Assembly (NCBI RefSeq): GCF_001042595.1
Contig: NZ_AP012326.1
Coordinates: 1,426,001 to 1,490,000, forward strand
Direction of reading: 5' to 3'
Source of the DNA: Bifidobacterium dentium JCM 1195 = DSM 20436
Lineage (GTDB): Bacteria > Actinomycetota > Actinomycetes > Actinomycetales > Bifidobacteriaceae
Length of the DNA stretch: 64,000 nucleotides
The notes beneath the pieces were generated by a model. That model ran no database searches and had not been told where the DNA came from. It saw nothing but the letters and a program-made list of their open reading frames with translations. This document shows positions 1 through 64,000 of this stretch, piece by piece. A program made the position numbers and the translations under genes. Within the stretch, counting starts at the first letter, position 1. Every line of letters begins with the position of its first letter.

Positions 1-170
1 ATCTGAGTGCTTTTATGGACGGACTTGAATATTCCGTCACTGTACCGACCGCCAAAGGCGCCTCCGACGTCATCACCGACTTCAACGCGCAGCTCGAGGA
101 GCTTAAGGATGGCGACGTCAAGAGCATCCTCGACAAGGTGCAGACGAATCTGGAAGCAATTCTCAAGTAA
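1..170 (+). CDS. Sugar ABC transporter substrate-binding protein (C-terminal end only)
   Basis: This is the last 55 codons of a gene that begins before the window; the frame ends at the TAA at 168-170. The visible tail (…FNAQLEELKDGDVKSIL…) is the amphipathic C-terminal helix typical of family 1 extracellular solute-binding lipoproteins. Identification rests mainly on position: two MalF/MalG-type permeases follow directly, so it is the binding protein that captures the sugar outside the cell and delivers it to them. The ligand cannot be read from this fragment; the debranching-type glucosidase further downstream hints at an alpha-glucan oligosaccharide. Confidence 0.75.
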   Translation, partial: LSAFMDGLEYSVTVPTAKGASDVITDFNAQLEELKDGDVKSILDKVQTNLEAILK

Positions 171-254
171 TTGCAGCAATCGCGTCGTGCGGCATTCGCA
201 CCTTTAGAGGCGGATGCCGCACTCCCCCAATAAGTCATTCCCATGGAGGACGTG

Positions 255-1415
255 ATGAGAGACCTGAAATCGAACGCAAAACAGGCATCGATGCCACGAC
301 ATATCAAAAGAACTGGCCAAGAAATCTCGGGCTGGCTGTTCTGCCTCCCTATGATTGTGATTTTGGGACTATTCCTTTTCGTCCCCATCGTCATGGCACT
401 GTGGGTCAGCTTCTCCGATTGGGCCGGCAGAGGGTCGCCGTTCGCCAACGGAGTGGACTTCATCGGCCTGAAAAACTACCAAGACATCCTTGTGACGGAC
501 GGTCTTGCCAAAAGTGATTTCGGTACGGCCATCAGGAACAACGCATGGTACACGCTGCTGGTAGTGCCGCTGCAAACCGTCATCAGCCTACTACTGGCCG
601 TTTTGCTCAATCGTAAGATTCTCAAAGCACGCAGCTTCTTCCGCACCGCTTTCTACTTCCCATCAGTCACCAGTTCGGTGGCGATCACCGTACTGTGGCT
701 ATTCCTGTTCAACGCATCCGGTAGCATCAACGCGATGCTCAACTGGTTCGGAGTCAAAGGTCCGAATTGGTTCCATGACCCGCGCGGACTGGTACACATT
801 CTGCTGTCTTGCTTCGGCATCGACAATGGACCGGCCGCACTTACGCAACACGGACTCCTCGGCATCAGTTGGTGGGATTGGCTTTCCGGACCGTCGGTTG
901 CCATGTTCGCGATCATCCTCATGGTCATCTTCACAACGTCTGGAACGTTCATGCTGATGTTCATCGCCGCACTGCAGAACATCGGTGACGCAACCGAGGA
1001 AGCTGCAATCATGGACGGAGCGAATTCGTGGCAGAGACTATGGGAAGTGACCGTTCCACAGCTTAAGCCGACCATCTTCACCGTAATCACCTTGGGCATC
1101 ATCGGCACCTGGCAGGTGTTCGACCAAATCTACACCGGCACGCAGGGAGGGCCAGCGAAGACCACTCTCACCCCTGCCTACCTCTCGTACAGCGCGGCGT
1201 TCAACAGCCAAGAGTGGGGACGAGGCGCAGCCATCAGCTTTGTGCTGTTCGCCATCATCGTCGTCATGACTTGGGCACAAAACCAAATCATGAAGGATCG
1301 GAAGCTTTCCCGCAAGCAGAAAGCCGACTACGAGGCAATGAAGCGTGAAGCCCGAAGCATGCCCCGGGACGAAGTCATGTCCCTGAGGATGACAAGAAAG
1401 GAGACCATGAAATGA
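255..1415 (+). CDS. Sugar ABC transporter permease, MalF type
   Basis: This is an inner-membrane permease of the CUT1 carbohydrate ABC family. A first hydrophobic segment lies near residues 25-50, more follow through the protein, and the cytoplasmic EAA loop (EEAAIMDGANSWQRLWEV) that contacts the ATPase is near residue 255. I prefer the ATG at 255 because GGAGG at 245-249 sits at proper distance; the ATG at 243 would overlap that site. The C-terminal tail is basic and charged. It overlaps the next permease by 4 bases (ATGA), so they are translationally coupled. No ATPase gene is nearby, as usual for bifidobacteria, where a shared MsiK-type ATPase is likely. Confidence 0.93.
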   Translation: MRDLKSNAKQASMPRHIKRTGQEISGWLFCLPMIVILGLFLFVPIVMALWVSFSDWAGRGSPFANGVDFIGLKNYQDILVTDGLAKSDFGTAIRNNAWYTLLVVPLQTVISLLLAVLLNRKILKARSFFRTAFYFPSVTSSVAITVLWLFLFNASGSINAMLNWFGVKGPNWFHDPRGLVHILLSCFGIDNGPAALTQHGLLGISWWDWLSGPSVAMFAIILMVIFTTSGTFMLMFIAALQNIGDATEEAAIMDGANSWQRLWEVTVPQLKPTIFTVITLGIIGTWQVFDQIYTGTQGGPAKTTLTPAYLSYSAAFNSQEWGRGAAISFVLFAIIVVMTWAQNQIMKDRKLSRKQKADYEAMKREARSMPRDEVMSLRMTRKETMK

Positions 1416-2263
1416 AAATCAGGCAATCATGGTTCAAGCGCCTGTTCCACAGCGGCGTCCTGTTCTACATCCTTCTCGTCGCCTTGGCGCTGGTATATAT
1501 TCTGCCGTTCATCATCCAGATTGCGACATCGTTCAAAACGGATGCGGAGGCCACTGCGAACCCGCTTTCTCTCATTCCTGCGACGTTGACGAACGCGTCG
1601 TATCGGAAGCTTTTCCTTAATTCCGATTTCCCCGTCTGGTTCAAAAATTCGATTATTGTGACTATTGCCGTCACGGCCGGTAGGGTGTTCTTCGATTCGC
1701 TCGCCGGATACGCGCTTTCCCGAATCGAATTCCGCGGCAGGAACGTCATCTTCGCGTTGCTGATGGCCGTGATGAGCGTACCGGCGGTCGTTCTGCTCAT
1801 CCCGAAGTTTCTCATCATCAAAACACTGGGAATCTACGATAGCTATGCGGGCATGATCTTTCCGCTGCTGGTTGACGCATCAGGCGTGTTCATCATGAGG
1901 AACTTCTTCGAATCGATTCCCCGGTCCGTCGAAGAGCAGGCGATGATCGATAGAGCCGGCATGTTCCGCATCTTCTGGTCTGTCGTACTGCCCATGGCCC
2001 GACCGGCGCTCGTAACCATATCCATCCTGTCCTTCCAAGGATCATGGAACGAACTGTCGCACTTCATCGTCTCCACCCAGTCCTCGGAGCTGACGACCTT
2101 AACGAAAGGTGTCGCCTCCTTGGCTAGCGGCCAACTTTCCGCAGGAAACCAATATCCCGTAAAACTCGCAGCGGCAGTCATCATGACGATTCCCGTGGCG
2201 ATTCTCTTCTTCATCTTCCAGAAGAAAATCATGAACACGTCCGAGGGTTCAGTCAAGGAATAA
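1412..2263 (+). CDS. Sugar ABC transporter permease, MalG type
   Basis: The second permease of the CUT1 heterodimer has 283 residues, the usual MalG size. It has an N-terminal membrane segment near residues 13-37, then about five more. The EAA motif (VEEQAMIDRAGMFRIFWSVV) near residue 170 docks to the ATPase subunit. Its start overlaps the stop of the preceding permease. It ends 29 bases before the debranching enzyme gene, so the four genes probably form one catabolic operon: import of an oligosaccharide, then hydrolysis in the cytoplasm. Confidence 0.93.
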   Translation: MKIRQSWFKRLFHSGVLFYILLVALALVYILPFIIQIATSFKTDAEATANPLSLIPATLTNASYRKLFLNSDFPVWFKNSIIVTIAVTAGRVFFDSLAGYALSRIEFRGRNVIFALLMAVMSVPAVVLLIPKFLIIKTLGIYDSYAGMIFPLLVDASGVFIMRNFFESIPRSVEEQAMIDRAGMFRIFWSVVLPMARPALVTISILSFQGSWNELSHFIVSTQSSELTTLTKGVASLASGQLSAGNQYPVKLAAAVIMTIPVAILFFIFQKKIMNTSEGSVKE

Positions 2264-2292
2264 TTTCAATCGCAACAAAAACGGAGTTACCA

Positions 2293-4296
2293 ATGGCAGC
2301 ACTAAACGATGGATATCCTCGCCAACCGTGGATGCACGATATGAACGTTCTGGTGTACGCACCAGCGCAACTATGGGCCGACCGAGATGGAAAGATCAAT
2401 GGATCATCCACGCATGCAGGATCACCCAGTATAGCGGGATTCTACGTGGGAGACACGCGTATCATCTCCGACATCAACCTCGACGTGAACGGAGAAGAAC
2501 CCGTCCGGGTGGCTTGGAACCAGACCGAGAAGGGACGTGGCCTTTCCTCCTGCATCGTGCGCAATATTGCCGGCCCTACCGTGGACCCCTGCATCTGCTG
2601 CGAAGAGGAACGAGTCGTCTCTCCTGACGGGCTCGCCATCACGGTGACGTTCCTCAACTCCAATGCGGATGATATCCAGATCGACTGCTCAATGATGTTC
2701 CGTATCGATATGTCCAACATGCAGGAGATTAAGGGCGGAAGTCCGTCATCGTCTAAAGCGGAGGGGCGCGTGAGCGTTTCATCCGACGGCACGGATAGTT
2801 TCGAAGCTTCATGCAACCCCGTCGCGATTAAGGTCCACGCCCCACATGCGGCCATACAGATTACAGGAACCGATGCCACGGTCGCATGGAATCTCGTCGT
2901 TCCGGCACGAGGTGAGGCTCGAGTAAGCATTAAGGCGCATATTGAAACGTCCAATATGGTTGTCGCCTCAGCCGAAACGGAATGCCCGTGGAAGAACATC
3001 CATCTCACCGCTTCGGACACACGTGTGCAAAGGTGGGTGAAGCAGTCTCTCCTCGATCTCGACGCACTTCGCATGGGCATCCCCGGTCATCCAGATAATG
3101 AGTTTCTTGCAGCAGGAGCTCCGTGGTTCTTCACCCTATTCGGCAGAGATTCCCTCTGGGCCGCAAGATTTATGCTTCCATTGACCACCCGCACCGCCAT
3201 GGGTACCCTTCGGACGCTCGCACGCTTCCAGGCGACCGAACGCGATGAGACCACCAACGCCGACCCAGGCAAAATCATGCACGAGTTGCGAGCCGAGCCT
3301 TTGGTCTCGACCGGCGCTTTCTCACCGGATGGCATGTCACTGCCTCCGCTGTACTACGGAACCATCGATGCGACGCCTCTATGGATAACGCTTCTTGCAA
3401 AGGCTCTCGAATGGGGAGCCCCGGACGATCAGGTCGAGAATCTCCTTCCCAATCTTCAGGCGGCGCTGGCATGGTTACGCGACTATGGCGATTGCGACGG
3501 TGACGGTTTTCTCGAATATCTTGACCGCAGCGGGCAGGGCTTGAGCAACCAAGGGTGGAAGGATTCCGGTGACTCCATACGTTGGCACGATGGACGCATC
3601 GCCCACGGGCCAATAGCATTGTGCGAAGTGCAAGGGTACGCGTACCAGGCCGCGATGCTTGGCGCGGACGTACTGGACCACTTCCACGCGGAAGGTTCCG
3701 ACGAATGGCGTGATTGGGCGGCCAGACTGAAGACGAGGTTCAACGAAACTTTCTGGGTGCATGACGAGAACGGACGTTATCCTGCCGTCGCTCTTGATGC
3801 CGATAAGCTCCCGGTCGATTCACTCACCAGCAACATAGGTCACCTTCTGGGCACAGGTATCCTCGACAAGCAGGGTGTCTACGATGTCGTCACACGCCTC
3901 TCCGATGCAGAGATGCTCAGTAGATACGGTATCCGCACCATGAGCTCCAAGGACAATGGTTTCTGGCCGCAAAGCTACCATTGTGGTTCCATCTGGGCGC
4001 ACGACAGCGCGATAGTGATGCTGGGCATGTATGAGGAAGGCTACGTAGACGAGGCACTGCGAATCGCGGAAGGCCTGGTCAATGCCGCCGAGTCGTTCGG
4101 ATATCAGATTCCCGAATTGTACTCAGGAGAATCATTCGAAGGCGGATCCTCACCATATCCGGCGGCATGCCATCCGCAGGCATGGTCAGCGTCATCCTCA
4201 GTGGCAGTGGTTTCGGTCCTGCTCGGCATTAAGCCTGATGGAACGATCAACCCCGCGGATTCTCCTCTTGCCTTGGGATTGAGTCTGGAACGATAG
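2293..4296 (+). CDS. Amylo-alpha-1,6-glucosidase / glycogen-debranching-type glycosidase
   Basis: This 667-residue cytoplasmic protein has two parts. A beta-rich N-terminal domain (about residues 10-240) resembles the bacterial GDE N-terminal domain. A C-terminal (alpha/alpha)6 barrel carries FFTLFGRDSLWAARF near 275, an Asp-rich GWKDSGDSIRWHDG near 418, and GFWPQSYHCGSIWAHDSA near 556. Enzymes of this type cleave alpha-1,6 or related glucosidic bonds in branched oligosaccharides. Placement right after the sugar permeases suggests it processes what they import. GGAG lies shortly before the ATG. It has no signal peptide. The exact substrate cannot be decided here. Confidence 0.85.
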   Translation: MAALNDGYPRQPWMHDMNVLVYAPAQLWADRDGKINGSSTHAGSPSIAGFYVGDTRIISDINLDVNGEEPVRVAWNQTEKGRGLSSCIVRNIAGPTVDPCICCEEERVVSPDGLAITVTFLNSNADDIQIDCSMMFRIDMSNMQEIKGGSPSSSKAEGRVSVSSDGTDSFEASCNPVAIKVHAPHAAIQITGTDATVAWNLVVPARGEARVSIKAHIETSNMVVASAETECPWKNIHLTASDTRVQRWVKQSLLDLDALRMGIPGHPDNEFLAAGAPWFFTLFGRDSLWAARFMLPLTTRTAMGTLRTLARFQATERDETTNADPGKIMHELRAEPLVSTGAFSPDGMSLPPLYYGTIDATPLWITLLAKALEWGAPDDQVENLLPNLQAALAWLRDYGDCDGDGFLEYLDRSGQGLSNQGWKDSGDSIRWHDGRIAHGPIALCEVQGYAYQAAMLGADVLDHFHAEGSDEWRDWAARLKTRFNETFWVHDENGRYPAVALDADKLPVDSLTSNIGHLLGTGILDKQGVYDVVTRLSDAEMLSRYGIRTMSSKDNGFWPQSYHCGSIWAHDSAIVMLGMYEEGYVDEALRIAEGLVNAAESFGYQIPELYSGESFEGGSSPYPAACHPQAWSASSSVAVVSVLLGIKPDGTINPADSPLALGLSLER

Positions 4297-4320
4297 TCGC
4301 GCATGTCACCTTCAGTCAGC

Positions 4321-4364
4321 TGTGCTTGGTTACCTTCTCACCAAGGCGGAGGTAACCAAGCACA
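4321..4364 (+). terminator. 15-bp perfect hairpin after the debranching gene
   Basis: A perfect 15-base inverted repeat (4321-4335 against 4350-4364) with a 14-base loop starts 24 bases after the stop of the glucosidase gene. Position and strength suggest transcription termination or 3' end protection of the sugar operon. A T-run is missing, so a simple intrinsic terminator is not certain. The rest of the gap up to 4588 holds no gene I can support; a 61-codon minus-strand frame at 4392-4577 has no ribosome site. Confidence 0.4.
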
Positions 4365-4588
4365 ACGAAGGTGGACCATACGCAAAGCCCACTACCCTCG
4401 CCAATCCCGGCTGACGATGGTTTTGTTCATCTGATGAGAAGCGCCGCGTTCACGTAGGCAATCCCACAGATACGAAAGAACTATTCGACTGTTCTGAACA
4501 CGATCTTCTAGCGGGCGCTCCTTTCCCGGATAATGATTGAGAACGCCGCCGCTCGCCAGGGCCGGATATGCCAGCATGACGGGGAAGA

Positions 4589-5149
4589 CTACCGACGCGG
4601 CTGCGGTCTTTCACGCACCTTTGCCGTGACATAATCCGACTCGACCTTCCAGACGGTGACACTGCGGACCTGCTGGTCGGTGAATTCGACATGCTCCATG
4701 CCCGCCTGCTGCCTCATCAGCATCTCAAGCGCGAGACGAGATTCGTCCAGATCGCTGACGATGGAGGCGACACCGGTACCGACCACCGATTTGAAGGCCT
4801 CACCCCAATTGCACGGCACACGTCCCGCCACCACTTCACAATCGGTTTCCATCTCGAAGGCGACGGACAGCTTGTTGCCGGCGGCCTTGATGGCATCGAT
4901 CTTACGGCCGATCGGCGCACTGTGGAAATAGAATGTCGGTCTGGTCGCATTTCCGATGCCTTCGGAGACATAGCCGAAGTTCATCGGCACTATGGTCAGC
5001 CCTTCTGCGTCCATGTAGGCGATGCGAATGATTTTGCAGGACGCGACGATTGCCGCAACCTGTGCCGGATCGGATACTTCGCGATCGGCGCGGCGCATCA
5101 TTCGGTGCGCTCCCGCGGTTGTCCGCTCATCGTTACGTCGCGCCGTCAT
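4589..5149 (-). CDS. Pyridoxamine 5'-phosphate oxidase-fold (NimA-like) flavoprotein
   Basis: This 186-residue soluble protein resembles the NimA/NimC branch of the split-barrel flavin-binding family: MRRADREVSD near residue 18, then IRIAYMDAEGLTIVPMNFGY, then YFHSAPIGRKIDAIKAAGN, where FMN phosphate contacts usually lie, and VSFEMETDCE-like strands. Such proteins bind FMN or F420 and may reduce nitro compounds, or have unknown roles. The ATG overlaps the stop of the upstream membrane protein gene by 4 bases (ATGA), so the two are co-expressed. A start at the internal Met at residue 17 or 18 is an alternative, since family members usually begin there. Confidence 0.8.
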   Translation of the reverse strand: MTARRNDERTTAGAHRMMRRADREVSDPAQVAAIVASCKIIRIAYMDAEGLTIVPMNFGYVSEGIGNATRPTFYFHSAPIGRKIDAIKAAGNKLSVAFEMETDCEVVAGRVPCNWGEAFKSVVGTGVASIVSDLDESRLALEMLMRQQAGMEHVEFTDQQVRSVTVWKVESDYVTAKVRERPQPRR

Positions 5150-5700
5150 GCCGCAATCCTTTCGACTTGATGTTTCATTCCGTCTTGTCCACGTGTTCTT
5201 GTTCGGAGCCTGTCGTCAATGTTATCCCAATCGTCATGAAGACCCATGAAGACCTCGGCAGGCTCGTGTGGCGCATGGGAAAGTTCCGGGAATTCACCAC
5301 GTGCCATGCCGGTGATCAACGTGGAAATGTCGGAGACCGGCAGATTGTCCTGTGCGAAGCGGCGCAACACATCGCTGTCGGACACGAAACCAACCACGGC
5401 ACCCGTTTCGTTGACGATCGGCACGACCATGAGGAACTTGACGGTGATGCCCTTCCACACGGCGCGGTCGGTCTGTGCACAGAAGCGATTCATGATGGCG
5501 CGTGAGCTTGGCGTGCAGATGCATAGGTCGCAGATCATACCGATCACGTAGGCCAGCGGCCAGTTGAAGAATGCATAGCTCCATGCGGCGGTTCCGACGT
5601 CGCCGGTGCGTACGCCGTAGTTGAGTGCCGCCATCACGTAGATCATGATGGCCGACATGATGAAGCTGAAGAGAATGCCTTCCTTGCCGTTGCGGGGCAT
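5146..5700 (-). CDS. Small membrane protein: DUF2798-like N-terminus with CBS-like tail
   Basis: The ATG at 5698-5700 follows GAAAGGA at the right spacing; the longer open frame upstream lacks a start signal. Residues 1-80 (MPRNGKEGILFSFIMSAIMI…) look like DUF2798, with two hydrophobic helices. At about residue 90 the character changes. VVPIVNETGAVVGFVSDSDV resembles half of a CBS domain, a ligand-sensing module normally present as a pair. The C-terminus is acidic, then basic, and not recognised. The chimera may be real or the product of a deletion joining two genes. It is coupled to the PNPOx-like gene downstream. Its function is unknown. Confidence 0.65.
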   Translation of the reverse strand: MPRNGKEGILFSFIMSAIMIYVMAALNYGVRTGDVGTAAWSYAFFNWPLAYVIGMICDLCICTPSSRAIMNRFCAQTDRAVWKGITVKFLMVVPIVNETGAVVGFVSDSDVLRRFAQDNLPVSDISTLITGMARGEFPELSHAPHEPAEVFMGLHDDWDNIDDRLRTRTRGQDGMKHQVERIAA

Positions 5701-6148
5701 GATGAGGTTCCTTTCGTTATGTTGTGCGGTTGCGATTGCATCCGGCCCCACTTGTCTGTCCGTTAACTCGGACGGCGAGGGGGCGCATAACGAATGGTTC
5801 GAGATGGCGACTTCCTGGCAGGCGGATCGGCGTTGTTCACGTTGCATCCGTACGTCGGGGGCCGCTTGCAGGTTCCGTATTGTTCGCTGGGAGTTGGACA
5901 AGATCGTCGTGTCAAAACCGCACGGAATGGAAGCATGAGCGTATCACACATGTCCGAACGAGACCATCCCGCCATACCGGCAACCGCTCATAATCGTTGC
6001 AAATATTACTATTAAGCGGTTAATCACCATGAATTACAACTGTTATACTACGCACTTCAACAGTTATCATGAGTTGTGATACTGTTATATATAACAGCAG
6101 AACGGCAATCCGGTCGTTTGACCCTGTCACCAACAAAAGAGGCGCAGA
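5701..6148 (+). other. 448-base intergenic region between divergent units
   Basis: No gene is supported here. The left half is GC-rich and without clear signals apart from the ribosome site of the minus-strand gene. The right half, from about 5995, is AT-rich and contains the promoter and palindromic operator region of the GntR-type regulator that starts at 6149. Confidence 0.6.
6038..6097 (+). promoter_or_regulatory. Operator cluster of the YtrA-type regulator
   Basis: A perfect 16-base palindrome (CTGTTATATATAACAG) lies at 6082-6097. AACTGTT at 6038-6044 and its reverse complement AACAGTT at 6059-6065 add a second, wider dyad. TATACT at 6044-6049 could serve as a -10 element inside this array. 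GntR/YtrA proteins bind such dyads upstream of their own gene, so autoregulation is the simplest reading; the binding itself is inference. Confidence 0.6.
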
Positions 6149-6526
6149 TTGAAACCGATCATCTCATCCACGTCAGGGGAACCGATTTACGAACAAATCA
6201 AGAATCAGATCCGCTCGGCGATTCTGTCGGGCGAACTCACGGACGGAGAGACACTCCCCTCCCTGCGCACACTTGCTAGGGAACTGCATGTCAGTGTGCT
6301 CACTATCACCAGGTCGTATGGCGAATTGGCCGACGAGGGGCTTGTGGAGAACGTGCAGGGCAAAGGCACTTTTGTAAAGGCCCATGGCAACGAGTTGATC
6401 AAGGAACGCGCCCGGGAACGTATCATGCAAGTGCTCCGGCAGACCGTCACCGCCGCCAAAGCCGCGGATATCGAACTGATCGACCTTCTTGGCATGTTCG
6501 AGAAGGCTTACAGGGAACAGTCATGA
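6149..6526 (+). CDS. GntR family transcriptional regulator, YtrA subfamily
   Basis: The protein has 125 residues, the short YtrA size. The N-terminal winged helix-turn-helix begins with EPIYEQIKNQIRSAIL and contains LPSLRTLARELHVSVLTI and the wing ENVQGKGTFV. A C-terminal helical stretch of about 45 residues serves dimerisation. It starts with TTG at 6149-6151, preceded by AAAAGAGG. YtrA regulators normally control an ABC exporter encoded next to them. Here no transporter follows and the next gene lies on the other strand, so either the target operon is elsewhere or it was lost. Confidence 0.9.
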   Translation: MKPIISSTSGEPIYEQIKNQIRSAILSGELTDGETLPSLRTLARELHVSVLTITRSYGELADEGLVENVQGKGTFVKAHGNELIKERARERIMQVLRQTVTAAKAADIELIDLLGMFEKAYREQS

Positions 6527-6599
6527 ATGACGCCTTGCCTCTAGTCTGGCGCGGACTTCGGATGTTCGGTCCGAGAGGAAGGAACCGCACCTTTTCCGT

Positions 6600-7277
6600 T
6601 CAAAGCCGCCGCGGGGCGTCATGAAAGTCGAACATGACGCCGTCCGCGAGCTCGCAGATCTCGGACCAGTCGAGGTCGGAGGAATCGTCATGCATGGCCC
6701 ACACCTTCATACCGACCGATTTGGCGGATCGCATGCCGACGAGCAGGTCTTCGAACACCGTGCAGTCCTCCGGCATGATACCAAGACGCGAGGCAGCCAA
6801 CAGGTAGACGTCCGGCCGATCTTTGCCGACGTCGCCGGCATCGTCCACGCTGACGATCTCATTGAAATAGTCGAAGATTCCAACGTGCCGCATGGCCGGT
6901 TCACGCAATGCTGGCGGAAGCGAAGTGGCAACGGCCAGTCGAGCACCGCTATCGCGCAAACGCCGTAGGTATTCGCAGGCGAACGGCTTGGCCTCGACCA
7001 CGGTGGAGTACATGACACGTGCCATGTCATCCCATTCCTGCATCAACTCTTCGGGAGTATCCTGCAGGCCGAAGCGTGCAATGGTGTATTCGGCGATCTG
7101 ACGAAACTGCATGGCGGCGACTTTGGTCATGTAGTCATCGGGGACTTCAATGCCACGGCGTGACAGGAAGTCGATATCGACCTGATCCCACACACCCATG
7201 GAGTCAAGCAACGTGCCGTCAAGATCGAAAATCGCCGCCTTGCCCCGATTGATGCCAGTTTCAGCGGTTGCCGCCAT
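6600..7277 (-). CDS. HAD superfamily hydrolase, beta-phosphoglucomutase/phosphatase type
   Basis: This is a 225-residue cytoplasmic phosphatase or mutase. Motif I is FDLDGTLLDSMGVW with both catalytic Asp residues near 18-20. Motif II is AVATSLPP. Motif III/IV lies in VGKDRPDVYLLAASRLG, followed by CTVFEDLLVGMRSAKSVGM. The cap domain fits helical subclass I. GGGGAGA lies before the ATG. The substrate is not evident; sugar phosphates or nucleotides are possible. It stands 73 bases downstream of recN on the same strand and could be its last cotranscribed partner. Confidence 0.85.
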   Translation of the reverse strand: MAATAETGINRGKAAIFDLDGTLLDSMGVWDQVDIDFLSRRGIEVPDDYMTKVAAMQFRQIAEYTIARFGLQDTPEELMQEWDDMARVMYSTVVEAKPFACEYLRRLRDSGARLAVATSLPPALREPAMRHVGIFDYFNEIVSVDDAGDVGKDRPDVYLLAASRLGIMPEDCTVFEDLLVGMRSAKSVGMKVWAMHDDSSDLDWSEICELADGVMFDFHDAPRRL

Positions 7278-7350
7278 GTCCGTTCTCCCCTCGATTTCAG
7301 TTCCCTACGCGAATTACGATTGCCCGTCTTGCCGCGATGCCGCATGCCTT

Positions 7351-9081
7351 TTACAGCACCGATGCCCGCAACAGCTCCTCGGCATGGTCGAGCGACGCTT
7401 CACTTTCGCTGCCCGACAGCATGCGTGCGATTTCATGCACCCGCTCGTCTCCGCTGACCTGCTTGATGGTGGTGACGACACCGCTCTCCCCTGCCGGCAT
7501 GCCTTTAGAAACGACGTATTGCTCATCAGCCCAAGATGCCACCTGCGGCAGATGCGTGACGACGATGACCTGCGCGGACTGTGCGAGCTTGGCGAGACGA
7601 GCGCCCAGCTCAACGGCCGCCTTGCCGCCGACACCCGCATCGACTTCGTCGAAGATGAAGGTCATGGGAGGTACTGTCCCGCCAGCCACCACATGTCGTT
7701 CGGCGGCAACCAGTTCAAGTGCGAGCATGAGACGGCTCAGCTCACCGCCGGATGCGCTCTTGCCCATCGGCAGCCGCGGGGAACCCGGGAACGGGGTGAA
7801 CAGGAATTCGATGTCGTCGCAACCGTTGGCATCCAATACGTCCGTCGAATCGGACCCGCCGTCGACGCGGGAATGCACACAGATTTCCAGCTTCGCGCCT
7901 CCCATGGCCAACGACGACAGTTCCTTCGTGACCTTGCCGGCCAGGTTCTCGGCGGCCGCCGCACGCAGTTTCGACAATGTCCGCGCCGCCTTCAACGCCT
8001 TACGGAACAGTTGGACTCGTTCCGTCTGTAGCTGCTCGACTTTTTCAGGAGATGCGTCAAGATCCTCCAAGTCGAATACGGCCTTGTCACGCCATGCGAT
8101 GACGTCGGCAAGCGTCGGGCCCCAACGGCGAGTCAACTCGTCAAGTTCGTGAATGCGACCGTTGATGGAGTCAAGATCATCCACACTGCTTTCGTTGTCC
8201 ACCTCACCGGAGAGCGTGAACACCACATCAGACAGGTCGGCGCCGATCGAATCCAACCGGTCGGCCAGATCGGAGAACACACCCTCCACATGAATGGATC
8301 GCAATGCCTGCGCCGCACGATCGATCAGTTCGGCGGCACTTGCGGCGTCGACGTCGTCACCGACCTGAGATGCATCCAACGCAGCCAACGCCGTGGCGGC
8401 ACCCTGTGCGATTTCGGCTGCGTTTTCGATGCGGTCGCGTCGAGCGTGCAGTTCCTCACTTTCCCCCGGTTGTGGGTCGATGCGATTGATGCGTTCGATG
8501 GACTCACGAAGATAATCGGCCTGCTGCCTCATTGATGATTCCTGACTGGACAGTCGTTCCAGTCGCTCATCCATGGCGCGCAAGGCCTCCCACGCCCTGC
8601 CATAGGCGGCCATCGCCTCGTCGTTACCGGCGTAACGATCCAAGAATTCACGCTGTCGGGCGGGAGAAGCGATACGCAACTGGTCCGCCTGCCCATGGAT
8701 GGTCACCAATTCAGACGCGACCGAATCAAGCACGGACCGTGGTACGCTCCGGCCCGACAGCATGCTGCGGGAGCGTCCGGAAGCCGGCACCTTGCGTGAC
8801 AGGAACAGTTCACCGTCTTCCGGTTCGAATCCGGCCTCGCGAGCGGCGGCCACGGCCGCAACCGACGCGCCGACCTCGAACACGCCCTGCGCCCACGCCT
8901 CCTCGGCACCCACCGACACACGGCCTCCATCGGAAGGGCCGCCGGAAATCAGGCGAATCGCACTGAGCAGCATGGATTTGCCGGCTCCCGTCTCGCCGGT
9001 GATGGCCGTCATGCCGCCGGCCGGGGCGATCAATGCGGAACGGATAGGGCCAAGGTCGCGAATCTCAAGTTCTTCAAGCAT
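7351..9081 (-). CDS. recN: DNA repair ATPase RecN
   Basis: This SMC-like protein of 576 residues acts in double-strand break repair and holds DNA ends. The Walker A motif ITGETGAGKSMLL lies near residue 30. Two coiled-coil stretches flank the centre (about 150-230 and 310-390). The ABC signature region ASGGELSRLMLALELV and Walker B with the D-loop (FIFDEVDAGVGGKAAVELG) lie near 470-500. Family length is 550-590, so it is complete. It starts 9 bases after the stop of nadK, a linkage conserved in actinobacteria. Confidence 0.97.
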   Translation of the reverse strand: MLEELEIRDLGPIRSALIAPAGGMTAITGETGAGKSMLLSAIRLISGGPSDGGRVSVGAEEAWAQGVFEVGASVAAVAAAREAGFEPEDGELFLSRKVPASGRSRSMLSGRSVPRSVLDSVASELVTIHGQADQLRIASPARQREFLDRYAGNDEAMAAYGRAWEALRAMDERLERLSSQESSMRQQADYLRESIERINRIDPQPGESEELHARRDRIENAAEIAQGAATALAALDASQVGDDVDAASAAELIDRAAQALRSIHVEGVFSDLADRLDSIGADLSDVVFTLSGEVDNESSVDDLDSINGRIHELDELTRRWGPTLADVIAWRDKAVFDLEDLDASPEKVEQLQTERVQLFRKALKAARTLSKLRAAAAENLAGKVTKELSSLAMGGAKLEICVHSRVDGGSDSTDVLDANGCDDIEFLFTPFPGSPRLPMGKSASGGELSRLMLALELVAAERHVVAGGTVPPMTFIFDEVDAGVGGKAAVELGARLAKLAQSAQVIVVTHLPQVASWADEQYVVSKGMPAGESGVVTTIKQVSGDERVHEIARMLSGSESEASLDHAEELLRASVL

Positions 9082-9090
9082 GATCCGGTC

Positions 9091-10065
9091 TCACTCGCCG
9101 CCCGTCATATCCGCCATACCGTCAGCATGCTCCGTGCAGGCCGAGCCTTTCGGGAATACATGTCCATGATGAACGTCGCCGGTCTTACGGGCCTGTTCAC
9201 GCCAGCCGACCACCGGCAGATCGAATTTCGTGACCAGACGGTTGGTAAAAGGCACTCCGGAAAGCCGGGCCAGCCTTAGCGTGCCCTTCGATTCACGCAC
9301 TTCGATTCGGGTGCCCTTCGGCAGGGCCCGCTGCCGACGGCCGTCACAGCAGATCCAACCGTCCGACATGGAGTCGTCGAGAATGTCAATGGCGAACGTG
9401 GAGCCCGAACCGATGATCAAGGGTCTGGCGAACAACGCGTGGGCAGCCAGCGGAATCAACTGCAGTGCCTTGACGTTCGGCCACATCACCGGCCCACCCG
9501 CCGAAAACGCGTAGGCGGTCGACCCCGTCGGTGTGGACACGATCACGCCATCACAGCCGAAAGAGCTCATCTCCACGCCATCCACCCGAATCGACAGCTC
9601 CACCATTTTGCCGCGATCGGCACGTTCCAGCGTAATGTCATTCAGCGCCCAGTCCTCGATGGGCGCATCCGACCCCGGCAGCCACACGTCGGCATGCGCG
9701 ATCATGCGCTCGTCGATGGAATAATCATGATCGGCGATTCTGCGGATCGCCTCACTCATCTGGAAGCTCTCGAATTCCGCGAGAAAACCGACATGTCCCA
9801 GATTGACGCCGAGAATCGGCACATCGGTGCAGTGCACCAGTTCGGCCGCACGCAAAATCGTGCCATCGCCACCCAGCACCACCACGATCTCCGTATCATC
9901 GGGCACTGCGGGAGGTTGACTACCGAAATCAGGCGCTTCCACGTTGTCGATGATCGACACCCGAAAGCCGGCCCGTGCAAGCTGCTCCACCGCCTCCTGC
10001 ACCACCGTGCCGCTTTCGCGCAGACGACTATGCGTCACCACCACCGCATGCCGGGCATCGACCAT
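9091..10065 (-). CDS. nadK: NAD kinase
   Basis: NAD kinase makes NADP from NAD and ATP. The protein has GGDGTILRAAE with the catalytic Asp near residue 75 (counting from my start), VNLGHVGFL, the NDI segment (DWALNDITLERAD) and VSTPTGSTAYAFSAGGP. I place the start at the ATG at 10063-10065 because AAAGGG precedes it and the family begins right before VVVTHSR; a frame open further upstream has no start signal. The C-terminal tail of about 40 residues is longer than usual and rich in His, Gly and Met. Confidence 0.95.
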   Translation of the reverse strand: MVDARHAVVVTHSRLRESGTVVQEAVEQLARAGFRVSIIDNVEAPDFGSQPPAVPDDTEIVVVLGGDGTILRAAELVHCTDVPILGVNLGHVGFLAEFESFQMSEAIRRIADHDYSIDERMIAHADVWLPGSDAPIEDWALNDITLERADRGKMVELSIRVDGVEMSSFGCDGVIVSTPTGSTAYAFSAGGPVMWPNVKALQLIPLAAHALFARPLIIGSGSTFAIDILDDSMSDGWICCDGRRQRALPKGTRIEVRESKGTLRLARLSGVPFTNRLVTKFDLPVVGWREQARKTGDVHHGHVFPKGSACTEHADGMADMTGGE

Positions 10066-10250
10066 CACAGACCCTTTCGACCAGAAGACGTCACCGACTC
10101 CAATACTAATCGAACAAATGAACGAAAACGAACGATCCGTGCCTGAAATTCGTGCGAGACCGGTCAGCGGGTCGCCCATTCGTCGCACATATGCCTACAA
10201 TAGCTGATGAAAAGACGATTCCATATACATGCCGAAGGAGAGAGGAATAC

Positions 10251-11714
10251 ATGTCGAACCTCGTCTTTGACGAGTCCTCCTCCAACCGTGAGGCCTCGCA
10301 TGGCTACGCCTGGTGGTTCTCGGGAGACACCTTCGAGAAAGCCATGGCAGAAGACCGCAAGCCCCGCAAACGCAGTCTCATGCACCGGCTGACCGCGCTT
10401 CCGGGACGGTTGACCATCATCTACTTCCTGCTACTGGTGGCAATCTCCACCAGTCTGCTCCTGACTCCGATCTCCACGCCACGGGGCGATACCACCGACT
10501 TCACCACCGCATTTTTCACCGCCGTTTCCGCAATCTCCACCTGCGGCATCTCCATCGTCAACTCCACCACGCATTGGACCACCTTCGGCCAGGCGGTGCT
10601 GATCTTCTCGGTGCAGATGGGCGGCCTGGGCGTCATGACCTTCGCCTCGCTCATCGCACTGGCGGTGAACCATCATCTCAAGGCTACGCAGCGACTGCTC
10701 ACCGCCAACGAACTCGGCACCACGAAACTCGGCGAAATCAAGGGCGTACTCACCGTGGTCATCACCACCGCATTCGTCATCGAAGGCATCACGTTCATCG
10801 CACTGTTCCCCGGCTTGTACAAAATCAACCATGGCAATGTCCGTCACACATTGTGGGAATCGCTGTTCTTCGCCGTCATGGCATATAACAACGCCGGTTT
10901 CACGCCGGACGGCGCCGGTCTGCATGTCAACAACTGGGCCGTGGGACTGCCGATTCTCGCCAGCGCATTCTGCGGTACGCTCGGCTTCCCCGTCTTGCTC
11001 AATCTCATGCGTTCCTGGCGCATGCACAGGCCACCCAAGCGCTGGAGCCTGCACACCAAGCTCACCCTGATCACCACCTTCTGCATCGTAACCGCCTCAC
11101 TCACCTGGTTCCTCATCGTGGAATGGAACAACAAGTCGCTGTTCCCCGGCAACAGTGTGGAACCCCGCTTGTGGCATGCCATGGTGGCGGCCGTCATGCC
11201 GCGAAGCTCCGGCTTCGACCTGTCGTGGATGCCACAAGTGAGCGATGCCACGAAAGTGTTCCTGAGCATCGTCATGTTCATCGGAGGTGGCAGTACCTCC
11301 ACCGCAGGCGGCATCCGCGTAACCACCCTTGCCGTGATTCTGCTGGTATGCCGTGCCGCATTCACCGGCCGGAGGGAAATCAACGCCTTCCACCGCCGTA
11401 TCCATACCCAGGCCGTCATGACCGCGGTCAGCGTCAGCACCGCCTGCCTCACCTTGGTGACCGTGGTATCAATGACGCTGATGATCATTACCGACTGCTC
11501 GCTATGCGACGCGTTATTCGACACATGCTCCGCTTTCGGTCTCGGCGGGTATTCCGTAGGCGTGGCCGACGCCGGCAATCCGGCGGCACTCTATGTGCTC
11601 GCCGCCACCATGTTCATCGGCAGACTCGGTCCGATGACCATCGCCTATGCCGTGTCGCGTCCACGCAATTTGGAGGCGGTACGCTACCCCACCGAGCAGA
11701 TAGTGGTCGGCTGA
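10251..11714 (+). CDS. ktrB: Potassium uptake channel subunit, KtrB/TrkH family
   Basis: This is an integral membrane K+ uptake protein of 487 residues. Four pore-loop segments are visible: AVSAISTCGISIV near 95, AYNNAGFTPDG near 210, AVMPRSSGFDLSW near 310, and DTCSAFGLGGYSVG near 425, each with the central Gly of the selectivity filter. The N-terminal 60 residues are cytoplasmic and basic. GGAGAGAGG before the ATG at 10251 sets the start. The RCK subunit gene follows after 63 bases, giving a complete two-gene uptake system. The pair interrupts an otherwise conserved minus-strand gene order. Confidence 0.93.
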   Translation: MSNLVFDESSSNREASHGYAWWFSGDTFEKAMAEDRKPRKRSLMHRLTALPGRLTIIYFLLLVAISTSLLLTPISTPRGDTTDFTTAFFTAVSAISTCGISIVNSTTHWTTFGQAVLIFSVQMGGLGVMTFASLIALAVNHHLKATQRLLTANELGTTKLGEIKGVLTVVITTAFVIEGITFIALFPGLYKINHGNVRHTLWESLFFAVMAYNNAGFTPDGAGLHVNNWAVGLPILASAFCGTLGFPVLLNLMRSWRMHRPPKRWSLHTKLTLITTFCIVTASLTWFLIVEWNNKSLFPGNSVEPRLWHAMVAAVMPRSSGFDLSWMPQVSDATKVFLSIVMFIGGGSTSTAGGIRVTTLAVILLVCRAAFTGRREINAFHRRIHTQAVMTAVSVSTACLTLVTVVSMTLMIITDCSLCDALFDTCSAFGLGGYSVGVADAGNPAALYVLAATMFIGRLGPMTIAYAVSRPRNLEAVRYPTEQIVVG

Positions 11715-11777
11715 CGCAGACCATCCATATACTTGGACTTTGCAGAACACACAGTGGAAAGGGACACACGAAGAATC

Positions 11778-12431
11778 ATGGCGAACAGCACCAGAAGCGT
11801 ACTCGTGGTCGGATTGGGCCGTTTCGGCAGCTCCGTGGCCACCACGCTGGACATGATGGGTCAGGATGTGCTTGCCGTCGACAAGGATGGCGAACTGGTG
11901 AACCGCTGGTCATCGCAGATTCCCACCGTGCAGGCCGATATGACCGATGTGATGGCGTTGGAACAGATCAACGCCTCAGATTTCGACACGGCAGTCGTGG
12001 CCATCGGCGATAGCGTTGAGGCTTCCGTCATCACCGCCGGAAACCTGCTGGATGCCGGCATCTCCGATATCTGGGCGAAGTCCGTGTCGAAGGAGCATGC
12101 GCGTATTCTGCAGCGCATCGGCGCACGGCATATCATCAATGCGGAAACCGATGCCGGCAAGCGTGTCGGACATCTGGTCTCCGGCAATTATCTGGATTAC
12201 ATCGAGTTGGAAGGCGCCTACAACGTCGTCAAGATCCATACTCCCCCGCACGTGGTCGGCTATACCATCGGGGACGCACGCGTGCATGAACGTTTCGGCA
12301 TCACCGTGGTCGGCATCAAATCGCCAGGCAAGGAATTCGAATACGGCTCGAAGGAACTGATCATGCATCGTAACGACGAGCTCATCATCATGGGCAAGCA
12401 GGATCAGATCGACCGATTCGCTCGCGGATAG
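11778..12431 (+). CDS. ktrA: Potassium uptake regulatory subunit, KtrA/TrkA (RCK) family
   Basis: This 217-residue peripheral membrane protein gates the channel made by its upstream neighbour. The Rossmann motif VLVVGLGRFGSSVA at the N-terminus binds nucleotide (ATP/ADP or NAD). Acidic VDKDGELV ends the second strand. The RCK_C domain occupies about residues 140-217 (GDARVHERFGITVVGIKSPG). A single RCK unit of this size points to KtrA rather than the duplicated TrkA of enterobacteria. The ribosome site is weak. It ends 12 bases before the convergent tlyA. Confidence 0.93.
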   Translation: MANSTRSVLVVGLGRFGSSVATTLDMMGQDVLAVDKDGELVNRWSSQIPTVQADMTDVMALEQINASDFDTAVVAIGDSVEASVITAGNLLDAGISDIWAKSVSKEHARILQRIGARHIINAETDAGKRVGHLVSGNYLDYIELEGAYNVVKIHTPPHVVGYTIGDARVHERFGITVVGIKSPGKEFEYGSKELIMHRNDELIIMGKQDQIDRFARG

Positions 12432-12443
12432 TCTATGCCCGAC

Positions 12444-13250
12444 TTATTTCACGGCATATAGCAGGTATTCGACGTTGCCGTGCATACCTTCGATCGGCGA
12501 AGGTCCGGTCGCGCGCACGTCAAGTCCGTTGGATTTCGCACAGGCAATGACATTTCGCAACGCCTGTTCGCGTAGTTTTTCGCTTTCGACGATGCCGTTC
12601 TTGCCGAGATTGCCTTTGCCGACCTCGAATTGCGGTTTGACGAGCAGTACGATCTGCGCATCATCGGCCGCGATTCGTGCAATCACCGGAATGACATAGG
12701 TCAGTGAGATGAAGGATACGTCGGAAACGATCATTTCCGGACGAAACGGCAGATCACCGACTTCGACGTCCCGTATGTTGACGCCACTCATTTCGATGAT
12801 TCGGCCGTCGTTCGCGATTTTCGGATCAAGTTGCCCATGCCCGACATCCAATGCGATGACCTGTGCCGCACCATGACGGAGCAGCACGTCGCAGAATCCT
12901 CCGGTGGAGGCGCCGATATCAAGGCAACGTAAGCCTTTGGGAGGACGCAGCCCATCCTTGAAAAACAGATCGAAAGCGCCTACCAGCTTGTAGGCGCCAC
13001 GCGAAACGTAGTCATCTCCCCTATCGGCGGCAATCACATCGTCGTCCGAGACCTTTGCCGATGCCTTGGAAACGACAACGCCGTTCACACTGACCTTGCC
13101 CTGGACGATCAGACGCTGAGCTTTCGACCTGCTGTCGGAGAGCCCTCGGTCCAGCAGGGCAAGGTCAAGGCGGACGGCATGTTGCGAATCGTTATGCTGC
13201 ACTTGCTGCCAATCGTCAGTCGATGTGGAATTCCGGTACGGTGACGGCAT
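12444..13250 (-). CDS. tlyA: TlyA family rRNA (cytidine-2'-O)-methyltransferase
   Basis: An S4 RNA-binding domain occupies about residues 28-90 (LDLALLDRGLSDSRSKAQRL), followed by an FtsJ-like Rossmann methyltransferase with SAM motif LDIGASTGGFCDVLLRHGA near 116. In mycobacteria TlyA methylates 16S and 23S rRNA and sets capreomycin sensitivity. The proposed ATG overlaps the end of the HAD-IIA gene by 35 bases and lacks a clear ribosome site. A GTG at 13200-13202 would remove the overlap, so the first 16 residues are doubtful. It belongs to the tyrS-to-recN gene order. Confidence 0.93.
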   Translation of the reverse strand: MPSPYRNSTSTDDWQQVQHNDSQHAVRLDLALLDRGLSDSRSKAQRLIVQGKVSVNGVVVSKASAKVSDDDVIAADRGDDYVSRGAYKLVGAFDLFFKDGLRPPKGLRCLDIGASTGGFCDVLLRHGAAQVIALDVGHGQLDPKIANDGRIIEMSGVNIRDVEVGDLPFRPEMIVSDVSFISLTYVIPVIARIAADDAQIVLLVKPQFEVGKGNLGKNGIVESEKLREQALRNVIACAKSNGLDVRATGPSPIEGMHGNVEYLLYAVK

Positions 13251-14244
13251 TCAAGTCACGGCCGTTGTCGGCAGCTTCCCACATGGCGTTGCAGGCTGCA
13301 CGAAGGCCGTCCACACTGGTGGCATCGTCGACTTCGAGTGCATTGCCGGCACATCCGGCCCGTACGCCACCACAAACCCAGGTACCGTCGGCGTTACGTT
13401 CCACAGCGGGCGCCGGCTCATTCAGCCCACGCAGGTCCTTGGCGATGAACGTCGGGCGCAGCTGCGCCGGGGCGAACATAAGTTCATGCGGATTGGTGAC
13501 GCCGGTAAGCACCGCCAATGAATCGTAACCACCCCGATTACCGGCTTCGATATCGGTGTCGAGACGGTCGCCGATGGCGAGGCATAGTTCCTTGGCCACC
13601 GGTTCGGCGTCGTCATGCGCGGCGAGCAATCGTGCCTCGTCGTACATGGCGGATTCCGGTTTGCCCGCCGATGACACCGGTTCGACGCCGGTGGCGTTGA
13701 TCACGGCCCTGATCATGGATCCGCACCCCGGGGCGATGCCGAGTTCACGCGGAATGGTGAGATCACGGTTGGTCACGAAATAGGTGGCGCCGTGTTCGAC
13801 CGCATATGCGATCTGGGCCATCTCGTTCCATGACATATCCGGATACCAGCCCTGAATGGCCGCGACCGGCTTGTCTTCGGCGGAATCGACCACGACAAGA
13901 CCCTGTTTGGCCACCTCCTCACGCAAGTGCCGTGCGCCGAGCACGAACACTTTGGCACCTGCAGGCACCTCACGGGCCACCATGCGGGCAGCCACCACGG
14001 AAGAGGTGATGACCTGCCATGGTTCGACGTCCAAGTCGAATCCTTTGAGCTGGTCGGCTACGACGGACTGCAGCCTAGACGAGTTGTTGGTGGTGTACTC
14101 CACCGTCATGCCCAGACGTTCCGCTTTGCGAATGTTCGCCGCCGCGTGCTCCACCGGGTTCTTGCCCCGGTACACCACGCCATCAAGGTCAAGCAACGCC
14201 AGCTTGTACGCTTCGCTTAGAGGCCGATTCGTGGACTTCAGCAT
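13216..14244 (-). CDS. HAD-IIA family phosphatase (NagD/PGP-like)
   Basis: The protein has 342 residues. Motif I is ALLDLDGVVYRG with both Asp residues near 18-20. Motif II is TTNNSSR near 55. The C-terminal Asp motif LAIGDRLDTDIEAGNRGG lies near 220. The type II cap sits between them. Related enzymes dephosphorylate p-nitrophenyl phosphate, nucleotides or phosphoglycolate; a metabolite repair role is possible. An extra C-terminal tail of about 75 residues beyond the HAD core is not recognised. It is followed by tlyA in the order seen in mycobacteria. Confidence 0.9.
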   Translation of the reverse strand: MLKSTNRPLSEAYKLALLDLDGVVYRGKNPVEHAAANIRKAERLGMTVEYTTNNSSRLQSVVADQLKGFDLDVEPWQVITSSVVAARMVAREVPAGAKVFVLGARHLREEVAKQGLVVVDSAEDKPVAAIQGWYPDMSWNEMAQIAYAVEHGATYFVTNRDLTIPRELGIAPGCGSMIRAVINATGVEPVSSAGKPESAMYDEARLLAAHDDAEPVAKELCLAIGDRLDTDIEAGNRGGYDSLAVLTGVTNPHELMFAPAQLRPTFIAKDLRGLNEPAPAVERNADGTWVCGGVRAGCAGNALEVDDATSVDGLRAACNAMWEAADNGRDLNAVTVPEFHID

Positions 14245-14259
14245 GTGATCAACGTCACC

Positions 14260-16041
14260 TCACTCGTTGTCGGAGGATTCGTCGGAATCCTCCACATCGG
14301 GTTCGTCCGATGCGTCGGAATCCTCATCGGCTTCCTGCTCACGGGCCGGTTCGATATCCGATTCGGCACCCTCTACGGCTTCCTGGGCCGGCAGCTCAGT
14401 CTCGTCATCGGTTTCACCGTTGGCGTCGATGGCATCATCGGATGCTTCGTCGGAATCCTCATCCTCCGGAGCGTACTGGGCGTCCTCTTCGGTGATGCCC
14501 AGTACATCCATAAGTTCGTCGTTCAACTCCTGCATGTCATATTCGATGACCAAGTCATCCGAGGTCTCATCCATATCGGATTCGGCATACTGCAGTTCAA
14601 GTTTGTCGAGTAGCTGATCCAGCGCGATGGCTTCGTCGGTGCGTCCGGACTCTTCGAGGAAATACTGTTCGGCCTGCACCGCACGCATACGGTACTCACC
14701 CGCCAGACCCTTGGAACGACCCAGCTTGTGAACGATCTCAATGGCCTTGTCCCACATCTTGAGATCACCCAAAGCTCCCGCATACACGAGGAACATCTCA
14801 GCCTTGGCTTCGCCGCGCAGATACCTGGCATCATCGCTCATGGCGATTTCGATGGCCTTCTTCGGGTTGCCGAGGCCGCGCTCACAATCGGCGATGAACG
14901 GCAGATAATCCAAGAATCCATTCATACGGTAGGCCGTGCGGAACTCTTTCAACGCCAGCTTGTAATTGCCTTGACGGTAGGAGATGAAGGCCAGCGTCTC
15001 ACGTGCGAAGTCGATACGGGATGCCTGACGGGCCACCCACTTGGCGTGCTCAAGGGCACCTTCCGGATTGCTCTCCTCCAACGTGTAGGCGGCAAGGATG
15101 TGCAGACCGATATTCTCCGCGTGCTCCTTGGACAAACCGCGCAGACGTTCACGATCTTCGGCGCTCAGCATGCGCCATTCGATGCTCTTCGGCATCTTGG
15201 GCTCATTGGGGCGACGATGCGTGTACGGATTCTGCGAGGGGAAGCTCATCGTGCCGTCGGAGTTACGACGCGGCTTCGACAGGTATTCACCGCGCTTGGC
15301 CTCGCGGTATTCCATCTTTTCTTCGCGGGTGAACTGCTTGGGATCTTCACCTGCGTTCCGCTGATCACGGTCCTTGCGGAAGTCTCGATGCTGGTCGTTG
15401 CGACGGAAGTCACGACGGCCGCCATCACGACGGTCATCGCGGTGGAAATCACGACGGCCACCGTTGCCGCGACGATCATCACGACGGTCACCATCACGAC
15501 GGAAGCCACGATCGTTGCGACGCTCACCATCGCCACGACGGAAATCACGACGGTCATCGCGGTGGAAATCACGACGCTCACCATCACGACGATCGTCACG
15601 ACGGAAATCACGACGCTCACCATCACGCTTGCGGAAATCGTGACGCTCACCGTCGCGACGATCATCACGACGGAAGCCACGATGCTCGCCATCACGCTGA
15701 TAGCGCGGGCCGTCGTTGCCGCGACCGCCGCGGTAACCGCCGGAACGTTCACCGCCATTGCCGAACTTGCGAGGACCGCCGCGGAAGGAGCGACGCTCCT
15801 GACCTTCGCCATCACCATCGCGATGGAAGTCACGGTCACGACGGAATCCGCCGCCATTGCCCTTGCGGTAACCACCCTTACGGTCATCGTTACGGAAGCC
15901 ACCGGACCTATGCCCATAGGACTTGCCGCCATCGCCACGCGGCTTGAACCCCTTGCCGCTACGGTTACCGGGCCGGCCCGAGCCGTAGGATTTGTGGTTG
16001 CCGTAGGACTTGCCGCGATTTGCGCGCTGTTCTTCTGCCAT
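14260..16041 (-). CDS. TPR-type protein with a long Arg/Asp/Gly-rich N-terminal region
   Basis: The protein has 593 residues in three parts. Residues 1-245 are low complexity, dominated by Arg, Asp and Gly with repeats such as RRDGERRDFRRDD, reminiscent of RNA-binding RGG/RD proteins. Residues 260-500 are helical and resemble tetratricopeptide repeats (HAKWVARQASRIDFARETLA). Residues 510-593 are strongly acidic (EDEDSDEASDD). The position between tyrS and a HAD phosphatase matches a TPR gene in mycobacteria, which lacks so large a basic region. RNA or ribosome association is inference. The acidic tail may pair with the basic head. Confidence 0.8.
   Translation of the reverse strand: MAEEQRANRGKSYGNHKSYGSGRPGNRSGKGFKPRGDGGKSYGHRSGGFRNDDRKGGYRKGNGGGFRRDRDFHRDGDGEGQERRSFRGGPRKFGNGGERSGGYRGGRGNDGPRYQRDGEHRGFRRDDRRDGERHDFRKRDGERRDFRRDDRRDGERRDFHRDDRRDFRRGDGERRNDRGFRRDGDRRDDRRGNGGRRDFHRDDRRDGGRRDFRRNDQHRDFRKDRDQRNAGEDPKQFTREEKMEYREAKRGEYLSKPRRNSDGTMSFPSQNPYTHRRPNEPKMPKSIEWRMLSAEDRERLRGLSKEHAENIGLHILAAYTLEESNPEGALEHAKWVARQASRIDFARETLAFISYRQGNYKLALKEFRTAYRMNGFLDYLPFIADCERGLGNPKKAIEIAMSDDARYLRGEAKAEMFLVYAGALGDLKMWDKAIEIVHKLGRSKGLAGEYRMRAVQAEQYFLEESGRTDEAIALDQLLDKLELQYAESDMDETSDDLVIEYDMQELNDELMDVLGITEEDAQYAPEDEDSDEASDDAIDANGETDDETELPAQEAVEGAESDIEPAREQEADEDSDASDEPDVEDSDESSDNE
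15376..15700 (-). repeat. Imperfect coding tandem repeats (Arg/Asp-rich)
   Basis: Units around GACGGAAATCACGACG and GGTCATCGCGGTGGAAATC recur many times with small changes. They encode repeated RRDF / RRDDRRDGE blocks in the TPR protein. Because the repeats are in frame and codon-structured, they are a coding repeat that can change length by slippage or recombination, not a CRISPR. Confidence 0.85.
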
Positions 16042-16097
16042 TCTTAATCCTTAAATATTGATCTGTGTCGTTGGTTATGTACGTTTGTCTTGACGGA

Positions 16098-17420
16098 TCA
16101 GGCGCTTTCGACGGCACCCAACGCCTTCTTGCCGCGGCGAATCAGCGCGAAACGGCCATGCAGGAAATCCTCTTCGCCAAGCGTTTGCTCCTGATCATCC
16201 ACACGCACGTTATTGAGATATACGCCACCGGATTTGATGGTCTTGCGTGCCTCGGAAATCGACTTGAACAGACCTGCCTTCATACCGGCTTCCGCCACTC
16301 GATCGCCCACTGCCGCCGGTGCGAAAATTTTCTCGCCATGCCCGTCTTCGACCTTGAGCCCCTCGATTGCGGCTTCAAGCGTAGCCTCATCGATGCTCGA
16401 CAAATCCCCGCCGCGCCCGAACAACGCGCCTGCTGCCTCGATGGCCTGATTGGTCGCTTCTTCGCCATGCACAAGGCTGGTGACTTCCCATGCCAAGGTA
16501 CGCTGCGCCTCACGCGCGCCCGGATTGGTTTCGCTCTCCTTGACCAGTCGCTCGATTTCGGTCTTCGGCAGGAACGTGAACGCCTTAAGCAGGCTTTCCA
16601 TCTCCACGTCGGGTCGATTGAACCAGAACTGGTAGAACTTGTATGGGCTGAGCATGGTCGCGTCAAGCCATACGGCGTTGCCTTCGGACTTGCCGAACTT
16701 CTTGCCTTGCGCATCGGTGATGATCGGGCTGGTGAACACGTTCACATCCACGCCACGCACCTTATGAATCAGGTCAAGGCCGGAAGTGAGGTTACCCCAC
16801 TGGTCGGAACCACCGATCTCCAGTACGCAATGATATTCGTCGAACAGGTGCAGGAAGTCGTTGCCCTGCAGCACCTGATAGCTGAATTCGGTGAAGGAGA
16901 TGCCTTCCTCGGAGTTCAGTCGACGGGCCACGGTGTCCTTGGCGAGCATCGTGCCGAGACGGAAATTCTTGCCGACGTCACGCAGGAAGTCGATGACGGT
17001 CATGGAAGCAGTCCAATCGTAATTGGACACGAACCGCACCGGATTGTCGCCATCGGTTTCCAGAATGCCGCCGATCTGCTTCTTGAGGCGTTCGGCCCAA
17101 CCGGCCACGACATCCTTCGGATTAAGCGTACGCTCGCCGGATTGGCGCGGGTCGCCGATCAGACCGGTGGCGCCGCCGACCAACGCGATCGGATGATGAC
17201 CCGCAGCCTGCAGATGACGCATGTTGATGAGCTGTACCAGATTGCCAATGTGCAGGGAGGCCGCGGTCGGATCGAAACCGCAATAATAGGAAACCGGCTC
17301 CCCGTTCAACGCTTCGGCGAGTCGATCCCGGTCGGTGGACTGGGAAATCAACCCGCGCCATTCCAGTTCATCGAGGACGGAATCGAAGCCGGCCTCCTTG
17401 AAATCGATGACGTGAGCCAT
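16098..17420 (-). CDS. tyrS: Tyrosine-tRNA ligase
   Basis: This class I aminoacyl-tRNA synthetase charges tRNA-Tyr. The HIGH-type motif is in [14 protein letters not shown] near residue 45, the tyrosine/tRNA region [16 protein letters not shown] follows, and KMSKS appears as [12 protein letters not shown] near 230. A C-terminal S4-like domain occupies about 355-440. The start is the ATG at 17418-17420, because MAHVIDF is the usual beginning and GGGAGAAA lies before it; the open frame upstream has no support. Length (440) is normal. Confidence 0.97.
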
Positions 17421-17595
17421 GACTGTTTTTCTCCCTATCGAATTGTGGGTCATTACCGCGCGTTTTGCGCACCCTACAGTTTCGCAGAAGACGACGACAG
17501 CCGAATGTGCCGTTTCCACCGGTCATCCCGGCGATTCCCATCCGACCCGCTACAGTGGGTACCAGCCACTCATCGCCGAGAGAGGAGGCCAGTTC

Positions 17596-19401
17596 ATGAA
17601 CCGTAGGGAAATGAAGGCGCAGGCTAGGCATCAGCTGCGCAGGCAGTATTGGATGATCGTCGTAATCTGCCTGTTCGCCGCGTTTTTCGGAGTCGAATAC
17701 TCTTCATCGATGTGGGGCATCAACTTCGATCTCTCGTCCTTCACCGTCACCCAGCCCGGTAAGGGCTGGACCGATTCGAATCTGTCCGATGTGTTTCGGG
17801 ATTTCCTGCTCGGCAAGGAGGATGTCGCCCGCAAACGAGTCGAATTCAATCAGGAACAAATCGTCCGCACCGACACCAACGCCATGTTCGGCAGGTCCCG
17901 AGGGTTCTTCGCCTCCCTACTCAATTCGTTCTCATCGGGTGCGGTAATCGTATCCATCGCCGACGCGACGCGTTCCATCGTTCATGATGCCAGAATCGCA
18001 GTCATCGTACCGGTCATGGTTTCGATGGCCGTATTCTTATTCGTCTGGCTGTTCATCCAACAGACATACCGCATCGTGATGCGTCGCATGCTGCTTGAGG
18101 GACGCATCTATGGCAAAATTCCGGCGAGCCGGTTCCTTTACCCTCTGCATACACGACAATGGCCGCGCATGGCGTGGACCATGTTCGTGAAGAATACCGC
18201 TCTGCTGTTATGGTCGCTGACCATCATCGGCGGCATCGTCAAATACTATTCGTATTTTCTGGTGCCTTACATAGTCGCCGAAAACCCGACCATCGGCGCG
18301 CGCAAGGCCATCGACCTGTCCCGCCGCATGATGAGGGGACATAAGTGGGAATGCTTCGTGGCGCAGCTGACGTTCCTAGGCTGGTATCTGCTTGACATCG
18401 CGACCGTCGGTGTGAGCGGCATATTCTATTCCAACGGATATAGCGCGTCGTTCTTCACCGAATATTATGCATACCTGCGCGCACTCTCCAAGGAGCAAGG
18501 CATCGAGGGGACCGAACTGCTATGCGACATTCATCTGTTCGCCAAGGCCGATTCCGAGGAGATTCGGTCGTCTTATGCGGACGTGGCCGAAGCCGTCGAC
18601 CAAGTACGTTCCACCATGGTCGCTGCCGATAAGCCGTGTGGCTTCACAGGCTTTCTTTCCCAGTGGTTGGGCATTCGCACCATGCATTCCGACCAGGTGG
18701 CGCGCTATGAGGAATATCGGGAAGATTCCCGCCAGGTCCGCATCGGTCAGGAAATCCTTGACGGCATAGTCTATCCTGGGCGGCTCGCGCCGGCACCGAT
18801 GCCGTTTACCTTCCGCGAATCACGTACCATCAGCGCCGATCGCAGCTATTCGTTGGTGAATCTGGCCATGATGTTCTTCATCTTCTGTTTCGTTGGCTGG
18901 GTGTGGGAGGTAAGTCTCGCGTTCATTACCGAAGGTGCCTTCGTGAACCGAGGCACCCTGCATGGCCCTTGGCTGCCGATTTATGGCACCGGCGGCATCC
19001 TCATCCTGACACTGCTCAAGAGACTGCGTGACAGGCCCATGTTCGAATTCACCACCACCGTGGTGCTGTGCGGTGGTCTGGAGTATTTCTCGTCATGGTA
19101 TCTGGAGATGATGCACGGCGGCCGGCGCTGGTGGGACTATACCGGCTACTTCCTTAATCTCAATGGCAGGATCTGCGCCGAAGGACTGCTCACATTCGGC
19201 CTCGGAGGCTTGGCCATCGTATATCTGCTGGCACCGATGCTTGATAATCTGCTCAACCGGGTTGATGCGAAACGACTTGGGGTCATCGCCGTGCTGCTGT
19301 TGATCATCTATTGCGCGGACCAGTTGTACTCCGTAGAACATCCGAACATCGGCGCAGGCATCACCGATTATAAGGATTCCTTGACGGCGCAGGTTTCATG
19401 A
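17596..19401 (+). CDS. Membrane protein: DUF975 fused to a CmpB-type (PF06541-like) domain
   Basis: AGGAGG before the ATG at 17596 fixes the start; 601 residues. The N-terminal half (MNRREMKAQARHQLRRQYWM, then several membrane helices and AENPTIGARKAIDLSRRMMR) matches DUF975. After a cytoplasmic linker of about 100 residues a second membrane block begins (FCFVGWVWEVSLAFITEG, NRGTLHGPWLPIYGTGG, RRWWDYTGYFLNLNGRIC). This block is the hallmark of the so-called CmpB ABC permease family PF06541. No ATPase is next to it, so a transport role is unproven. It is convergent with a single-domain PF06541 protein. Confidence 0.85.
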   Translation: MNRREMKAQARHQLRRQYWMIVVICLFAAFFGVEYSSSMWGINFDLSSFTVTQPGKGWTDSNLSDVFRDFLLGKEDVARKRVEFNQEQIVRTDTNAMFGRSRGFFASLLNSFSSGAVIVSIADATRSIVHDARIAVIVPVMVSMAVFLFVWLFIQQTYRIVMRRMLLEGRIYGKIPASRFLYPLHTRQWPRMAWTMFVKNTALLLWSLTIIGGIVKYYSYFLVPYIVAENPTIGARKAIDLSRRMMRGHKWECFVAQLTFLGWYLLDIATVGVSGIFYSNGYSASFFTEYYAYLRALSKEQGIEGTELLCDIHLFAKADSEEIRSSYADVAEAVDQVRSTMVAADKPCGFTGFLSQWLGIRTMHSDQVARYEEYREDSRQVRIGQEILDGIVYPGRLAPAPMPFTFRESRTISADRSYSLVNLAMMFFIFCFVGWVWEVSLAFITEGAFVNRGTLHGPWLPIYGTGGILILTLLKRLRDRPMFEFTTTVVLCGGLEYFSSWYLEMMHGGRRWWDYTGYFLNLNGRICAEGLLTFGLGGLAIVYLLAPMLDNLLNRVDAKRLGVIAVLLLIIYCADQLYSVEHPNIGAGITDYKDSLTAQVS

Positions 19402-19423
19402 CCGGACGCTACGGATGGGACGT

Positions 19424-20206
19424 TCATTGGCGTCGACGCAGCATCTCACGCACGGTTTCCATGATTTTGCTGTATTTCGTGGATTCCGTCGATTTCATAT
19501 GGGGGAAGGCGCTGATCATGCGTCGTTGCTGTCTGTTGAGCATGGACATGGCGCTATTCTGCATCTTGGAGATGACCTCCTGCGATGATTCCGACCAGCC
19601 ACGTACCTTATCGACGAAGGCGTCCCTACCCCACTGCCAGGAATCACCGGCTTTCTCCGCATAGCTTTGGATGGCATCGCCGAATGCGGACAGACTTTCG
19701 CCCAGATCAACGATGCCCATCACGGTGACGCTGGTGTCGATGATGATCAGGATGGTGAATATCGAGCATAGCCAATGTACGACGGGCAACGGAATCATCA
19801 TCGTCCAAATGGCGACCTGAGGCTGGATGATGTCGATGATGGCCACGCCGGCAATGCCGAATACCAGCGCTCCCGGCAAACAGATACGTCCCTGCAGATT
19901 GAAACGGTAGTCACTGTAATCCCACCATCTCGCGTGGAACATCTTCTCCATGGCCCAGGAAGTGACGTATTCGAGTACGCTCGCTCCGATTGCGGAGATC
20001 AGGAAAATCATGATCGGATTATGCATATTGTGCAACAATGCGATCGCCAGTGCCGCGCCGGCTCCGTAAATCGGGCACAACGGGCCATTGAGGAAGCCGC
20101 GATTCACCAGCCGGCGTTCCATGACGGACACCAGAATCGATTCGTAGATCCAGCCGATGAAACTGTACAGTACGAACCAAAGGAAGAGATGCTCCAGCGC
20201 TAACAT
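19424..20206 (-). CDS. CmpB-type (PF06541-like) membrane protein
   Basis: This is a 260-residue protein with five or so hydrophobic segments. Residues 5-145 carry the family signature (FLWFVLYSFIGWIYES, NRGFLNGPLCPIYGAG, RWWDYSDYRFNLQGRICLPG). It is clearly a paralogue of the C-terminal domain of the convergent 601-residue protein. The C-terminal 80 residues are cytoplasmic and helical with many basic residues. I chose the ATG at 20204-20206, close to the first membrane segment; the ribosome site is weak. It lies 8 bases behind the HD-protein gene in the argH-HD-CmpB direction. Confidence 0.8.
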   Translation of the reverse strand: MLALEHLFLWFVLYSFIGWIYESILVSVMERRLVNRGFLNGPLCPIYGAGAALAIALLHNMHNPIMIFLISAIGASVLEYVTSWAMEKMFHARWWDYSDYRFNLQGRICLPGALVFGIAGVAIIDIIQPQVAIWTMMIPLPVVHWLCSIFTILIIIDTSVTVMGIVDLGESLSAFGDAIQSYAEKAGDSWQWGRDAFVDKVRGWSESSQEVISKMQNSAMSMLNRQQRRMISAFPHMKSTESTKYSKIMETVREMLRRRQ

Positions 20207-20213
20207 GCAAAGG

Positions 20214-20720
20214 TCATTCCCTGCAGTCCGGTTTCCCGGACTTCGGCTTGTTGAATCGTTCCATGGAGAAAGTCTCCCTAGTGGCACTGATCTTGTCGGC
20301 CATGGTGACCAGATATCCTTCGATGTATCGTGGCGGCCTCGGGGTCAGGGGGAACATGTGGTTCGCGATGCTGTCGCGTTCGACATGATTGAGACGGAAG
20401 TCACGAACGGCGTTGCGTACGGCGGTGTTGCCGTGGGTGAAGCCATGCAGACGATGCTCGCCATTGTCCCAATCATGCCAATCGTAAAGGAAGTAGTCGT
20501 GCAGCAGCGCGGCACGGATGAGCGAATGCAGATCGACCCTGTACCACAGGTGCAACCGGTCCGCCATCCACACGGCGAGGCAGGCTACGCGCACCGAATG
20601 CGCGAACGTGGTCACCACGCCGTGCTGATAGCAGCTCCTTTCGATCTGCATATGCTCATGTTCGAAAATCTCCCGGCCGTGTCTGTGGACCAGCCGTTGG
20701 ATCTGTATGCGAGTCAGCAT
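20214..20720 (-). CDS. HD domain phosphohydrolase
   Basis: This 168-residue soluble protein of the HD superfamily has metal ligands in FAHSVRVACLAVWMA near residue 40 and the HD pair in RAALLHDYFLYDWHDW near 70, followed by HGFTHGNTAVRNAV and MADKISATRE near 150. Such proteins hydrolyse phosphoesters of nucleotides or other small molecules; the substrate is unknown. Its ATG overlaps the TAA of argH (TAATG), so it is translated from the same message. Why it rides with arginine synthesis is unclear. Confidence 0.85.
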   Translation of the reverse strand: MLTRIQIQRLVHRHGREIFEHEHMQIERSCYQHGVVTTFAHSVRVACLAVWMADRLHLWYRVDLHSLIRAALLHDYFLYDWHDWDNGEHRLHGFTHGNTAVRNAVRDFRLNHVERDSIANHMFPLTPRPPRYIEGYLVTMADKISATRETFSMERFNKPKSGKPDCRE

Positions 20721-22201
20721 TATTTCAGCAAGGATTCCGGGGTCTTATAAGCCGGGCCATCGCTGACGGAGTTGGCGAAGGCGCGCAGGGATTCCACCGC
20801 GGTCTTGGCTGCGACGATCTGCTCGCGTACACGCAACGGAGATGTGCCTCCCTTGCCGTTGCGGGCGGATACGGAACCTTCCGTGGAGAGCACCTCGCGC
20901 ACCTGCGGTGCCTTGTCTGCCGGCAGGAAATCCTTGAACACCTCAATGAAGTCCTCGTCCGTCAGATCCCATAGTTCCTGACCGCGGTCTTCGGCGATCT
21001 TCACACAGGCACCGGAAAGTTCATGCGCGTGGCGGAATGGCACACCGTTCTTGACCAGCCACTCGGCGATGTCGGTGGCAAGGGCGAAACCGGTAGGAGC
21101 CTCGGCCTCCAGGCGCTCTGTATTGAAGGTCATGGTACCGATCATGCCGGTGAAGGCAGGTAGCAACACCTCAAGTGTGTCAACCTGGTCGAACACGGCT
21201 TCCTTGTCTTCCTGCAGGTCACGGGCGTAGGCCGTCGGCAGACCTTTCAGGGTGGCAAGCAGACCGGTCAGGTCGCCGATAAGTCGTCCGGACTTGCCTC
21301 GTGCGAGTTCCGCGATATCAGGATTCTTCTTCTGGGGCATAATCGAGGAACCGGTGGAATAGGCGTCGTCAAGACGGACGAAGGCGAATTCCTGGGTATT
21401 CCAGATGATGATTTCTTCGGACAGTCGGCTGATATCGACGCCGGTCATGGCCGCGATGAAAGCGAACTCCGCGACGAGGTCACGACTGGCGGTGCCGTCG
21501 ATGGAGTTGGCGGTCACCTTGGAGAAACCGAGCTCACGGGCCACCGCCACCGGTTCGAGACCAAGGGTGTTGCCGGCAAGGGCACCGGAACCGTACGGAC
21601 TGGCATCGATGCGCCCATCCCAATCGGCAAGACGCTCGACATCACGCAGCAACGGCCATACATGCGCCATGAGCTGATGGGCCAGTAGCACCGGCTGGGC
21701 ATGCTGCATGTGGGTGCGTCCCGGCATGACGGTGCGACCTGCTTTTTCGGACTGCTCGATCAGCGTCGCGGCAAGCCCGAGCAACATCTTGGCGATGACG
21801 CGGCTCTGTCGGCGCAGCCACATGCGAATCAGGGCGGCGATTTGGTCGTTCCGCGAACGGCCGGCGCGCAGTTTGCCGCCAAGTTCGTCGCCTGCGATTT
21901 CCAGCAGACCGCGCTCCAGTGCGGTAGCCTCGTCCTCGTCATCCTCGATCGGGGCAAAGGCACCGGAGTCAACACGACGCTGCAGCTCATCAAGGGAATC
22001 CTCCATGCGCTGCAATTCGTCGGCCGTCAGCAAACCGGCACGGCCGAGGGCACGGGCATGGGCACGCGATCCCGCAATGTCGTCATCGGCCAGACGCCAA
22101 TCGAACTGCGTGGACTTGCTCAGTCGAGCCAATTCCGGAGATGGGCCGGATGTGAAACGGCCTCCCCACAATGCAAGATGCTCAGTATTGTTTTCAGTCA
22201 T
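20720..22201 (-). CDS. argH: Argininosuccinate lyase
   Basis: This is the last step of arginine synthesis: it splits argininosuccinate into arginine and fumarate. The protein has the superfamily signature [15 protein letters not shown] near 290, the early [11 protein letters not shown] and the catalytic-region [10 protein letters not shown]. The start at 22199-22201 ([16 protein letters not shown]) follows AAGG and fits the family; the longer frame begins inside an inverted repeat. Length (493) is slightly above the usual 460. Transcribed with argG across a 140-base spacer that contains a 21-bp inverted repeat. Confidence 0.97.
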
Positions 22202-22222
22202 AGCTACATACCTTACACATAA

Positions 22223-22331
22223 GGCTCCCACCGATGGAGCTGTCGGCCACAACCGACCGGAGATGACCGCCTTTCGAGGCATTCAGCCATCCTCAGCCAC
22301 ATTGTGCATGACAGCTCCATCGGTGGGAGCC
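22223..22331. repeat. 21-bp perfect inverted repeat between argG and argH
   Basis: Positions 22223-22243 and 22311-22331 are exact reverse complements with a 67-base spacer. The element fills most of the argG-argH gap. It can fold into a long hairpin in the argG-argH message, either as a partial terminator or processing signal that lowers argH expression, or it may be a small inserted element. No target duplication is obvious. No T-run follows either arm. Confidence 0.8.
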
Positions 22332-22341
22332 TGAAACCCGA

Positions 22342-23580
22342 TTACTCGACGGTGTTGTCCGGAACTTCGATGCCGTTGCCGAACTTGACATCACGGGTCG
22401 CGGCCACACGGCTCGGCAGTCCGTAGATATCGATGAAGCCGTTGGAGGACTTCTGGTCGAAGCTATCGCCGGAATCATAGGTGGCCAGATTGTAGTCATA
22501 CAGCGAGGTGTCGGAGCGACGACCGGTCACCACTGCACGACCACCATGCAGAATCATGCGAATCTCACCGGAAACGTACTTCTGGGTGTCTTCGATGAAG
22601 GCGTTCAGGGACTGCGTCGCCGGGGAGAACCACTGTGCGTCATAGACCAGTTCGGCCCAGCGCTTGTCGATATCGCGCTTGATGCGGTGCTGTTCGCGCT
22701 CGAGGCAGCAGTTCTCCAGCTCCTGATGGGCGGTGATCAAGGCCACGGCACCCGGAGCCTCGTATAGCTCGCGGGACTTGATGCCAACCAGACGATCCTC
22801 AATCAGGTCGATTCGTCCGATGCCCTGGGCGCCTGCGCGGCGGTTCATCTCTTCGATGGCCTGCAACGGGGTCACATCGTGGCCGTCGATCTTGACCGGC
22901 ACGCCCTGCTTGAATTCGATGACGACCTCATCCTCGACCGGCGGGAATGCCGGATCGTCGGTGTAGGAGTAGCAATCCTTGGTCGGACCGTTCCACGGAT
23001 CCTCGAGGAAGCCGGTCTCGATGGCGCGGCCCCATACGTTCTGATCGATGGAGAACGGGCTCTTCTCGGTCTGCACGATAGGCAGCTGGTGCTCCTTGGC
23101 GAATGCGATCTCGACATCACGGGTCAGGGACAGATCACGAATCGGGCTGATGGCCTTCAGGGTCGGGTCGATGGAAGCGATGGACACCTCAAAACGCACC
23201 TGATCGTTGCCCTTGCCGGTGCAACCATGGGAGATCGTATCGGCTCCGAACTGGTGGGCGGCACGCACAAGATGCTTGGAGATGAGCGGACGGGAGATGG
23301 CGGAGACCAGCGGGTACACGCCTTCGTACATGGCGTTGGCCTTCAGGGCCTTCATGCAGTATTCGTCGGCAAACTCGTCACGGGCATCAACCACATAGGC
23401 TTCGACGGCGCCACAGGCCAGAGCACGTTGCTTGATGGTTTCAAGGCTTTCGCCGCCCTGACCGACGTCAAGGGACACGGCCACGACATCCTTGCCGGTA
23501 CGTTCCTTCAGGTATGAAATGGCGACGGAGGTATCCAGACCACCGGAGTACGCCAGTACAAGACGATTCTGATCGCTCAT
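22342..23580 (-). CDS. argG: Argininosuccinate synthase
   Basis: This enzyme joins citrulline and aspartate with ATP. The P-loop-like pyrophosphatase motif [16 protein letters not shown] begins at residue 7. [14 protein letters not shown] and [11 protein letters not shown] further on are family typical. Length 412 is normal. GAAAGGGA precedes the ATG at 23578-23580. It is separated from argR by a 95-base gap that carries its own ArgR box, so argG-argH can be transcribed independently of the argC-argR run. Confidence 0.97.
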
Positions 23581-23629
23581 GGTTTCCCTTTCTTGCATCA
23601 AATGTTATTCAGCAGTATATGCATTGCTC

Positions 23630-23643
23630 TGTATATTTATGCA
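23630..23643 (-). promoter_or_regulatory. ArgR (ARG) box upstream of argG
   Basis: TGTATATTTATGCA fits the ARG-box pattern TGNATWWWWATNCA at all defined positions. It lies 50 bases upstream of the argG start. On the coding strand AGTATA at 23614-23619 reads TATACT, a possible -10, placing the box over the -35 area, as expected for repression. A second, degenerate half lies around 23613-23624. Confidence 0.75.
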
Positions 23644-23675
23644 TATATGGTGAGTCGTGTCCACTATATGGTTAT

Positions 23676-24194
23676 TCACCCCTTCGACACGACGTCAAGC
23701 AGCCATTGCGCACGTTGCTTCGCACCGTGATCATCGGCGCAGATCACCATAACGGTGTCATCTCCGGCGATGGTGCCAAGCACCCCTTCTATCGGTTGCC
23801 TGTCGATGACGCTGGCCACATATTGCGCCGCTCCAGAAGGTGTGTGCACTACGACAAGGTTACGTGCGGCCGCCACCGAAGTGACCAGGCCGGATAGCAC
23901 CCGGCTGATCTGCTGTTCGGCCTTGGCATCCGGATTGGCCGCGGATCCCTCATCGGGCTGCTTCACACCGATGGCATAGGCTACGGTCCCATCGGACAGC
24001 CTGGTTTTCGTCGCATGGATCTCGTCCAGATCTCGGCTCAAGGTCGCTTGCGTCACCGCAATCCCCTGATTCGCGAGAATGTCGGACAGTTGGGATTGCG
24101 AAGTGACGATACGCGTGAGTAGCGCCTGCTCGATGGCACTCAGTCGAGCGGCACGAGTGGCAGGACGCTGCAACGCGGGGGTGTGATCAGTCAT
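23676..24194 (-). CDS. argR: Arginine repressor
   Basis: This hexameric repressor senses arginine. The winged helix N-terminal domain ([36 protein letters not shown]) occupies residues 20-75. The C-terminal oligomerisation and arginine-binding domain contains [17 protein letters not shown] and [13 protein letters not shown] with the Asp residues that bind arginine near 145. It overlaps argF by one base. Encoded inside its own regulon; ARG boxes lie upstream of argC and argG. Confidence 0.96.
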
Positions 24195-25162
24195 CAGACC
24201 AGCAGGCTTTCATCGCCACGGGCCTTGCCAGCCAGCCAAGTCAGCAGCGCCTTCTGCGCGTGCAAACGGTTTCCGGCCTCATCCCAAACCACGGACTGAG
24301 CGCCGTCGATGACCTCAGCGGTGACTTCCTTGCCTCGGTAAGCCGGCAGGCAGTGCTGGAAGATCGCATCCGGCTTGGCGAAGGCCATGAGCTCAGCGTT
24401 CACCTGATAATCCCAGAAGGGCTTGGAACGAATGGCATACTCGGCTTCCTCACCCATGGAAACCCAGGTATCGGTGAACACGCAGTCGGCATCGGCCACG
24501 GCTTCCTTCGGATCGGTGGTCACGAGGATGGATCCGCCGGTTTCGGAGGCAATGGCCTGCGCGTCGGCCACGATTCGCGAATCGGGCAGGTACCCATTCG
24601 GACCGGCCACGCGCACGTTCATACCCGCCACGGCACCGCCAAGCAGGTAGGAGTTCGCCATGTTGTTGGCGGCATCTCCCAAGTAGGCAATGGTCTGGTT
24701 CTTCAGATTGTCAACGCCGCCACGATGTTCGGCGATGGTTTGGAAATCCGCGAGAATCTGGCATGGGTGGAACTCGTCAGTCAGAGCGTTGACCACCGGA
24801 TGGGTGGAGTATTCGGCCATCTCCTCGACCCTATCCTGCCCAAACGTGCGCCAGACCACGCCATAGGCCATGCGGTCGAGCACGCGTGCGGTATCGGCGA
24901 CGGGCTCACCTCGGCCCAGCTGGGAACCGGACTTATCGATGACCAGCGGATAACCACCAAGCTCGGCGACGCCGATGGAGAAGCTGGAACGGGTACGCGT
25001 GCTGGGTTTATCGAACAGTACGGCGATGCCCTGCGGACCGGCGAACGGCTGGTGGTAGAAACGATTCTTGTGGAACTTGATGGCCAGTTCCAGCACCTGC
25101 TTCTGTTCTCCGTGGTTCAAGTCGTCGTCACGTAGCATGTGGCGCAGTTCCGGGGTTGCCAT
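24194..25162 (-). CDS. argF: Ornithine carbamoyltransferase
   Basis: It makes citrulline from ornithine and carbamoyl phosphate. Signatures are [20 protein letters not shown] (carbamoyl phosphate site), [12 protein letters not shown] and [13 protein letters not shown] near the C-terminus. The start at 25160-25162 ([10 protein letters not shown]) follows AGGAGG; five upstream codons in the open frame overlap that site. Length 322 is typical. It sits in the argD-argF-argR run. Confidence 0.97.
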
Positions 25163-25180
25163 ATGGCCTCCTTTCAAATA

Positions 25181-26476
25181 TTAATCGTTGGGTAGATCGG
25201 CGGGAATCCGGGCGAGGATGGATATGGCCCGGTCGACGTCCCGTTCGGTGACGACCAGCGGCGGAGCGAAGCGCAGTGCATTCGGAGCCACGGCATTCAC
25301 GATGAGACCGTGCTCAAGCGCCCAGTTCATGGCGGCATGGGAACATGGGTGAGACAGTTCCGCCGCATCCAGCAGGCCACGGCCACGCACCGATACGAAC
25401 AGCGGATTACCGCAGGACATGATGCCGTTGCGCAACTGCTCACCTCGCGCTTCGGCATTCGCCACCAAATGTTCTTGTTCAATGACGTCCAATGTGGCTA
25501 AGGCCGCGGAGGCGCCCAAGGGATTGCCCGCAAATGTGGAGCCATGCGAACCGGGGGTGAACAATGCCGAAAGCTTGGCGCCGAAGGCGATCATGCCACC
25601 CATCGGGAAGCCGCCGCCCACGCCCTTGGCGAAGGTGACGATATCAGGAATAACTCCGCCGGAAAGATCCTCACGTTGGAAGGCGAACCAGGAGCCGGTA
25701 CGGCCGATGCCGGTCTGCACCTCATCGATGATGAGCAGGGCACCGTGGTCATCGCACAGTTGGCGTGCCCTCTTCACATAATCGGATCCGACCGGACGCA
25801 CGCCGGCCTCACCTTGGATTAGTTCCATGATGACCGCCGCGACCGGGCCCTTGCCATGGTGTCCCTGTCCCGTTTCGGCGAAGGCATCCTGCAATGCGCA
25901 GGGATCGCCGGCCTCAACGAATTCGATATTCGGGATAAGCGGCTCAAAAGGGGTACGAATGGCCGGTTTCCAGGTTGCGGAAAGCGCGCCCAAAGTACGG
26001 CCGTGGAAACCATGGGTCAGGGCGATGATACGTGCCGGCTTTCCTCCGATCGACGGCGATGCGCCCGGCAGGGTGCGACCATACAGTTTGGCAAGCTTCA
26101 AAGCCGCCTCATTGCCTTCGGCTCCGGAATTTCCGAAGTACACGTGGGAGCCATCCGGGGCTCCGGCCAGCTCAACGAGCTTGGCCGCAAGCCTGATCTG
26201 CGGTTCGGTGGCGAAGTAGTTGCTCACATGCGCGGCCTTGGCCGCCTGTTCGCTGACTGCCTTGACCCACTTCGGGTGGGCGTAGCCGAGCGCATTCACG
26301 GCGATGCCCGCCAGAAAATCGAGATACTCATTGCCGTCGACGTCCCAGATGCGGGCGCCTTCGCCATGATCCATCACGCGTAACGGAGTACCGAACACGT
26401 TCATATGCACCTGGGAGTATTCCCCCAGCCATTTCGCGTCTTCACTTCCCAACGCTTCCAGTTGTTCAGTTGCCAT
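25181..26476 (-). CDS. argD: Acetylornithine aminotransferase
   Basis: This is a PLP-dependent class III aminotransferase. It has [18 protein letters not shown] near 117, the Asp that contacts PLP in [15 protein letters not shown] near 247, and the Schiff-base Lys in [16 protein letters not shown] near 277. At 431 residues it is slightly longer than average. The start overlaps the end of argB by 11 bases, showing tight coupling. It converts N-acetylglutamate semialdehyde to N-acetylornithine. Confidence 0.97.
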
Positions 26477-27422
26477 AAGAGCTCCTCATTTCGACGCCGT
26501 CCTCGGGGACGACCATGGTTCCGATGCCGGCGGAGGTAAAAATCTCATTCAGTATAGAATGCGGCTTACGACCATCGATGATGTGGGCACGTGGGACGCC
26601 ACCATCGAGGGCGCGCACGCAGGCCTCCATCTTCGGACGCATACCGCTTTCCAAATCGGGCAGCATATCGCGCAGGTTCTCCACACCGATGCGCCCGATC
26701 AGGGAATCACGATCGGGCCAGTCGGCATACAGTCCATCGACATCGGTGAGAATCACCAGCTTGCTGGCACCCAATGCCGCGGCCAACGCGGCTGCTGCGG
26801 AATCGGCATTCACATTCAGCACTTCAGTGGCATCATCCTCATTCGGGGCCACCGAGGAAACCACCGGAATGCGTCCGGCGTTGATCAGATCCTCCACGGC
26901 GGAGGCATCGACGCTCACCACATCGCCGACCAGCCCGATATCGGTAGGTTCACCGTCGATCATGGGCTTACGTTGCATGGCGGAGAACAAGGCACCATCC
27001 TCACCGGACAGGCCAACCGCGAACGGACCGTGCGAGTTGATCAGTCCGACGAGATCGCGGGAAACCTTGCCCGTCAACACCATGCGTACCACATCCATGG
27101 CTTCCGGAGTGGTGACGCGCAGACCACCCTTGAATTCCGATTTGATGCCCAACGCCTTGAGCATCTGGGAAATCTGCGGACCGCCTCCATGCACCACGAT
27201 CGGATGCAATCCCACCTGACGCAGGAATACCATGTCCTCTGCGAAACACTGTTTGAGGTGGTCATCGATCATTGCGTTGCCGCCATACTTGACGACGATG
27301 CGCTGTCCGGCGAATTCCTCGAGCCACGGCAACGCTTCGATCAGCACTTCGGCCTTCTGGTCGGCGCGCAAATCGGTATGCACATCGAAATGGAAACCGG
27401 GTCCCTTGAGTTCTGTTGTCAT
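26466..27422 (-). CDS. argB: Acetylglutamate kinase
   Basis: This amino acid kinase family member phosphorylates N-acetylglutamate. It has [15 protein letters not shown] near 43, [16 protein letters not shown] near 78 and the C-terminal [18 protein letters not shown]. The N-terminal extension of about 25 residues before the kinase core is the type found in arginine-inhibited hexameric enzymes, so feedback control by arginine is likely (inference). 318 residues. It starts 9 bases after argJ. Confidence 0.97.
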
Positions 27423-27431
27423 TGCCTGTGT

Positions 27432-28604
27432 TCAGCTTTCATAGTCAGCATTGATATGCACGTATTCGTGGGTCAGATCGTCGGTCCAGACGCTCGCTTC
27501 GGCATCGCCCTCGTTGAGGTCAATGTCAATATGCACCTCACGCGGCGTCATATCGACCTCGGAACGATCACGTCCGGCCCCACCGTTTTCGCAAATACGT
27601 ACGCCATTGACGTCCACCGTGACCTTTTCGGCATCAAATGGCGCATCCTCCGGGGAAACCGTGCCCAGAGAACTCAGGATTCGTCCCCAGTTCGGATCGT
27701 TGCCCGCGATGGCGCACTTCAGCAGATTGGAGGCCGCTACGGCACGGCCGCATGCCAATGCCGCGTCCTCGGTGGTGGCTCCGGTGACCTTGACGCGAAT
27801 GTCATGGCTCGCACCTTCACCGTCGCCGACGATCTGGCGCGCCAACGATGCGGTGGCCTTGGCCACGAGATCGTTGAACTCGTCCGGATCCGGCTCCACG
27901 CCGGAAGCACCAGAGGCCAGCAGCAGCACGGTGTCGTTGGTGGACATGCAGCCATCCACGTCAATACGGTTGAACGACATCTCCACGCCTGCGTTCAGTG
28001 CAGCCTGAAGCTGACCTGCATTCACCACGGCATCGGTGGTGATGACGCACAGCATCGTGGCCAGCTGCGGAGCGATCATGCCCGATCCTTTGACCATGCC
28101 TCCGACGCGAAAACCGGTGGAGCCTTCCAGCTCGACGGTCTTCGGCTTGGTGTCGGTGGTCATGATCGCATAAGAGGCGTTCTCTCCGGCCTCGACGCTA
28201 TCGGACAGTGCGGCGAATGCGGCCTCCGTACCGGAAAGTACGTGGTCGAGAGGCAACAGTTCGCCGATAAGGCCGGTGGAGCATACCGCGACATCGTTTG
28301 CGGATGCGCCCAGCAGCTCGGCGACCTTTTCAGCAGTGGCTTGGGACTGCTCATAGCCCGGCTTGCCGGTGCAGGCATTGGCTCCGCCCGAATTGAGAAT
28401 CACCGCTTTGACATGGCCATCGGCAACGACCTTGCGGGACCACTGCACCGGAGCCGCACAGAAACGGTTCGTCGTGAATACGGCAGCCGCCGCATCCAAC
28501 GGACCGTTGTTGACCACCAAGGCCATATCCTTCTTACCCTCGACGGCGGAAATGCCAGCAGCCACACCGGCCGCGGAGAATCCTTGTGCAAACGTTACAC
28601 TCAT
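27432..28604 (-). CDS. argJ: Bifunctional ornithine acetyltransferase / N-acetylglutamate synthase
   Basis: ArgJ recycles the acetyl group from N-acetylornithine to glutamate. The self-cleavage site lies in KGSGMIAPQLATMLCVITT near residue 180; the Thr after the Ala becomes the nucleophile of the beta chain. 390 residues is normal. The presence of ArgJ and the absence of argE or argA here indicate the cyclic acetyl pathway. Its ATG overlaps the argC stop by 4 bases. Confidence 0.97.
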   Translation of the reverse strand: MSVTFAQGFSAAGVAAGISAVEGKKDMALVVNNGPLDAAAAVFTTNRFCAAPVQWSRKVVADGHVKAVILNSGGANACTGKPGYEQSQATAEKVAELLGASANDVAVCSTGLIGELLPLDHVLSGTEAAFAALSDSVEAGENASYAIMTTDTKPKTVELEGSTGFRVGGMVKGSGMIAPQLATMLCVITTDAVVNAGQLQAALNAGVEMSFNRIDVDGCMSTNDTVLLLASGASGVEPDPDEFNDLVAKATASLARQIVGDGEGASHDIRVKVTGATTEDAALACGRAVAASNLLKCAIAGNDPNWGRILSSLGTVSPEDAPFDAEKVTVDVNGVRICENGGAGRDRSEVDMTPREVHIDIDLNEGDAEASVWTDDLTHEYVHINADYES

Positions 28605-29695
28605 GGTGCCACTCCAATCTTCGTAAGTCCTGCGTCTTCAGGAAGTCCCAATGCCACATTCAACGACTGCACGGCCTGTCCGGCAGTGCCTCGGTTGAGG
28701 TTGTCAATGGCCGCAAACGCCAGCAGACGACCGGCATTATGATCGACGGCCACTTGGATGTGGGCCGCATTCGAGCCAATGATGTTGGCAGTGGCCGGCA
28801 TCACGCCTTCCGGCAACACCACCATGAAATCCTGCCCTGCATAGGCGTCGAGCCATACCTGTCGGATTTCGGCATCGCTCATGCCCAACGCCTTGTCGGT
28901 GAGTCTGGCGGAAACGGATGCGAGGATGCCTCGTGCCATCGGCACCAGAATCGGCGTGAATCCAAGCGTGAACCCTTCAGCCGCGGAAGCTTGCTTACCG
29001 GCAGCATGAGCAAAGTTCTGCAGAATCTCGGGAATGTGACGATGCGTGCCGCCCACGGAATACGGCAGAGCCGATCCGAACGCCTCGGCGGCCAGCAGAT
29101 TGGTGCGCTTGAGATTCTTGCCGGCACCGGAGTAGCCGACCACCAGATCGGCCACGATGTCTTTCGGCTCGATCAGGCCCTGGGCCACGCCCGGCTGCAG
29201 AGCCAATGTGGTGGCGGTCACGTTACAACCCGGCCCCGCGATGCGTTTGGATCCCGGGAGGGCCTCGCGCTGACGAACGTACGAGCCATCGGCCGAAGTA
29301 CCGGTGATGAGTTCCGGCATGCCATAGGTCCAATGCTCGTAGAAATCACCGCCATAGAACTCGTCCCACGCCGAGCGCTCCTCGAGTCGGTGATCGGCGC
29401 CCAGATCCACCACCACGGCATTCGCGTCAAGCTTGGAGGCCAATGCCCCGGAAGCGCCATGCGGCAATGCGAGAATGATTACATCATGCCCATTAAGCAC
29501 TTCGGGGGTGGTGTCCTCCACCACCAGATCGGCCAATTGCGGAATATGGGGCATGTGCTTGCCGAGCTTGTCCCCCACCGAGGAATGTCCGGCGACGCAT
29601 GTCACCTCGAAATTCGGATGGGCGGCGAGTATACGGAGCGCCTCACCCCCCGCATACCCGGTCGCACCGGCCACGGCTACCGTATATTTGGCCAT
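28601..29695 (-). CDS. argC: N-acetyl-gamma-glutamyl-phosphate reductase
   Basis: This NADPH-dependent reductase is the first gene of the cluster. The Rossmann motif VAVAGATGYAGGEALRIL lies at the N-terminus, and the active-site Cys in AGPGCNVTATTLAL near 158. 364 residues, complete. It is preceded by a perfect ARG box about 60 bases upstream of the ATG, so it heads the ArgR-controlled transcript argC-J-B-D-F-R. Confidence 0.97.
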   Translation of the reverse strand: MAKYTVAVAGATGYAGGEALRILAAHPNFEVTCVAGHSSVGDKLGKHMPHIPQLADLVVEDTTPEVLNGHDVIILALPHGASGALASKLDANAVVVDLGADHRLEERSAWDEFYGGDFYEHWTYGMPELITGTSADGSYVRQREALPGSKRIAGPGCNVTATTLALQPGVAQGLIEPKDIVADLVVGYSGAGKNLKRTNLLAAEAFGSALPYSVGGTHRHIPEILQNFAHAAGKQASAAEGFTLGFTPILVPMARGILASVSARLTDKALGMSDAEIRQVWLDAYAGQDFMVVLPEGVMPATANIIGSNAAHIQVAVDHNAGRLLAFAAIDNLNRGTAGQAVQSLNVALGLPEDAGLTKIGVAP

Positions 29696-29756
29696 GTCAC
29701 GTCTCTTTTCCTTGACTCACTGAAACACCCCCAGCATACACTTTATGCAGTACATT

Positions 29757-29770
29757 GCATAATTATGCAT
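29757..29770 (-). promoter_or_regulatory. Palindromic ArgR (ARG) box upstream of argC
   Basis: TGCATAATTATGCA is a perfect palindrome and fits TGNATWWWWATNCA. A half-match (TTTATGCA) at 29743-29750 lies 6 bases closer to argC, giving the paired-box layout usual for ArgR operators. Located 61 bases upstream of the argC ATG. Confidence 0.8.
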
Positions 29771-29828
29771 CCGAAATGTGTCGGATAGTGGTCATCGTGA
29801 TGTGCCAGCATGGACGGCACGGCAACGG

Positions 29829-30566
29829 TCAGGCAGACAGCGAACCGGATTCCGACGAGCCTGAACCGCCGCCAAGCATATGCTGCAGCAGCTGATCATA
29901 AAGCTCGGTGGAAGAGATGCCGTGCACAGCCATCCAGATCACGCCGATGGTGTAGAGCACGTTGATTACCAATGCGGCTACGCCCAGCCAGAATCCTTTC
30001 ATATGGAAGGTCTTGGTACGCCACATGGCCACGCCGCCCATCAGTGCGGGCACCACCGGTACCGGCAGAAGGATGGTGAACACCAGCGAAAGAATCGCAT
30101 AGGAATCCCAATGCCCATACAGCGGGTTCTGATTGGGATCGTTCAGATCGATGTTGCCCCGCATTCGCGGCTGCCGTCCGCTCGGCGCCTGTTGATCGTA
30201 CTGCTGCTGCGGGTTACCGTTCCAGCCATAGGGATTGTTCTGATACGGATTCTGGTTCTGGTACGGATTGCCCGGCTGGCCGCCATACTGCTGCGAATAC
30301 GGATAGCCTGCGGGAGTAGGTTGTTGAGGCTGCCGAACCTCGGCGCCCTGCTGGTTGGAGGAATTCGTCTCGATTTCCGGCGCACCATAGACGTAGGGAT
30401 TGTATCCGGAAGGGTATTGGTTGGCCATTGCACCATATTCCGGCTGGGCATACTGTCCGTATTGAGGCGTGTTCGAACCTTCGGAAGACGACGAAACCGG
30501 AGCGGCACCGGCCGTCCCCTGACGTTCATCGGGATTGTTCGGCTGATATTGCTCCGGTTCGTTCAT
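29829..30566 (-). CDS. Pro/Gln/Tyr-rich membrane protein (DUF4190-like)
   Basis: The protein has 245 residues. Residues 1-145 are disordered and rich in Pro, Gln, Asn, Tyr and Gly, with repeats such as NPYQNQNPYQNNPYG. Residues 150-215 hold two membrane helices (SYAILSLVFTILLPVPVVPA and GFWLGVAALVINVLYTIGVI), the DUF4190-type hairpin common in actinobacteria. The C-terminus is short and Ser/Gly-rich. AGAGGATAACG before the ATG is a good ribosome site. No function is known; it lies between pheT and the arginine cluster. Confidence 0.75.
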   Translation of the reverse strand: MNEPEQYQPNNPDERQGTAGAAPVSSSSEGSNTPQYGQYAQPEYGAMANQYPSGYNPYVYGAPEIETNSSNQQGAEVRQPQQPTPAGYPYSQQYGGQPGNPYQNQNPYQNNPYGWNGNPQQQYDQQAPSGRQPRMRGNIDLNDPNQNPLYGHWDSYAILSLVFTILLPVPVVPALMGGVAMWRTKTFHMKGFWLGVAALVINVLYTIGVIWMAVHGISSTELYDQLLQHMLGGGSGSSESGSLSA

Positions 30567-30598
30567 CGTTATCCTCTTATCTATCGTTGCTCGAAACG

Positions 30599-33208
30599 TC
30601 AGGCGCGCAACTGTGCGCCCAATTTGCTTGCCTCGTCAACAATACGCTTGCGAATCGCCTCACTGTCTTCGGAAGTCAGCGTCTTATCCGGAGCGCGGAA
30701 TGTGACTGCATAGGCCAGGGACTTCACGCCTTCGCCCAGTTGGTCGCCGGTAAACACGTCGAACAGCTTGATGTCTTCAAGACTATCGCCTGCGGCCTCG
30801 GCGATGACCTGCTGCAACGCGGCGGCGGTGACATCGTTCGGCACGGTGAAGGCCAGATCCTGCTTGACCGGAGGGAAGGTGGAAATCGGCTTGGCCTGCA
30901 CCGGCTTGCCACTTAGGGTGGCGAACAACGCAGTCAGGTCAAGTTCGAAAGCCGCGGAATGCGCAGGCAAGCCCAGCGCTTCGTTCACATGCGGATGCAG
31001 TTCGCCGACCATACCGACAAAAGCATCGCCGGCCATCACGCGAGCGGCACGGCCCGGATGCCATTGCGCCGGAACATCCTCGGCCTTCGGCTGATCCAAC
31101 GTAAGGCCAGCGCCAATACGATCGGAAATACGGTGCACGGCTTCAACGGCATCGCTCCAATCCACCGCACGACGTTCACCCAACCAACCGGTGTCGACGG
31201 CATTGCCGGTCAGGATGCCCGCGACATGCATCGGCTGATCCGGTAGGCCTGCGTCGAGCGCCGCCAACTGTTCGTCGGTCGGACGCACCGCGCCGGGCAA
31301 CGCCGGGATGGCCGGCGCGTTCGGATCCCACAGATACACATGGCCGATTTCATACAGCGACACGTTCTCCACACCACGACGCAGATTGCGCTGTACGGTC
31401 TGGGCCAAAGTCGGCATGATGGCGCGGCGCAGGAACGGGCGGTCGCCGGCAAGCGGATTGGCGATCTCGACGCTGACCTTCTTGATCTCATCCTTGTCGT
31501 AGGCGAAGTACTTGTAGTCCTCGTCACCCACGAACGGGTAGCTCAACGTCTCGACCATGCCGTATTCCGCAAGCTCGTCGGCAATCTGGCGCTTACGCAG
31601 CTGTTCGGCAGTCAGTCCGACCTTACCTTCGACGGGAGCCGGCGGCACGGTGACAGGAATTTCATCGTAGCCAACCAGACGCGCCACTTCCTCCACCAGG
31701 TCGCACGGCTCATTGAGATCCGGACGCCAACTCGGCGCAGTTACGGAAAATTCGCCATTGCCGCCACCTGCGACGGAGCAGCCAATGTCGGTCAGGATGC
31801 CGCTGATGGTGTTCACGTCAGTGTCGAGACCCGCCACGCGAGCCACCTCGGTGGCTTTGAAATGGATGGTGCGCGCAGGGGTGACGGTGTTGACATCGGT
31901 GGGATGTTCGCTCGGCTCGCCATTGCCGTACTTGACCATGAGCTCGGCGGCCATCTGTGCGGCGGCCGGCTGCAGCTGATCGTCCACGCCACGTTCAAAA
32001 CGGCGGGATGCCTCGGATGGAATCTTGTGGCGACGTGCGGAACGTGCAATCGACACCTGATCGAAATGCGCGGATTCAAGCAGGATGTTCTTGGTCTCGG
32101 CGGTCACCTCACCGTATAGGCCACCCATCACGCCGGCGATGCCGAGGATGCGTGAGCCATGCTCGCCATTGGGCGAATCGGTGATAAGCAGATCTTCCAC
32201 GCTCAGGTCATGCTTCTTGCCGTCCAGCGTGGTCAGGGTCTCGCCCTCGACAGCACGCCGAACCACGATCGGGCCTTCGATTTTGTCGAGATCATAGGCG
32301 TGCATCGGCTGACCGAGGTCGAGCATCACGTAGTTGGTGACGTCCACAGCCAAGGAAATGGAGCGCATGCCCGCACGGGTCAGGCGACGGCGCATCCAAT
32401 TCGGAGTGTGGCTTGCAGGGTCGAAGCCATGCACCGCACGGGCGTAGTATCGGTCGCAACCAATTACGCCGTGAATCGGGTTGTTGTCTTCGACGATCAC
32501 CTCGATGTCGGTCTTCGTACCCTCCGGCAGGCCTTGGGTGACCGGCGCCTTTCCGTTCAATGCCACTGCCGGATCGACATAGGCCGCTCCGGTGGAGTGG
32601 TGATATTCACGGGCCACGCCGCGGTAGGAGAACGCATAGCCGCGATCCGGGGTGATGTTGATCTCCAGCAACGGCTCGTCCAAGTGCAGCAGGTGCATGG
32701 CGTCGTCGCCCGGCTTGAGCGCCTCGTACTCCTCCGGAGTGAAGCCGTACTTGCGAAGCAGGATGATACCGTCATGATTGTCGCCGAGGCCCAGTTCTCG
32801 CTCGGAAGCGCACATGCCGTTGGAGATGTGGCCGTAAGTCTTGCGCGGTTCGATCTTGAAATCGCCCGGCAGCACTGCGCCCGGCAGGGTCACGACGACC
32901 TTCTCGCCCGCGGCCATGTTCGGCGCACCGCAGATGATGCCACGCGGTACTTTGTTGCCGTTCTCGTCGGTCTCGTTATATTCGTCGCCGACGTCGACGT
33001 GGCACCAGTTGATGATCTTGCCGTTCTTCTGTGGTTCCGGGGTGGCGTCAACCACGTAGCCGACCACGATAGGTCCGACGAGCTGGGATGTGTGAATCTC
33101 CTCCTCTTCGAGACCGACCTTCACCAGATCCTTGGCAAGCTGTTCATAGGTAAGGCCTTCCGGAACCTCGACGTGGTCCTTGAGCCAATCAATATCTACC
33201 ATTGGCAT
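30599..33208 (-). CDS. pheT: Phenylalanine-tRNA ligase beta subunit
   Basis: The large subunit of the heterotetrameric enzyme has 869 residues. The N-terminal tRNA-binding OB domain (GYVVDATPEPQKNGKIINW) lies near 50, the B3/B4 editing domain at about 210-390, B5 at about 410-490, a catalytic-like core follows, and a C-terminal anticodon-binding FDX-ACB domain closes it (FPPVKQDLAFTVPNDVTA near 780). GGGGAG precedes the ATG at 33206-33208. It directly follows pheS (7-base gap), the usual order. Confidence 0.97.
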   Translation of the reverse strand: MPMVDIDWLKDHVEVPEGLTYEQLAKDLVKVGLEEEEIHTSQLVGPIVVGYVVDATPEPQKNGKIINWCHVDVGDEYNETDENGNKVPRGIICGAPNMAAGEKVVVTLPGAVLPGDFKIEPRKTYGHISNGMCASERELGLGDNHDGIILLRKYGFTPEEYEALKPGDDAMHLLHLDEPLLEINITPDRGYAFSYRGVAREYHHSTGAAYVDPAVALNGKAPVTQGLPEGTKTDIEVIVEDNNPIHGVIGCDRYYARAVHGFDPASHTPNWMRRRLTRAGMRSISLAVDVTNYVMLDLGQPMHAYDLDKIEGPIVVRRAVEGETLTTLDGKKHDLSVEDLLITDSPNGEHGSRILGIAGVMGGLYGEVTAETKNILLESAHFDQVSIARSARRHKIPSEASRRFERGVDDQLQPAAAQMAAELMVKYGNGEPSEHPTDVNTVTPARTIHFKATEVARVAGLDTDVNTISGILTDIGCSVAGGGNGEFSVTAPSWRPDLNEPCDLVEEVARLVGYDEIPVTVPPAPVEGKVGLTAEQLRKRQIADELAEYGMVETLSYPFVGDEDYKYFAYDKDEIKKVSVEIANPLAGDRPFLRRAIMPTLAQTVQRNLRRGVENVSLYEIGHVYLWDPNAPAIPALPGAVRPTDEQLAALDAGLPDQPMHVAGILTGNAVDTGWLGERRAVDWSDAVEAVHRISDRIGAGLTLDQPKAEDVPAQWHPGRAARVMAGDAFVGMVGELHPHVNEALGLPAHSAAFELDLTALFATLSGKPVQAKPISTFPPVKQDLAFTVPNDVTAAALQQVIAEAAGDSLEDIKLFDVFTGDQLGEGVKSLAYAVTFRAPDKTLTSEDSEAIRKRIVDEASKLGAQLRA

Positions 33209-33215
33209 GGGTCAA

Positions 33216-34283
33216 TCACTCCCCCATCACAAACTGTTCGCTGAATCGCACGTCACCTTCGACCAGGTCGTGCATGTCATTGATGTCATGGCGCAGCAGC
33301 AACGTACGCTCCACGCCGACGCCGAAGGCAAAGCCCGTATAGACTTCCGGGTCGAGGCCGGCGGACTTGAGCACGTTCGGGTTGACCATACCGCAGCCAC
33401 CCCATTCGAGCCAGCCCGCACCACCCTTCTTGTCAGGGAACCACAGGTCGAGTTCGGCGCTCGGCTCGGTGAATGGGAAGTAGCTCGGACGCAGGCGGGT
33501 CTTGGCTTCGGGACCGAACATGGCCACGGCAAGCTTGTCAAGCACGCCCTTCAAATCAGCCATCGTCAGATGCTTGTCAACGGCGAGGGCCTCGACCTGA
33601 TGGAACACAGGGGTGTGGGTGGCGTCAAGCTCATCGGTGCGGAACACACGGCCCGGGCAAGCGATGTACAGCGGCACGCCGCGGGTGAGAAGACCTCGTA
33701 CCTGGTCGGAGGAGGTCTGAGTGCGCAGCACCATGTTGGAACCGACGAATCCAGCGGCATCCTTGGCCTGGTTGCCCTTGACATAGAAGGTATCCTGCAT
33801 CTGGCGCGCCGGATGGTCCGGACCAAAATTCAGGGCGTCGAAGTCATACCACTCGGTCTCAACCTCCGGACCGTCGGAAATCTGCCAGCCCATGGAGATG
33901 AAGAAGTCCTCGACGTCTTCCATCAGCTTCGGCAACGGATGACGCGCGCCAAGCGGCTTGCGGTTGACGGGCAGGGTCATATCCACGGTTTCGGAAGCCA
34001 GCGCACGGGCCTCCTCCTCGGCCTTGACCTGCTGCTCCTTGGTGCCGTACGCACGACCGAAGTCAGCGCGCAGTTTACCCATGACCTTGCCGGCTTCCTT
34101 CTTCTGATCCTTCGGTAGCGCACCGATGGCCTTGCTGGCCTGCGTCATCGCGGAATCCGCGCCGGCGTATTGCGTCTTGATGGCTTTCAATTCCTCCATA
34201 CTGGAGGCGTTTTCGATTTTCGCGATGCCCTCGGAAACCGCATCGGTCACCGCTTGGGCGTCGAACACCGCACCTTCTGCCAC
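33216..34283 (-). CDS. pheS: Phenylalanine-tRNA ligase alpha subunit
   Basis: Catalytic subunit, class II synthetase. I place the start at the GTG at 34281-34283 (VAEGAVFDAQAVTDAV) since GAAAGG stands 6 bases before it; the frame open upstream is AT-rich and unlike the family. An N-terminal coiled coil of about 85 residues comes first. Motif 2 (FRTDELDATHTPVFHQVE) lies near 210 and motif 3 (YTGFAFGVGVERTLLLRHDI) near 325. 355 residues. It heads the pheST pair. Confidence 0.97.
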   Translation of the reverse strand: MAEGAVFDAQAVTDAVSEGIAKIENASSMEELKAIKTQYAGADSAMTQASKAIGALPKDQKKEAGKVMGKLRADFGRAYGTKEQQVKAEEEARALASETVDMTLPVNRKPLGARHPLPKLMEDVEDFFISMGWQISDGPEVETEWYDFDALNFGPDHPARQMQDTFYVKGNQAKDAAGFVGSNMVLRTQTSSDQVRGLLTRGVPLYIACPGRVFRTDELDATHTPVFHQVEALAVDKHLTMADLKGVLDKLAVAMFGPEAKTRLRPSYFPFTEPSAELDLWFPDKKGGAGWLEWGGCGMVNPNVLKSAGLDPEVYTGFAFGVGVERTLLLRHDINDMHDLVEGDVRFSEQFVMGE

Positions 34284-34348
34284 GAGATACCTTTCTAATT
34301 TCCCGTTTGTTTTACGCGAAAAACGCGCAATTTCAACGTTTTCCGACT

Positions 34349-35221
34349 TCACATTCTTTCAACATGACTCGACATAGCCAAGCTCAGCAGCATCACCGCC
34401 GCGCTGGTGCCGAGGTTCAGGGACTCCGCCTTGCCGTAAATCGGAATCGACACGATTCGGTCGGTCCGATCCAGCACTTCGCGAGTAAGTCCTCGCGCCT
34501 CATTGCCGAAGATCATCGTCTTGGCACCGGCCAGCGTGGATGGCTCGGCAAGCACATCGGTCAGCGGTTCCGGGGGCCTGGAGTCCGTGCCGTACACATC
34601 CGCCGCGTATATGGCGAGATTCCGCTCGTCGCACCAAGCGAAAAACGCCTCCGTACCCATGGTGAGTACCGGCAGATGGAACAATGAGCCCGCAGTGGAG
34701 CGAATCACCTTCGGGTTGAAGATGTCCACGCATTCGTCGACGAACACCACGGCCGCACAGCCGGCGGCATCCGCGGAACGGATCACGGTTCCGGCGTTGC
34801 CCGGATCGCGAACCTGCCAGAACGCAGCGACCATGGCATTGTCGCCAAAGGATTCCACGTTTCCGGCGGCGTCCAGAAATCCTTGCATGTCGGCCACGGC
34901 GAGCACGCCTTGCGCATCGGAGCTCATATGCCGCATCACCGCATGCGTCACCTTGTGGACATAGGCACCGGCCTGCATGGCCTTGCCTGCCATCTGCGCC
35001 ACCGTATCGGTCAGGAACGGAGCGTCGGGTTCGGTGCCGATCGCCTCCACATACAGATCCCGCACGATGTCGGGATGCCAGGTCAGCAGCTCGCGTACCG
35101 ATTGAGGCCCCTCCACCAGGAAGCGGCCGGCACGTTTTCGCCCCTTGCGCTCCGCAAGTTCGGCGACGCGTCGGATGCGTTCCGCCTTGGGATTCGCGAT
35201 GACTTCGGTTTTAATAGGCAT
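34349..35221 (-). CDS. SpoU/TrmH family RNA 2'-O-methyltransferase
   Basis: The protein has 290 residues. An N-terminal substrate-binding domain (about 20-120) is followed by the SPOUT knot with motif 1 (WQVRDPGNAGTVIRSADAAG) near 152, motif 2 (IFGNEARGLTREVL) near 240 and motif 3 (IPIYGKAESLNLGTSAAVML) near 260. It methylates rRNA or tRNA ribose; the site is unknown. The ATG is preceded by TAGGCT at 7 bases and no ribosome site, so the message may be leaderless, as is frequent in actinobacteria. Confidence 0.92.
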   Translation of the reverse strand: MPIKTEVIANPKAERIRRVAELAERKGRKRAGRFLVEGPQSVRELLTWHPDIVRDLYVEAIGTEPDAPFLTDTVAQMAGKAMQAGAYVHKVTHAVMRHMSSDAQGVLAVADMQGFLDAAGNVESFGDNAMVAAFWQVRDPGNAGTVIRSADAAGCAAVVFVDECVDIFNPKVIRSTAGSLFHLPVLTMGTEAFFAWCDERNLAIYAADVYGTDSRPPEPLTDVLAEPSTLAGAKTMIFGNEARGLTREVLDRTDRIVSIPIYGKAESLNLGTSAAVMLLSLAMSSHVERM

Positions 35222-35412
35222 ACGCGTTAGCCTAACACCATTGTTCCGCCGTACACCCCGTCATGTCGTATTGAGATTCAGTAAACATTCAGATTCGTTT
35301 CAGATTGCACCAAGTGTTCTTTACGCCATACGCCAAGATACGGTTTTTATCATCGGTTCATCGCCGATCGCGACGGCGTATCGTACAGCATCTTCGGCAT
35401 CAAGGGATCATC

Positions 35413-37134
35413 ATGTTCGTCGTAAAGAACGCATGGCAAAGCGTGACCAGAAACAAAGGCCGCAACATACTGATCATTGTGATCGTAACCATCATCGCCG
35501 CCGCAGCGACCATCGGCCTGTCCATTCGGCAGGCGGCGACGACCGCCCGCAACAGCGGGTTGGAGAACACGACCATCACCGCACAGATCAGTCTTGACCG
35601 CAATAAGCTCATCAGTGAATCGAAGTCCGACTCCAGCAGTTCCGACGGCAAGCCGGACTTTGACGCGATGCGTAGCGCATTGGCCGACAAGCAACTCTCG
35701 CTCAGCGACTATCAGAAATACGCCAAGGCCTCATCTTCCGTGAAATCCACGTACTATACCGAAACCGTGGGGCTTGCCGCAACCGATGATTTCCAGCCCG
35801 TCACCGATTCGACCAGTTCATCGAATTCCTCCGATTCGAGCGATTCCAGCTCATCTTCCAGCGATAGCAGCCAACCCCAAGGCAACGGCGGCCCCGGTGG
35901 AGGTGACCAGCCGGGTGGCGGAGACAGCAACGGCACCACTGCCGTCAGCGGCGATTTCTCGCTGGTCGGCTTCTCCTCCGACGAAGCGGTCTCCAATGCG
36001 TCGAACGGTAGTTTCACCATGGTTGACGGTAAGGTCTTCGGTTACGACGAAAGCAGCGACGGGAACGTGATCATCTCCAAGTCGCTCGCGGATTTCAACA
36101 ATCTTTCCGTGGGCGATACCATCAGCGTGACCAACCCCAACGATTCGAGCACCACCTACAAGCTGACCATCGTCGGCATCTACAAGAACTCCACCGATTC
36201 CAATCAGGCCATGGGCGGTCCGATGGCCTCCACCGCCTCCGATCCGGCGAACGCCATCTACACTTCGGTCTCCACGCTCAAGTCGCTCGGCCTCGATGCG
36301 GATTCCAACGCGTCGAGTGATTCCGATACGTCCACGTCCACGACCCAGCTGAACTATACCTACGTCTTCGCCAGCAAATCCGATTACGAGACCTTTGCCA
36401 AGGATGCGAAGAAGGCCGGGCTGAGCAGCGACTACACCGTATCGTCCGCCGACGTGGAGAACTATGAATCCAGCTTGGTACCTCTCGACAACCTATCGAA
36501 GTTCGCACTGACGTTGCTCATCGTGGTGCTTGCCGTCGGTGGTGTGGTACTGGTGGTCATCACCTTGCTGAACGTCCGTGAACGCAAATATGAGATCGGC
36601 GTGCTGACGGCCATCGGCGTGAACAAGGTCAAAGTGGCCGCACAGTTCACCTTGGAGCTGCTGATCGTCACGATGATCGGTCTTGCCTTGGGCGCGGGCA
36701 TCGGCGCGGCAGCCTCCGTACCGGTCTCCAACCAGCTGCTGTCGAGTCAGATCGCGCAACAGCAGTCGCAGCAGGCCAGCCAACGTGAGCAGTTCGGACG
36801 CGACATGCAGGGTACGGACTCCAACGGCGCCGGATCCTCCTCGGATTCCACGGACGGGAATTCCTCCGCCTCGACCGATTCCTCCAGCAAGTCGGGCTCT
36901 GGCGACACCAGTTCCTCCGATGCCACCAATGACGCCAAACAACCGCAGGGCGGTCCGGGCGGCATGATGAACCAGGCCGCGAACTACGTCTCCTCCATCA
37001 ACGCCACCGTCAATCTGGCCGTGGTCGGGCAATTGCTGTTGGTCGGCATCGGCCTGACATTGGTCGCCGCGCTCGTGGCAGTCATCTTCGTCCTGCGCTA
37101 CGAACCGCTGCAGATCCTCGCCGACCGTTCCTGA
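35413..37134 (+). CDS. FtsX/MacB-like ABC transporter permease with Ser/Gly-rich extracellular inserts
   Basis: The protein has 573 residues. The first membrane helix (ILIIVIVTIIAAAATIGLSI) lies near residue 20. A large extracellular domain follows and then three C-terminal helices (ALTLLIVVLAVGGVVLVVIT; LELLIVTMIGLALGAGIGAA; VVGQLLLVGIGLTLVAALVA). Two low-complexity Ser/Asp/Gly stretches stand out, near 135-180 and 460-520; the second lies between helices. AAGGG precedes the ATG at 35413. The matching ATPase follows 11 bases downstream. The pair may export peptides or act mechanically on the cell wall; the cargo is unknown. Confidence 0.9.
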   Translation: MFVVKNAWQSVTRNKGRNILIIVIVTIIAAAATIGLSIRQAATTARNSGLENTTITAQISLDRNKLISESKSDSSSSDGKPDFDAMRSALADKQLSLSDYQKYAKASSSVKSTYYTETVGLAATDDFQPVTDSTSSSNSSDSSDSSSSSSDSSQPQGNGGPGGGDQPGGGDSNGTTAVSGDFSLVGFSSDEAVSNASNGSFTMVDGKVFGYDESSDGNVIISKSLADFNNLSVGDTISVTNPNDSSTTYKLTIVGIYKNSTDSNQAMGGPMASTASDPANAIYTSVSTLKSLGLDADSNASSDSDTSTSTTQLNYTYVFASKSDYETFAKDAKKAGLSSDYTVSSADVENYESSLVPLDNLSKFALTLLIVVLAVGGVVLVVITLLNVRERKYEIGVLTAIGVNKVKVAAQFTLELLIVTMIGLALGAGIGAAASVPVSNQLLSSQIAQQQSQQASQREQFGRDMQGTDSNGAGSSSDSTDGNSSASTDSSSKSGSGDTSSSDATNDAKQPQGGPGGMMNQAANYVSSINATVNLAVVGQLLLVGIGLTLVAALVAVIFVLRYEPLQILADRS

Positions 37135-37145
37135 AAGGACCCATC

Positions 37146-37829
37146 ATGACTGACAATACGACGACCACGGCAATCCTCAAGCTCGATGACGTCAGCTACG
37201 CATATACCAAAGGCGGCAAAAAGGTGCTGAAGAACATCAGCCACGAGTTTCGTGCAGGTACGGTGCACGCCATCACCGGGCCATCCGGCGCCGGCAAGAC
37301 CACGATGCTGTCGTTGATCTCGGGACTGACCAATCCCACGGAGGGCCAGGTCCTCTACAACGGTAACGACCTGGCGAAACAGGACCGTTACCGCTACCGC
37401 AGCCACGACATCGGCGTGATTTTCCAAAGCTTCAATCTGCTGCCGAATCTCACCGTCGCCGAGAACATCATCCTGTCATTGGACGCTTCCGGCAAAACCT
37501 TCGACAAATCAAAGAAGGAGATGGTGCTTGATTTGCTTAAGCAGGTGCATCTGCCTAAGGAGTACGCGAACGAACGGATTCTGCACCTGTCGGGTGGCGA
37601 ACAACAGCGCGTCGCCATCGCTAGGGCGCTAAGCTACAATCCCTCCATCATCGTGGCGGATGAGCCGACCGGTAATCTCGACCTCGCCACGCAGGATGAC
37701 ATCATGGGCATCTTCCGCGCACTGGCCCATGACGATGGCCGTTGCGTGATCATCGTGACACACAGCCCTGAAGTGTCCACGGCCTCCGACGAGGTTTTCG
37801 AACTCGCCCCGATTCGTCGGAGGCCATGA
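37146..37829 (+). CDS. ABC transporter ATP-binding protein (MacB/LolD type)
   Basis: The protein has 227 residues. Walker A (ITGPSGAGKTTMLSLISG) lies near 42, Q-loop (GVIFQSFNLLPNLTVAENI) near 90, signature (LHLSGGEQQRVAIARAL) near 142, Walker B (IIVADEPTGNLDLATQ) near 165, H-loop (VIIVTHSPEV) near 200. It energises the FtsX-like permease encoded just upstream; the two probably form a homodimeric exporter complex. It ends 7 bases before the convergent dipeptidase. Confidence 0.95.
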   Translation: MTDNTTTTAILKLDDVSYAYTKGGKKVLKNISHEFRAGTVHAITGPSGAGKTTMLSLISGLTNPTEGQVLYNGNDLAKQDRYRYRSHDIGVIFQSFNLLPNLTVAENIILSLDASGKTFDKSKKEMVLDLLKQVHLPKEYANERILHLSGGEQQRVAIARALSYNPSIIVADEPTGNLDLATQDDIMGIFRALAHDDGRCVIIVTHSPEVSTASDEVFELAPIRRRP

Positions 37830-37835
37830 CCGTCG

Positions 37836-39203
37836 CTATCTGGAGAGTTTGTCGAGCAGCAGGGCCTCGGTGATCACGTTGTTCTTCAGACCCGGCAGGC
37901 TGATGGACTCGTTCGGGCTGTGCGCATTGGCCTTCGGATCCTCCGGTCCGGTGACGAGCACCTGGGCGTTCGGGAAGATGCGCTGCAATTCCGGAATGAA
38001 CGGGATGGAACCGCCCTCGCCCTTGTTGACCGGCGCCACACCGAAGGCCTGTTCCATGGCTTCCATGGCATCCTTGGTGGCTTCGGCATCGGGGTCCATG
38101 GCCCATCCCATGCCGTTGTCAAGTCTGTCGACCCACACTTCGGCACCGAACGGGGCATGTTCGACCATGAATTCGGCAAGTGCCTCCTGGGCCTCCTGAG
38201 GACGCTGGTTCGGTGCGGTGCGCAGACTCAGACGGAACGTGGTCTCCGGGGAAATCACATTGAAGGACCCTTCGACCGGGTGAGCGTCGAAGCCAATCAC
38301 GGTGACGCTCGGCTTGGTCCACAGACGTGCCGCAAGCGAACCGGTTCCGGCCAGACGGTAGGAATCGACGATACCGGCATCCGCGCGTACGGTGGTCTCG
38401 TCAAGGTCGCGCTGCAAGCCTCCGATCGGCTCTTCCGCGGCGACGCCCGGCACCGCGAGATCGCCATGTTCGTCATACATGGAGGCGATCAGCATGGCCG
38501 CAAGCGTATTCGCATCCAGAATCGGTCCACCATACTGGCCGGAGTGCACCGGATGCTCAAGGGCCTTGACGTGCACGTCGATATCGGTGTTGCCACGCAA
38601 CGAGGTGGTCAGCGACGGGATTTCGGCGGACCAGTTGCCTGAATCGGCCACGATGATCACATCGGACCTGAATTCGTCACGATGCTCTTCGATGAATGGG
38701 ATGAAACTCGGCGAGCCCATCTCCTCCTCGCCTTCGATGAACACCTTGACATTGACCTTCAGATCGTCGCCGAGCGCCTTGAGCGCACCGGAATGAATAG
38801 CTATGCCACCGCCATCATCGGCGGCTCCACGGCCATACAGTCGCGTACCAATCTGCGTGCCGACGAATGGATCGGTATCCCAAGCACCTTCGTCGGGCAC
38901 CGGTTGTACGTCATGATGTGCATACAGCAACACGGTCGGAGCATGCTCGTCAACGATCTTCGAGCCGATGACCTCCCACGCACCTGGTGTGCCATCGGGA
39001 TTATGGGACTGCACCACCTTTGCGTCAACGCCGACCTTTCTCAGCTCCTCGGCCACGAATTCGGCGGAACGCCTCATATGTTCGGCGGTGATGCCTTTCG
39101 CGGAGATCGACTGCAATGCGATCTTCCGATTGAGCACGTCGACGATGCGATCCCAATCACCCTCCACACGTGCACGGATGTCATCGGCAAGTAATGCTGC
39201 CAT
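37836..39203 (-). CDS. M20 family dipeptidase / zinc peptidase
   Basis: This cytoplasmic metallopeptidase has 455 residues. Metal ligands are in LLYAHHDVQPVPDEGAWDTD near 85 and GRGAADDGGGIAIH near 118; the general-base Glu pair is in FIEGEEEMGSPSF near 150, followed by further ligands (VADSGNW; a C-terminal His in KANAHSPNESI near 430). The dimerisation domain sits between. The ATG at 39201-39203 follows AAGGAG. The family (M20F-like) cleaves dipeptides such as carnosine-type substrates, so peptide catabolism is likely. Confidence 0.93.
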   Translation of the reverse strand: MAALLADDIRARVEGDWDRIVDVLNRKIALQSISAKGITAEHMRRSAEFVAEELRKVGVDAKVVQSHNPDGTPGAWEVIGSKIVDEHAPTVLLYAHHDVQPVPDEGAWDTDPFVGTQIGTRLYGRGAADDGGGIAIHSGALKALGDDLKVNVKVFIEGEEEMGSPSFIPFIEEHRDEFRSDVIIVADSGNWSAEIPSLTTSLRGNTDIDVHVKALEHPVHSGQYGGPILDANTLAAMLIASMYDEHGDLAVPGVAAEEPIGGLQRDLDETTVRADAGIVDSYRLAGTGSLAARLWTKPSVTVIGFDAHPVEGSFNVISPETTFRLSLRTAPNQRPQEAQEALAEFMVEHAPFGAEVWVDRLDNGMGWAMDPDAEATKDAMEAMEQAFGVAPVNKGEGGSIPFIPELQRIFPNAQVLVTGPEDPKANAHSPNESISLPGLKNNVITEALLLDKLSR

Positions 39204-39326
39204 GATTCTCCTTAATATTGATCGAGTACGGCCAATGCAAGCCATTGTATCCACAATCCCATTCGGCGTTCCGCGGCTTCGAGGCATACCGCCGAGGCGT
39301 CGATACGTCACCCTACCCTCATAGAC

Positions 39327-39926
39327 ATGAGTTTGTTTAAGAAGGAAGACAAGGCCCAAGAGCCTGTCGAACAGAAGGCGCAGGAGCCTACCGCCGGCAA
39401 AGGCCGCCCGACTCCGAAACGCAAGGATGCCCAGGCGCAGAATCTCCGCCCGCTGGTTCCCAAGGATCGCGATGCCAGCCGCAAGGCCGCAAAGGCACGT
39501 ATGCGCGAACGTGAGAACGCCGAATACGAGGCCATGCAGACCGGTGACGTGAATCACATGCCGAAGGCCGAGCGTCTGCCATGGCGTATCTACATTCGCG
39601 ATTATGTCGACGCCCGATTCAACCTCGGCGAGTTCTTCATCCCGGTCGCCTTCGTTATTCTGGTCGTCTCCATCTTCGTGACCTACAAGTGGCCTACCCT
39701 AGCTTTGCCGCTGATGGTGCTGATGTACGTGTATCTGTTCGCCGTAATCATCGACATTGCGATCATGTGGCGCAAGCTCAAGAAGAAACTCATCGAAAAG
39801 TACGGTGAGAAATCCGTGGCCAGGGGCATGCGTTCCGCCTCCTATGCGTGGAGCCGTGCCATTCAGATACGTCGTTGGCGTCTGCCGAAGCCGCGTTATG
39901 CCAAGCGTGGCCATTGGCCGGAATGA
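39327..39926 (+). CDS. DUF3043 membrane protein
   Basis: The protein has 199 residues. A charged, Lys/Arg-rich N-terminus (about 1-90, including PTPKRKDAQAQNLRPLVPKD) is typical of actinobacterial DUF3043 proteins. Two membrane helices (FIPVAFVILVVSIFVTY and LPLMVLMYVYLFAVIIDIAI) lie near 115-160 and a basic tail follows. TACCCT seven bases before the ATG and no ribosome site suggest a leaderless message. The function is unknown; it is widely conserved in the phylum. A strong terminator follows. Confidence 0.85.
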   Translation: MSLFKKEDKAQEPVEQKAQEPTAGKGRPTPKRKDAQAQNLRPLVPKDRDASRKAAKARMRERENAEYEAMQTGDVNHMPKAERLPWRIYIRDYVDARFNLGEFFIPVAFVILVVSIFVTYKWPTLALPLMVLMYVYLFAVIIDIAIMWRKLKKKLIEKYGEKSVARGMRSASYAWSRAIQIRRWRLPKPRYAKRGHWPE

Positions 39927-39947
39927 TGCCTCACATGCATATGTATT

Positions 39948-39973
39948 GCCGTCAGCTAAGCTGACGGCTTTTT
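39948..39973 (+). terminator. Intrinsic terminator after the DUF3043 gene
   Basis: GCCGTCAGC and GCTGACGGC form the stem (39948-39968) and are followed by TTTTT. It ends the transcript before lpd. Confidence 0.9.
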
Positions 39974-40031
39974 ATTAGCATAGGATCAGTTGTTTTTCCA
40001 CGGCTTTCGAGCCATGACATCAAGGATTGAT

Positions 40032-41513
40032 ATGGCACAGGAACATTTCGATATCGCGATTATCGGCGGCGGTCCGGGCGGCTATTCCACGGCGTTACGT
40101 GCCGCGGAGCTCGGCAAATCGGTGGTGCTGATCGAACGCGACGCCACACTGGGCGGCACCTGCCTGAATCGAGGTTGCATTCCTTCGAAGACGCTACTCA
40201 CCGCCACGCATGCCGTGGAGAATATGCGTCACGCCAAGGCGATGGGTATCAACGTGTCAGTGGAGAGCATTGATTTCGGCAAACTGCGCACGTTCCGCAC
40301 GCAGACCGTGGACACCATGACCAAGGGATTGGCGGGATTGCTGGCGCATCGCGGCGTCACCATCGTACGCGGAGAGGCCGTAATGCAGCCTTGCGGAAGC
40401 GTACATGTCACGCCGGTCGAAGGTCTTGGCCACATATTGCGATTCGTGAAGGCAGGCGTCGGCGAACCTATCGATGGCGAACTGGAGATCGTTGCCGAAG
40501 ACATCGTGATCGCCACCGGTTCACGGCCGTCGCCGCTGCCGGACAATCCATTCGCCGGCGCATTGATAGATTCCACACAGGCATTGGAACTGGATACCTT
40601 CCCTTCAAGCGCTGTGATCATCGGTGCCGGAGCCGTGGCGCTGGAATTCGCCTCCATGTGGCGTACGGCCGGCTGCGACGTGACGTTGCTGATTCGCAAA
40701 GACCGGGTGCTCTCCGCATGGGAGCGCCGCACGTCGGCGACGTTGACTCGCGAGCTGAAGCGGCGTGGCGTGAACATCATCACGCACAGCCATGTGACCC
40801 ATGTGGAAACCGGTGCCAATCTGGGCGCGACCGTGCACTATACGAGGGAAGGATCCGAAGCGGACATGAGCGCCTACGGCGAGGTCGTACTCGCCGCCAT
40901 TGGACGCATACCGAATACCGACGCAGACTGGTTCGAGGCCTGCAAGCTGGAACGTGACGCCCGGGGATTTATCGGCATCGATGCATTTGGCCGCACCAAT
41001 CTCGACCATGTGTGGGCTTTGGGTGACATCACCTCCGGCCATTCCTTGGCGCACCGTGCCTTTGAGCAGGGCATCGTCATCGCGGAGAAGATCGCCGGGC
41101 TCGATCCGAAACCGGTTGACGACGACACGATTCCGCAAGTCGTATTCTCCTTCCCCGAAGCGGCATGCGTGGGCTTGAGCCTTGATGAGGCACGGGCACG
41201 GAAGGACGTGGTCAATGCCCAGGAAACCGTGTATCCGATGCTGTCGAATTCACGTATGCTGATGAGCGGCTCGGGCGGGTCGCTATCCATTGTCAGCGGT
41301 GCCTATGCGGACAATCCCGAGGTGCCGCTGGTGCTGGGCGCACATATCGTAAGTCCCATCGCCAGCGATCTGATCGCGGAGGCCGAGCAGTTGGTGGGCA
41401 ATCATGTGCCATTGCATGATGCGGCCCGCCTGATTCACCCTCATCCGACATTCAGCGAAACGTTCGGCGAAGCGTTGCTCAAGGCGGATGGCAGGCCTCT
41501 TCATACCCGCTGA
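40032..41513 (+). CDS. lpd: Dihydrolipoamide dehydrogenase-like flavoprotein
   Basis: The FAD motif IIGGGPGGYSTALRAAELG is at the N-terminus, the redox pair in GGTCLNRGCIPSKTLL near 45, the NAD motif VIIGAGAVALEFASMW near 197, FAD contact DHVWALGDITSG near 325, and the C-terminal catalytic His-Glu in LIHPHPTFSETFGEAL near 470. 493 residues. AAGGA precedes the ATG at 40032. No lipoyl acyltransferase or E1 gene is nearby, and bifidobacteria are not known for a pyruvate dehydrogenase complex, so its partner is unclear (inference). Confidence 0.93.
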   Translation: MAQEHFDIAIIGGGPGGYSTALRAAELGKSVVLIERDATLGGTCLNRGCIPSKTLLTATHAVENMRHAKAMGINVSVESIDFGKLRTFRTQTVDTMTKGLAGLLAHRGVTIVRGEAVMQPCGSVHVTPVEGLGHILRFVKAGVGEPIDGELEIVAEDIVIATGSRPSPLPDNPFAGALIDSTQALELDTFPSSAVIIGAGAVALEFASMWRTAGCDVTLLIRKDRVLSAWERRTSATLTRELKRRGVNIITHSHVTHVETGANLGATVHYTREGSEADMSAYGEVVLAAIGRIPNTDADWFEACKLERDARGFIGIDAFGRTNLDHVWALGDITSGHSLAHRAFEQGIVIAEKIAGLDPKPVDDDTIPQVVFSFPEAACVGLSLDEARARKDVVNAQETVYPMLSNSRMLMSGSGGSLSIVSGAYADNPEVPLVLGAHIVSPIASDLIAEAEQLVGNHVPLHDAARLIHPHPTFSETFGEALLKADGRPLHTR

Positions 41514-41549
41514 CCGGCGTGGGAGGGCCGGCGGCCCCGCAACCGGTGC

Positions 41550-41578
41550 TTACACTACGGCATAGCACCTGATAGACT
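41550..41578 (+). promoter_or_regulatory. Sigma-70-type promoter of the DUF4191 gene
   Basis: TTACAC (41550-41555) and TAGACT (41573-41578) are separated by 17 bases and lie about 45 bases upstream of the DUF4191 start. The prediction is from sequence only. Confidence 0.5.
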
Positions 41579-41621
41579 ACTGTTCCAGTGTGTTCAACCA
41601 CGTAACCAAGTGAGGAAATTG

Positions 41622-42404
41622 ATGGCAGACAAAGAAGAGCCAAAGAAGAAGCAGAACACAATCAAACAGATCATTCAGATCTTCAAATACACCTACTCGG
41701 AAGACAAGACACTCCCCTGGCTGTGCGGAAGCGTGTTCGTGGCACCGGTCATCGTGTTCATCGTGCTTGGCATCGTGTTCAAATGGTCGGTTATCGGCTG
41801 GATCACCTCAATGATCCTTGCCATCATGATCGGCCTGCTGTTCGCCACCATGATGCTCACCAATCGTGCCGACAAGGTCGGCTATGCCAAGCTCGAAGGG
41901 CGTCCCGGCGCCGCCATCAGCGTTCTCGGCAACGTCAGCAAGGCGGGTTTCAACTTCCCGCAGGAGCCGGTGTGGGTCGATCCGAAGACCAAGGATGCCA
42001 TTTGGCGTGGCACCGGCTATAACGGCATCTACCTGCTTGGCGAAGGCGATTACGGCCGTGTGACGCGCGCCATGGATCGCCAGGAGCACAACATCAAGGG
42101 CGTGACCGCCGGTTCCGAAATCCCGGTCTATCGAATCTGCGTAGGCAAGGGGCCGAAGCAGGTCAGCCTGAAGAATCTGCGCAAGACCGTGCTCAAGTGC
42201 AAGTCCTATGAGCCGACGCATCACAAGAACAAGCTGATTGCGGCCATCCATCCGAAGCGTCGCTTCATGCTCACCAGGACCGAATTGAATGTTCTGAACG
42301 AACGTCTGCGTACTTTGCAGATGAAGAACGGCATGAACATCCCGAAGGGCATCGATCCGACGCGCCCACAGAGGATCAGCCGTCGCGCCATGCGTGGCCG
42401 CTGA
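41622..42404 (+). CDS. DUF4191 membrane protein
   Basis: The protein has 260 residues. After a Lys-rich start (KEEPKKKQNTIKQI) there are two adjacent membrane helices (residues about 35-80: GSVFVAPVIVFIVLGIVF and ITSMILAIMIGLLFATMM), then a cytoplasmic domain with KLEGRPGAAISVLG and KGVTAGSEIPVYRICVGKGP. This fits actinobacterial DUF4191, of unknown function, often encoded next to lipoate or glutamine synthetase genes; glnA follows here. GAGGAAA precedes the ATG. Confidence 0.85.
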   Translation: MADKEEPKKKQNTIKQIIQIFKYTYSEDKTLPWLCGSVFVAPVIVFIVLGIVFKWSVIGWITSMILAIMIGLLFATMMLTNRADKVGYAKLEGRPGAAISVLGNVSKAGFNFPQEPVWVDPKTKDAIWRGTGYNGIYLLGEGDYGRVTRAMDRQEHNIKGVTAGSEIPVYRICVGKGPKQVSLKNLRKTVLKCKSYEPTHHKNKLIAAIHPKRRFMLTRTELNVLNERLRTLQMKNGMNIPKGIDPTRPQRISRRAMRGR

Positions 42405-42430
42405 CGGTACATGCATGCGAACGCACTAGG

Positions 42431-42464
42431 AATCCCCGATCTGATTCGTCAGATCGGGGATTTT
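42431..42464 (+). terminator. Intrinsic terminator after the DUF4191 gene
   Basis: A 13-14 bp stem (AATCCCCGATCTGA with its complement) with a TTCG tetraloop is followed by TTTT. It separates this transcript from glnA. Confidence 0.9.
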
Positions 42465-42690
42465 CAATTGTTGCGTCGCTTCATCGTCCCAGCCGTTCGA
42501 TCCGTCCATAACATGAACGGATCCCCACCGTTGCATTTCGTCCCGCGAAACGTCGCAACCCCTATTTTTCGCGCAATCATGGAGGGAATACGTCATCTCG
42601 AAACATTCTCGTAACCCAAGTGGCGAGTGTGTGAAACGCGTTTTTCTAGACTAATAGCCTGTAAGTTACTTATTCGAAAGGAGCGGTCCC

Positions 42691-44127
42691 GTGACTGCAC
42701 TCGAAACCAAGGCTGATGCTGAGGCCCTTATCAATAAGGAAGGCGTTGAATACGTCTCCGTTCGCTTCACCGATCTGATCGGCGTTCAGCAGCACTTCAC
42801 TGTGCCGGCAAGCGAGTTCCTGAAGGATGCCTTCACCGACGGCATGCCGTTCGATGGTTCCTCCGTGGAAGGCTTCCAGGCCATCAACGAGTCCGACATG
42901 AAGCTGGTGCCGGATGTTTCCACCGCATTCATCGACCCGTTCCGCAAGCACAAGACCCTCGACGTGGCCTTCTCCATCGTCGACCCGCTGACCGATGAGC
43001 CGTACTCCCGCGACCCGCGTCAGGTCGCCGGCAAGGCCGAGGCTTACCTGAAGTCCACCGGCATCGCCGATACCGCCTCCTTCGCTCCGGAAGCCGAGTT
43101 CTTCATCTTCGACAAGGTGCGCTTCGAGAACAGCATGCAGCGCTCCTTCTACGAGGTGGACTCCGTTGAGGCTCCGTGGAACACCGGTGTTGACACCGAA
43201 GACGACGGCACCCCGAACATTGCGTTCAAGAACCGCGTCAAGCGCGGCTACTTCCCGGTTCCGCCGATTGACCACACCCAGGATCTGCGCGACGACATGG
43301 TCGCCAACCTGCAGAAGGTCGGTCTGATCCTCGAGCGTTCCCATCACGAGGTCGCCGGCGCAGGCCAGCAGGAGATCAACTACCGCTTCAACTCCCTGCA
43401 GCACGCAGGCGATGACCTGATGAAGTACAAGTACGTCGTTCACGAGACCGCCGCTCTGGCAGGCAAGGCCGCAACCTTCATGCCGAAGCCGATCGCAGGC
43501 GACAACGGTACCGGCATGCACTGCCACCAGTCCCTGTGGAAGGACGGCAAGCCGCTGTTCTACGATGAGAAGAACTATGGTGGCCTGTCTGACATCGCCC
43601 GCTGGTACATCGGCGGCCTGATCAAGCACTCCTCCTCCGTGCTGGCCTTCACCAACCCGTCCCTGAACTCCTACCACCGTCTGGTGCCGGGCTTCGAGGC
43701 GCCGGTCAACCTGGTGTACTCCGCTCGTAACCGTTCCGCCGCCATCCGTATCCCGCTGGCCGGCACCTCCCCGGCTGCGAAGCGTATCGAGTTCCGCGCT
43801 CCGGATCCGTCCTGCAACCCGTTCCTCGCCTTCTCCGCCCAGCTGATGGCAGGCCTGGACGGCATCCTGAACCACATCGAGCCGCCGGAGCCGGTCGACA
43901 AGGATCTGTACGAGCTGCCGCCGGAAGAGCACGCTGGCATCAAGCAGGTGCCGAGCTCCTTGGCCGAGGCCATGGACGCTCTGGAAGAGGATCACGACTT
44001 CCTCACCGCCGGCGACGTCTTCACCGATGATCTGATCGAGACCTGGCTGGGCATCAAGCGTGGCGAGATCGATCAGGCTCGTCTGGCCCCGACTCCGCTG
44101 GAGTACGAGCTGTATTTCCACATCTGA
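42691..44127 (+). CDS. glnA: Glutamine synthetase type I
   Basis: It makes glutamine from glutamate, ammonia and ATP as a dodecamer. 478 residues with [18 protein letters not shown] near 52, metal ligands in [11 protein letters not shown] near 130, the ATP region [15 protein letters not shown] near 270 and the glutamate flap [13 protein letters not shown]. The adenylylation loop [11 protein letters not shown] near 405 keeps the target Tyr, so control by a GlnE-type enzyme is likely. It starts with GTG at 42691 after GAAAGGAG. Codon choice is highly biased, as for strongly expressed genes. Confidence 0.98.
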
Positions 44128-44185
44128 TAGTCATTAGGGCAAAACGTAGTCGTCAGTAGGCTTTTCGCACTGTTCAGAGTGACCT

Positions 44186-44207
44186 ACTGCACCTATACTG
44201 CACCTAT
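44186..44207 (+). repeat. Two exact tandem copies of an 11-base unit
   Basis: ACTGCACCTAT occurs twice in a row just after glnA. It lies next to a decayed excisionase gene, so it may be an integrase/excisionase arm-type site of a lost element. That role is inference. Confidence 0.5.
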
Positions 44208-44215
44208 CGGAACAC

Positions 44216-44261
44216 GAGAAACCCCACTTCGTTCACAATCGGACGCGAGTGGGGTTTTCTC
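44216..44261. terminator. Bidirectional intrinsic terminator after glnA
   Basis: GAGAAACCCCACT and AGTGGGGTTTTCTC form the stem, with T-rich flanks on both strands. It ends glnA on the plus strand and could also stop transcription from the accessory region on the minus strand. Confidence 0.8.
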
Positions 44262-44425
44262 ATGCCCGCCATGCAGGCAGCGAGATGAGCCATTCATCCA
44301 AATCCGCGCCGTCGGATGCGCACGGTCGGCGTGTAGGCGTAGCAGGCGATGAGGTCGCCGCGGCGCACGGCCTGACGGATGGTCTCTCCGTCAAACCGCA
44401 CAAGGCGGCCGCCTCCGGCATCCCC
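44260..44425 (-). pseudogene. Excisionase / HTH DNA-binding protein remnant
   Basis: Reading the minus strand, one frame gives VRFDGETIRQAVRRGDLIA and then …TPTVRIRR before a stop at 44294-44296. A neighbouring frame continues with ADLDEWLISLPAWRA. Joined, they match the ending of short MerR-like excisionases (recognition helix, wing, then DLDEW-SLP). A one-base shift therefore broke the gene, and its 5' part is replaced by AT-rich sequence beyond about 44430. Together with the integrase remnant at 47.8-48.3 kb it marks an integrated element that is no longer mobile. Confidence 0.6.
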
Positions 44426-44568
44426 AACGATACCAGTGTCACTATTGTATGGAAGAATTTAGATTCAACAGAATCATCAATTCTGAATAACAGTTCATCA
44501 CCTCGAGAAGCTGTCACAAAATTAGTCACAATCGTTCCCTCGCAAAAAGCAAATTCTCAATCGTCGTA

Positions 44569-45744
44569 TCAGCCGTTTATAAGATGATTGGAACGTTGAA
44601 TGATTTCGGCTTCATTATTACCAGAAATGAGGAATTTTCTGTCAGAATCAACAGAATTATGGGCGATACCTTTTTTCCTCCCCACAGATTCTAAAACTGC
44701 CCAATCCGGAATTTCTTTTTCCTTTGGCCAGTTCAATCCAGCAGTTTCTAGTAGCATGCCATATTGGGATGATCGTGTGATATTTGTATTCGCATCGACA
44801 AGGCCAAGTTCCAATAAAAAGTTAGCTTTACTCTGATCTATGCCATAGGCGGCTATCAGCTCTTGCTTAATTAGCCCTCCTCCCCTACGTGCCGCCATTT
44901 CCCCAAATATGAAATCACCAGTTTCATTCTTATAGAATTCAATATGCATCACATTTGGGACCGTCTGATCTTTGAAAGATTTAATTAATTGCTTTGTCAG
45001 TCGGAGCAGTTCAGAGTAGTCGGCGCTGTTCTCGTCTAACATTACGGAACCAGTATTTTGTTTCTCGAAATCTAGCGGTGGGACAAAATATCGTGATGGC
45101 GAAATCAGGATCAAACCAGAATTGATATAGACCACATCCACATGGTAGACAGAACCAGAGCAGTATTCTTCTAGATAATACTGGTTTGAATGTACGCTTC
45201 TGACAATTTCCGGCTTAGCGGCTAACGCAGATAAGTCGTCTTTCGAATGCAGTATCGTAATGCCTGCAGACCCTGCACCCCATCGAGGCTTGAGAACAAC
45301 CGTCTCCCAACGATCGAACGCCGCAATAATATCTCCAAAGCATTTGCAAGAGGTATAGGGAATAATCTTTAACCCAGCATTAAGGGCTGACTGCTTCATC
45401 GTAACTTTATCTCGACAGCTCAACGCTAATTCATACTTTAAACCGGGAATTTCAAATAAACTTCTCGCCTCCGCAACCCTCAGCACATCTTCTTCCGAGC
45501 CAGAAATTATCCTATCTGGTCTAAATTTCTTAACAACATCAAAGAATTCTGCAGTAGCGCTATCAGAGGAATAATTAGAAACTTCAATTTCTTTGATGAC
45601 GGAATTCGGCCAACTATGGCGTATGGCTCGATCGTTCGATGTTAAGACTATAACTTCTAAACAATCAAAGCATTCTTGGACTTCTTCAATCCATTTTGGA
45701 TAATTCGAGAAAGATTTGGGTTGTTGTAACAATAGTACTTTCAT
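44569..45744 (-). CDS. ATP-grasp ligase (carboxylate-amine ligase type)
   Basis: The protein has 391 residues, is AT-rich and complete. N-terminal preATP-grasp domain (MKVLLLQQPKSFSNYPKW; later DRIISGSEEDVLRVAEARS). ATP-binding lysine segment VVLKPRWGAGSAGITIL near 175, hinge YYLEEYCSGSVYHVDVVY near 212, metal-binding strand VMHIEFYKNETGDFIFGEMA near 287 followed by ARRGGG. Start ATG at 45742-45744 after AGGGGGA. Enzymes of this kind join a carboxylate to an amine, as in dipeptide antibiotics (BacD) or peptide modification. It is the last gene of an AT-rich minus-strand unit with an MFS transporter. Base composition unlike the flanks signals transfer. Confidence 0.85.
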   Translation of the reverse strand: MKVLLLQQPKSFSNYPKWIEEVQECFDCLEVIVLTSNDRAIRHSWPNSVIKEIEVSNYSSDSATAEFFDVVKKFRPDRIISGSEEDVLRVAEARSLFEIPGLKYELALSCRDKVTMKQSALNAGLKIIPYTSCKCFGDIIAAFDRWETVVLKPRWGAGSAGITILHSKDDLSALAAKPEIVRSVHSNQYYLEEYCSGSVYHVDVVYINSGLILISPSRYFVPPLDFEKQNTGSVMLDENSADYSELLRLTKQLIKSFKDQTVPNVMHIEFYKNETGDFIFGEMAARRGGGLIKQELIAAYGIDQSKANFLLELGLVDANTNITRSSQYGMLLETAGLNWPKEKEIPDWAVLESVGRKKGIAHNSVDSDRKFLISGNNEAEIIQRSNHLING

Positions 45745-45821
45745 ATCATTTCCCCCTGTTGTATTCGCCAAAGCATGAGACATTAACTTTGACCTCATCA
45801 TTAAAATATTGCGTCTTCACT

Positions 45822-46487
45822 TCAATTGGACAACCATATGAATACGGATACGTGCTTCCCTCGGGTTAAATCCGCTAAAAGTGAAGACACTTCGTTCCTA
45901 TGGGAAGAACGAGTTGCATTCAGAAAGTATGTGGGACAAGCTTCTGGACATGCATGCGGAGAGTTTGCTCGAAATGAGTTCCAAACGGTCTCTTGCCGTA
46001 ACATTTTTTCATATTCCGCACTAATAGCAAGTAATTCTTCATCAACTGCATTAAATCTGCCGTGATAGTGGAAAACAGAATCGAACTGCTAATCCAACCC
46101 GTCATTAAAGAGAAGAACAGGGCAGCCAACTTGTTCGCGTCCATTTCGAGTTACATCGATAACAATGTTGTCAAGGTTGAGGCATTTCGAAGCTGCTTTA
46201 GTCAACGCTGCTAAGGAAAGTTTATCCAATAGGCCATATTGTCCTCCATCCCTTTCTTGCAGCGAACAGATGGAGTTATCGCTGATACCACATAGCGGTG
46301 ATGAAACTGCGGAGTTACTTCCACCGCTTTCAGAACACCAGGAAGCAGAGAGACTGTCATTTCTCTTGATATCGGGAAGCCGCTCTACCGCTTTTCTTCC
46401 TTTTTTATCCTTAGCAGCCTCGCTATTGGGATGTTCGAGGGCATTTGTCAATATCTTCTCAAGTATGAATATTTTTTGTGGGTGCAT
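45822..46487 (-). pseudogene. Interrupted gene with condensation-domain-like segments (one in-frame TAG)
   Basis: GAGGAG precedes the ATG at 46485-46487, so translation starts well. The first 132 codons end at a TAG (46089-46091). The same frame then stays open for 88 more codons to a TGA at 45822. Before the TAG, LSLAALTKAASKC then IVIDVTRNGRE looks like the LxxAL…HGRE region of NRPS condensation/epimerisation domains. After it, SVFHYHGRFNAVDEE looks like their FNYLGRF region. The roughly 70 residues normally between are missing. This suggests a decayed or drastically shortened condensation-like protein; a short real protein or peptide precursor of 132 residues cannot be excluded. It lies 12 bases behind the MFS gene and 77 before the ATP-grasp gene. 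Confidence 0.45.
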
Positions 46488-46499
46488 GTGACTCCTCTT

Positions 46500-47738
46500 T
46501 TAGTGGCAGATAGCCTTTTTTCCATGTTTGTCAATTTGGTTAGCAGCGATTGCCGGCATTATTCCTACCAACGCTAATGTGCACCAGTACCAAGGTGTCA
46601 TTCCTGCAGGGCGTAGTGCCGGAACAATCCAACCGCCAAGGAATGAACCTACTGATTCACCAATAGCTGCAATTATCAGCCGATAATTCAGAATGTCCAC
46701 CAAAGGTTTATCTGGCTGTACTTCTACTAGAGCAATATTGATTAATGGTGCGTAGATACATTCTGCAATGGAAATAACAATCAATGATACAATGCATATC
46801 CACCAGTAGGACGAAACTCCACAGGCAAATATTGCAAAGGAAATGCCATAGACTCCCAAGCTTTTGATTATGAATGAGGTAGCATTATGCCCATTAGTCA
46901 TACCTCGTGAAATAAATTTACTCACTGGCATTTGCAGTGCTATGACTGACAAGGCATCAATAGAATAGAACAATCCTCTTATGACTGGGCTATCGGATAA
47001 CGAATAGAATTCCAATGCCATTCCTGCAAAAAGCTGACCGTTCATTATACTGCCCACAAACACCGCCAGGATAGCAAGAATAGTGCCAGAACTTTTCACT
47101 GAGTCTTTAATGGTCTTCACGATAGAAGAGGTATTTTGCTTACTACTTTCTTCACTGCGTATAAAGACATGATGAGCTAGCACAATCGGAGCTAGTAAAG
47201 CAGAAAAAACATAGAGTCCAATAATGACTATAAAAAAGAGTGTCTGCCCGAAAGATTTATATATATAATTCGAGGCCAGAGGACCAATTGCGGATCCAAG
47301 ATTGGCAGTCATTGTCACTAAAGAAAATAAAGTAGCCTGAGATTTTTTATCCTTTACCATAGCAAGTATATGCCATCTTAGGGCAAAATTAACCAGTGAG
47401 AGTCCAAGTCCCAGCAAAGCTAAATCCAGAAAAAGGAAGCCGACAAAACTCTTCATTGCCGACTGTAGTAGCAAAAGCGAAAAAACTATGAATCCGAAAC
47501 CAGTCTCAGTGAGAGATAAGGTTGATGAGCGTTCAATCAAATTGCCTATAAAAATAGTACTACCCCTAGAAAAAAGAGATAAAATTCCAAGTGCTAATCC
47601 AACATATAGTGATGACGTTGCAGAAACCTGACCAGTAAGGATAACCGAAAAAAGGGAAAAAAGCCCGCTATATGCAGCACTATTTAAAAAATAATTAACT
47701 GATATGGAGTCATTCTTGATATTGCTCAGCTTTTCCAC
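46500..47738 (-). CDS. MFS transporter (probable efflux type)
   Basis: The protein has 412 residues with about 12 hydrophobic helices. It starts with GTG at 47736-47738. The loop between helices 2 and 3 (RGSTIFIGNLIERSS) fits a weak MFS motif A, and a cytoplasmic charged loop (IRSEESSKQNTSSIVKTIKD) separates the two halves. It ends with a short basic tail. Strongly AT-rich, with codon use unlike the chromosome. It is the first gene of the unit with the interrupted condensation-like gene and the ATP-grasp ligase, so it may export the product or give self-protection, as BacE does for bacilysin. Substrate unknown. Confidence 0.85.
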   Translation of the reverse strand: MEKLSNIKNDSISVNYFLNSAAYSGLFSLFSVILTGQVSATSSLYVGLALGILSLFSRGSTIFIGNLIERSSTLSLTETGFGFIVFSLLLLQSAMKSFVGFLFLDLALLGLGLSLVNFALRWHILAMVKDKKSQATLFSLVTMTANLGSAIGPLASNYIYKSFGQTLFFIVIIGLYVFSALLAPIVLAHHVFIRSEESSKQNTSSIVKTIKDSVKSSGTILAILAVFVGSIMNGQLFAGMALEFYSLSDSPVIRGLFYSIDALSVIALQMPVSKFISRGMTNGHNATSFIIKSLGVYGISFAIFACGVSSYWWICIVSLIVISIAECIYAPLINIALVEVQPDKPLVDILNYRLIIAAIGESVGSFLGGWIVPALRPAGMTPWYWCTLALVGIMPAIAANQIDKHGKKAICH

Positions 47739-47761
47739 ATGAACAGACTTTCTTTTATGCT

Positions 47762-48306
47762 TTACAAATAATGTTCTTTCATGCTAGTCGTTATATGGAA
47801 ATCGTTCGTTATTGCGTCCAGATATGGTAGTGAGTGCCCGGTTTCTTGCACACTTGGGGTTTTGCCTGTTTGCGACACGGTTGTCAGTTCACTGTGTCCC
47901 ATGATGGCTGTGCTGGTCACGTCGTCCAGTCGGCCACAGTCCATGCGTAGTTCGTCCCAGATGCGGGACTTGAGCCTCGACTTGCAGATGTCATCCAGCC
48001 AATGATCGAGCCATTCGGCCACGGTGGGCGGCTTCACGTAGCCGACGCGGTGGGTGCAGTCGAACTCGGCGAGCTTGTCCTTCAACCGGTTTTCGGCCAA
48101 TGTGCATGTGCGTCCGAAACCGGATACGCGGTGGTCCCCGCCGGTCAGCGGGTCGGTTACCGTCGCATATGCCCGGAATCCCTTTGGCGTGGCCGATATG
48201 CTATCCGTGCCGCGCGGTCGGCGTCCATGAGTATCGATAGTTTCATGTCGCCGGCCGAGTCGACCAGTGTGAGTGTGCATCTGGGCATGCGTTCCGTTTC
48301 GTTCAT
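47762..48306 (-). pseudogene. Tyrosine-type integrase remnant
   Basis: One minus-strand frame carries an arm-binding-like domain (ATPKGFRAYATVTDPLTGG; FGRTCTLAENRLKDKLAEF) and the start of the core-binding domain (PPTVAEWLDHWLDDICKSRL). It then jumps to a piece resembling the C-terminal catalytic box (TAIMGHSELTTVSQTG), so most of the catalytic domain is deleted. A 49-codon frame at 48157-48306 (MNETERMPRCTLTLVDSAGD) overlaps in another phase and may be the original N-terminus cut off by a frameshift. GC-rich, unlike the AT-rich genes beside it. Confidence 0.65.
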
Positions 48307-48421
48307 GCCCATGGGACTATGCCAGCCGAACGTAGGTGTACTTATCTCTGCCTTTCATAGCCGAAAATAGTCAAAAATGGCAATCTATCCAACAACATGA
48401 AACGGAATCTAAAACGTTGAA

Positions 48422-48823
48422 ATGCAGCCATCTTCGGCATTTCCCCAACGTTTTTCTGCGGTACCTAGGAGGTATTTCGACTTCGTTTCTGGATTATGGC
48501 AGATCCATCCGTTCCGCGAGGGGAACACCAGAACGACCGCGGTGTTCACAATCATATATCTCAGACGTCTCGGATTCACGGTCGTCAACAAGCCGTTCGC
48601 CTCGAACGCCCGGCTTTTCCGCGACGCCCTCGCGTTGGACAACACCTCCGACCCCGATTTCAAGGATCCGGCACCTTTGAACCGGTTCATAGAGAAGACG
48701 CTTTTCGACTCGTCCATTACGTTGGAAAGACTGAGGGACTCCGCCCCACCCAATCAGACACGGACGGCTCTCCCCTGTTTTGATCCGAACCAGTCGGAGG
48801 ACAACGGCCGGTGTCAGATATGA
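48422..48823 (+). pseudogene. Fic family protein, C-terminal fragment
   Basis: The Fic motif IHPFREGNTRTTAVF (HPFxxGNxR) lies near residue 29 of the frame, followed by FIIYLRRLGFTVVNKPF-like helices and FRDALALDN. Fic enzymes transfer AMP or similar groups to proteins and are often toxins. The N-terminal half of the Fic fold, including the flap that binds the target, is absent, and no ribosome site lies before the first ATG. This is therefore a truncated relic. A complete family member has about 200 residues. Confidence 0.6.
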
Positions 48824-48889
48824 ACAGGTAGTCGATAACGCCCTGAACCTCTCATTCAGTCCGTCGATGATTTCGTCTACCCAAAGCAG

Positions 48890-49145
48890 CCGCCAATCGT
48901 TGTTGTGCGTGTTGATGCCCTGCTCGATTTCAGCCAGATCGGACACGAAATAGATACCCTGCCGACGTTCGGCCATGGAAAAGCCGACTCGACCATGCGT
49001 TGCAGGAACATTTTCATATCGTCGTAGAAACCGTTGAGACTATAGAAAACGCATGGCCCTTTCAACTGATTAAGACAGATTTTCGACACCACCTCGCTGA
49101 TTTCCTACAGCGTGCCTGTGCCACCTGTTGGCATGAAATAAATGC
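48890..49145 (-). pseudogene. LOG family (TIGR00730-like) remnant
   Basis: Translation gives MPTGGTGTL, a TAG, then EISEVVSKICLNQLKGPC and FYSLNGFYDDMKMFLQRM. A frameshift follows and then RRQGIYFVSDLAEIEQGI. The order and wording match the second half of the intact LOG-family gene at 57823-58362 (FPGGTGTLEEVSEVVSKICL…RQRGIYFADDL). The 5' half is missing. At least one nonsense mutation and one frameshift make it dead. Confidence 0.75.
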
Positions 49146-49169
49146 GCTAAAGTCTTATATTCCATACCT

Positions 49170-49319
49170 ATGAGGACTTTAAACTATCTGTTGACTGCAT
49201 CTGTGTTAGAGATAGTATCAAAATATGAAAGCAATCAAAGACTAACTCTAAGTACCATTGAAGATGCACTTACCTTCTGCGGAGACGGGCTCAGCCCCAG
49301 AATAGCGAAACCCATATAA
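49170..49319 (+). CDS. Possible small protein of unknown function
   Basis: A 49-codon frame, AT-rich, begins MRTLNYLLTASVLEIVSKYE and ends 32 bases before HicB. It occupies the place where a HicA toxin would be expected but does not look like HicA: no double-stranded RNA-binding-like strand or catalytic His is seen. No clear ribosome site. It may be a fragment of a larger lost gene. Confidence 0.3.
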   Translation: MRTLNYLLTASVLEIVSKYESNQRLTLSTIEDALTFCGDGLSPRIAKPI

Positions 49320-49351
49320 AGTCAAGACGACCTCATCAAAAGGAACACCAA

Positions 49352-49642
49352 ATGAAGCTTACGTATCCGATAGTTCTCATCCCATTCAGAGACGGCAGTG
49401 GCGGCTATACTGTCGAGATTCCGGATCTTCCCGGGTGCGTCACCGAAGGACGCGACCTGGCCGAAGCGTTGTTCATGGCCCAGGACGCAGCCAGCGGATG
49501 GGTACTCACGGAACTCAAAGACGGCAAACCAATCCCGACAACCAGCAACCTGACCGAGATCAAACCCGATAATCCGGACGCGATGGTGCGCATCGTCACG
49601 CTCGACATGGACGCATACGCAACCAAATACGGCAGGGAATAA
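49352..49642 (+). CDS. HicB-like antitoxin, without a HicA partner
   Basis: The protein has 96 residues. The partial RNase H-like HicB fold is clear: YPIVLIPFRDGSGGYTVEIP, DLPGCVTEGRDLAEALFMAQ and ASGWVLTELKDGKPIPTTS. It stops at LDMDAYATKYGRE, just where the C-terminal DNA-binding module would begin in long HicB proteins, so it is either the short form or cut. AAAGGA precedes the ATG. No hicA is seen on either side within the window. It may be a relic or an orphan antitoxin. Confidence 0.75.
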   Translation: MKLTYPIVLIPFRDGSGGYTVEIPDLPGCVTEGRDLAEALFMAQDAASGWVLTELKDGKPIPTTSNLTEIKPDNPDAMVRIVTLDMDAYATKYGRE

Positions 49643-49798
49643 TCCACTTGATAGTGGATCCACAAAGACATCGCCGAAACTCGCCATCATAGTGTTTCCT
49701 CAAGTTTCCTTACATGCGAAAGGCCTATACTGTCCGTCAAGCGCAACGCGATGAACGATTCGGTAACTACGGAACAGCGATTCCCGTAGCGCGAGTAA

Positions 49799-50470
49799 TC
49801 AAGCCGACCACATGCGGCATAAGTCCACGAAAGCAGACAGTCGCTCCCGTCCAGCCATGGAAGTAATCGAACTGGGAGCACTGCGAGACGACCGAGACTC
49901 AGCCCCGGCACACTCGCATGCAAGTCCCACCGGCAAGGATGGGAGCGTGATTTCATCTCCAACCGCAACAGATGACGCCACGGACGAAGCCCAGTCGAAT
50001 AACGCGCATGATGGCGAGACACACGCTGCATAAAGAAGCGTTCCGATAATGCGTGCCATAGCGATGAAGTCGAGTCGCTCCGCAGCATATGCGTATTCAT
50101 AACTAGCATAGAGATATGTGACGCATTCCGAGGAATCCCAGTCGGGCTCGTAGGCATCGAACAGCCTTTGCATGGAATCATCGTCAGCCGACTGCGCGAT
50201 GAACAGACGTGGACACGAGGAATCTGGGTCAGAGGTGATGAGTCAAGAAGAAACTCACCGGTACACGGTGTGCACTTTGTCCGATGGAAGGTTCTTGTGC
50301 AACATGGTTTTGCTACCGGCCATGGTTTCAACGTCATGCGAAACCGCATTGCCATGAAAGTCGCTGTGATTCACCCTTGTGATGAAACCCGCACCATCGC
50401 ATTCGACTACCACACGCGCAAACCTGCGAAATTCCGGATTGTCAACATCTTCAATATCGATCTCGCTCAC
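49799..50470 (-). pseudogene. Unrecognised gene broken by two TGA stops
   Basis: One minus-strand frame reads 71 codons (begins VSEIDIEDVDNPEF) to a TGA at 50255-50257. Four codons later another TGA follows. The same frame is then open for about 150 codons (PDSSCPRLFIAQSADDDSMQ, LYASYEYAYAAERLDFIAMA), ending at 49799. The compositional continuity across the stops suggests one decayed gene. No domain is recognised. The second part has a hydrophobic stretch near IIGTLLYAACV. The rest of 49643-50660 shows only a small hairpin (49642-49658) and a terminator. Confidence 0.35.
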
Positions 50471-50542
50471 ACCACCATGATTGCATCCCCATCACAAATC
50501 TTCCCAATAAACAGCTCAATGAGTAGAAACTCTTGCGATACG

Positions 50543-50583
50543 AAAAGTGGCGTGGGATTCCATTCGTCAGAATCTCACGCCAC
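50543..50583 (-). terminator. Intrinsic terminator of the esterase / sugar porter unit
   Basis: On the minus strand GTGGCGTGAGATTC and GAATCCCACGCCAC form a 14-bp stem with one mismatch and a 9-base loop, followed by TTTT. It lies 85 bases after the stop of the esterase gene. Confidence 0.85.
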
Positions 50584-50667
50584 ATTATTCGAGCCGTCAA
50601 TCCAGCCGTTGCAAAGCGGTCATGAATCAACGGATCACAGGAAGCCATTGCTCTCCGTCCGCTTGAT

Positions 50668-51702
50668 TCAGATCCGCGCGTATGCGAAGTCGTGGATCAT
50701 GCGGAGCGTTTCGCGGCTTTCGTCGAGCCAGGACATGCACACCGGGAATACGTGTCCGAGTGATTGGCCTTTGTGGGTATACCAGTCATGCAGTTCCACA
50801 TCGTGCCCTGCGGCAACGAGCGCGGTAGCCAGTTTCAATGATTCGACGTGGATGAAGTCGTCACTGCTGGTGTTGATGAGGATCGGCGGGAATTCCACTT
50901 CCTCAGCCATGGTCGCAAGATTCGTCAGCTCTGTTTTTTTGGCGTGTAACTTCGCGAAGAACGTTGGCGCGATATGTTCGACGATTGAAGTTTCCTTGGA
51001 TTCTTCAATAGTCTTTCGCGTCCCCGGCTCGCACAGCGCCAGATAGGGCGTCAGATCAGCCAATGGCGAAACGAACGCGCTACCAGCAACGGTAAGCCCC
51101 GACTGGCCGACACCCATTGCTTTGGCAAATTTGCCGGATCGTTCGATTGCCGTCATATAGAGCGCGAGCGTGCCGCCCGCCGAATCTCCCGTCAGGAACA
51201 CGTTGTTCTGGTCGATGGGATATTCGTGTCGATGTATCCGGATCCAACGAAATGCCGCCGCGACGTCCTCCAATTGTCCGAGAAAATCGGTTTCCGGTGC
51301 GGGCCGGTAGTTCACGGAGAACACTGCGAATCCCAGTTTGGCGAGGTTTGTGCAGAAATTGCGGTTGAGCTCCTTGTATGCGTAGACGAATCCGCCTCCG
51401 TGGATGTCGATGTACACAGGAGTGGTCTTGCCTCCCCTGACTACACTGTCGTGGGGCAGGTACAGGTCAAGTCTGTGTGCACGGGTTCCGTCATCAACGT
51501 ATGGCACGTCTTCGAAGACGTCGATTCCTTCGGGATCATGCCAGTAGTCGGTTCGCGATAGGTCCCCCCTGGCAAAGTCGAGACGTGAACGCAATACCGC
51601 TTCGGCAAGGTCGGGCTCGACTTCGGCAAGGTCCTCGTCGAGCGCGGTCCAGCTGAGGAACAGCTTACGCTCCTCGTCGGTGATCACAATGTTGTTGAGC
51701 AC
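50668..51702 (-). CDS. Alpha/beta hydrolase, acetyl-esterase (HSL) type
   Basis: This cytoplasmic enzyme has 344 residues. The oxyanion motif DIHGGGFVYAYKELN lies near 98. The nucleophile Ser is in FLTGDSAGGTLALY near 168; the catalytic Asp is likely in NTSSDDFIHVESL near 277 and the His in the GHVFPV area near 315. It starts with GTG at 51700-51702, one base after the stop of the sugar porter gene. Co-expression with a sugar porter suggests it removes acetyl or similar groups from imported sugars (inference). Confidence 0.9.
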   Translation of the reverse strand: MLNNIVITDEERKLFLSWTALDEDLAEVEPDLAEAVLRSRLDFARGDLSRTDYWHDPEGIDVFEDVPYVDDGTRAHRLDLYLPHDSVVRGGKTTPVYIDIHGGGFVYAYKELNRNFCTNLAKLGFAVFSVNYRPAPETDFLGQLEDVAAAFRWIRIHRHEYPIDQNNVFLTGDSAGGTLALYMTAIERSGKFAKAMGVGQSGLTVAGSAFVSPLADLTPYLALCEPGTRKTIEESKETSIVEHIAPTFFAKLHAKKTELTNLATMAEEVEFPPILINTSSDDFIHVESLKLATALVAAGHDVELHDWYTHKGQSLGHVFPVCMSWLDESRETLRMIHDFAYARI

Positions 51703-51703
51703 G

Positions 51704-53152
51704 TCATTCCGCCTTCATGTCTTCGAGCGCTACGCCAGCGGTCTCCGGCAGACCTTTGGTGACGAACAGGAAACTGATGGCCGCGAACACGCCGTACATC
51801 AAATACGCGCCGCTGAGTCCGACGCCGTGCTGCAGGGATGGGAACGAAGTGGATACGATGAAGTTGCCGATCCAGTTGAATGCGGTAGCCACCGCCATAC
51901 CCATGGCACGGATGCTGTTCGGGAAGATCTCTCCAAGCACGACCCACATGGCGGGCCCCCATGTACCGCAGAACGTCAGGTAGAACAGGTAGACGGCAAT
52001 GAGCGTGATCGGAGCCCACGCATCGTTGAGATGCAGGCCGGAGGCATCCATCGTGGCGTGGGCGAAGCCGAATGCTGCGACGAACAGGAATATTGCCATT
52101 CCTGCAGAACCGAAGGCGAGAAGCTTACGGCGTCCGATACGGTCGATGAGAACCATGGAGATGACCATCGGAATGAACGCTGCGAACGTGCGGATCATGG
52201 CGATGTCAAGCGCCTGCTGTTCCGAGAATCCCATGGAACGCCACAGGCTGGAATCGTAGTAGAGAATCACGTTGACGCCGCAGAATTGCTGGAAGAGAGC
52301 CACGAGGACGCCAATCCAGACAACCTTCTTCAAACCGAAAGTGCGTCCGAGCAGATCGGAAAGCTTCGGAGAGGTCTCGTTGCCGATGGATTCGCGGATC
52401 TGACGTACCTTATCTTGCGGATTCTGCGTGCCATTGATGCGCTTGAGTAGTTCGGCGGCCTCGTCGTAATGGCCTTTCATGACCATGTAGCGCGGGGTTT
52501 CCGGCAGTCGGAGTGCAGCCACCAGCATGATGATGGCGGGAACGAACATGACCATCAGCATCCAACGCCATGTGGAGAGGCCGAACCAGAGCGTATTGTC
52601 GGCGCCGCCTGAGCTTTTGGCGAGCAGGTTGTTGGCGATGGTGGATCCCAACATGCCGATACCGACCGCGAACTGCTGGAAGCTGGCAAGGAAACCGCGC
52701 ATCTTGGTTGGCGATACTTCCGCGATGTAGGTAGGGCCGACGACCGATGCGAGGCCCACACCGAGACCGCCAATGAGTCGGAAGGCTATGAAGGGCCAGA
52801 CGGCAGGGGCCAGAGCGGAACCGAGGGAGCTGATAATGAACAGGATAGCCGCTGTGAGCAGCGCTTTGACACGACCGTAGCGGTCAGCGAATTTTCCGGC
52901 GAACCATGCACCCAATACGCATCCGGCCAATGCACCGGAAACGGATAGGCCGCTCATGAAATCGTTGAGGCCGAATCCGGACTTGCTGCCTGCGATGGAA
53001 TCGACCGCGCCGTTGATTACGGACGTGTCGTAGCCGAACAGCAGTCCGCCCGTAGCTCCTGCGAGGCATACGAGGATGATACGGCGTTTAATGGTCGGGG
53101 CGATGACCTCAACTGCTCCGCCTGCCTGCTCTGGCAGATTCGAAGATGACAT
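51704..53152 (-). CDS. MFS sugar porter
   Basis: The protein has 482 residues and 12 helices. Sugar-porter signatures are GGLLFGYDTSVINGAVDSI near 33, GGLGVGLASVVGPTYIAEVS near 125, the central PETPRYMVMKG near 215 and DRIGRRKLLAFG near 320. It imports hexose or pentose with protons. The gene is divergent from an AraC-type regulator over a 200-base region with paired TGTGAT/ATCACA dyads, and is coupled to an esterase gene downstream. Confidence 0.93.
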   Translation of the reverse strand: MSSSNLPEQAGGAVEVIAPTIKRRIILVCLAGATGGLLFGYDTSVINGAVDSIAGSKSGFGLNDFMSGLSVSGALAGCVLGAWFAGKFADRYGRVKALLTAAILFIISSLGSALAPAVWPFIAFRLIGGLGVGLASVVGPTYIAEVSPTKMRGFLASFQQFAVGIGMLGSTIANNLLAKSSGGADNTLWFGLSTWRWMLMVMFVPAIIMLVAALRLPETPRYMVMKGHYDEAAELLKRINGTQNPQDKVRQIRESIGNETSPKLSDLLGRTFGLKKVVWIGVLVALFQQFCGVNVILYYDSSLWRSMGFSEQQALDIAMIRTFAAFIPMVISMVLIDRIGRRKLLAFGSAGMAIFLFVAAFGFAHATMDASGLHLNDAWAPITLIAVYLFYLTFCGTWGPAMWVVLGEIFPNSIRAMGMAVATAFNWIGNFIVSTSFPSLQHGVGLSGAYLMYGVFAAISFLFVTKGLPETAGVALEDMKAE

Positions 53153-53218
53153 GTTGACTCCTTCGTCTTATCTTGTAAGCGATGACAACATCAACGATAT
53201 GGCCACACGAATCTAATG

Positions 53219-53256
53219 ATCACACAATATGTGATATTTAGTCATATAATTGTGAC
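53219..53256. promoter_or_regulatory. Operator dyads between the sugar porter and the AraC gene
   Basis: ATCACA and TGTGAT form an inverted repeat at 53219-53235. A second dyad with GTCA and TGAC ends lies at 53241-53256. They sit between the divergent genes and overlap the predicted -35 of the regulator gene. Likely bound by the AraC-type protein or a CRP-like factor; the choice is open. Confidence 0.55.
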
Positions 53257-53278
53257 CTACTGTCAATCCCTGTATAAT
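53250..53278 (+). promoter_or_regulatory. Sigma-70-type promoter of the AraC gene
   Basis: TTGTGA (53250-53255), a 17-base spacer and a consensus TATAAT (53273-53278), about 75 bases upstream of the ATG. Overlap of the -35 with an operator dyad suggests autoregulation. Confidence 0.65.
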
Positions 53279-53352
53279 TAAACATCACATTTTGCCATAC
53301 TGAAGTCACAGGCCGCCGGCAAATATCCGTTGACGATGAAGTGGAGGGACTC

Positions 53353-54237
53353 ATGGCCGTCGCATCTATGCCAATGACGTACAACACCCTGATAGGCCCT
53401 GATTACCGTGAGGAGAATGTCTATCCGGAAGGATTTCCCGGATTGGTGATCGTCCATGATTCGTTGGACGAAAGAGCGAAGCCTCACTGGCATCCGGGAA
53501 TGGAATTCGTCTACTCGGCCCATGGCAGTTGCCCATTCATCGTGGACGGGCGGGAAATGGCACTCAACACCGGAGATCTTCTGCTCATCAACCCGTATTC
53601 GATTCACTATGGCATACCGGAGAGTACGGATGGAACATCTCCAGTGATACTGTCCGTAACGTTCAACGACGAGGTTCTAGAGCGTCTCTATCCCTTCGCC
53701 GACAGATACGAATTCTCCCTGCACTCCCCTCGCGTCACCAGGGACGACCAGGCCCGACTCATGCAACTAGCGGAAAACATCATCCGCTGGCAACGATCCG
53801 ACGAAAGCATCCGAGGATTCAAACTCAACATGCTGCTGTATGAGCTGTTGTCCCTGCTGTATTCGAAATTCGTTTCCGGAACACGCAGTCCGGAACTGAC
53901 ACGCTCTGGACGCAATATCACCATGCAGATCATCGGATATGTAACCTCGCATCACAGGCAAAGAATTGACGCGGCCGACGTAGCCCGGGAATTCGGCTAC
54001 AGCAGGGAGCATTTCTGCCGCATGTTCCGTAAGGCGACCGGAACGACATTCAAGGAGTTCCTGACCGAATTGAGGCTGGACGACGCCTGCAGAAAACTGT
54101 TGAATTCATCATCTTCCGTGGCCGCCATCGCAAAGGAATGTGGATTTCCCGACACCAGAGCCTTGCAGAACACCATGCAACGCAAGCGCGCGATGAGCGC
54201 GCAGGAATACCGTAACCGGAACAATGAACGGGACTGA
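53353..54237 (+). CDS. AraC family transcriptional regulator
   Basis: The protein has 294 residues. The N-terminal cupin-like sensor domain (HPGMEFVYSAHGSCPFIVDG; NTGDLLLINPYSIHYGIPES) occupies about 30-150. The C-terminal double helix-turn-helix (DAADVAREFGYSREHFCRMF; TGTTFKEFLTELRLDDACRK; SVAAIAKECGFPDTRALQNT) occupies about 195-285. GGAGGG before the ATG at 53353 sets the start. It is divergent from the sugar porter and probably activates it in response to a sugar. Confidence 0.93.
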   Translation: MAVASMPMTYNTLIGPDYREENVYPEGFPGLVIVHDSLDERAKPHWHPGMEFVYSAHGSCPFIVDGREMALNTGDLLLINPYSIHYGIPESTDGTSPVILSVTFNDEVLERLYPFADRYEFSLHSPRVTRDDQARLMQLAENIIRWQRSDESIRGFKLNMLLYELLSLLYSKFVSGTRSPELTRSGRNITMQIIGYVTSHHRQRIDAADVAREFGYSREHFCRMFRKATGTTFKEFLTELRLDDACRKLLNSSSSVAAIAKECGFPDTRALQNTMQRKRAMSAQEYRNRNNERD

Positions 54238-54313
54238 CGTGCGACGGACAGAATAACCCAATTTCGCCGCCGCGTTGAAAACTCAGCTTCCCGAACGCAT
54301 TCCCTTCGAGACA

Positions 54314-55340
54314 TTACGCGGTAGGAACCAATGCATTATGGTTCAATCGATCGATACCTACCTTCAGGTCCTTCAATCCCTTGCCAAACACCAAAATCAA
54401 GGATTTCAGCCCATCAAATGGCGGCTGAGTCAGCTGCTCGAACTGGATATATCCGTTCTGTTCAACATAACTAATGATCCTGTTCAGCGTGGCATTCTGC
54501 GACGGACTGAGCGAATGGTTGTTGATGAACTCGCCAAACGCATCCATGGTATCTTGATGGTCAAGCTTAACGATGCGTCGCACCAACAATCCGAGCGGAA
54601 CGTCGTCAAACGCGTTCTGATATTCCTCCTCGGAACCGAGTTCATAAATCAGAGTGTTCTCCAGATTCGAGAAGTCCTCGCCGAATAGAGGCTCGTTGTA
54701 GGGAAGCTTTCGGATATCATCATCGTCGCTATGCTCATTGATGTACCGATTGACTTTCTGTTTGCAATCCTCGTAATGTTCGGTGATGTCGAAATCCTGC
54801 CCCTCCACTCGAGCAATGATTGGATCCTTCAAATCCGTGATAATCGTCCTTCTAGCGTTGGAATCCGCGATGAAACGAATCAGCCCACGCAACGTAACTC
54901 GAATCCGTTCCAACTCTTCAAGTGAAGCACCATCGAGGTATTCCGAATCATCGGCAATCCGTTTAACCATCCTCTCCTGTGCCTTGACCTGAAGAATGGT
55001 CTTGCCGATTTGTTCGCCGCCCTTGGTCTTGATGCCGCGCTCCATGAGTTCTTGCAACACTATGTCCACTGTGTCGGAGTTCATGATAAATCCGTTCAAC
55101 AATTCAGCATTGATATGGTCAGGTACCTCGATGCTTCCTCTCCATCATCCTTACCGAAATCGTTCTCATAGCGTTCCTTGTCGGCTTCAGACAGATCATC
55201 GTATGTGATTGCCTTCGTTTGCGAACTTGGTCTTGGTCTCGATATTGTAGAACGGTACGAGGTAGCGGTCCGGCTCCACAACCGTCTTGTACTCGTAAAG
55301 GTGCGTCTGCCCGTTTTATGTGGTGGCGAATCTCATCATC
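54314..55340 (-). pseudogene. Type I restriction subunit HsdR, C-terminal remnant
   Basis: The open part (54314-55102) reads FIMNSDTVDIVLQELMERGI, TKGGEQIGKTI and then the helical C-terminal domain (LRGLIRFIADSNARRTIITD, GFGKGLKDLK-type end) seen in EcoEI-like R proteins. Upstream the sequence continues in other frames (VPFYNIETKTKFANEG; DDLSEADKERYENDF), so several frameshifts occur. The motor core is mostly deleted: the text jumps from the linker before the helicase part to the tail. No hsdM or hsdS is nearby. Confidence 0.7.
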
Positions 55341-55357
55341 GATGGATTCATAAACAA

Positions 55358-56080
55358 TCATGCGGCATCATTCGGATTGGAATCTGTCTGAACCTTTATG
55401 GATTTTCTGTTCGTCAGTTTCCTTGCGGATACTCCTTGCTTTTCGCGAAGGTTCTTGACAGCTGGCTCCCGCGAGCGGTCCCGTTTCGCCGTGGACCTTC
55501 GGATTGCCGCGACGACGCCCGGGACCACTAGAAACGCCGCCCGGATGCCGATGGACTTCGCGTAATCGGATATCCAGGTTCCCGCGACCACGGTCTTCTT
55601 GGCTGTGCTCTTCTCTCGTTCGGCAACGTATTTCGTTCGAGTTTCCCTTACCAGCAGTCTGTAGTCGTTGATTCCGTAGGGCGTGTAGGTAGCCAAGGTC
55701 ACGTAGTCCTTGTCACGTTCGATGGACAGCGATGAAACGTCTTCGGGAAGCACGGTGCGAACGTCGTCCACCTTGTAGGCGAGCGTCTTGTTCGACACGC
55801 GAATATAGAACTCGTCGGACGTCAATTCGACGGTCTTCACCACAGCACCGGTCTGCTTGTTCTTGATACCGACAGTGAGCCTGGGGGCGCTTGCCCTCGC
55901 ACCCCGCGTCTCCCTGCCATTTCTTGTTGATCGTTATGGAAACGGTCTGGCCAGTATCGGAAGATGAGTTCCATCCACGGCTTGAGCGACCGAAGACGCC
56001 AGTAGTATGGATGCGCACAAGGCAATCACCGGCACGATCCCCAGCAGATGCCGCATGCGCCCTCCGAATTTTGCTTTCAT
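55358..56080 (-). pseudogene. Scar of a sortase-dependent pilus operon: pilin head fused to sortase C tail
   Basis: GAGGAG precedes an ATG at 56078-56080. A signal peptide follows (MKAKFGGRMRHLLGIVPVIA, ending near SVAQAVDG). After a one-base shift a CnaB-like strand appears (TGQTVSITINKKWQGDAG), and after another shift LTVGIKNKQTGAVVKTVELT. It then passes directly into the C-terminal half of a class C sortase (FYIRVSNKTLAYKVDDVRTV; then YVTLATYTPYGINDYRLLVR) and a membrane helix. The sortase motif is normally TLxTCTPYG; here the catalytic Cys is Tyr. The DNA thus records a deletion from the pilin gene into the sortase gene. Confidence 0.7.
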
Positions 56081-56423
56081 TTCTCTCCTCGCCACGGTAT
56101 GCGTGTCTAGGCTTCTTTCATAATCCAGAACCTCCACAAGATCGCGCAAATCCTTTTCGAGAACTCGGACTAACATGATGAAACCGTTGAAGTTTCAACG
56201 ATCTTTGACTTATCCCCTTTGTTACCGGAGGTAAAAGTGAGATTTGTTGGAAACCTACCCCACCTTCACCTCCACCCTTGCAACCGTCTTCCGACACGCC
56301 GATATGATGTGGACTGCAGCACAGCGGAGGAAGAACAAAGCGTTTGGAGACACTTCGGACGCTCCGCCATAGCAGTCATTCGAAACATGATGTCAACCGG
56401 AGCCAACGGCAACCCGGGCGCAC
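56081..56423. other. 343-base stretch without a supported gene
   Basis: Between the pilin/sortase scar and the next terminator I see no reading frame with a start signal or family resemblance. A G/A-rich CGGAGGTAAAAGTGAG at about 56226 resembles a ribosome site without a following gene. Confidence 0.5.
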
Positions 56424-56485
56424 AAAAAGCCGGTCCTTCCCTGCTGATTTGCGATTGCCTCGAATCAGTCGGAAAGGACCGGCTT
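56424..56485 (-). terminator. Terminator of the minus-strand unit ending at 56.5 kb
   Basis: AAGCCGGTCCTTTCC and GGGAAGGACCGGCTT form a 15-bp stem with one mismatch around a 32-base loop, followed on the minus strand by TTT. It follows the decayed transporter remnants. Confidence 0.75.
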
Positions 56486-56507
56486 GATGACGGATCGCCC
56501 GCGCCGG

Positions 56508-56669
56508 CTACTGACCCACGTTAGAGAAGGCCCAATGCCGGTAGCCGGTGAAGTACGCCGTGGAAAGCGCTACCCCAGCATGAGCACGCAACTCGTGGCG
56601 ATCCATACTGGCCATGTTTTGCGCGATACGATCCACCGTGATGGTTTCCAACCGTTTCTCCATCGTCAT
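56508..56669 (-). pseudogene. Decayed ykoC/EcfT-type permease copy
   Basis: A 53-codon frame starts MTMEKRLETITVDR and ends ALSTAYFTGYRHWAFSNVGQ. The end resembles the last residues of the intact EcfT at 58441-59265 (ALLLAYRTGYWHWSFRN), while the roughly 220 residues with the membrane helices are gone. It overlaps the ATPase remnant by 4 bases, as in the intact pair. Confidence 0.6.
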
Positions 56670-56785
56670 TCTCCCCCTCTTACGTTGATGCTTCGTGCGT
56701 CGAGCGCCTTCACCAACGCCTCGTCGTGAGTGACCATGATCACCGCGGAACCCTCGTCGCGCGCCATGACGATCAGTTTCACCAT
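56666..56785 (-). pseudogene. Decayed ykoD/EcfA-type ATPase copy (last 39 codons)
   Basis: MVKLIVMARDEGSAVIMVTH followed by DEALVKALDARSINVRGGE corresponds closely to the C-terminal end of the intact two-domain ATPase at 59262-60755 (MVRLIAGARDAGSAVIMVTH…). Walker A, signature and Walker B are absent. It shows that a second copy of the ykoD-ykoC junction once existed here. Confidence 0.75.
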
Positions 56786-56856
56786 CTGGATTCGTACCGA
56801 TCAGTTCCGGATTCGGGAGGCACCGACACACGCCAAGCATAACGAGCAGTGCGCCG

Positions 56857-57462
56857 TCACAAATCCTCAAGGTCGTCCGGAATCGGACTGTCGTCAAGAT
56901 TGATGGTGAAGAGACGGTATTTGCCGGCATACAGACCGGCCTCGTACTCGGTGGTGAAGCCCATTTTGCGGAACAATTCGACTGTTCGTTCGTCGCGATA
57001 GTCGGAATACGCCGTCACCAACGGACTACGCTTGTTCCGCAAGGCGTTACTCTTGATACATATCAGCGCATCACGCAATGCGAAAAACCCCATTCGGATT
57101 CCCCTGCAGTCCACCGAGCGGGCGAGTGCCGAGATATGGTAGTGTCCCCTGTCATTGAACCACGTACCGCCATCCACGAGACGAATCCAACAAACGGACG
57201 TCACCTCATCCGTTTTCCAATCCACCATGCGCATGGAAAGCCGCACTCGGTCCTTCTCGCCGCTCACCGTATAAGGAAGCGCCGAGATCATGCATTCGAC
57301 CTCGTACTCCCATGGTTGAAGGAACCGATCGCCGACCTTGATGGCCGTCGCCATTGCCCCTGACCCTCTTTCCACCGGAATGGCGCATCGCATGGGGGCG
57401 ATGTCATCCCAATGATCTAGGCTCAGGTCAACCCATCGTAATTCGCGTGCGACGTTCAGCAT
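56857..57462 (-). CDS. GNAT-like acetyltransferase, function unknown
   Basis: This soluble protein of about 201 residues starts at the ATG at 57460-57462 (a TTG directly before it is possible). The C-terminal part carries SVDCRGIRMGFFALRDALIC with an R-x-x-G-x-like acetyl-CoA site near 118 and VELFRKMGFTTEYE near 165, the usual last strand of GNAT enzymes. The N-terminal 60 residues are not recognised. GGAAC upstream is a weak ribosome site. It overlaps a 50-codon frame upstream. Confidence 0.6.
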   Translation of the reverse strand: MLNVARELRWVDLSLDHWDDIAPMRCAIPVERGSGAMATAIKVGDRFLQPWEYEVECMISALPYTVSGEKDRVRLSMRMVDWKTDEVTSVCWIRLVDGGTWFNDRGHYHISALARSVDCRGIRMGFFALRDALICIKSNALRNKRSPLVTAYSDYRDERTVELFRKMGFTTEYEAGLYAGKYRLFTINLDDSPIPDDLEDL

Positions 57463-57580
57463 CAAGACGTTCCATATAGCAGCGGAGAGCCATGCATGAC
57501 ATACGCTCGTCTCGTTCCACCCAGCGACGGTACTCCTTCCGTATTATTCTCAGCTCCTCCTCAGTGGGTCTTCCCCGCAT
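57428..57580 (-). CDS. Possible 50-residue basic protein
   Basis: The frame MRGRPTEEELRIIRKEYRRW… runs 50 codons to a TGA at 57428-57430. AAAGGA lies 9 bases before the ATG at 57578-57580. The product is highly charged and helical with two Cys (SCMALRCYMERL). Its last 35 bases overlap the start of the GNAT-like gene in another phase, so it could be a coupled leader gene. No family is recognised. Confidence 0.45.
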   Translation of the reverse strand: MRGRPTEEELRIIRKEYRRWVERDERMSCMALRCYMERLDAERRTRITMG

Positions 57581-57744
57581 GTCGGATTATCCTTTCTTAC
57601 GGTTTCGTATACCTACAGCCTAGGCCATTCGTCATACAAAACAGGATTCTGCGCAAAACATTTTACAGCCATATCCCAATATTAGAAGTAATTCTTCCCG
57701 TAAGAATCGGTTTAAATCGTGCTTTCTGCATTTCTCCGTGATTA

Positions 57745-57782
57745 GCAAAACAGCCGCCCCACCTAATGGCGGGACGGCTGCA
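57745..57782 (-). terminator. Terminator after the LOG-family gene
   Basis: On the minus strand CAGCCGTCCC and GGGGCGGCTG pair around a 10-base centre, followed by TTTT. It lies about 40 bases after the LOG gene stop. Confidence 0.75.
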
Positions 57783-57822
57783 TGTCATGCGCCGCGGCAT
57801 TCCTCATGCCATCGGCATCGAC

Positions 57823-58362
57823 TTATGGACGCTCCTCGATGATGCGCCGGATTTCCTTGAGATCATCGGCGAAATAGATGCCGCGCTGACGTTCGGGAGT
57901 GGAGAATCCTGCAGTGATCATGCGATCGAGCAACGACCTCATATCGTCATAGAAACCATTGAGATTGTAGAAGATGCAAGGTTGGGTCAGTTGGTTGAGG
58001 CAGATCTTCGAAACGACCTCGCTAACCTCCTCAAGCGTACCGGTGCCGCCGGGAAAGGCGATGAACACGTCGCCAAGTTCGATCATCTTGGTGCGACGTT
58101 CCGTGATATTCGATACGACATGCAATTCGGTGAGACCGTTATGTTCAACGCCTCGGTCCACGAACATCTGCGCCTCGATGCCGGTCACTTCGCCACCGGT
58201 CGCCATGACCGTATCGGCGAGCACACCCATCAGCCCCTCATCGGAACCGCCGTAAACCAGCCTGTTGCCGCTTTCGGATATCCACGTCGCCAGTTCCACG
58301 ACGGCTTCCTTGAACGCAGGGTCATTGCCTTCGTGTGCCCCCAGGTACACCGTAATGTTCAT
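57823..58362 (-). CDS. LOG family protein (cytokinin riboside phosphoribohydrolase-like)
   Basis: This 179-residue Rossmann-like protein has LVYGGSDEGLMGVLADTVM near 39 and the family motif AFPGGTGTLEEVSEVV near 101 (PGGxGTxxE with catalytic Arg earlier in ERRTKM). Family members hydrolyse nucleoside monophosphates at the N-glycosidic bond. A broken paralogue lies at 48890-49145. It sits after ykoC on the same strand and may be part of that transcript. Confidence 0.9.
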   Translation of the reverse strand: MNITVYLGAHEGNDPAFKEAVVELATWISESGNRLVYGGSDEGLMGVLADTVMATGGEVTGIEAQMFVDRGVEHNGLTELHVVSNITERRTKMIELGDVFIAFPGGTGTLEEVSEVVSKICLNQLTQPCIFYNLNGFYDDMRSLLDRMITAGFSTPERQRGIYFADDLKEIRRIIEERP

Positions 58363-58440
58363 GCATGTCTCGCTTTCCGTCCGCCGACCAGTCTACAAGA
58401 AGGGGTGTCTTCCATGCGGGCCGACCAAACCGTTTCGGCA

Positions 58441-59265
58441 TCAATTACGGAAGGACCAATGCCAGTATCCGGTACGGTATGCGAGCAGCAACGCCGCGGC
58501 CGGTATTGCCATGCAGATCAGATAGAACAGCCAGTCGACCCCATGCAAGCGCGACGTACGCGCCTGACTGCGCGGAACGTCGCCGCCGAATCCACGTGCC
58601 TCCATGGCGGTGGCAAGCTTGGTTCCGCGACGAATCGACACGACCAGCAGGCTAAAGGCCTGCAGGAACACGCGTCTGATGGCGCTTCCGTCGCCCAGAC
58701 CTCGCGAACGGCGGGACAGGCCCAACGCACGCCAGTCATCCTGCAACAATGTAACCATGCGCATGCCGGCCAGACCGCCGTACACGAATCTCGACGGCAA
58801 ATGCAGAATCTGCACCAGACCATCCGCCAGATCGGTCGGATCGAGCCCAAGCGCGAAAATCACGCCGGGCACCGCGATGGCGGCGACACGCAGGAACGTC
58901 GCAGCACCCGCATACAACGAGCCTTCCGACACCGCCATAAGACCGAATGTGAACAGCGTCGCCCCGGAAGCGGTGCCATACAAGGTCACGGAAACGAAAC
59001 TTCCTACCGCGGCAATCCATACCATCCAGGTTTTCCGCAGTACCGTCAATGGATTCACGCCACCGATCCACAGCAGCATGAGGTCGATCAGCAGTGCCGC
59101 AGAGGCGGAGACGACGTCCAATGATAGGAACATCGGCACGCATAGCAGAATAGCTCCGATGAAACGACTGACCGGATTCAGTTTCGCAATGAACCATGAC
59201 GGCGACGTCGCCCGCGGCTCATCATGACGTTCCTCATGGGCCACAACGCCAATGGTTTCCATCAT
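58441..59265 (-). CDS. ykoC: ECF transporter transmembrane subunit (EcfT), thiamine/HMP type
   Basis: The protein has 274 residues with about five hydrophobic segments (FIGAILLCVPMFLSLDVVSA near 37; VWIAAVGSFVSVTLYGTASG near 87). The EcfT coupling region with Ala-Arg-Gly-type motifs is visible as SRRSRGLGDGSAIR near 185 and MEARGFGGDVPRSQ near 222. It links the ATPase to the YkoE substrate subunit. The ATG overlaps the ykoD stop by 4 bases. A TPP riboswitch heads the operon. Confidence 0.92.
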   Translation of the reverse strand: MMETIGVVAHEERHDEPRATSPSWFIAKLNPVSRFIGAILLCVPMFLSLDVVSASAALLIDLMLLWIGGVNPLTVLRKTWMVWIAAVGSFVSVTLYGTASGATLFTFGLMAVSEGSLYAGAATFLRVAAIAVPGVIFALGLDPTDLADGLVQILHLPSRFVYGGLAGMRMVTLLQDDWRALGLSRRSRGLGDGSAIRRVFLQAFSLLVVSIRRGTKLATAMEARGFGGDVPRSQARTSRLHGVDWLFYLICMAIPAAALLLAYRTGYWHWSFRN

Positions 59266-60755
59266 CGTCCCTCCTCACTTACCACGATGCGGCGCGCATC
59301 CAACGCTTTGACCAAGGGCTCGTCATGCGTGACCATGATGACCGCGGAACCCGCGTCACGCGCACCGGCGATAAGACGTACCATTTCCATCCATGTGGTG
59401 AAATCCTGTCCGAACGTCGGTTCGTCCATGATGATCACCTTCGGCGCCGCCGCCAGCATGGACGCCACCGAAAGCCGCCTCTTCTCACCCCCCGACAACG
59501 TGAACGGATTGGCCGGTGCGAACCGTTTGAGATTCATGCGTTCCAGCATCTCGTCGGCGATGGCATAGGCCTCCTCATCAGATTTGCCCATGGATTTCGG
59601 CCCGATCGCCACTTCATCCCGTACGCTGGATGCCACGAACTGATGCTCCGGCTCCTGGAACACCATGCCAATACGCCCAAGCAGATCGCGGCTTTTCCAT
59701 GTGAACGGATCATTCTCACGATGCGCGGGCATCATGGAATCAGCCACGCGCACATGGCCGGCAATCGGCTTGAGCAGACCGGCCAAGGTCAGGGCCAAGG
59801 TGGACTTGCCCACGCCGTTCCTGCCGGTAAGCGCGGTGACCTCCCCCGCATGGAAACGCACATCGATGTGCTTTCCCAAAGGAAAGCTGCGACCGAAACT
59901 CAAATCATCGGTATACAGCACCACATCGCGATCATGTCCGGTTTGAGTCGGGGCATAGCTTGCGATGTCACGTCCCGGCACCCACGCCCCGCCTTCGGCG
60001 AGGACATCGCCCATGGCGTTGAACACCTCTTCAGGCGAGCCATCCGCAATGACGCCGCCTTCATACGAATCATCGTTCGGTCTGCCCAGTACGATCACAC
60101 GGTCCACAAGGTCAAGCCACACATCGATATGGTGCTCCACCACCACCATCGTCTCATGGCCGCGCTCAAGCACTTGCCTGACCGCGTCATGCACCTCCTG
60201 CACGCCTTCCGGATCCAGGTTCGCAGTTGGTTCGTCGAGCAACAGCAGTCCGGGATGCATGGCAAGCACGCCCGCCAATGCCAACCGCTGACGCTGGCCG
60301 CCGGACAGCCGACGTGTGGAATGATCCGTACGCATGTAGTCTAGGCCCACGATATCAAGGGCCGCACGCACCCGCTTCCAGATGGCGTCTCGTCCGAGGC
60401 CGAGATTCTCGCAGCCGAAAGCGGTATTGTCACCTGCACGTTCAAGAATCGTCTGGGCGTCCGGATCCTGCATCACCAGGCCGCTCCTGCCGCGTGCCGT
60501 ACGTGAATCGATGCCGTCGATCAGCAGGCTGCCTTCCTGTTCGCCCTCATCATCGCCGCCGAGCACGCCGGCCAATCCAGCCATCAACGTACTTTTGCCA
60601 GCACCGGATGCGCCAAGCAGCAGTACGCGCTCCCCCGGCTTGATTTCAAAATCGACATGTCGCAACGCGAAATCCTTACGCGAAGCATGTCTCCATCCCC
60701 AGTCAACCGCCTTCACACCGGCTGCGACCACGGTTCCGACTTCATCCGTCGTCAT
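59262..60755 (-). CDS. ykoD: ECF transporter double ATPase subunit, thiamine/HMP type
   Basis: The protein has 497 residues and two fused ABC ATPase domains. First domain: Walker A LLLGASGAGKSTLMAG near 46, signature RRLSGGQRQRLALA near 150, Walker B LLLLDEPTANLDPEG near 173. Second domain: Walker A LTGRNGVGKSTLALTL near 310, signature FTLSGGEKRRLSVA near 425, Walker B VIIMDEPTFGQDF near 450. Length equals B. subtilis YkoD. A 39-bp hairpin lies between it and ykoE. Its 3' end exists a second time as a relic at 56666-56785. Confidence 0.95.
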   Translation of the reverse strand: MTTDEVGTVVAAGVKAVDWGWRHASRKDFALRHVDFEIKPGERVLLLGASGAGKSTLMAGLAGVLGGDDEGEQEGSLLIDGIDSRTARGRSGLVMQDPDAQTILERAGDNTAFGCENLGLGRDAIWKRVRAALDIVGLDYMRTDHSTRRLSGGQRQRLALAGVLAMHPGLLLLDEPTANLDPEGVQEVHDAVRQVLERGHETMVVVEHHIDVWLDLVDRVIVLGRPNDDSYEGGVIADGSPEEVFNAMGDVLAEGGAWVPGRDIASYAPTQTGHDRDVVLYTDDLSFGRSFPLGKHIDVRFHAGEVTALTGRNGVGKSTLALTLAGLLKPIAGHVRVADSMMPAHRENDPFTWKSRDLLGRIGMVFQEPEHQFVASSVRDEVAIGPKSMGKSDEEAYAIADEMLERMNLKRFAPANPFTLSGGEKRRLSVASMLAAAPKVIIMDEPTFGQDFTTWMEMVRLIAGARDAGSAVIMVTHDEPLVKALDARRIVVSEEGR

Positions 60756-60796
60756 CTATAGGTTCTCCAATCCGCGGTATCCCCGACCATATGAAG

Positions 60797-60835
60797 AGGG
60801 TTTGCGGCGTACGCGGCATGTACGTCGCAAACCCT
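60797..60835 (-). repeat. Strong hairpin between ykoE and ykoD
   Basis: AGGGTTTGCG…CGTAC and its complement span 39 bases with one mismatch. It is not followed by a T-run on the minus strand. It may act as a partial terminator or stabiliser that sets the ratio of substrate subunit to ATPase. Confidence 0.55.
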
Positions 60836-60859
60836 CGCCCGCCTTGAGCGCGACGGCGC

Positions 60860-61471
60860 TCAGACCAGTTCCTGCATACGTCCGGATTCGAAGCGGTCAA
60901 GCACGCCGGTCTTCGCCAAAGCGAACTGCACCACCCACATGAAGGCACCTCCCATCACCGCGCCGGAAATCACGCAGCAGATGGTGAACGTGCTACCCTG
61001 CAACACGGTCCAGCCGGAATGGGTGAGCCAATCATAGCCGCCGTTGAACAGGCCTGTCAGCGCGCCGGCCAGGGTGACGGAGGCAATGTTCCACTTCTTG
61101 TAGGCGAACACGGCGAAGCCGATTTCCGCACCGAGACCTTGGAACATGCCTATGATCAGGGAGCCTCCGATGCCGAACGGATTACCCATGAGCGCCTCGA
61201 TGAGCGCTGCCACGGTCTCCGCGAAGAACGCGGCGCCAGGCTTGCGCACGATGATGGCCGCCAGAGGACCTGCGAACAGCCACATGAAGTTGAACAGACC
61301 GCCCAAGCCAGGTGTCAGACTGTCGAAAGCGCCGATCGGAACAGCGTAGATGATATCCCAAGCCCAGAAGATCACGCCGGACGCGACGGCGATGATGGCC
61401 GCCACGACGATATCGACCACGCGCCACTTGTTGGAGTGCTTCTTTACTGCGGAAGACTGAATGCCAGTCAT
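60860..61471 (-). CDS. ykoE: ECF transporter substrate-binding subunit YkoE (thiamine precursor)
   Basis: This membrane protein has 203 residues and six hydrophobic segments. It resembles YkoE: VVAAIIAVASGVIFWAWDII near 22, LFNFMWLFAGPLAAIIVRKP near 58 and GAEIGFAVFAYKKWN near 113. YkoE binds hydroxymethylpyrimidine or thiamine. The TPP riboswitch directly upstream confirms the substrate class. It is the first gene of the ykoE-ykoD-ykoC unit. Confidence 0.93.
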   Translation of the reverse strand: MTGIQSSAVKKHSNKWRVVDIVVAAIIAVASGVIFWAWDIIYAVPIGAFDSLTPGLGGLFNFMWLFAGPLAAIIVRKPGAAFFAETVAALIEALMGNPFGIGGSLIIGMFQGLGAEIGFAVFAYKKWNIASVTLAGALTGLFNGGYDWLTHSGWTVLQGSTFTICCVISGAVMGGAFMWVVQFALAKTGVLDRFESGRMQELV

Positions 61472-61511
61472 GAATTGTGCCTTTCTATTCCATCAAGGCA
61501 CGGGAAAAGAG

Positions 61512-61597
61512 AGACGTCCGTGCGCCGGCATTACCCGGTATACGTTCATACGGTCGAAGCGCGTTCGCTTCCTCTCAGCCTTAACGGCCCCCGTGTC
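61512..61597 (-). promoter_or_regulatory. TPP riboswitch (THI box) upstream of ykoE
   Basis: On the minus strand the conserved core is readable: ACACGGGGGCC, then GGCTGAGAGG (CUGAGA element at 61572-61578), then CGACCGTATGAACGTATACC and GGGTAATGCCGGCGCACGGA (61512-61545). The order and spacing match the thiamine pyrophosphate aptamer. It lies 41 bases upstream of the ykoE ATG, so it probably blocks translation or transcription when TPP is abundant. Confidence 0.92.
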
Positions 61598-61639
61598 TGT
61601 GACAGATACTACACAAGGCACACGATTTTCGCCACCGCC

Positions 61640-62764
61640 TTACCGTAGCGGGACACGCATCAGCGATTCCGCGAGTTGCCTGAAGGTCGCGCCGAGACCG
61701 TCGGTACGCAATGCGCCTTCTTCGGTCAGCACCGCAGGACGTCCCGCCTCGCCGGTCTCGCGCAGTTCAGGTTCCAGCGGCAACTGTGCGAGCAATGGCA
61801 CCTCGTATCCCAGATTCTGGGATAGCTGGAGGGAGACACGTTCGCCTCCACCTTCTCCGAAGATCTTCAGCCGTTCGCCCTTATGCTCGAAATAGCTCAT
61901 GTTTTCGACCACGCCCCGCACCTTCATCGGCACCTGCAGCGCCACCAGACCGGAGCGAACCGCAATGTCGGAGGCGGATGGCTGCGGAGTGGTGACTACC
62001 ACGAGTTCGGCGTTCGGCAGGGCTTGCGCCACGGAAATCGCCATGTCTCCGGTGCCTGGCGCCAAGTCGAGCAGCAGCACGTCGGGCTCCCCCCACCACA
62101 CGTCCGACAGGAATTGTTCCAGTGAACGCTGCAAGCGTGGGCCACGCCAGAGAATCGCACGGTCGGCTCCGGCGAACATGCCGATGGAGATCATCTTCAC
62201 GCCCCAGGCGGTCACCGGCATAAGCATGCCGTTGAGGTTGGTGGGTTGCGTGTGCACGCCGAACAATCGCGGCAGCGAGAAGCCGTAGATGTCGGCGTCG
62301 ATGGCCGCGGTGTCGTAGCCCAATGCGGCAAAGGTCGCGGCAAGGTTGGCGGTGACCGACGATTTGCCGACGCCTCCTTTGCCCGATGCGATAGCGAAGA
62401 TACGGGTCTTGATGCCTGGCTTGTTGAACGGGTTCTGTTTGCGTTCCGCCTTGAGACCAGCCACCAGTTGGGTGAGCTTGTCATGGCTCATGGAACCGAC
62501 CTCGATATGAGGCTGCAACGTGGCATCCGGATATGAGGCCACTGCACCATTGATCTGATTCGTGATGGTCTGCGAAAGCGGACAACCTTCCACGGTGAGT
62601 TCGACGGCGACGGTCACGTCGTATGTGTTGTCCTCCCCTGTGACCGGCGTCGCGTCGATGGAAGCGATCATGCCCAAGTCGGTTACGGAACGACCCAATT
62701 CCGGGTCGATCACCTTGCTGAGACGTTCGTAGATTTGCGCTTCGATCATGCGCTCGTCTGTCAT
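61640..62764 (-). CDS. apbC: ApbC/Mrp family iron-sulfur carrier ATPase
   Basis: The protein has 374 residues. An N-terminal MIP18/DUF59 domain (about 8-100: LSKVIDPELGRSVTDLGMIA) is fused to a deviant Walker A P-loop ATPase (IFAIASGKGGVGKSSVTANL near 122; LLLDLAPGTGDMAISVAQAL near 232). The usual CxxC near the C-terminal part is not evident: around VRGVVENMSYFEHKGERLKI the Cys pair is absent. It assembles or carries Fe-S clusters. AAGGAGG precedes the ATG. Confidence 0.93.
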   Translation of the reverse strand: MTDERMIEAQIYERLSKVIDPELGRSVTDLGMIASIDATPVTGEDNTYDVTVAVELTVEGCPLSQTITNQINGAVASYPDATLQPHIEVGSMSHDKLTQLVAGLKAERKQNPFNKPGIKTRIFAIASGKGGVGKSSVTANLAATFAALGYDTAAIDADIYGFSLPRLFGVHTQPTNLNGMLMPVTAWGVKMISIGMFAGADRAILWRGPRLQRSLEQFLSDVWWGEPDVLLLDLAPGTGDMAISVAQALPNAELVVVTTPQPSASDIAVRSGLVALQVPMKVRGVVENMSYFEHKGERLKIFGEGGGERVSLQLSQNLGYEVPLLAQLPLEPELRETGEAGRPAVLTEEGALRTDGLGATFRQLAESLMRVPLR

Positions 62765-62849
62765 GGTTCCTCCTTGTTGCCGCGTACCAGCCTAGCGGTC
62801 ATGCATGCGGCATGCCAGAGCCTCGTAGGTTTTGCTCACGAGAACTGCA

Positions 62850-64000
<1,151 letters not shown>

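What the first reader, a model, noticed from the sequence alone, without database searches (positions are those of the whole stretch)
44430..47760. AT-rich island: MFS transporter, condensation-like protein and ATP-grasp ligase in one unit
The three genes run in one direction with short gaps, are far more AT-rich than both flanks, and lie between a broken excisionase and a broken integrase. An ATP-grasp ligase beside an MFS exporter recalls BacD/BacE of bacilysin, where a dipeptide is made and exported. A middle gene with condensation-like segments points to amide or ester chemistry on amino acids. I do not recognise a known bifidobacterial natural product of this layout. The function is inference.
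Basis: partly seen in the sequence, partly recalled or inferred. Interest (0 to 1): 0.7.

Follow-up and report, generated by a model that had tools for sequence, protein, structure and literature searches.

The report
Mobile dipeptide-ligase and exporter gene pair
Two intact genes in this Bifidobacterium, an enzyme that probably joins two amino acids and a pump that probably exports the product, form a small unit that seems to have moved recently between bifidobacterial species; the third gene between them is a dead remnant.

Summary
The AT-rich island is real. It holds two intact genes: an ATP-grasp ligase (44569-45744, minus) whose closest solved relative by sequence and fold is RizA, an L-amino-acid (dipeptide) ligase, and an MFS transporter (46500-47738, minus). 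The middle "condensation-like gene" is a remnant: its catalytic half is missing and the rest is frameshifted. Remnants of an integrase and a small DNA-binding (excisionase-like) gene flank the island; open relatives of both flank other cargo beside glnA in other bifidobacteria, so the island is cargo of a glnA-linked integrative element. The pair, without the middle gene, sits at another site in four more genomes, where its dS is 0-0.013 against 0.08-0.22 for glnA: recent transfer. Window against L007, dN/dS is 0.075 (ligase) and 0.13 (MFS). In one genome that slot holds a 34%-identical ligase with an MFS of no clear similarity, plus a 91-base scar of the first cassette. Best reading: a stripped-down BacD/BacE-like unit that makes and exports a small dipeptide or amide from ordinary metabolites. 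Substrates, product and transport direction are not shown. New variant of a known kind.

The parts
44419..47871 (-). AT-rich cassette; DNA shared (82-84% identity) with another chromosomal site in G036, G072, G081 and G112, where 28 bases stand in place of 45772-46516
44569..45744 (-). ATP-grasp ligase, 391 aa, RizA-type L-amino-acid-ligase-like; intact; GGGGG just upstream of the start
45775..46487 (-). remnant of a condensation-domain (PF00668-like) protein: catalytic half missing, rest frameshifted
46500..47738 (-). MFS transporter, 412 aa; intact (GTG start); only weak resemblance to efflux models
44235..44430 (-). excisionase-like remnant beside glnA; 44307-44427 is 75% identical over 124 columns to DNA of the element in G072
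   Evidence: related frame in L123 is HTH_17
47892..48280 (-). tyrosine-integrase remnant with internal deletion; 77% identity to an open 435-aa Phage_integrase protein in G072
   Evidence: the remnant itself hits a PHROG integrase only at E 0.029 and no integrase in Pfam
42691..44127 (+). glnA (glutamine synthetase), landmark next to which the element sits

Best explanation
The island is cargo of a decayed glnA-linked integrative element. It is a two-gene unit in which a RizA/BacD-type ATP-grasp ligase uses ATP to activate the carboxylate of one amino acid and joins it to the amine of another, and the neighbouring MFS protein pumps the dipeptide (or similar small amide) out. No gene for an unusual precursor is left, so the substrates are probably ordinary metabolites. 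A condensation protein once stood between the two genes; it is dead here and absent from the copies in four other genomes. Shown: homology, predicted fold, conserved catalytic positions, pairing, decay of the third gene, mobility, low dN/dS. Inferred: dipeptide product, export direction, ecological role.
Confidence: 0.6

Rival explanations
1. A detoxification or self-protection pair: the ligase blocks a toxic amino-acid analogue met in the gut by joining it to an amino acid, and the MFS expels it. It would spread as a resistance-like cassette.
For: No precursor-making genes in the cassette; recent spread between genomes of different species; MFS weakly resembles multidrug efflux; a self-detoxification role for a BacD homologue is proposed in PMC3684760 (passages).
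Against: A condensation-protein remnant between the genes points to a biosynthetic origin; no resistance model was met at its cut-off in the NCBIfam scans of ligase and MFS.
Confidence: 0.17
2. The ligase acts on a non-amino-acid partner (nucleoside, amine or sugar acid), as NikS-annotated relatives may; the MFS exports that conjugate.
For: NikS-annotated proteins are 26-27% identical to the relative P0016; ATP-grasp relatives lie in varied clusters.
Against: RizA is the closest solved relative by sequence and fold; no other enzyme gene is left in the cassette.
Confidence: 0.13
3. In the window species the unit is a fossil of a larger pathway that needed the condensation protein, and makes nothing.
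For: Third gene dead; flanking element decayed; copies in B. moukalabense are broken.
Against: Ligase and MFS are open with low dN/dS, and the copies in G036, G072, G081 and G112 lack the condensation gene altogether yet stay open.
Confidence: 0.1

Closest known systems
RizA (L-amino acid ligase, PDB 4wd3; arginyl dipeptides, PMC9321006 passages)
   Same: ATP-grasp fold along most of the chain, ATP/Mg/catalytic positions, length
   Different: 22% identity in the structural alignment; positions of the second-substrate pocket differ (RizA T81/K83/S84 align with S/E/D here, S156/A158 with A/S); no PEP mutase in the genomes
BacD/BacE of bacilysin
   Same: ATP-grasp ligase and MFS exporter in one unit
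   Different: 15-16% identity in structural alignments; BacD model not met; no other intact gene in the cassette
HilD/HilE of Pantoea and others (PF13535 ligase + MFS; PMC3684760 passages)
   Same: same two protein classes in one operon; dipeptide and export proposed there too
   Different: Hil operon carries dioxygenases and other enzymes; none here
PnaB/PnaC of phosphonoalamides (PMC11867202, passages)
   Same: ATP-grasp dipeptide and tripeptide ligases in a cluster with transporters
   Different: PEP mutase family found in 0 of 8 genomes here

Membership tests
RizA/BacD-type L-amino-acid ligases (ATP-grasp) | closest homology and fold among solved proteins to an L-amino-acid ligase | tested here: met
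   RizA first by sequence, Foldseek and VIA; BacD and the B. licheniformis ligase rank below carbamoyl-phosphate synthetase in VIA
RizA/BacD-type L-amino-acid ligases (ATP-grasp) | conserved Lys pair and Glu/Glu/Arg of the ATP-Mg site (E-x12-E-x3-R) | tested here: met
   (15 of 15), aligned to RizA; the correspondence to BacD E311/E324/R328 is recalled
RizA/BacD-type L-amino-acid ligases (ATP-grasp) | forms a peptide bond between two L-amino acids | not testable with these tools
   no assay
Alanine-anticapsin ligase BacD | NCBIfam NF053745 cut-off 850 bits | tested here: not met
   26.7 bits
BacD/BacE-like ligase-exporter pair | MFS gene beside the ligase on the same strand | tested here: met
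   8 of 8 family genomes with strong ligase hits; remnant between them in G000 and G012, MFS frameshifted in G012
BacD/BacE-like ligase-exporter pair | MFS exports the ligase product | not testable with these tools
   only weak efflux-model matches
NRPS condensation domain (PF00668) | PF00668 above cut-off in the window protein | tested here: not met
   no hit for three window pieces; relative P0025 33.7 bits over cut-off 30.6
NRPS condensation domain (PF00668) | HHxxxD catalytic motif | tested here: not met
   absent in window frames and in L008/P0024; HHWACD in P0025
Phosphonopeptide pathways (rhizocticin, phosphonoalamide) | PEP mutase | tested here: not met
   0 of 8 genomes; the family rings in 11 of 14 control genomes
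glnA-linked integrative element | integrase and excisionase-like gene flanking cargo beside glnA | tested here: met
   remnants here; open Phage_integrase proteins and excisionase-like matches beside glnA in L122 and L123; L124 weaker (239-aa integrase frame; small gene matched by eye, HTH_17 26.5 bits under cut-off 27)

The most novel reading that the evidence does not exclude
Bifidobacteria of the human gut trade small interchangeable 'dipeptide factory' cassettes (one ligase, one exporter, different alleles in one slot), which make secreted dipeptides or amides for competition or signalling without NRPS or ribosomal precursors; such a class would escape searches keyed to NRPS, PKS and RiPP genes.
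Probability: 0.3. Interest if true: 0.8.

Novelty: new variant of a known kind. Interest (0 to 1): 0.52.

Why it matters
If true, several Bifidobacterium species share a mobile pathway for a secreted small peptide that two genes suffice to make. It can be tested directly by expressing one enzyme and deleting two genes, and it would add an NRPS-independent class to what is known of bifidobacterial natural products.

Tried and rejected
Considered and rejected: a working three-gene NRPS-like unit (middle gene broken); bacilysin; a phosphonate peptide; phage cargo (ligase query has no match to phages; viral-contig scans gave no confirmed relative).

Led nowhere: the host of P0016 (53% identity, the closest ligase outside the near-identical group) was not found in 396 phylum genomes or 396 order genomes. 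The model of the condensation relative P0025 is useless (pLDDT 30.7). Rfam at gathering cut-offs gave nothing for 40000-52000. Promoter/terminator scan no better than shuffles. The region just downstream of the ligase looks by eye like the start of another transporter gene, but Pfam gives no hit for the L008 frame; not claimed.

Rows dropped: of 21 of 189 genomes with E<=1e-3, 13 with E 4.5e-5 to 8e-4 were set aside as probably other ATP-grasp enzymes without being examined. The chimeric metagenome proteins P0010, P0014, P0020, P0023 and P0031 were not used as evidence. Of 90 plasmid records with a match, 12 were read, one each from 12 of 27 genus names, not at random; the Phaeobacter stretch was cut by the record end. 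Of the order-search loci L088-L093, only L089 and L090 had neighbours tested by Pfam.

Print check: searches showed no paper on such a pair in bifidobacteria, as far as titles and abstract starts in the listings tell. One search listed 15 of 15, 12 of 13, 15 of 7,698, 10 of 135. In one search two papers held both words: PMC4431377 seen in passages (unrelated), PMC8772736 seen only in the listing. PMC10161427 and PMC2922099 were seen in passages; the first reports muc-like clusters in three Bifidobacteriaceae strains, a different pathway.

Full report
What is there. The window lies at G000:C1:1426001-1490000 of a 2,635,669-base genome. I take it for Bifidobacterium dentium from genome length, which is recalled; B. 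moukalabense (L008, named) shares the same site. Inside the island GC is 40.5-42.7% per kb, against 49-63% elsewhere in the window (48-49% in the two windows over its edges): 6 of 127 one-kb windows are under 45%, all here. Two genes are intact on the minus strand: an MFS transporter (46500-47738) and an ATP-grasp protein (44569-45744).

The middle gene. Between them lie 755 bases with pieces in shifted frames. Relatives show what it was: P0025 (351 aa, a cluster of 144 sequences) meets the Pfam condensation cut-off with 33.7 bits and carries HHWACD. The window and B. moukalabense keep only the part after that motif (P0024, L008), and the window copy is frameshifted as well. P0029, a 132-residue open piece with the same end, stands for 132 sequences, which suggests the frameshift is not an error of one assembly. 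The window pieces themselves do not reach Pfam. A relative of this gene is found in 2 of 189 family genomes, G000 and G012.

The transporter. The MFS hits MFS_1 and only weakly efflux models, far below their cut-offs: TIGR00880 multidrug for the window copy, MdtH and EntS for the L007 copy. Direction of transport is not shown.

Pairing. A strong ligase hit (E<=5.4e-48) occurs in 8 of 189 family genomes, and in 8 of 8 an MFS gene lies just upstream on the same strand, with the remnant between them in G000 and G012 and the MFS itself frameshifted in G012. In G096 and G106 (type B) the ligase is 33-34% identical to this one, but the MFS shows no clear similarity to this MFS. This fits two separate pairings of a ligase with an MFS, though far divergence of one partner is not excluded. 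Of 12 plasmid loci read (one each from 12 genera, of 90 records), 7 have an annotated MFS within 5 kb: Vibrio, Priestia, Streptomyces, Klebsiella, Pantoea, Virgibacillus, Macrococcus; Sulfobacillus, Phaeobacter, Apilactobacillus, Paraburkholderia and Leisingera do not. No background rate was computed. Against strict coupling, a 41-42% relative of the MFS stands without a ligase nearby in G094, G096 and G064.

Mobility at glnA. The integrase remnant is 77% identical over 95 residues to a 435-aa protein in G072 with both Phage_integrase domains, and the excisionase-like remnant is 76% identical over 109 bases to DNA close by; both lie beside glnA there. G085 has the same layout with about 15 kb of other cargo between an open integrase and an HTH_17 gene; G090 looks alike but its integrase hit lies in a 239-aa frame. 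The window island sits in the cargo position.

Mobility elsewhere. In G094 that site is empty and TetR is whole. In the filled site a 291-base 3' piece of TetR, 96.6% identical to G094, lies on the far side of the cassette, while the whole TetR copy on the near side has a 3' end only 75% identical to G094. In G119, however, the TetR 3' end is closer to the near-side copy (87% against 79%), so which end is native is open. In G096 the slot between the same flanks holds the type-B pair together with a stretch that matches, 79% over 91 bases, DNA downstream of the ligase in L008 at the glnA site, and that is not found at the empty site in G094. This is best read as a scar of the type-A cassette, so type B probably replaced type A there. 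MFS and ligase dS among G036, G072, G081 and G112 is 0-0.013, while glnA dS is 0.078-0.217, the adjoining GH3 gene 0.036-0.132 and a GH3 gene further off 0.056-0.494. That points to recent transfer between species.

Selection. Window against L007: dN/dS 0.075 (ligase) and 0.134 (MFS), 390 and 412 codons. In L008 both genes are frameshifted, so that lineage is losing them.

How it most likely works. The ligase activates one amino acid with ATP and joins it to a second; the MFS exports the product. This is the BacD/BacE arrangement (PMC9147277, passages) and the one proposed for HilD/HilE (PMC3684760, passages). With no precursor genes in the cassette and a PEP mutase in 0 of 8 genomes searched, the substrates are probably ordinary metabolites. 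It is like, but not, the bacilysin system. The main rival is a detoxification pair.

Novelty. The parts are known. The stripped two-gene form in bifidobacteria, the swap of two different pairs in one slot, and the recent spread were not found in print in searches, which were read as listings. I file it as a new variant of a known kind.

Noticed in passing
window 48422-48823 (+): Fragment of a Fic/DOC-family protein (PF02661, 27.2 bits over cut-off 24), next to the integrase remnant.
   Followed up: no
window 49352-49642 (+): HicB-like antitoxin gene (Pfam E 7e-15; PHROG 497).
   Followed up: no
L123, L124 (beside glnA): glnA-linked integrative elements in other bifidobacteria carry about 15 kb of different cargo, including large proteins that by eye might be defence or helicase genes.
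   Followed up: partly
L089 8356-16493: Another genome of the same order has tandem ATP-grasp-like genes (the second without a Pfam hit) with a PEP mutase, TPP enzyme, aldehyde dehydrogenase and MFS: probably a phosphonate peptide cluster.
   Followed up: partly
L112 1267-8048 (Macrococcus plasmid, 16 kb): Small plasmid with MFS, two ATP-grasp ligases and an integrase close together, similar in plan to the bifidobacterial cassettes.
   Followed up: no
P0010, P0014, P0020, P0023, P0031: Proteins from public assemblies that fuse pieces of the ligase or condensation protein to unrelated sequence (Pfam or NCBIfam: HTH, chorismate synthase, MurJ-like, Csb2; P0014 unassigned): assembly chimeras or true junctions, not resolved.
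   Followed up: no
L008 11218-11511 and L007 11189-11435: Downstream of the ligase an open stretch is shared between the two sites (73% over 250 columns) and looks by eye like the start of a second transporter; no Pfam hit for the L008 frame.
   Followed up: partly
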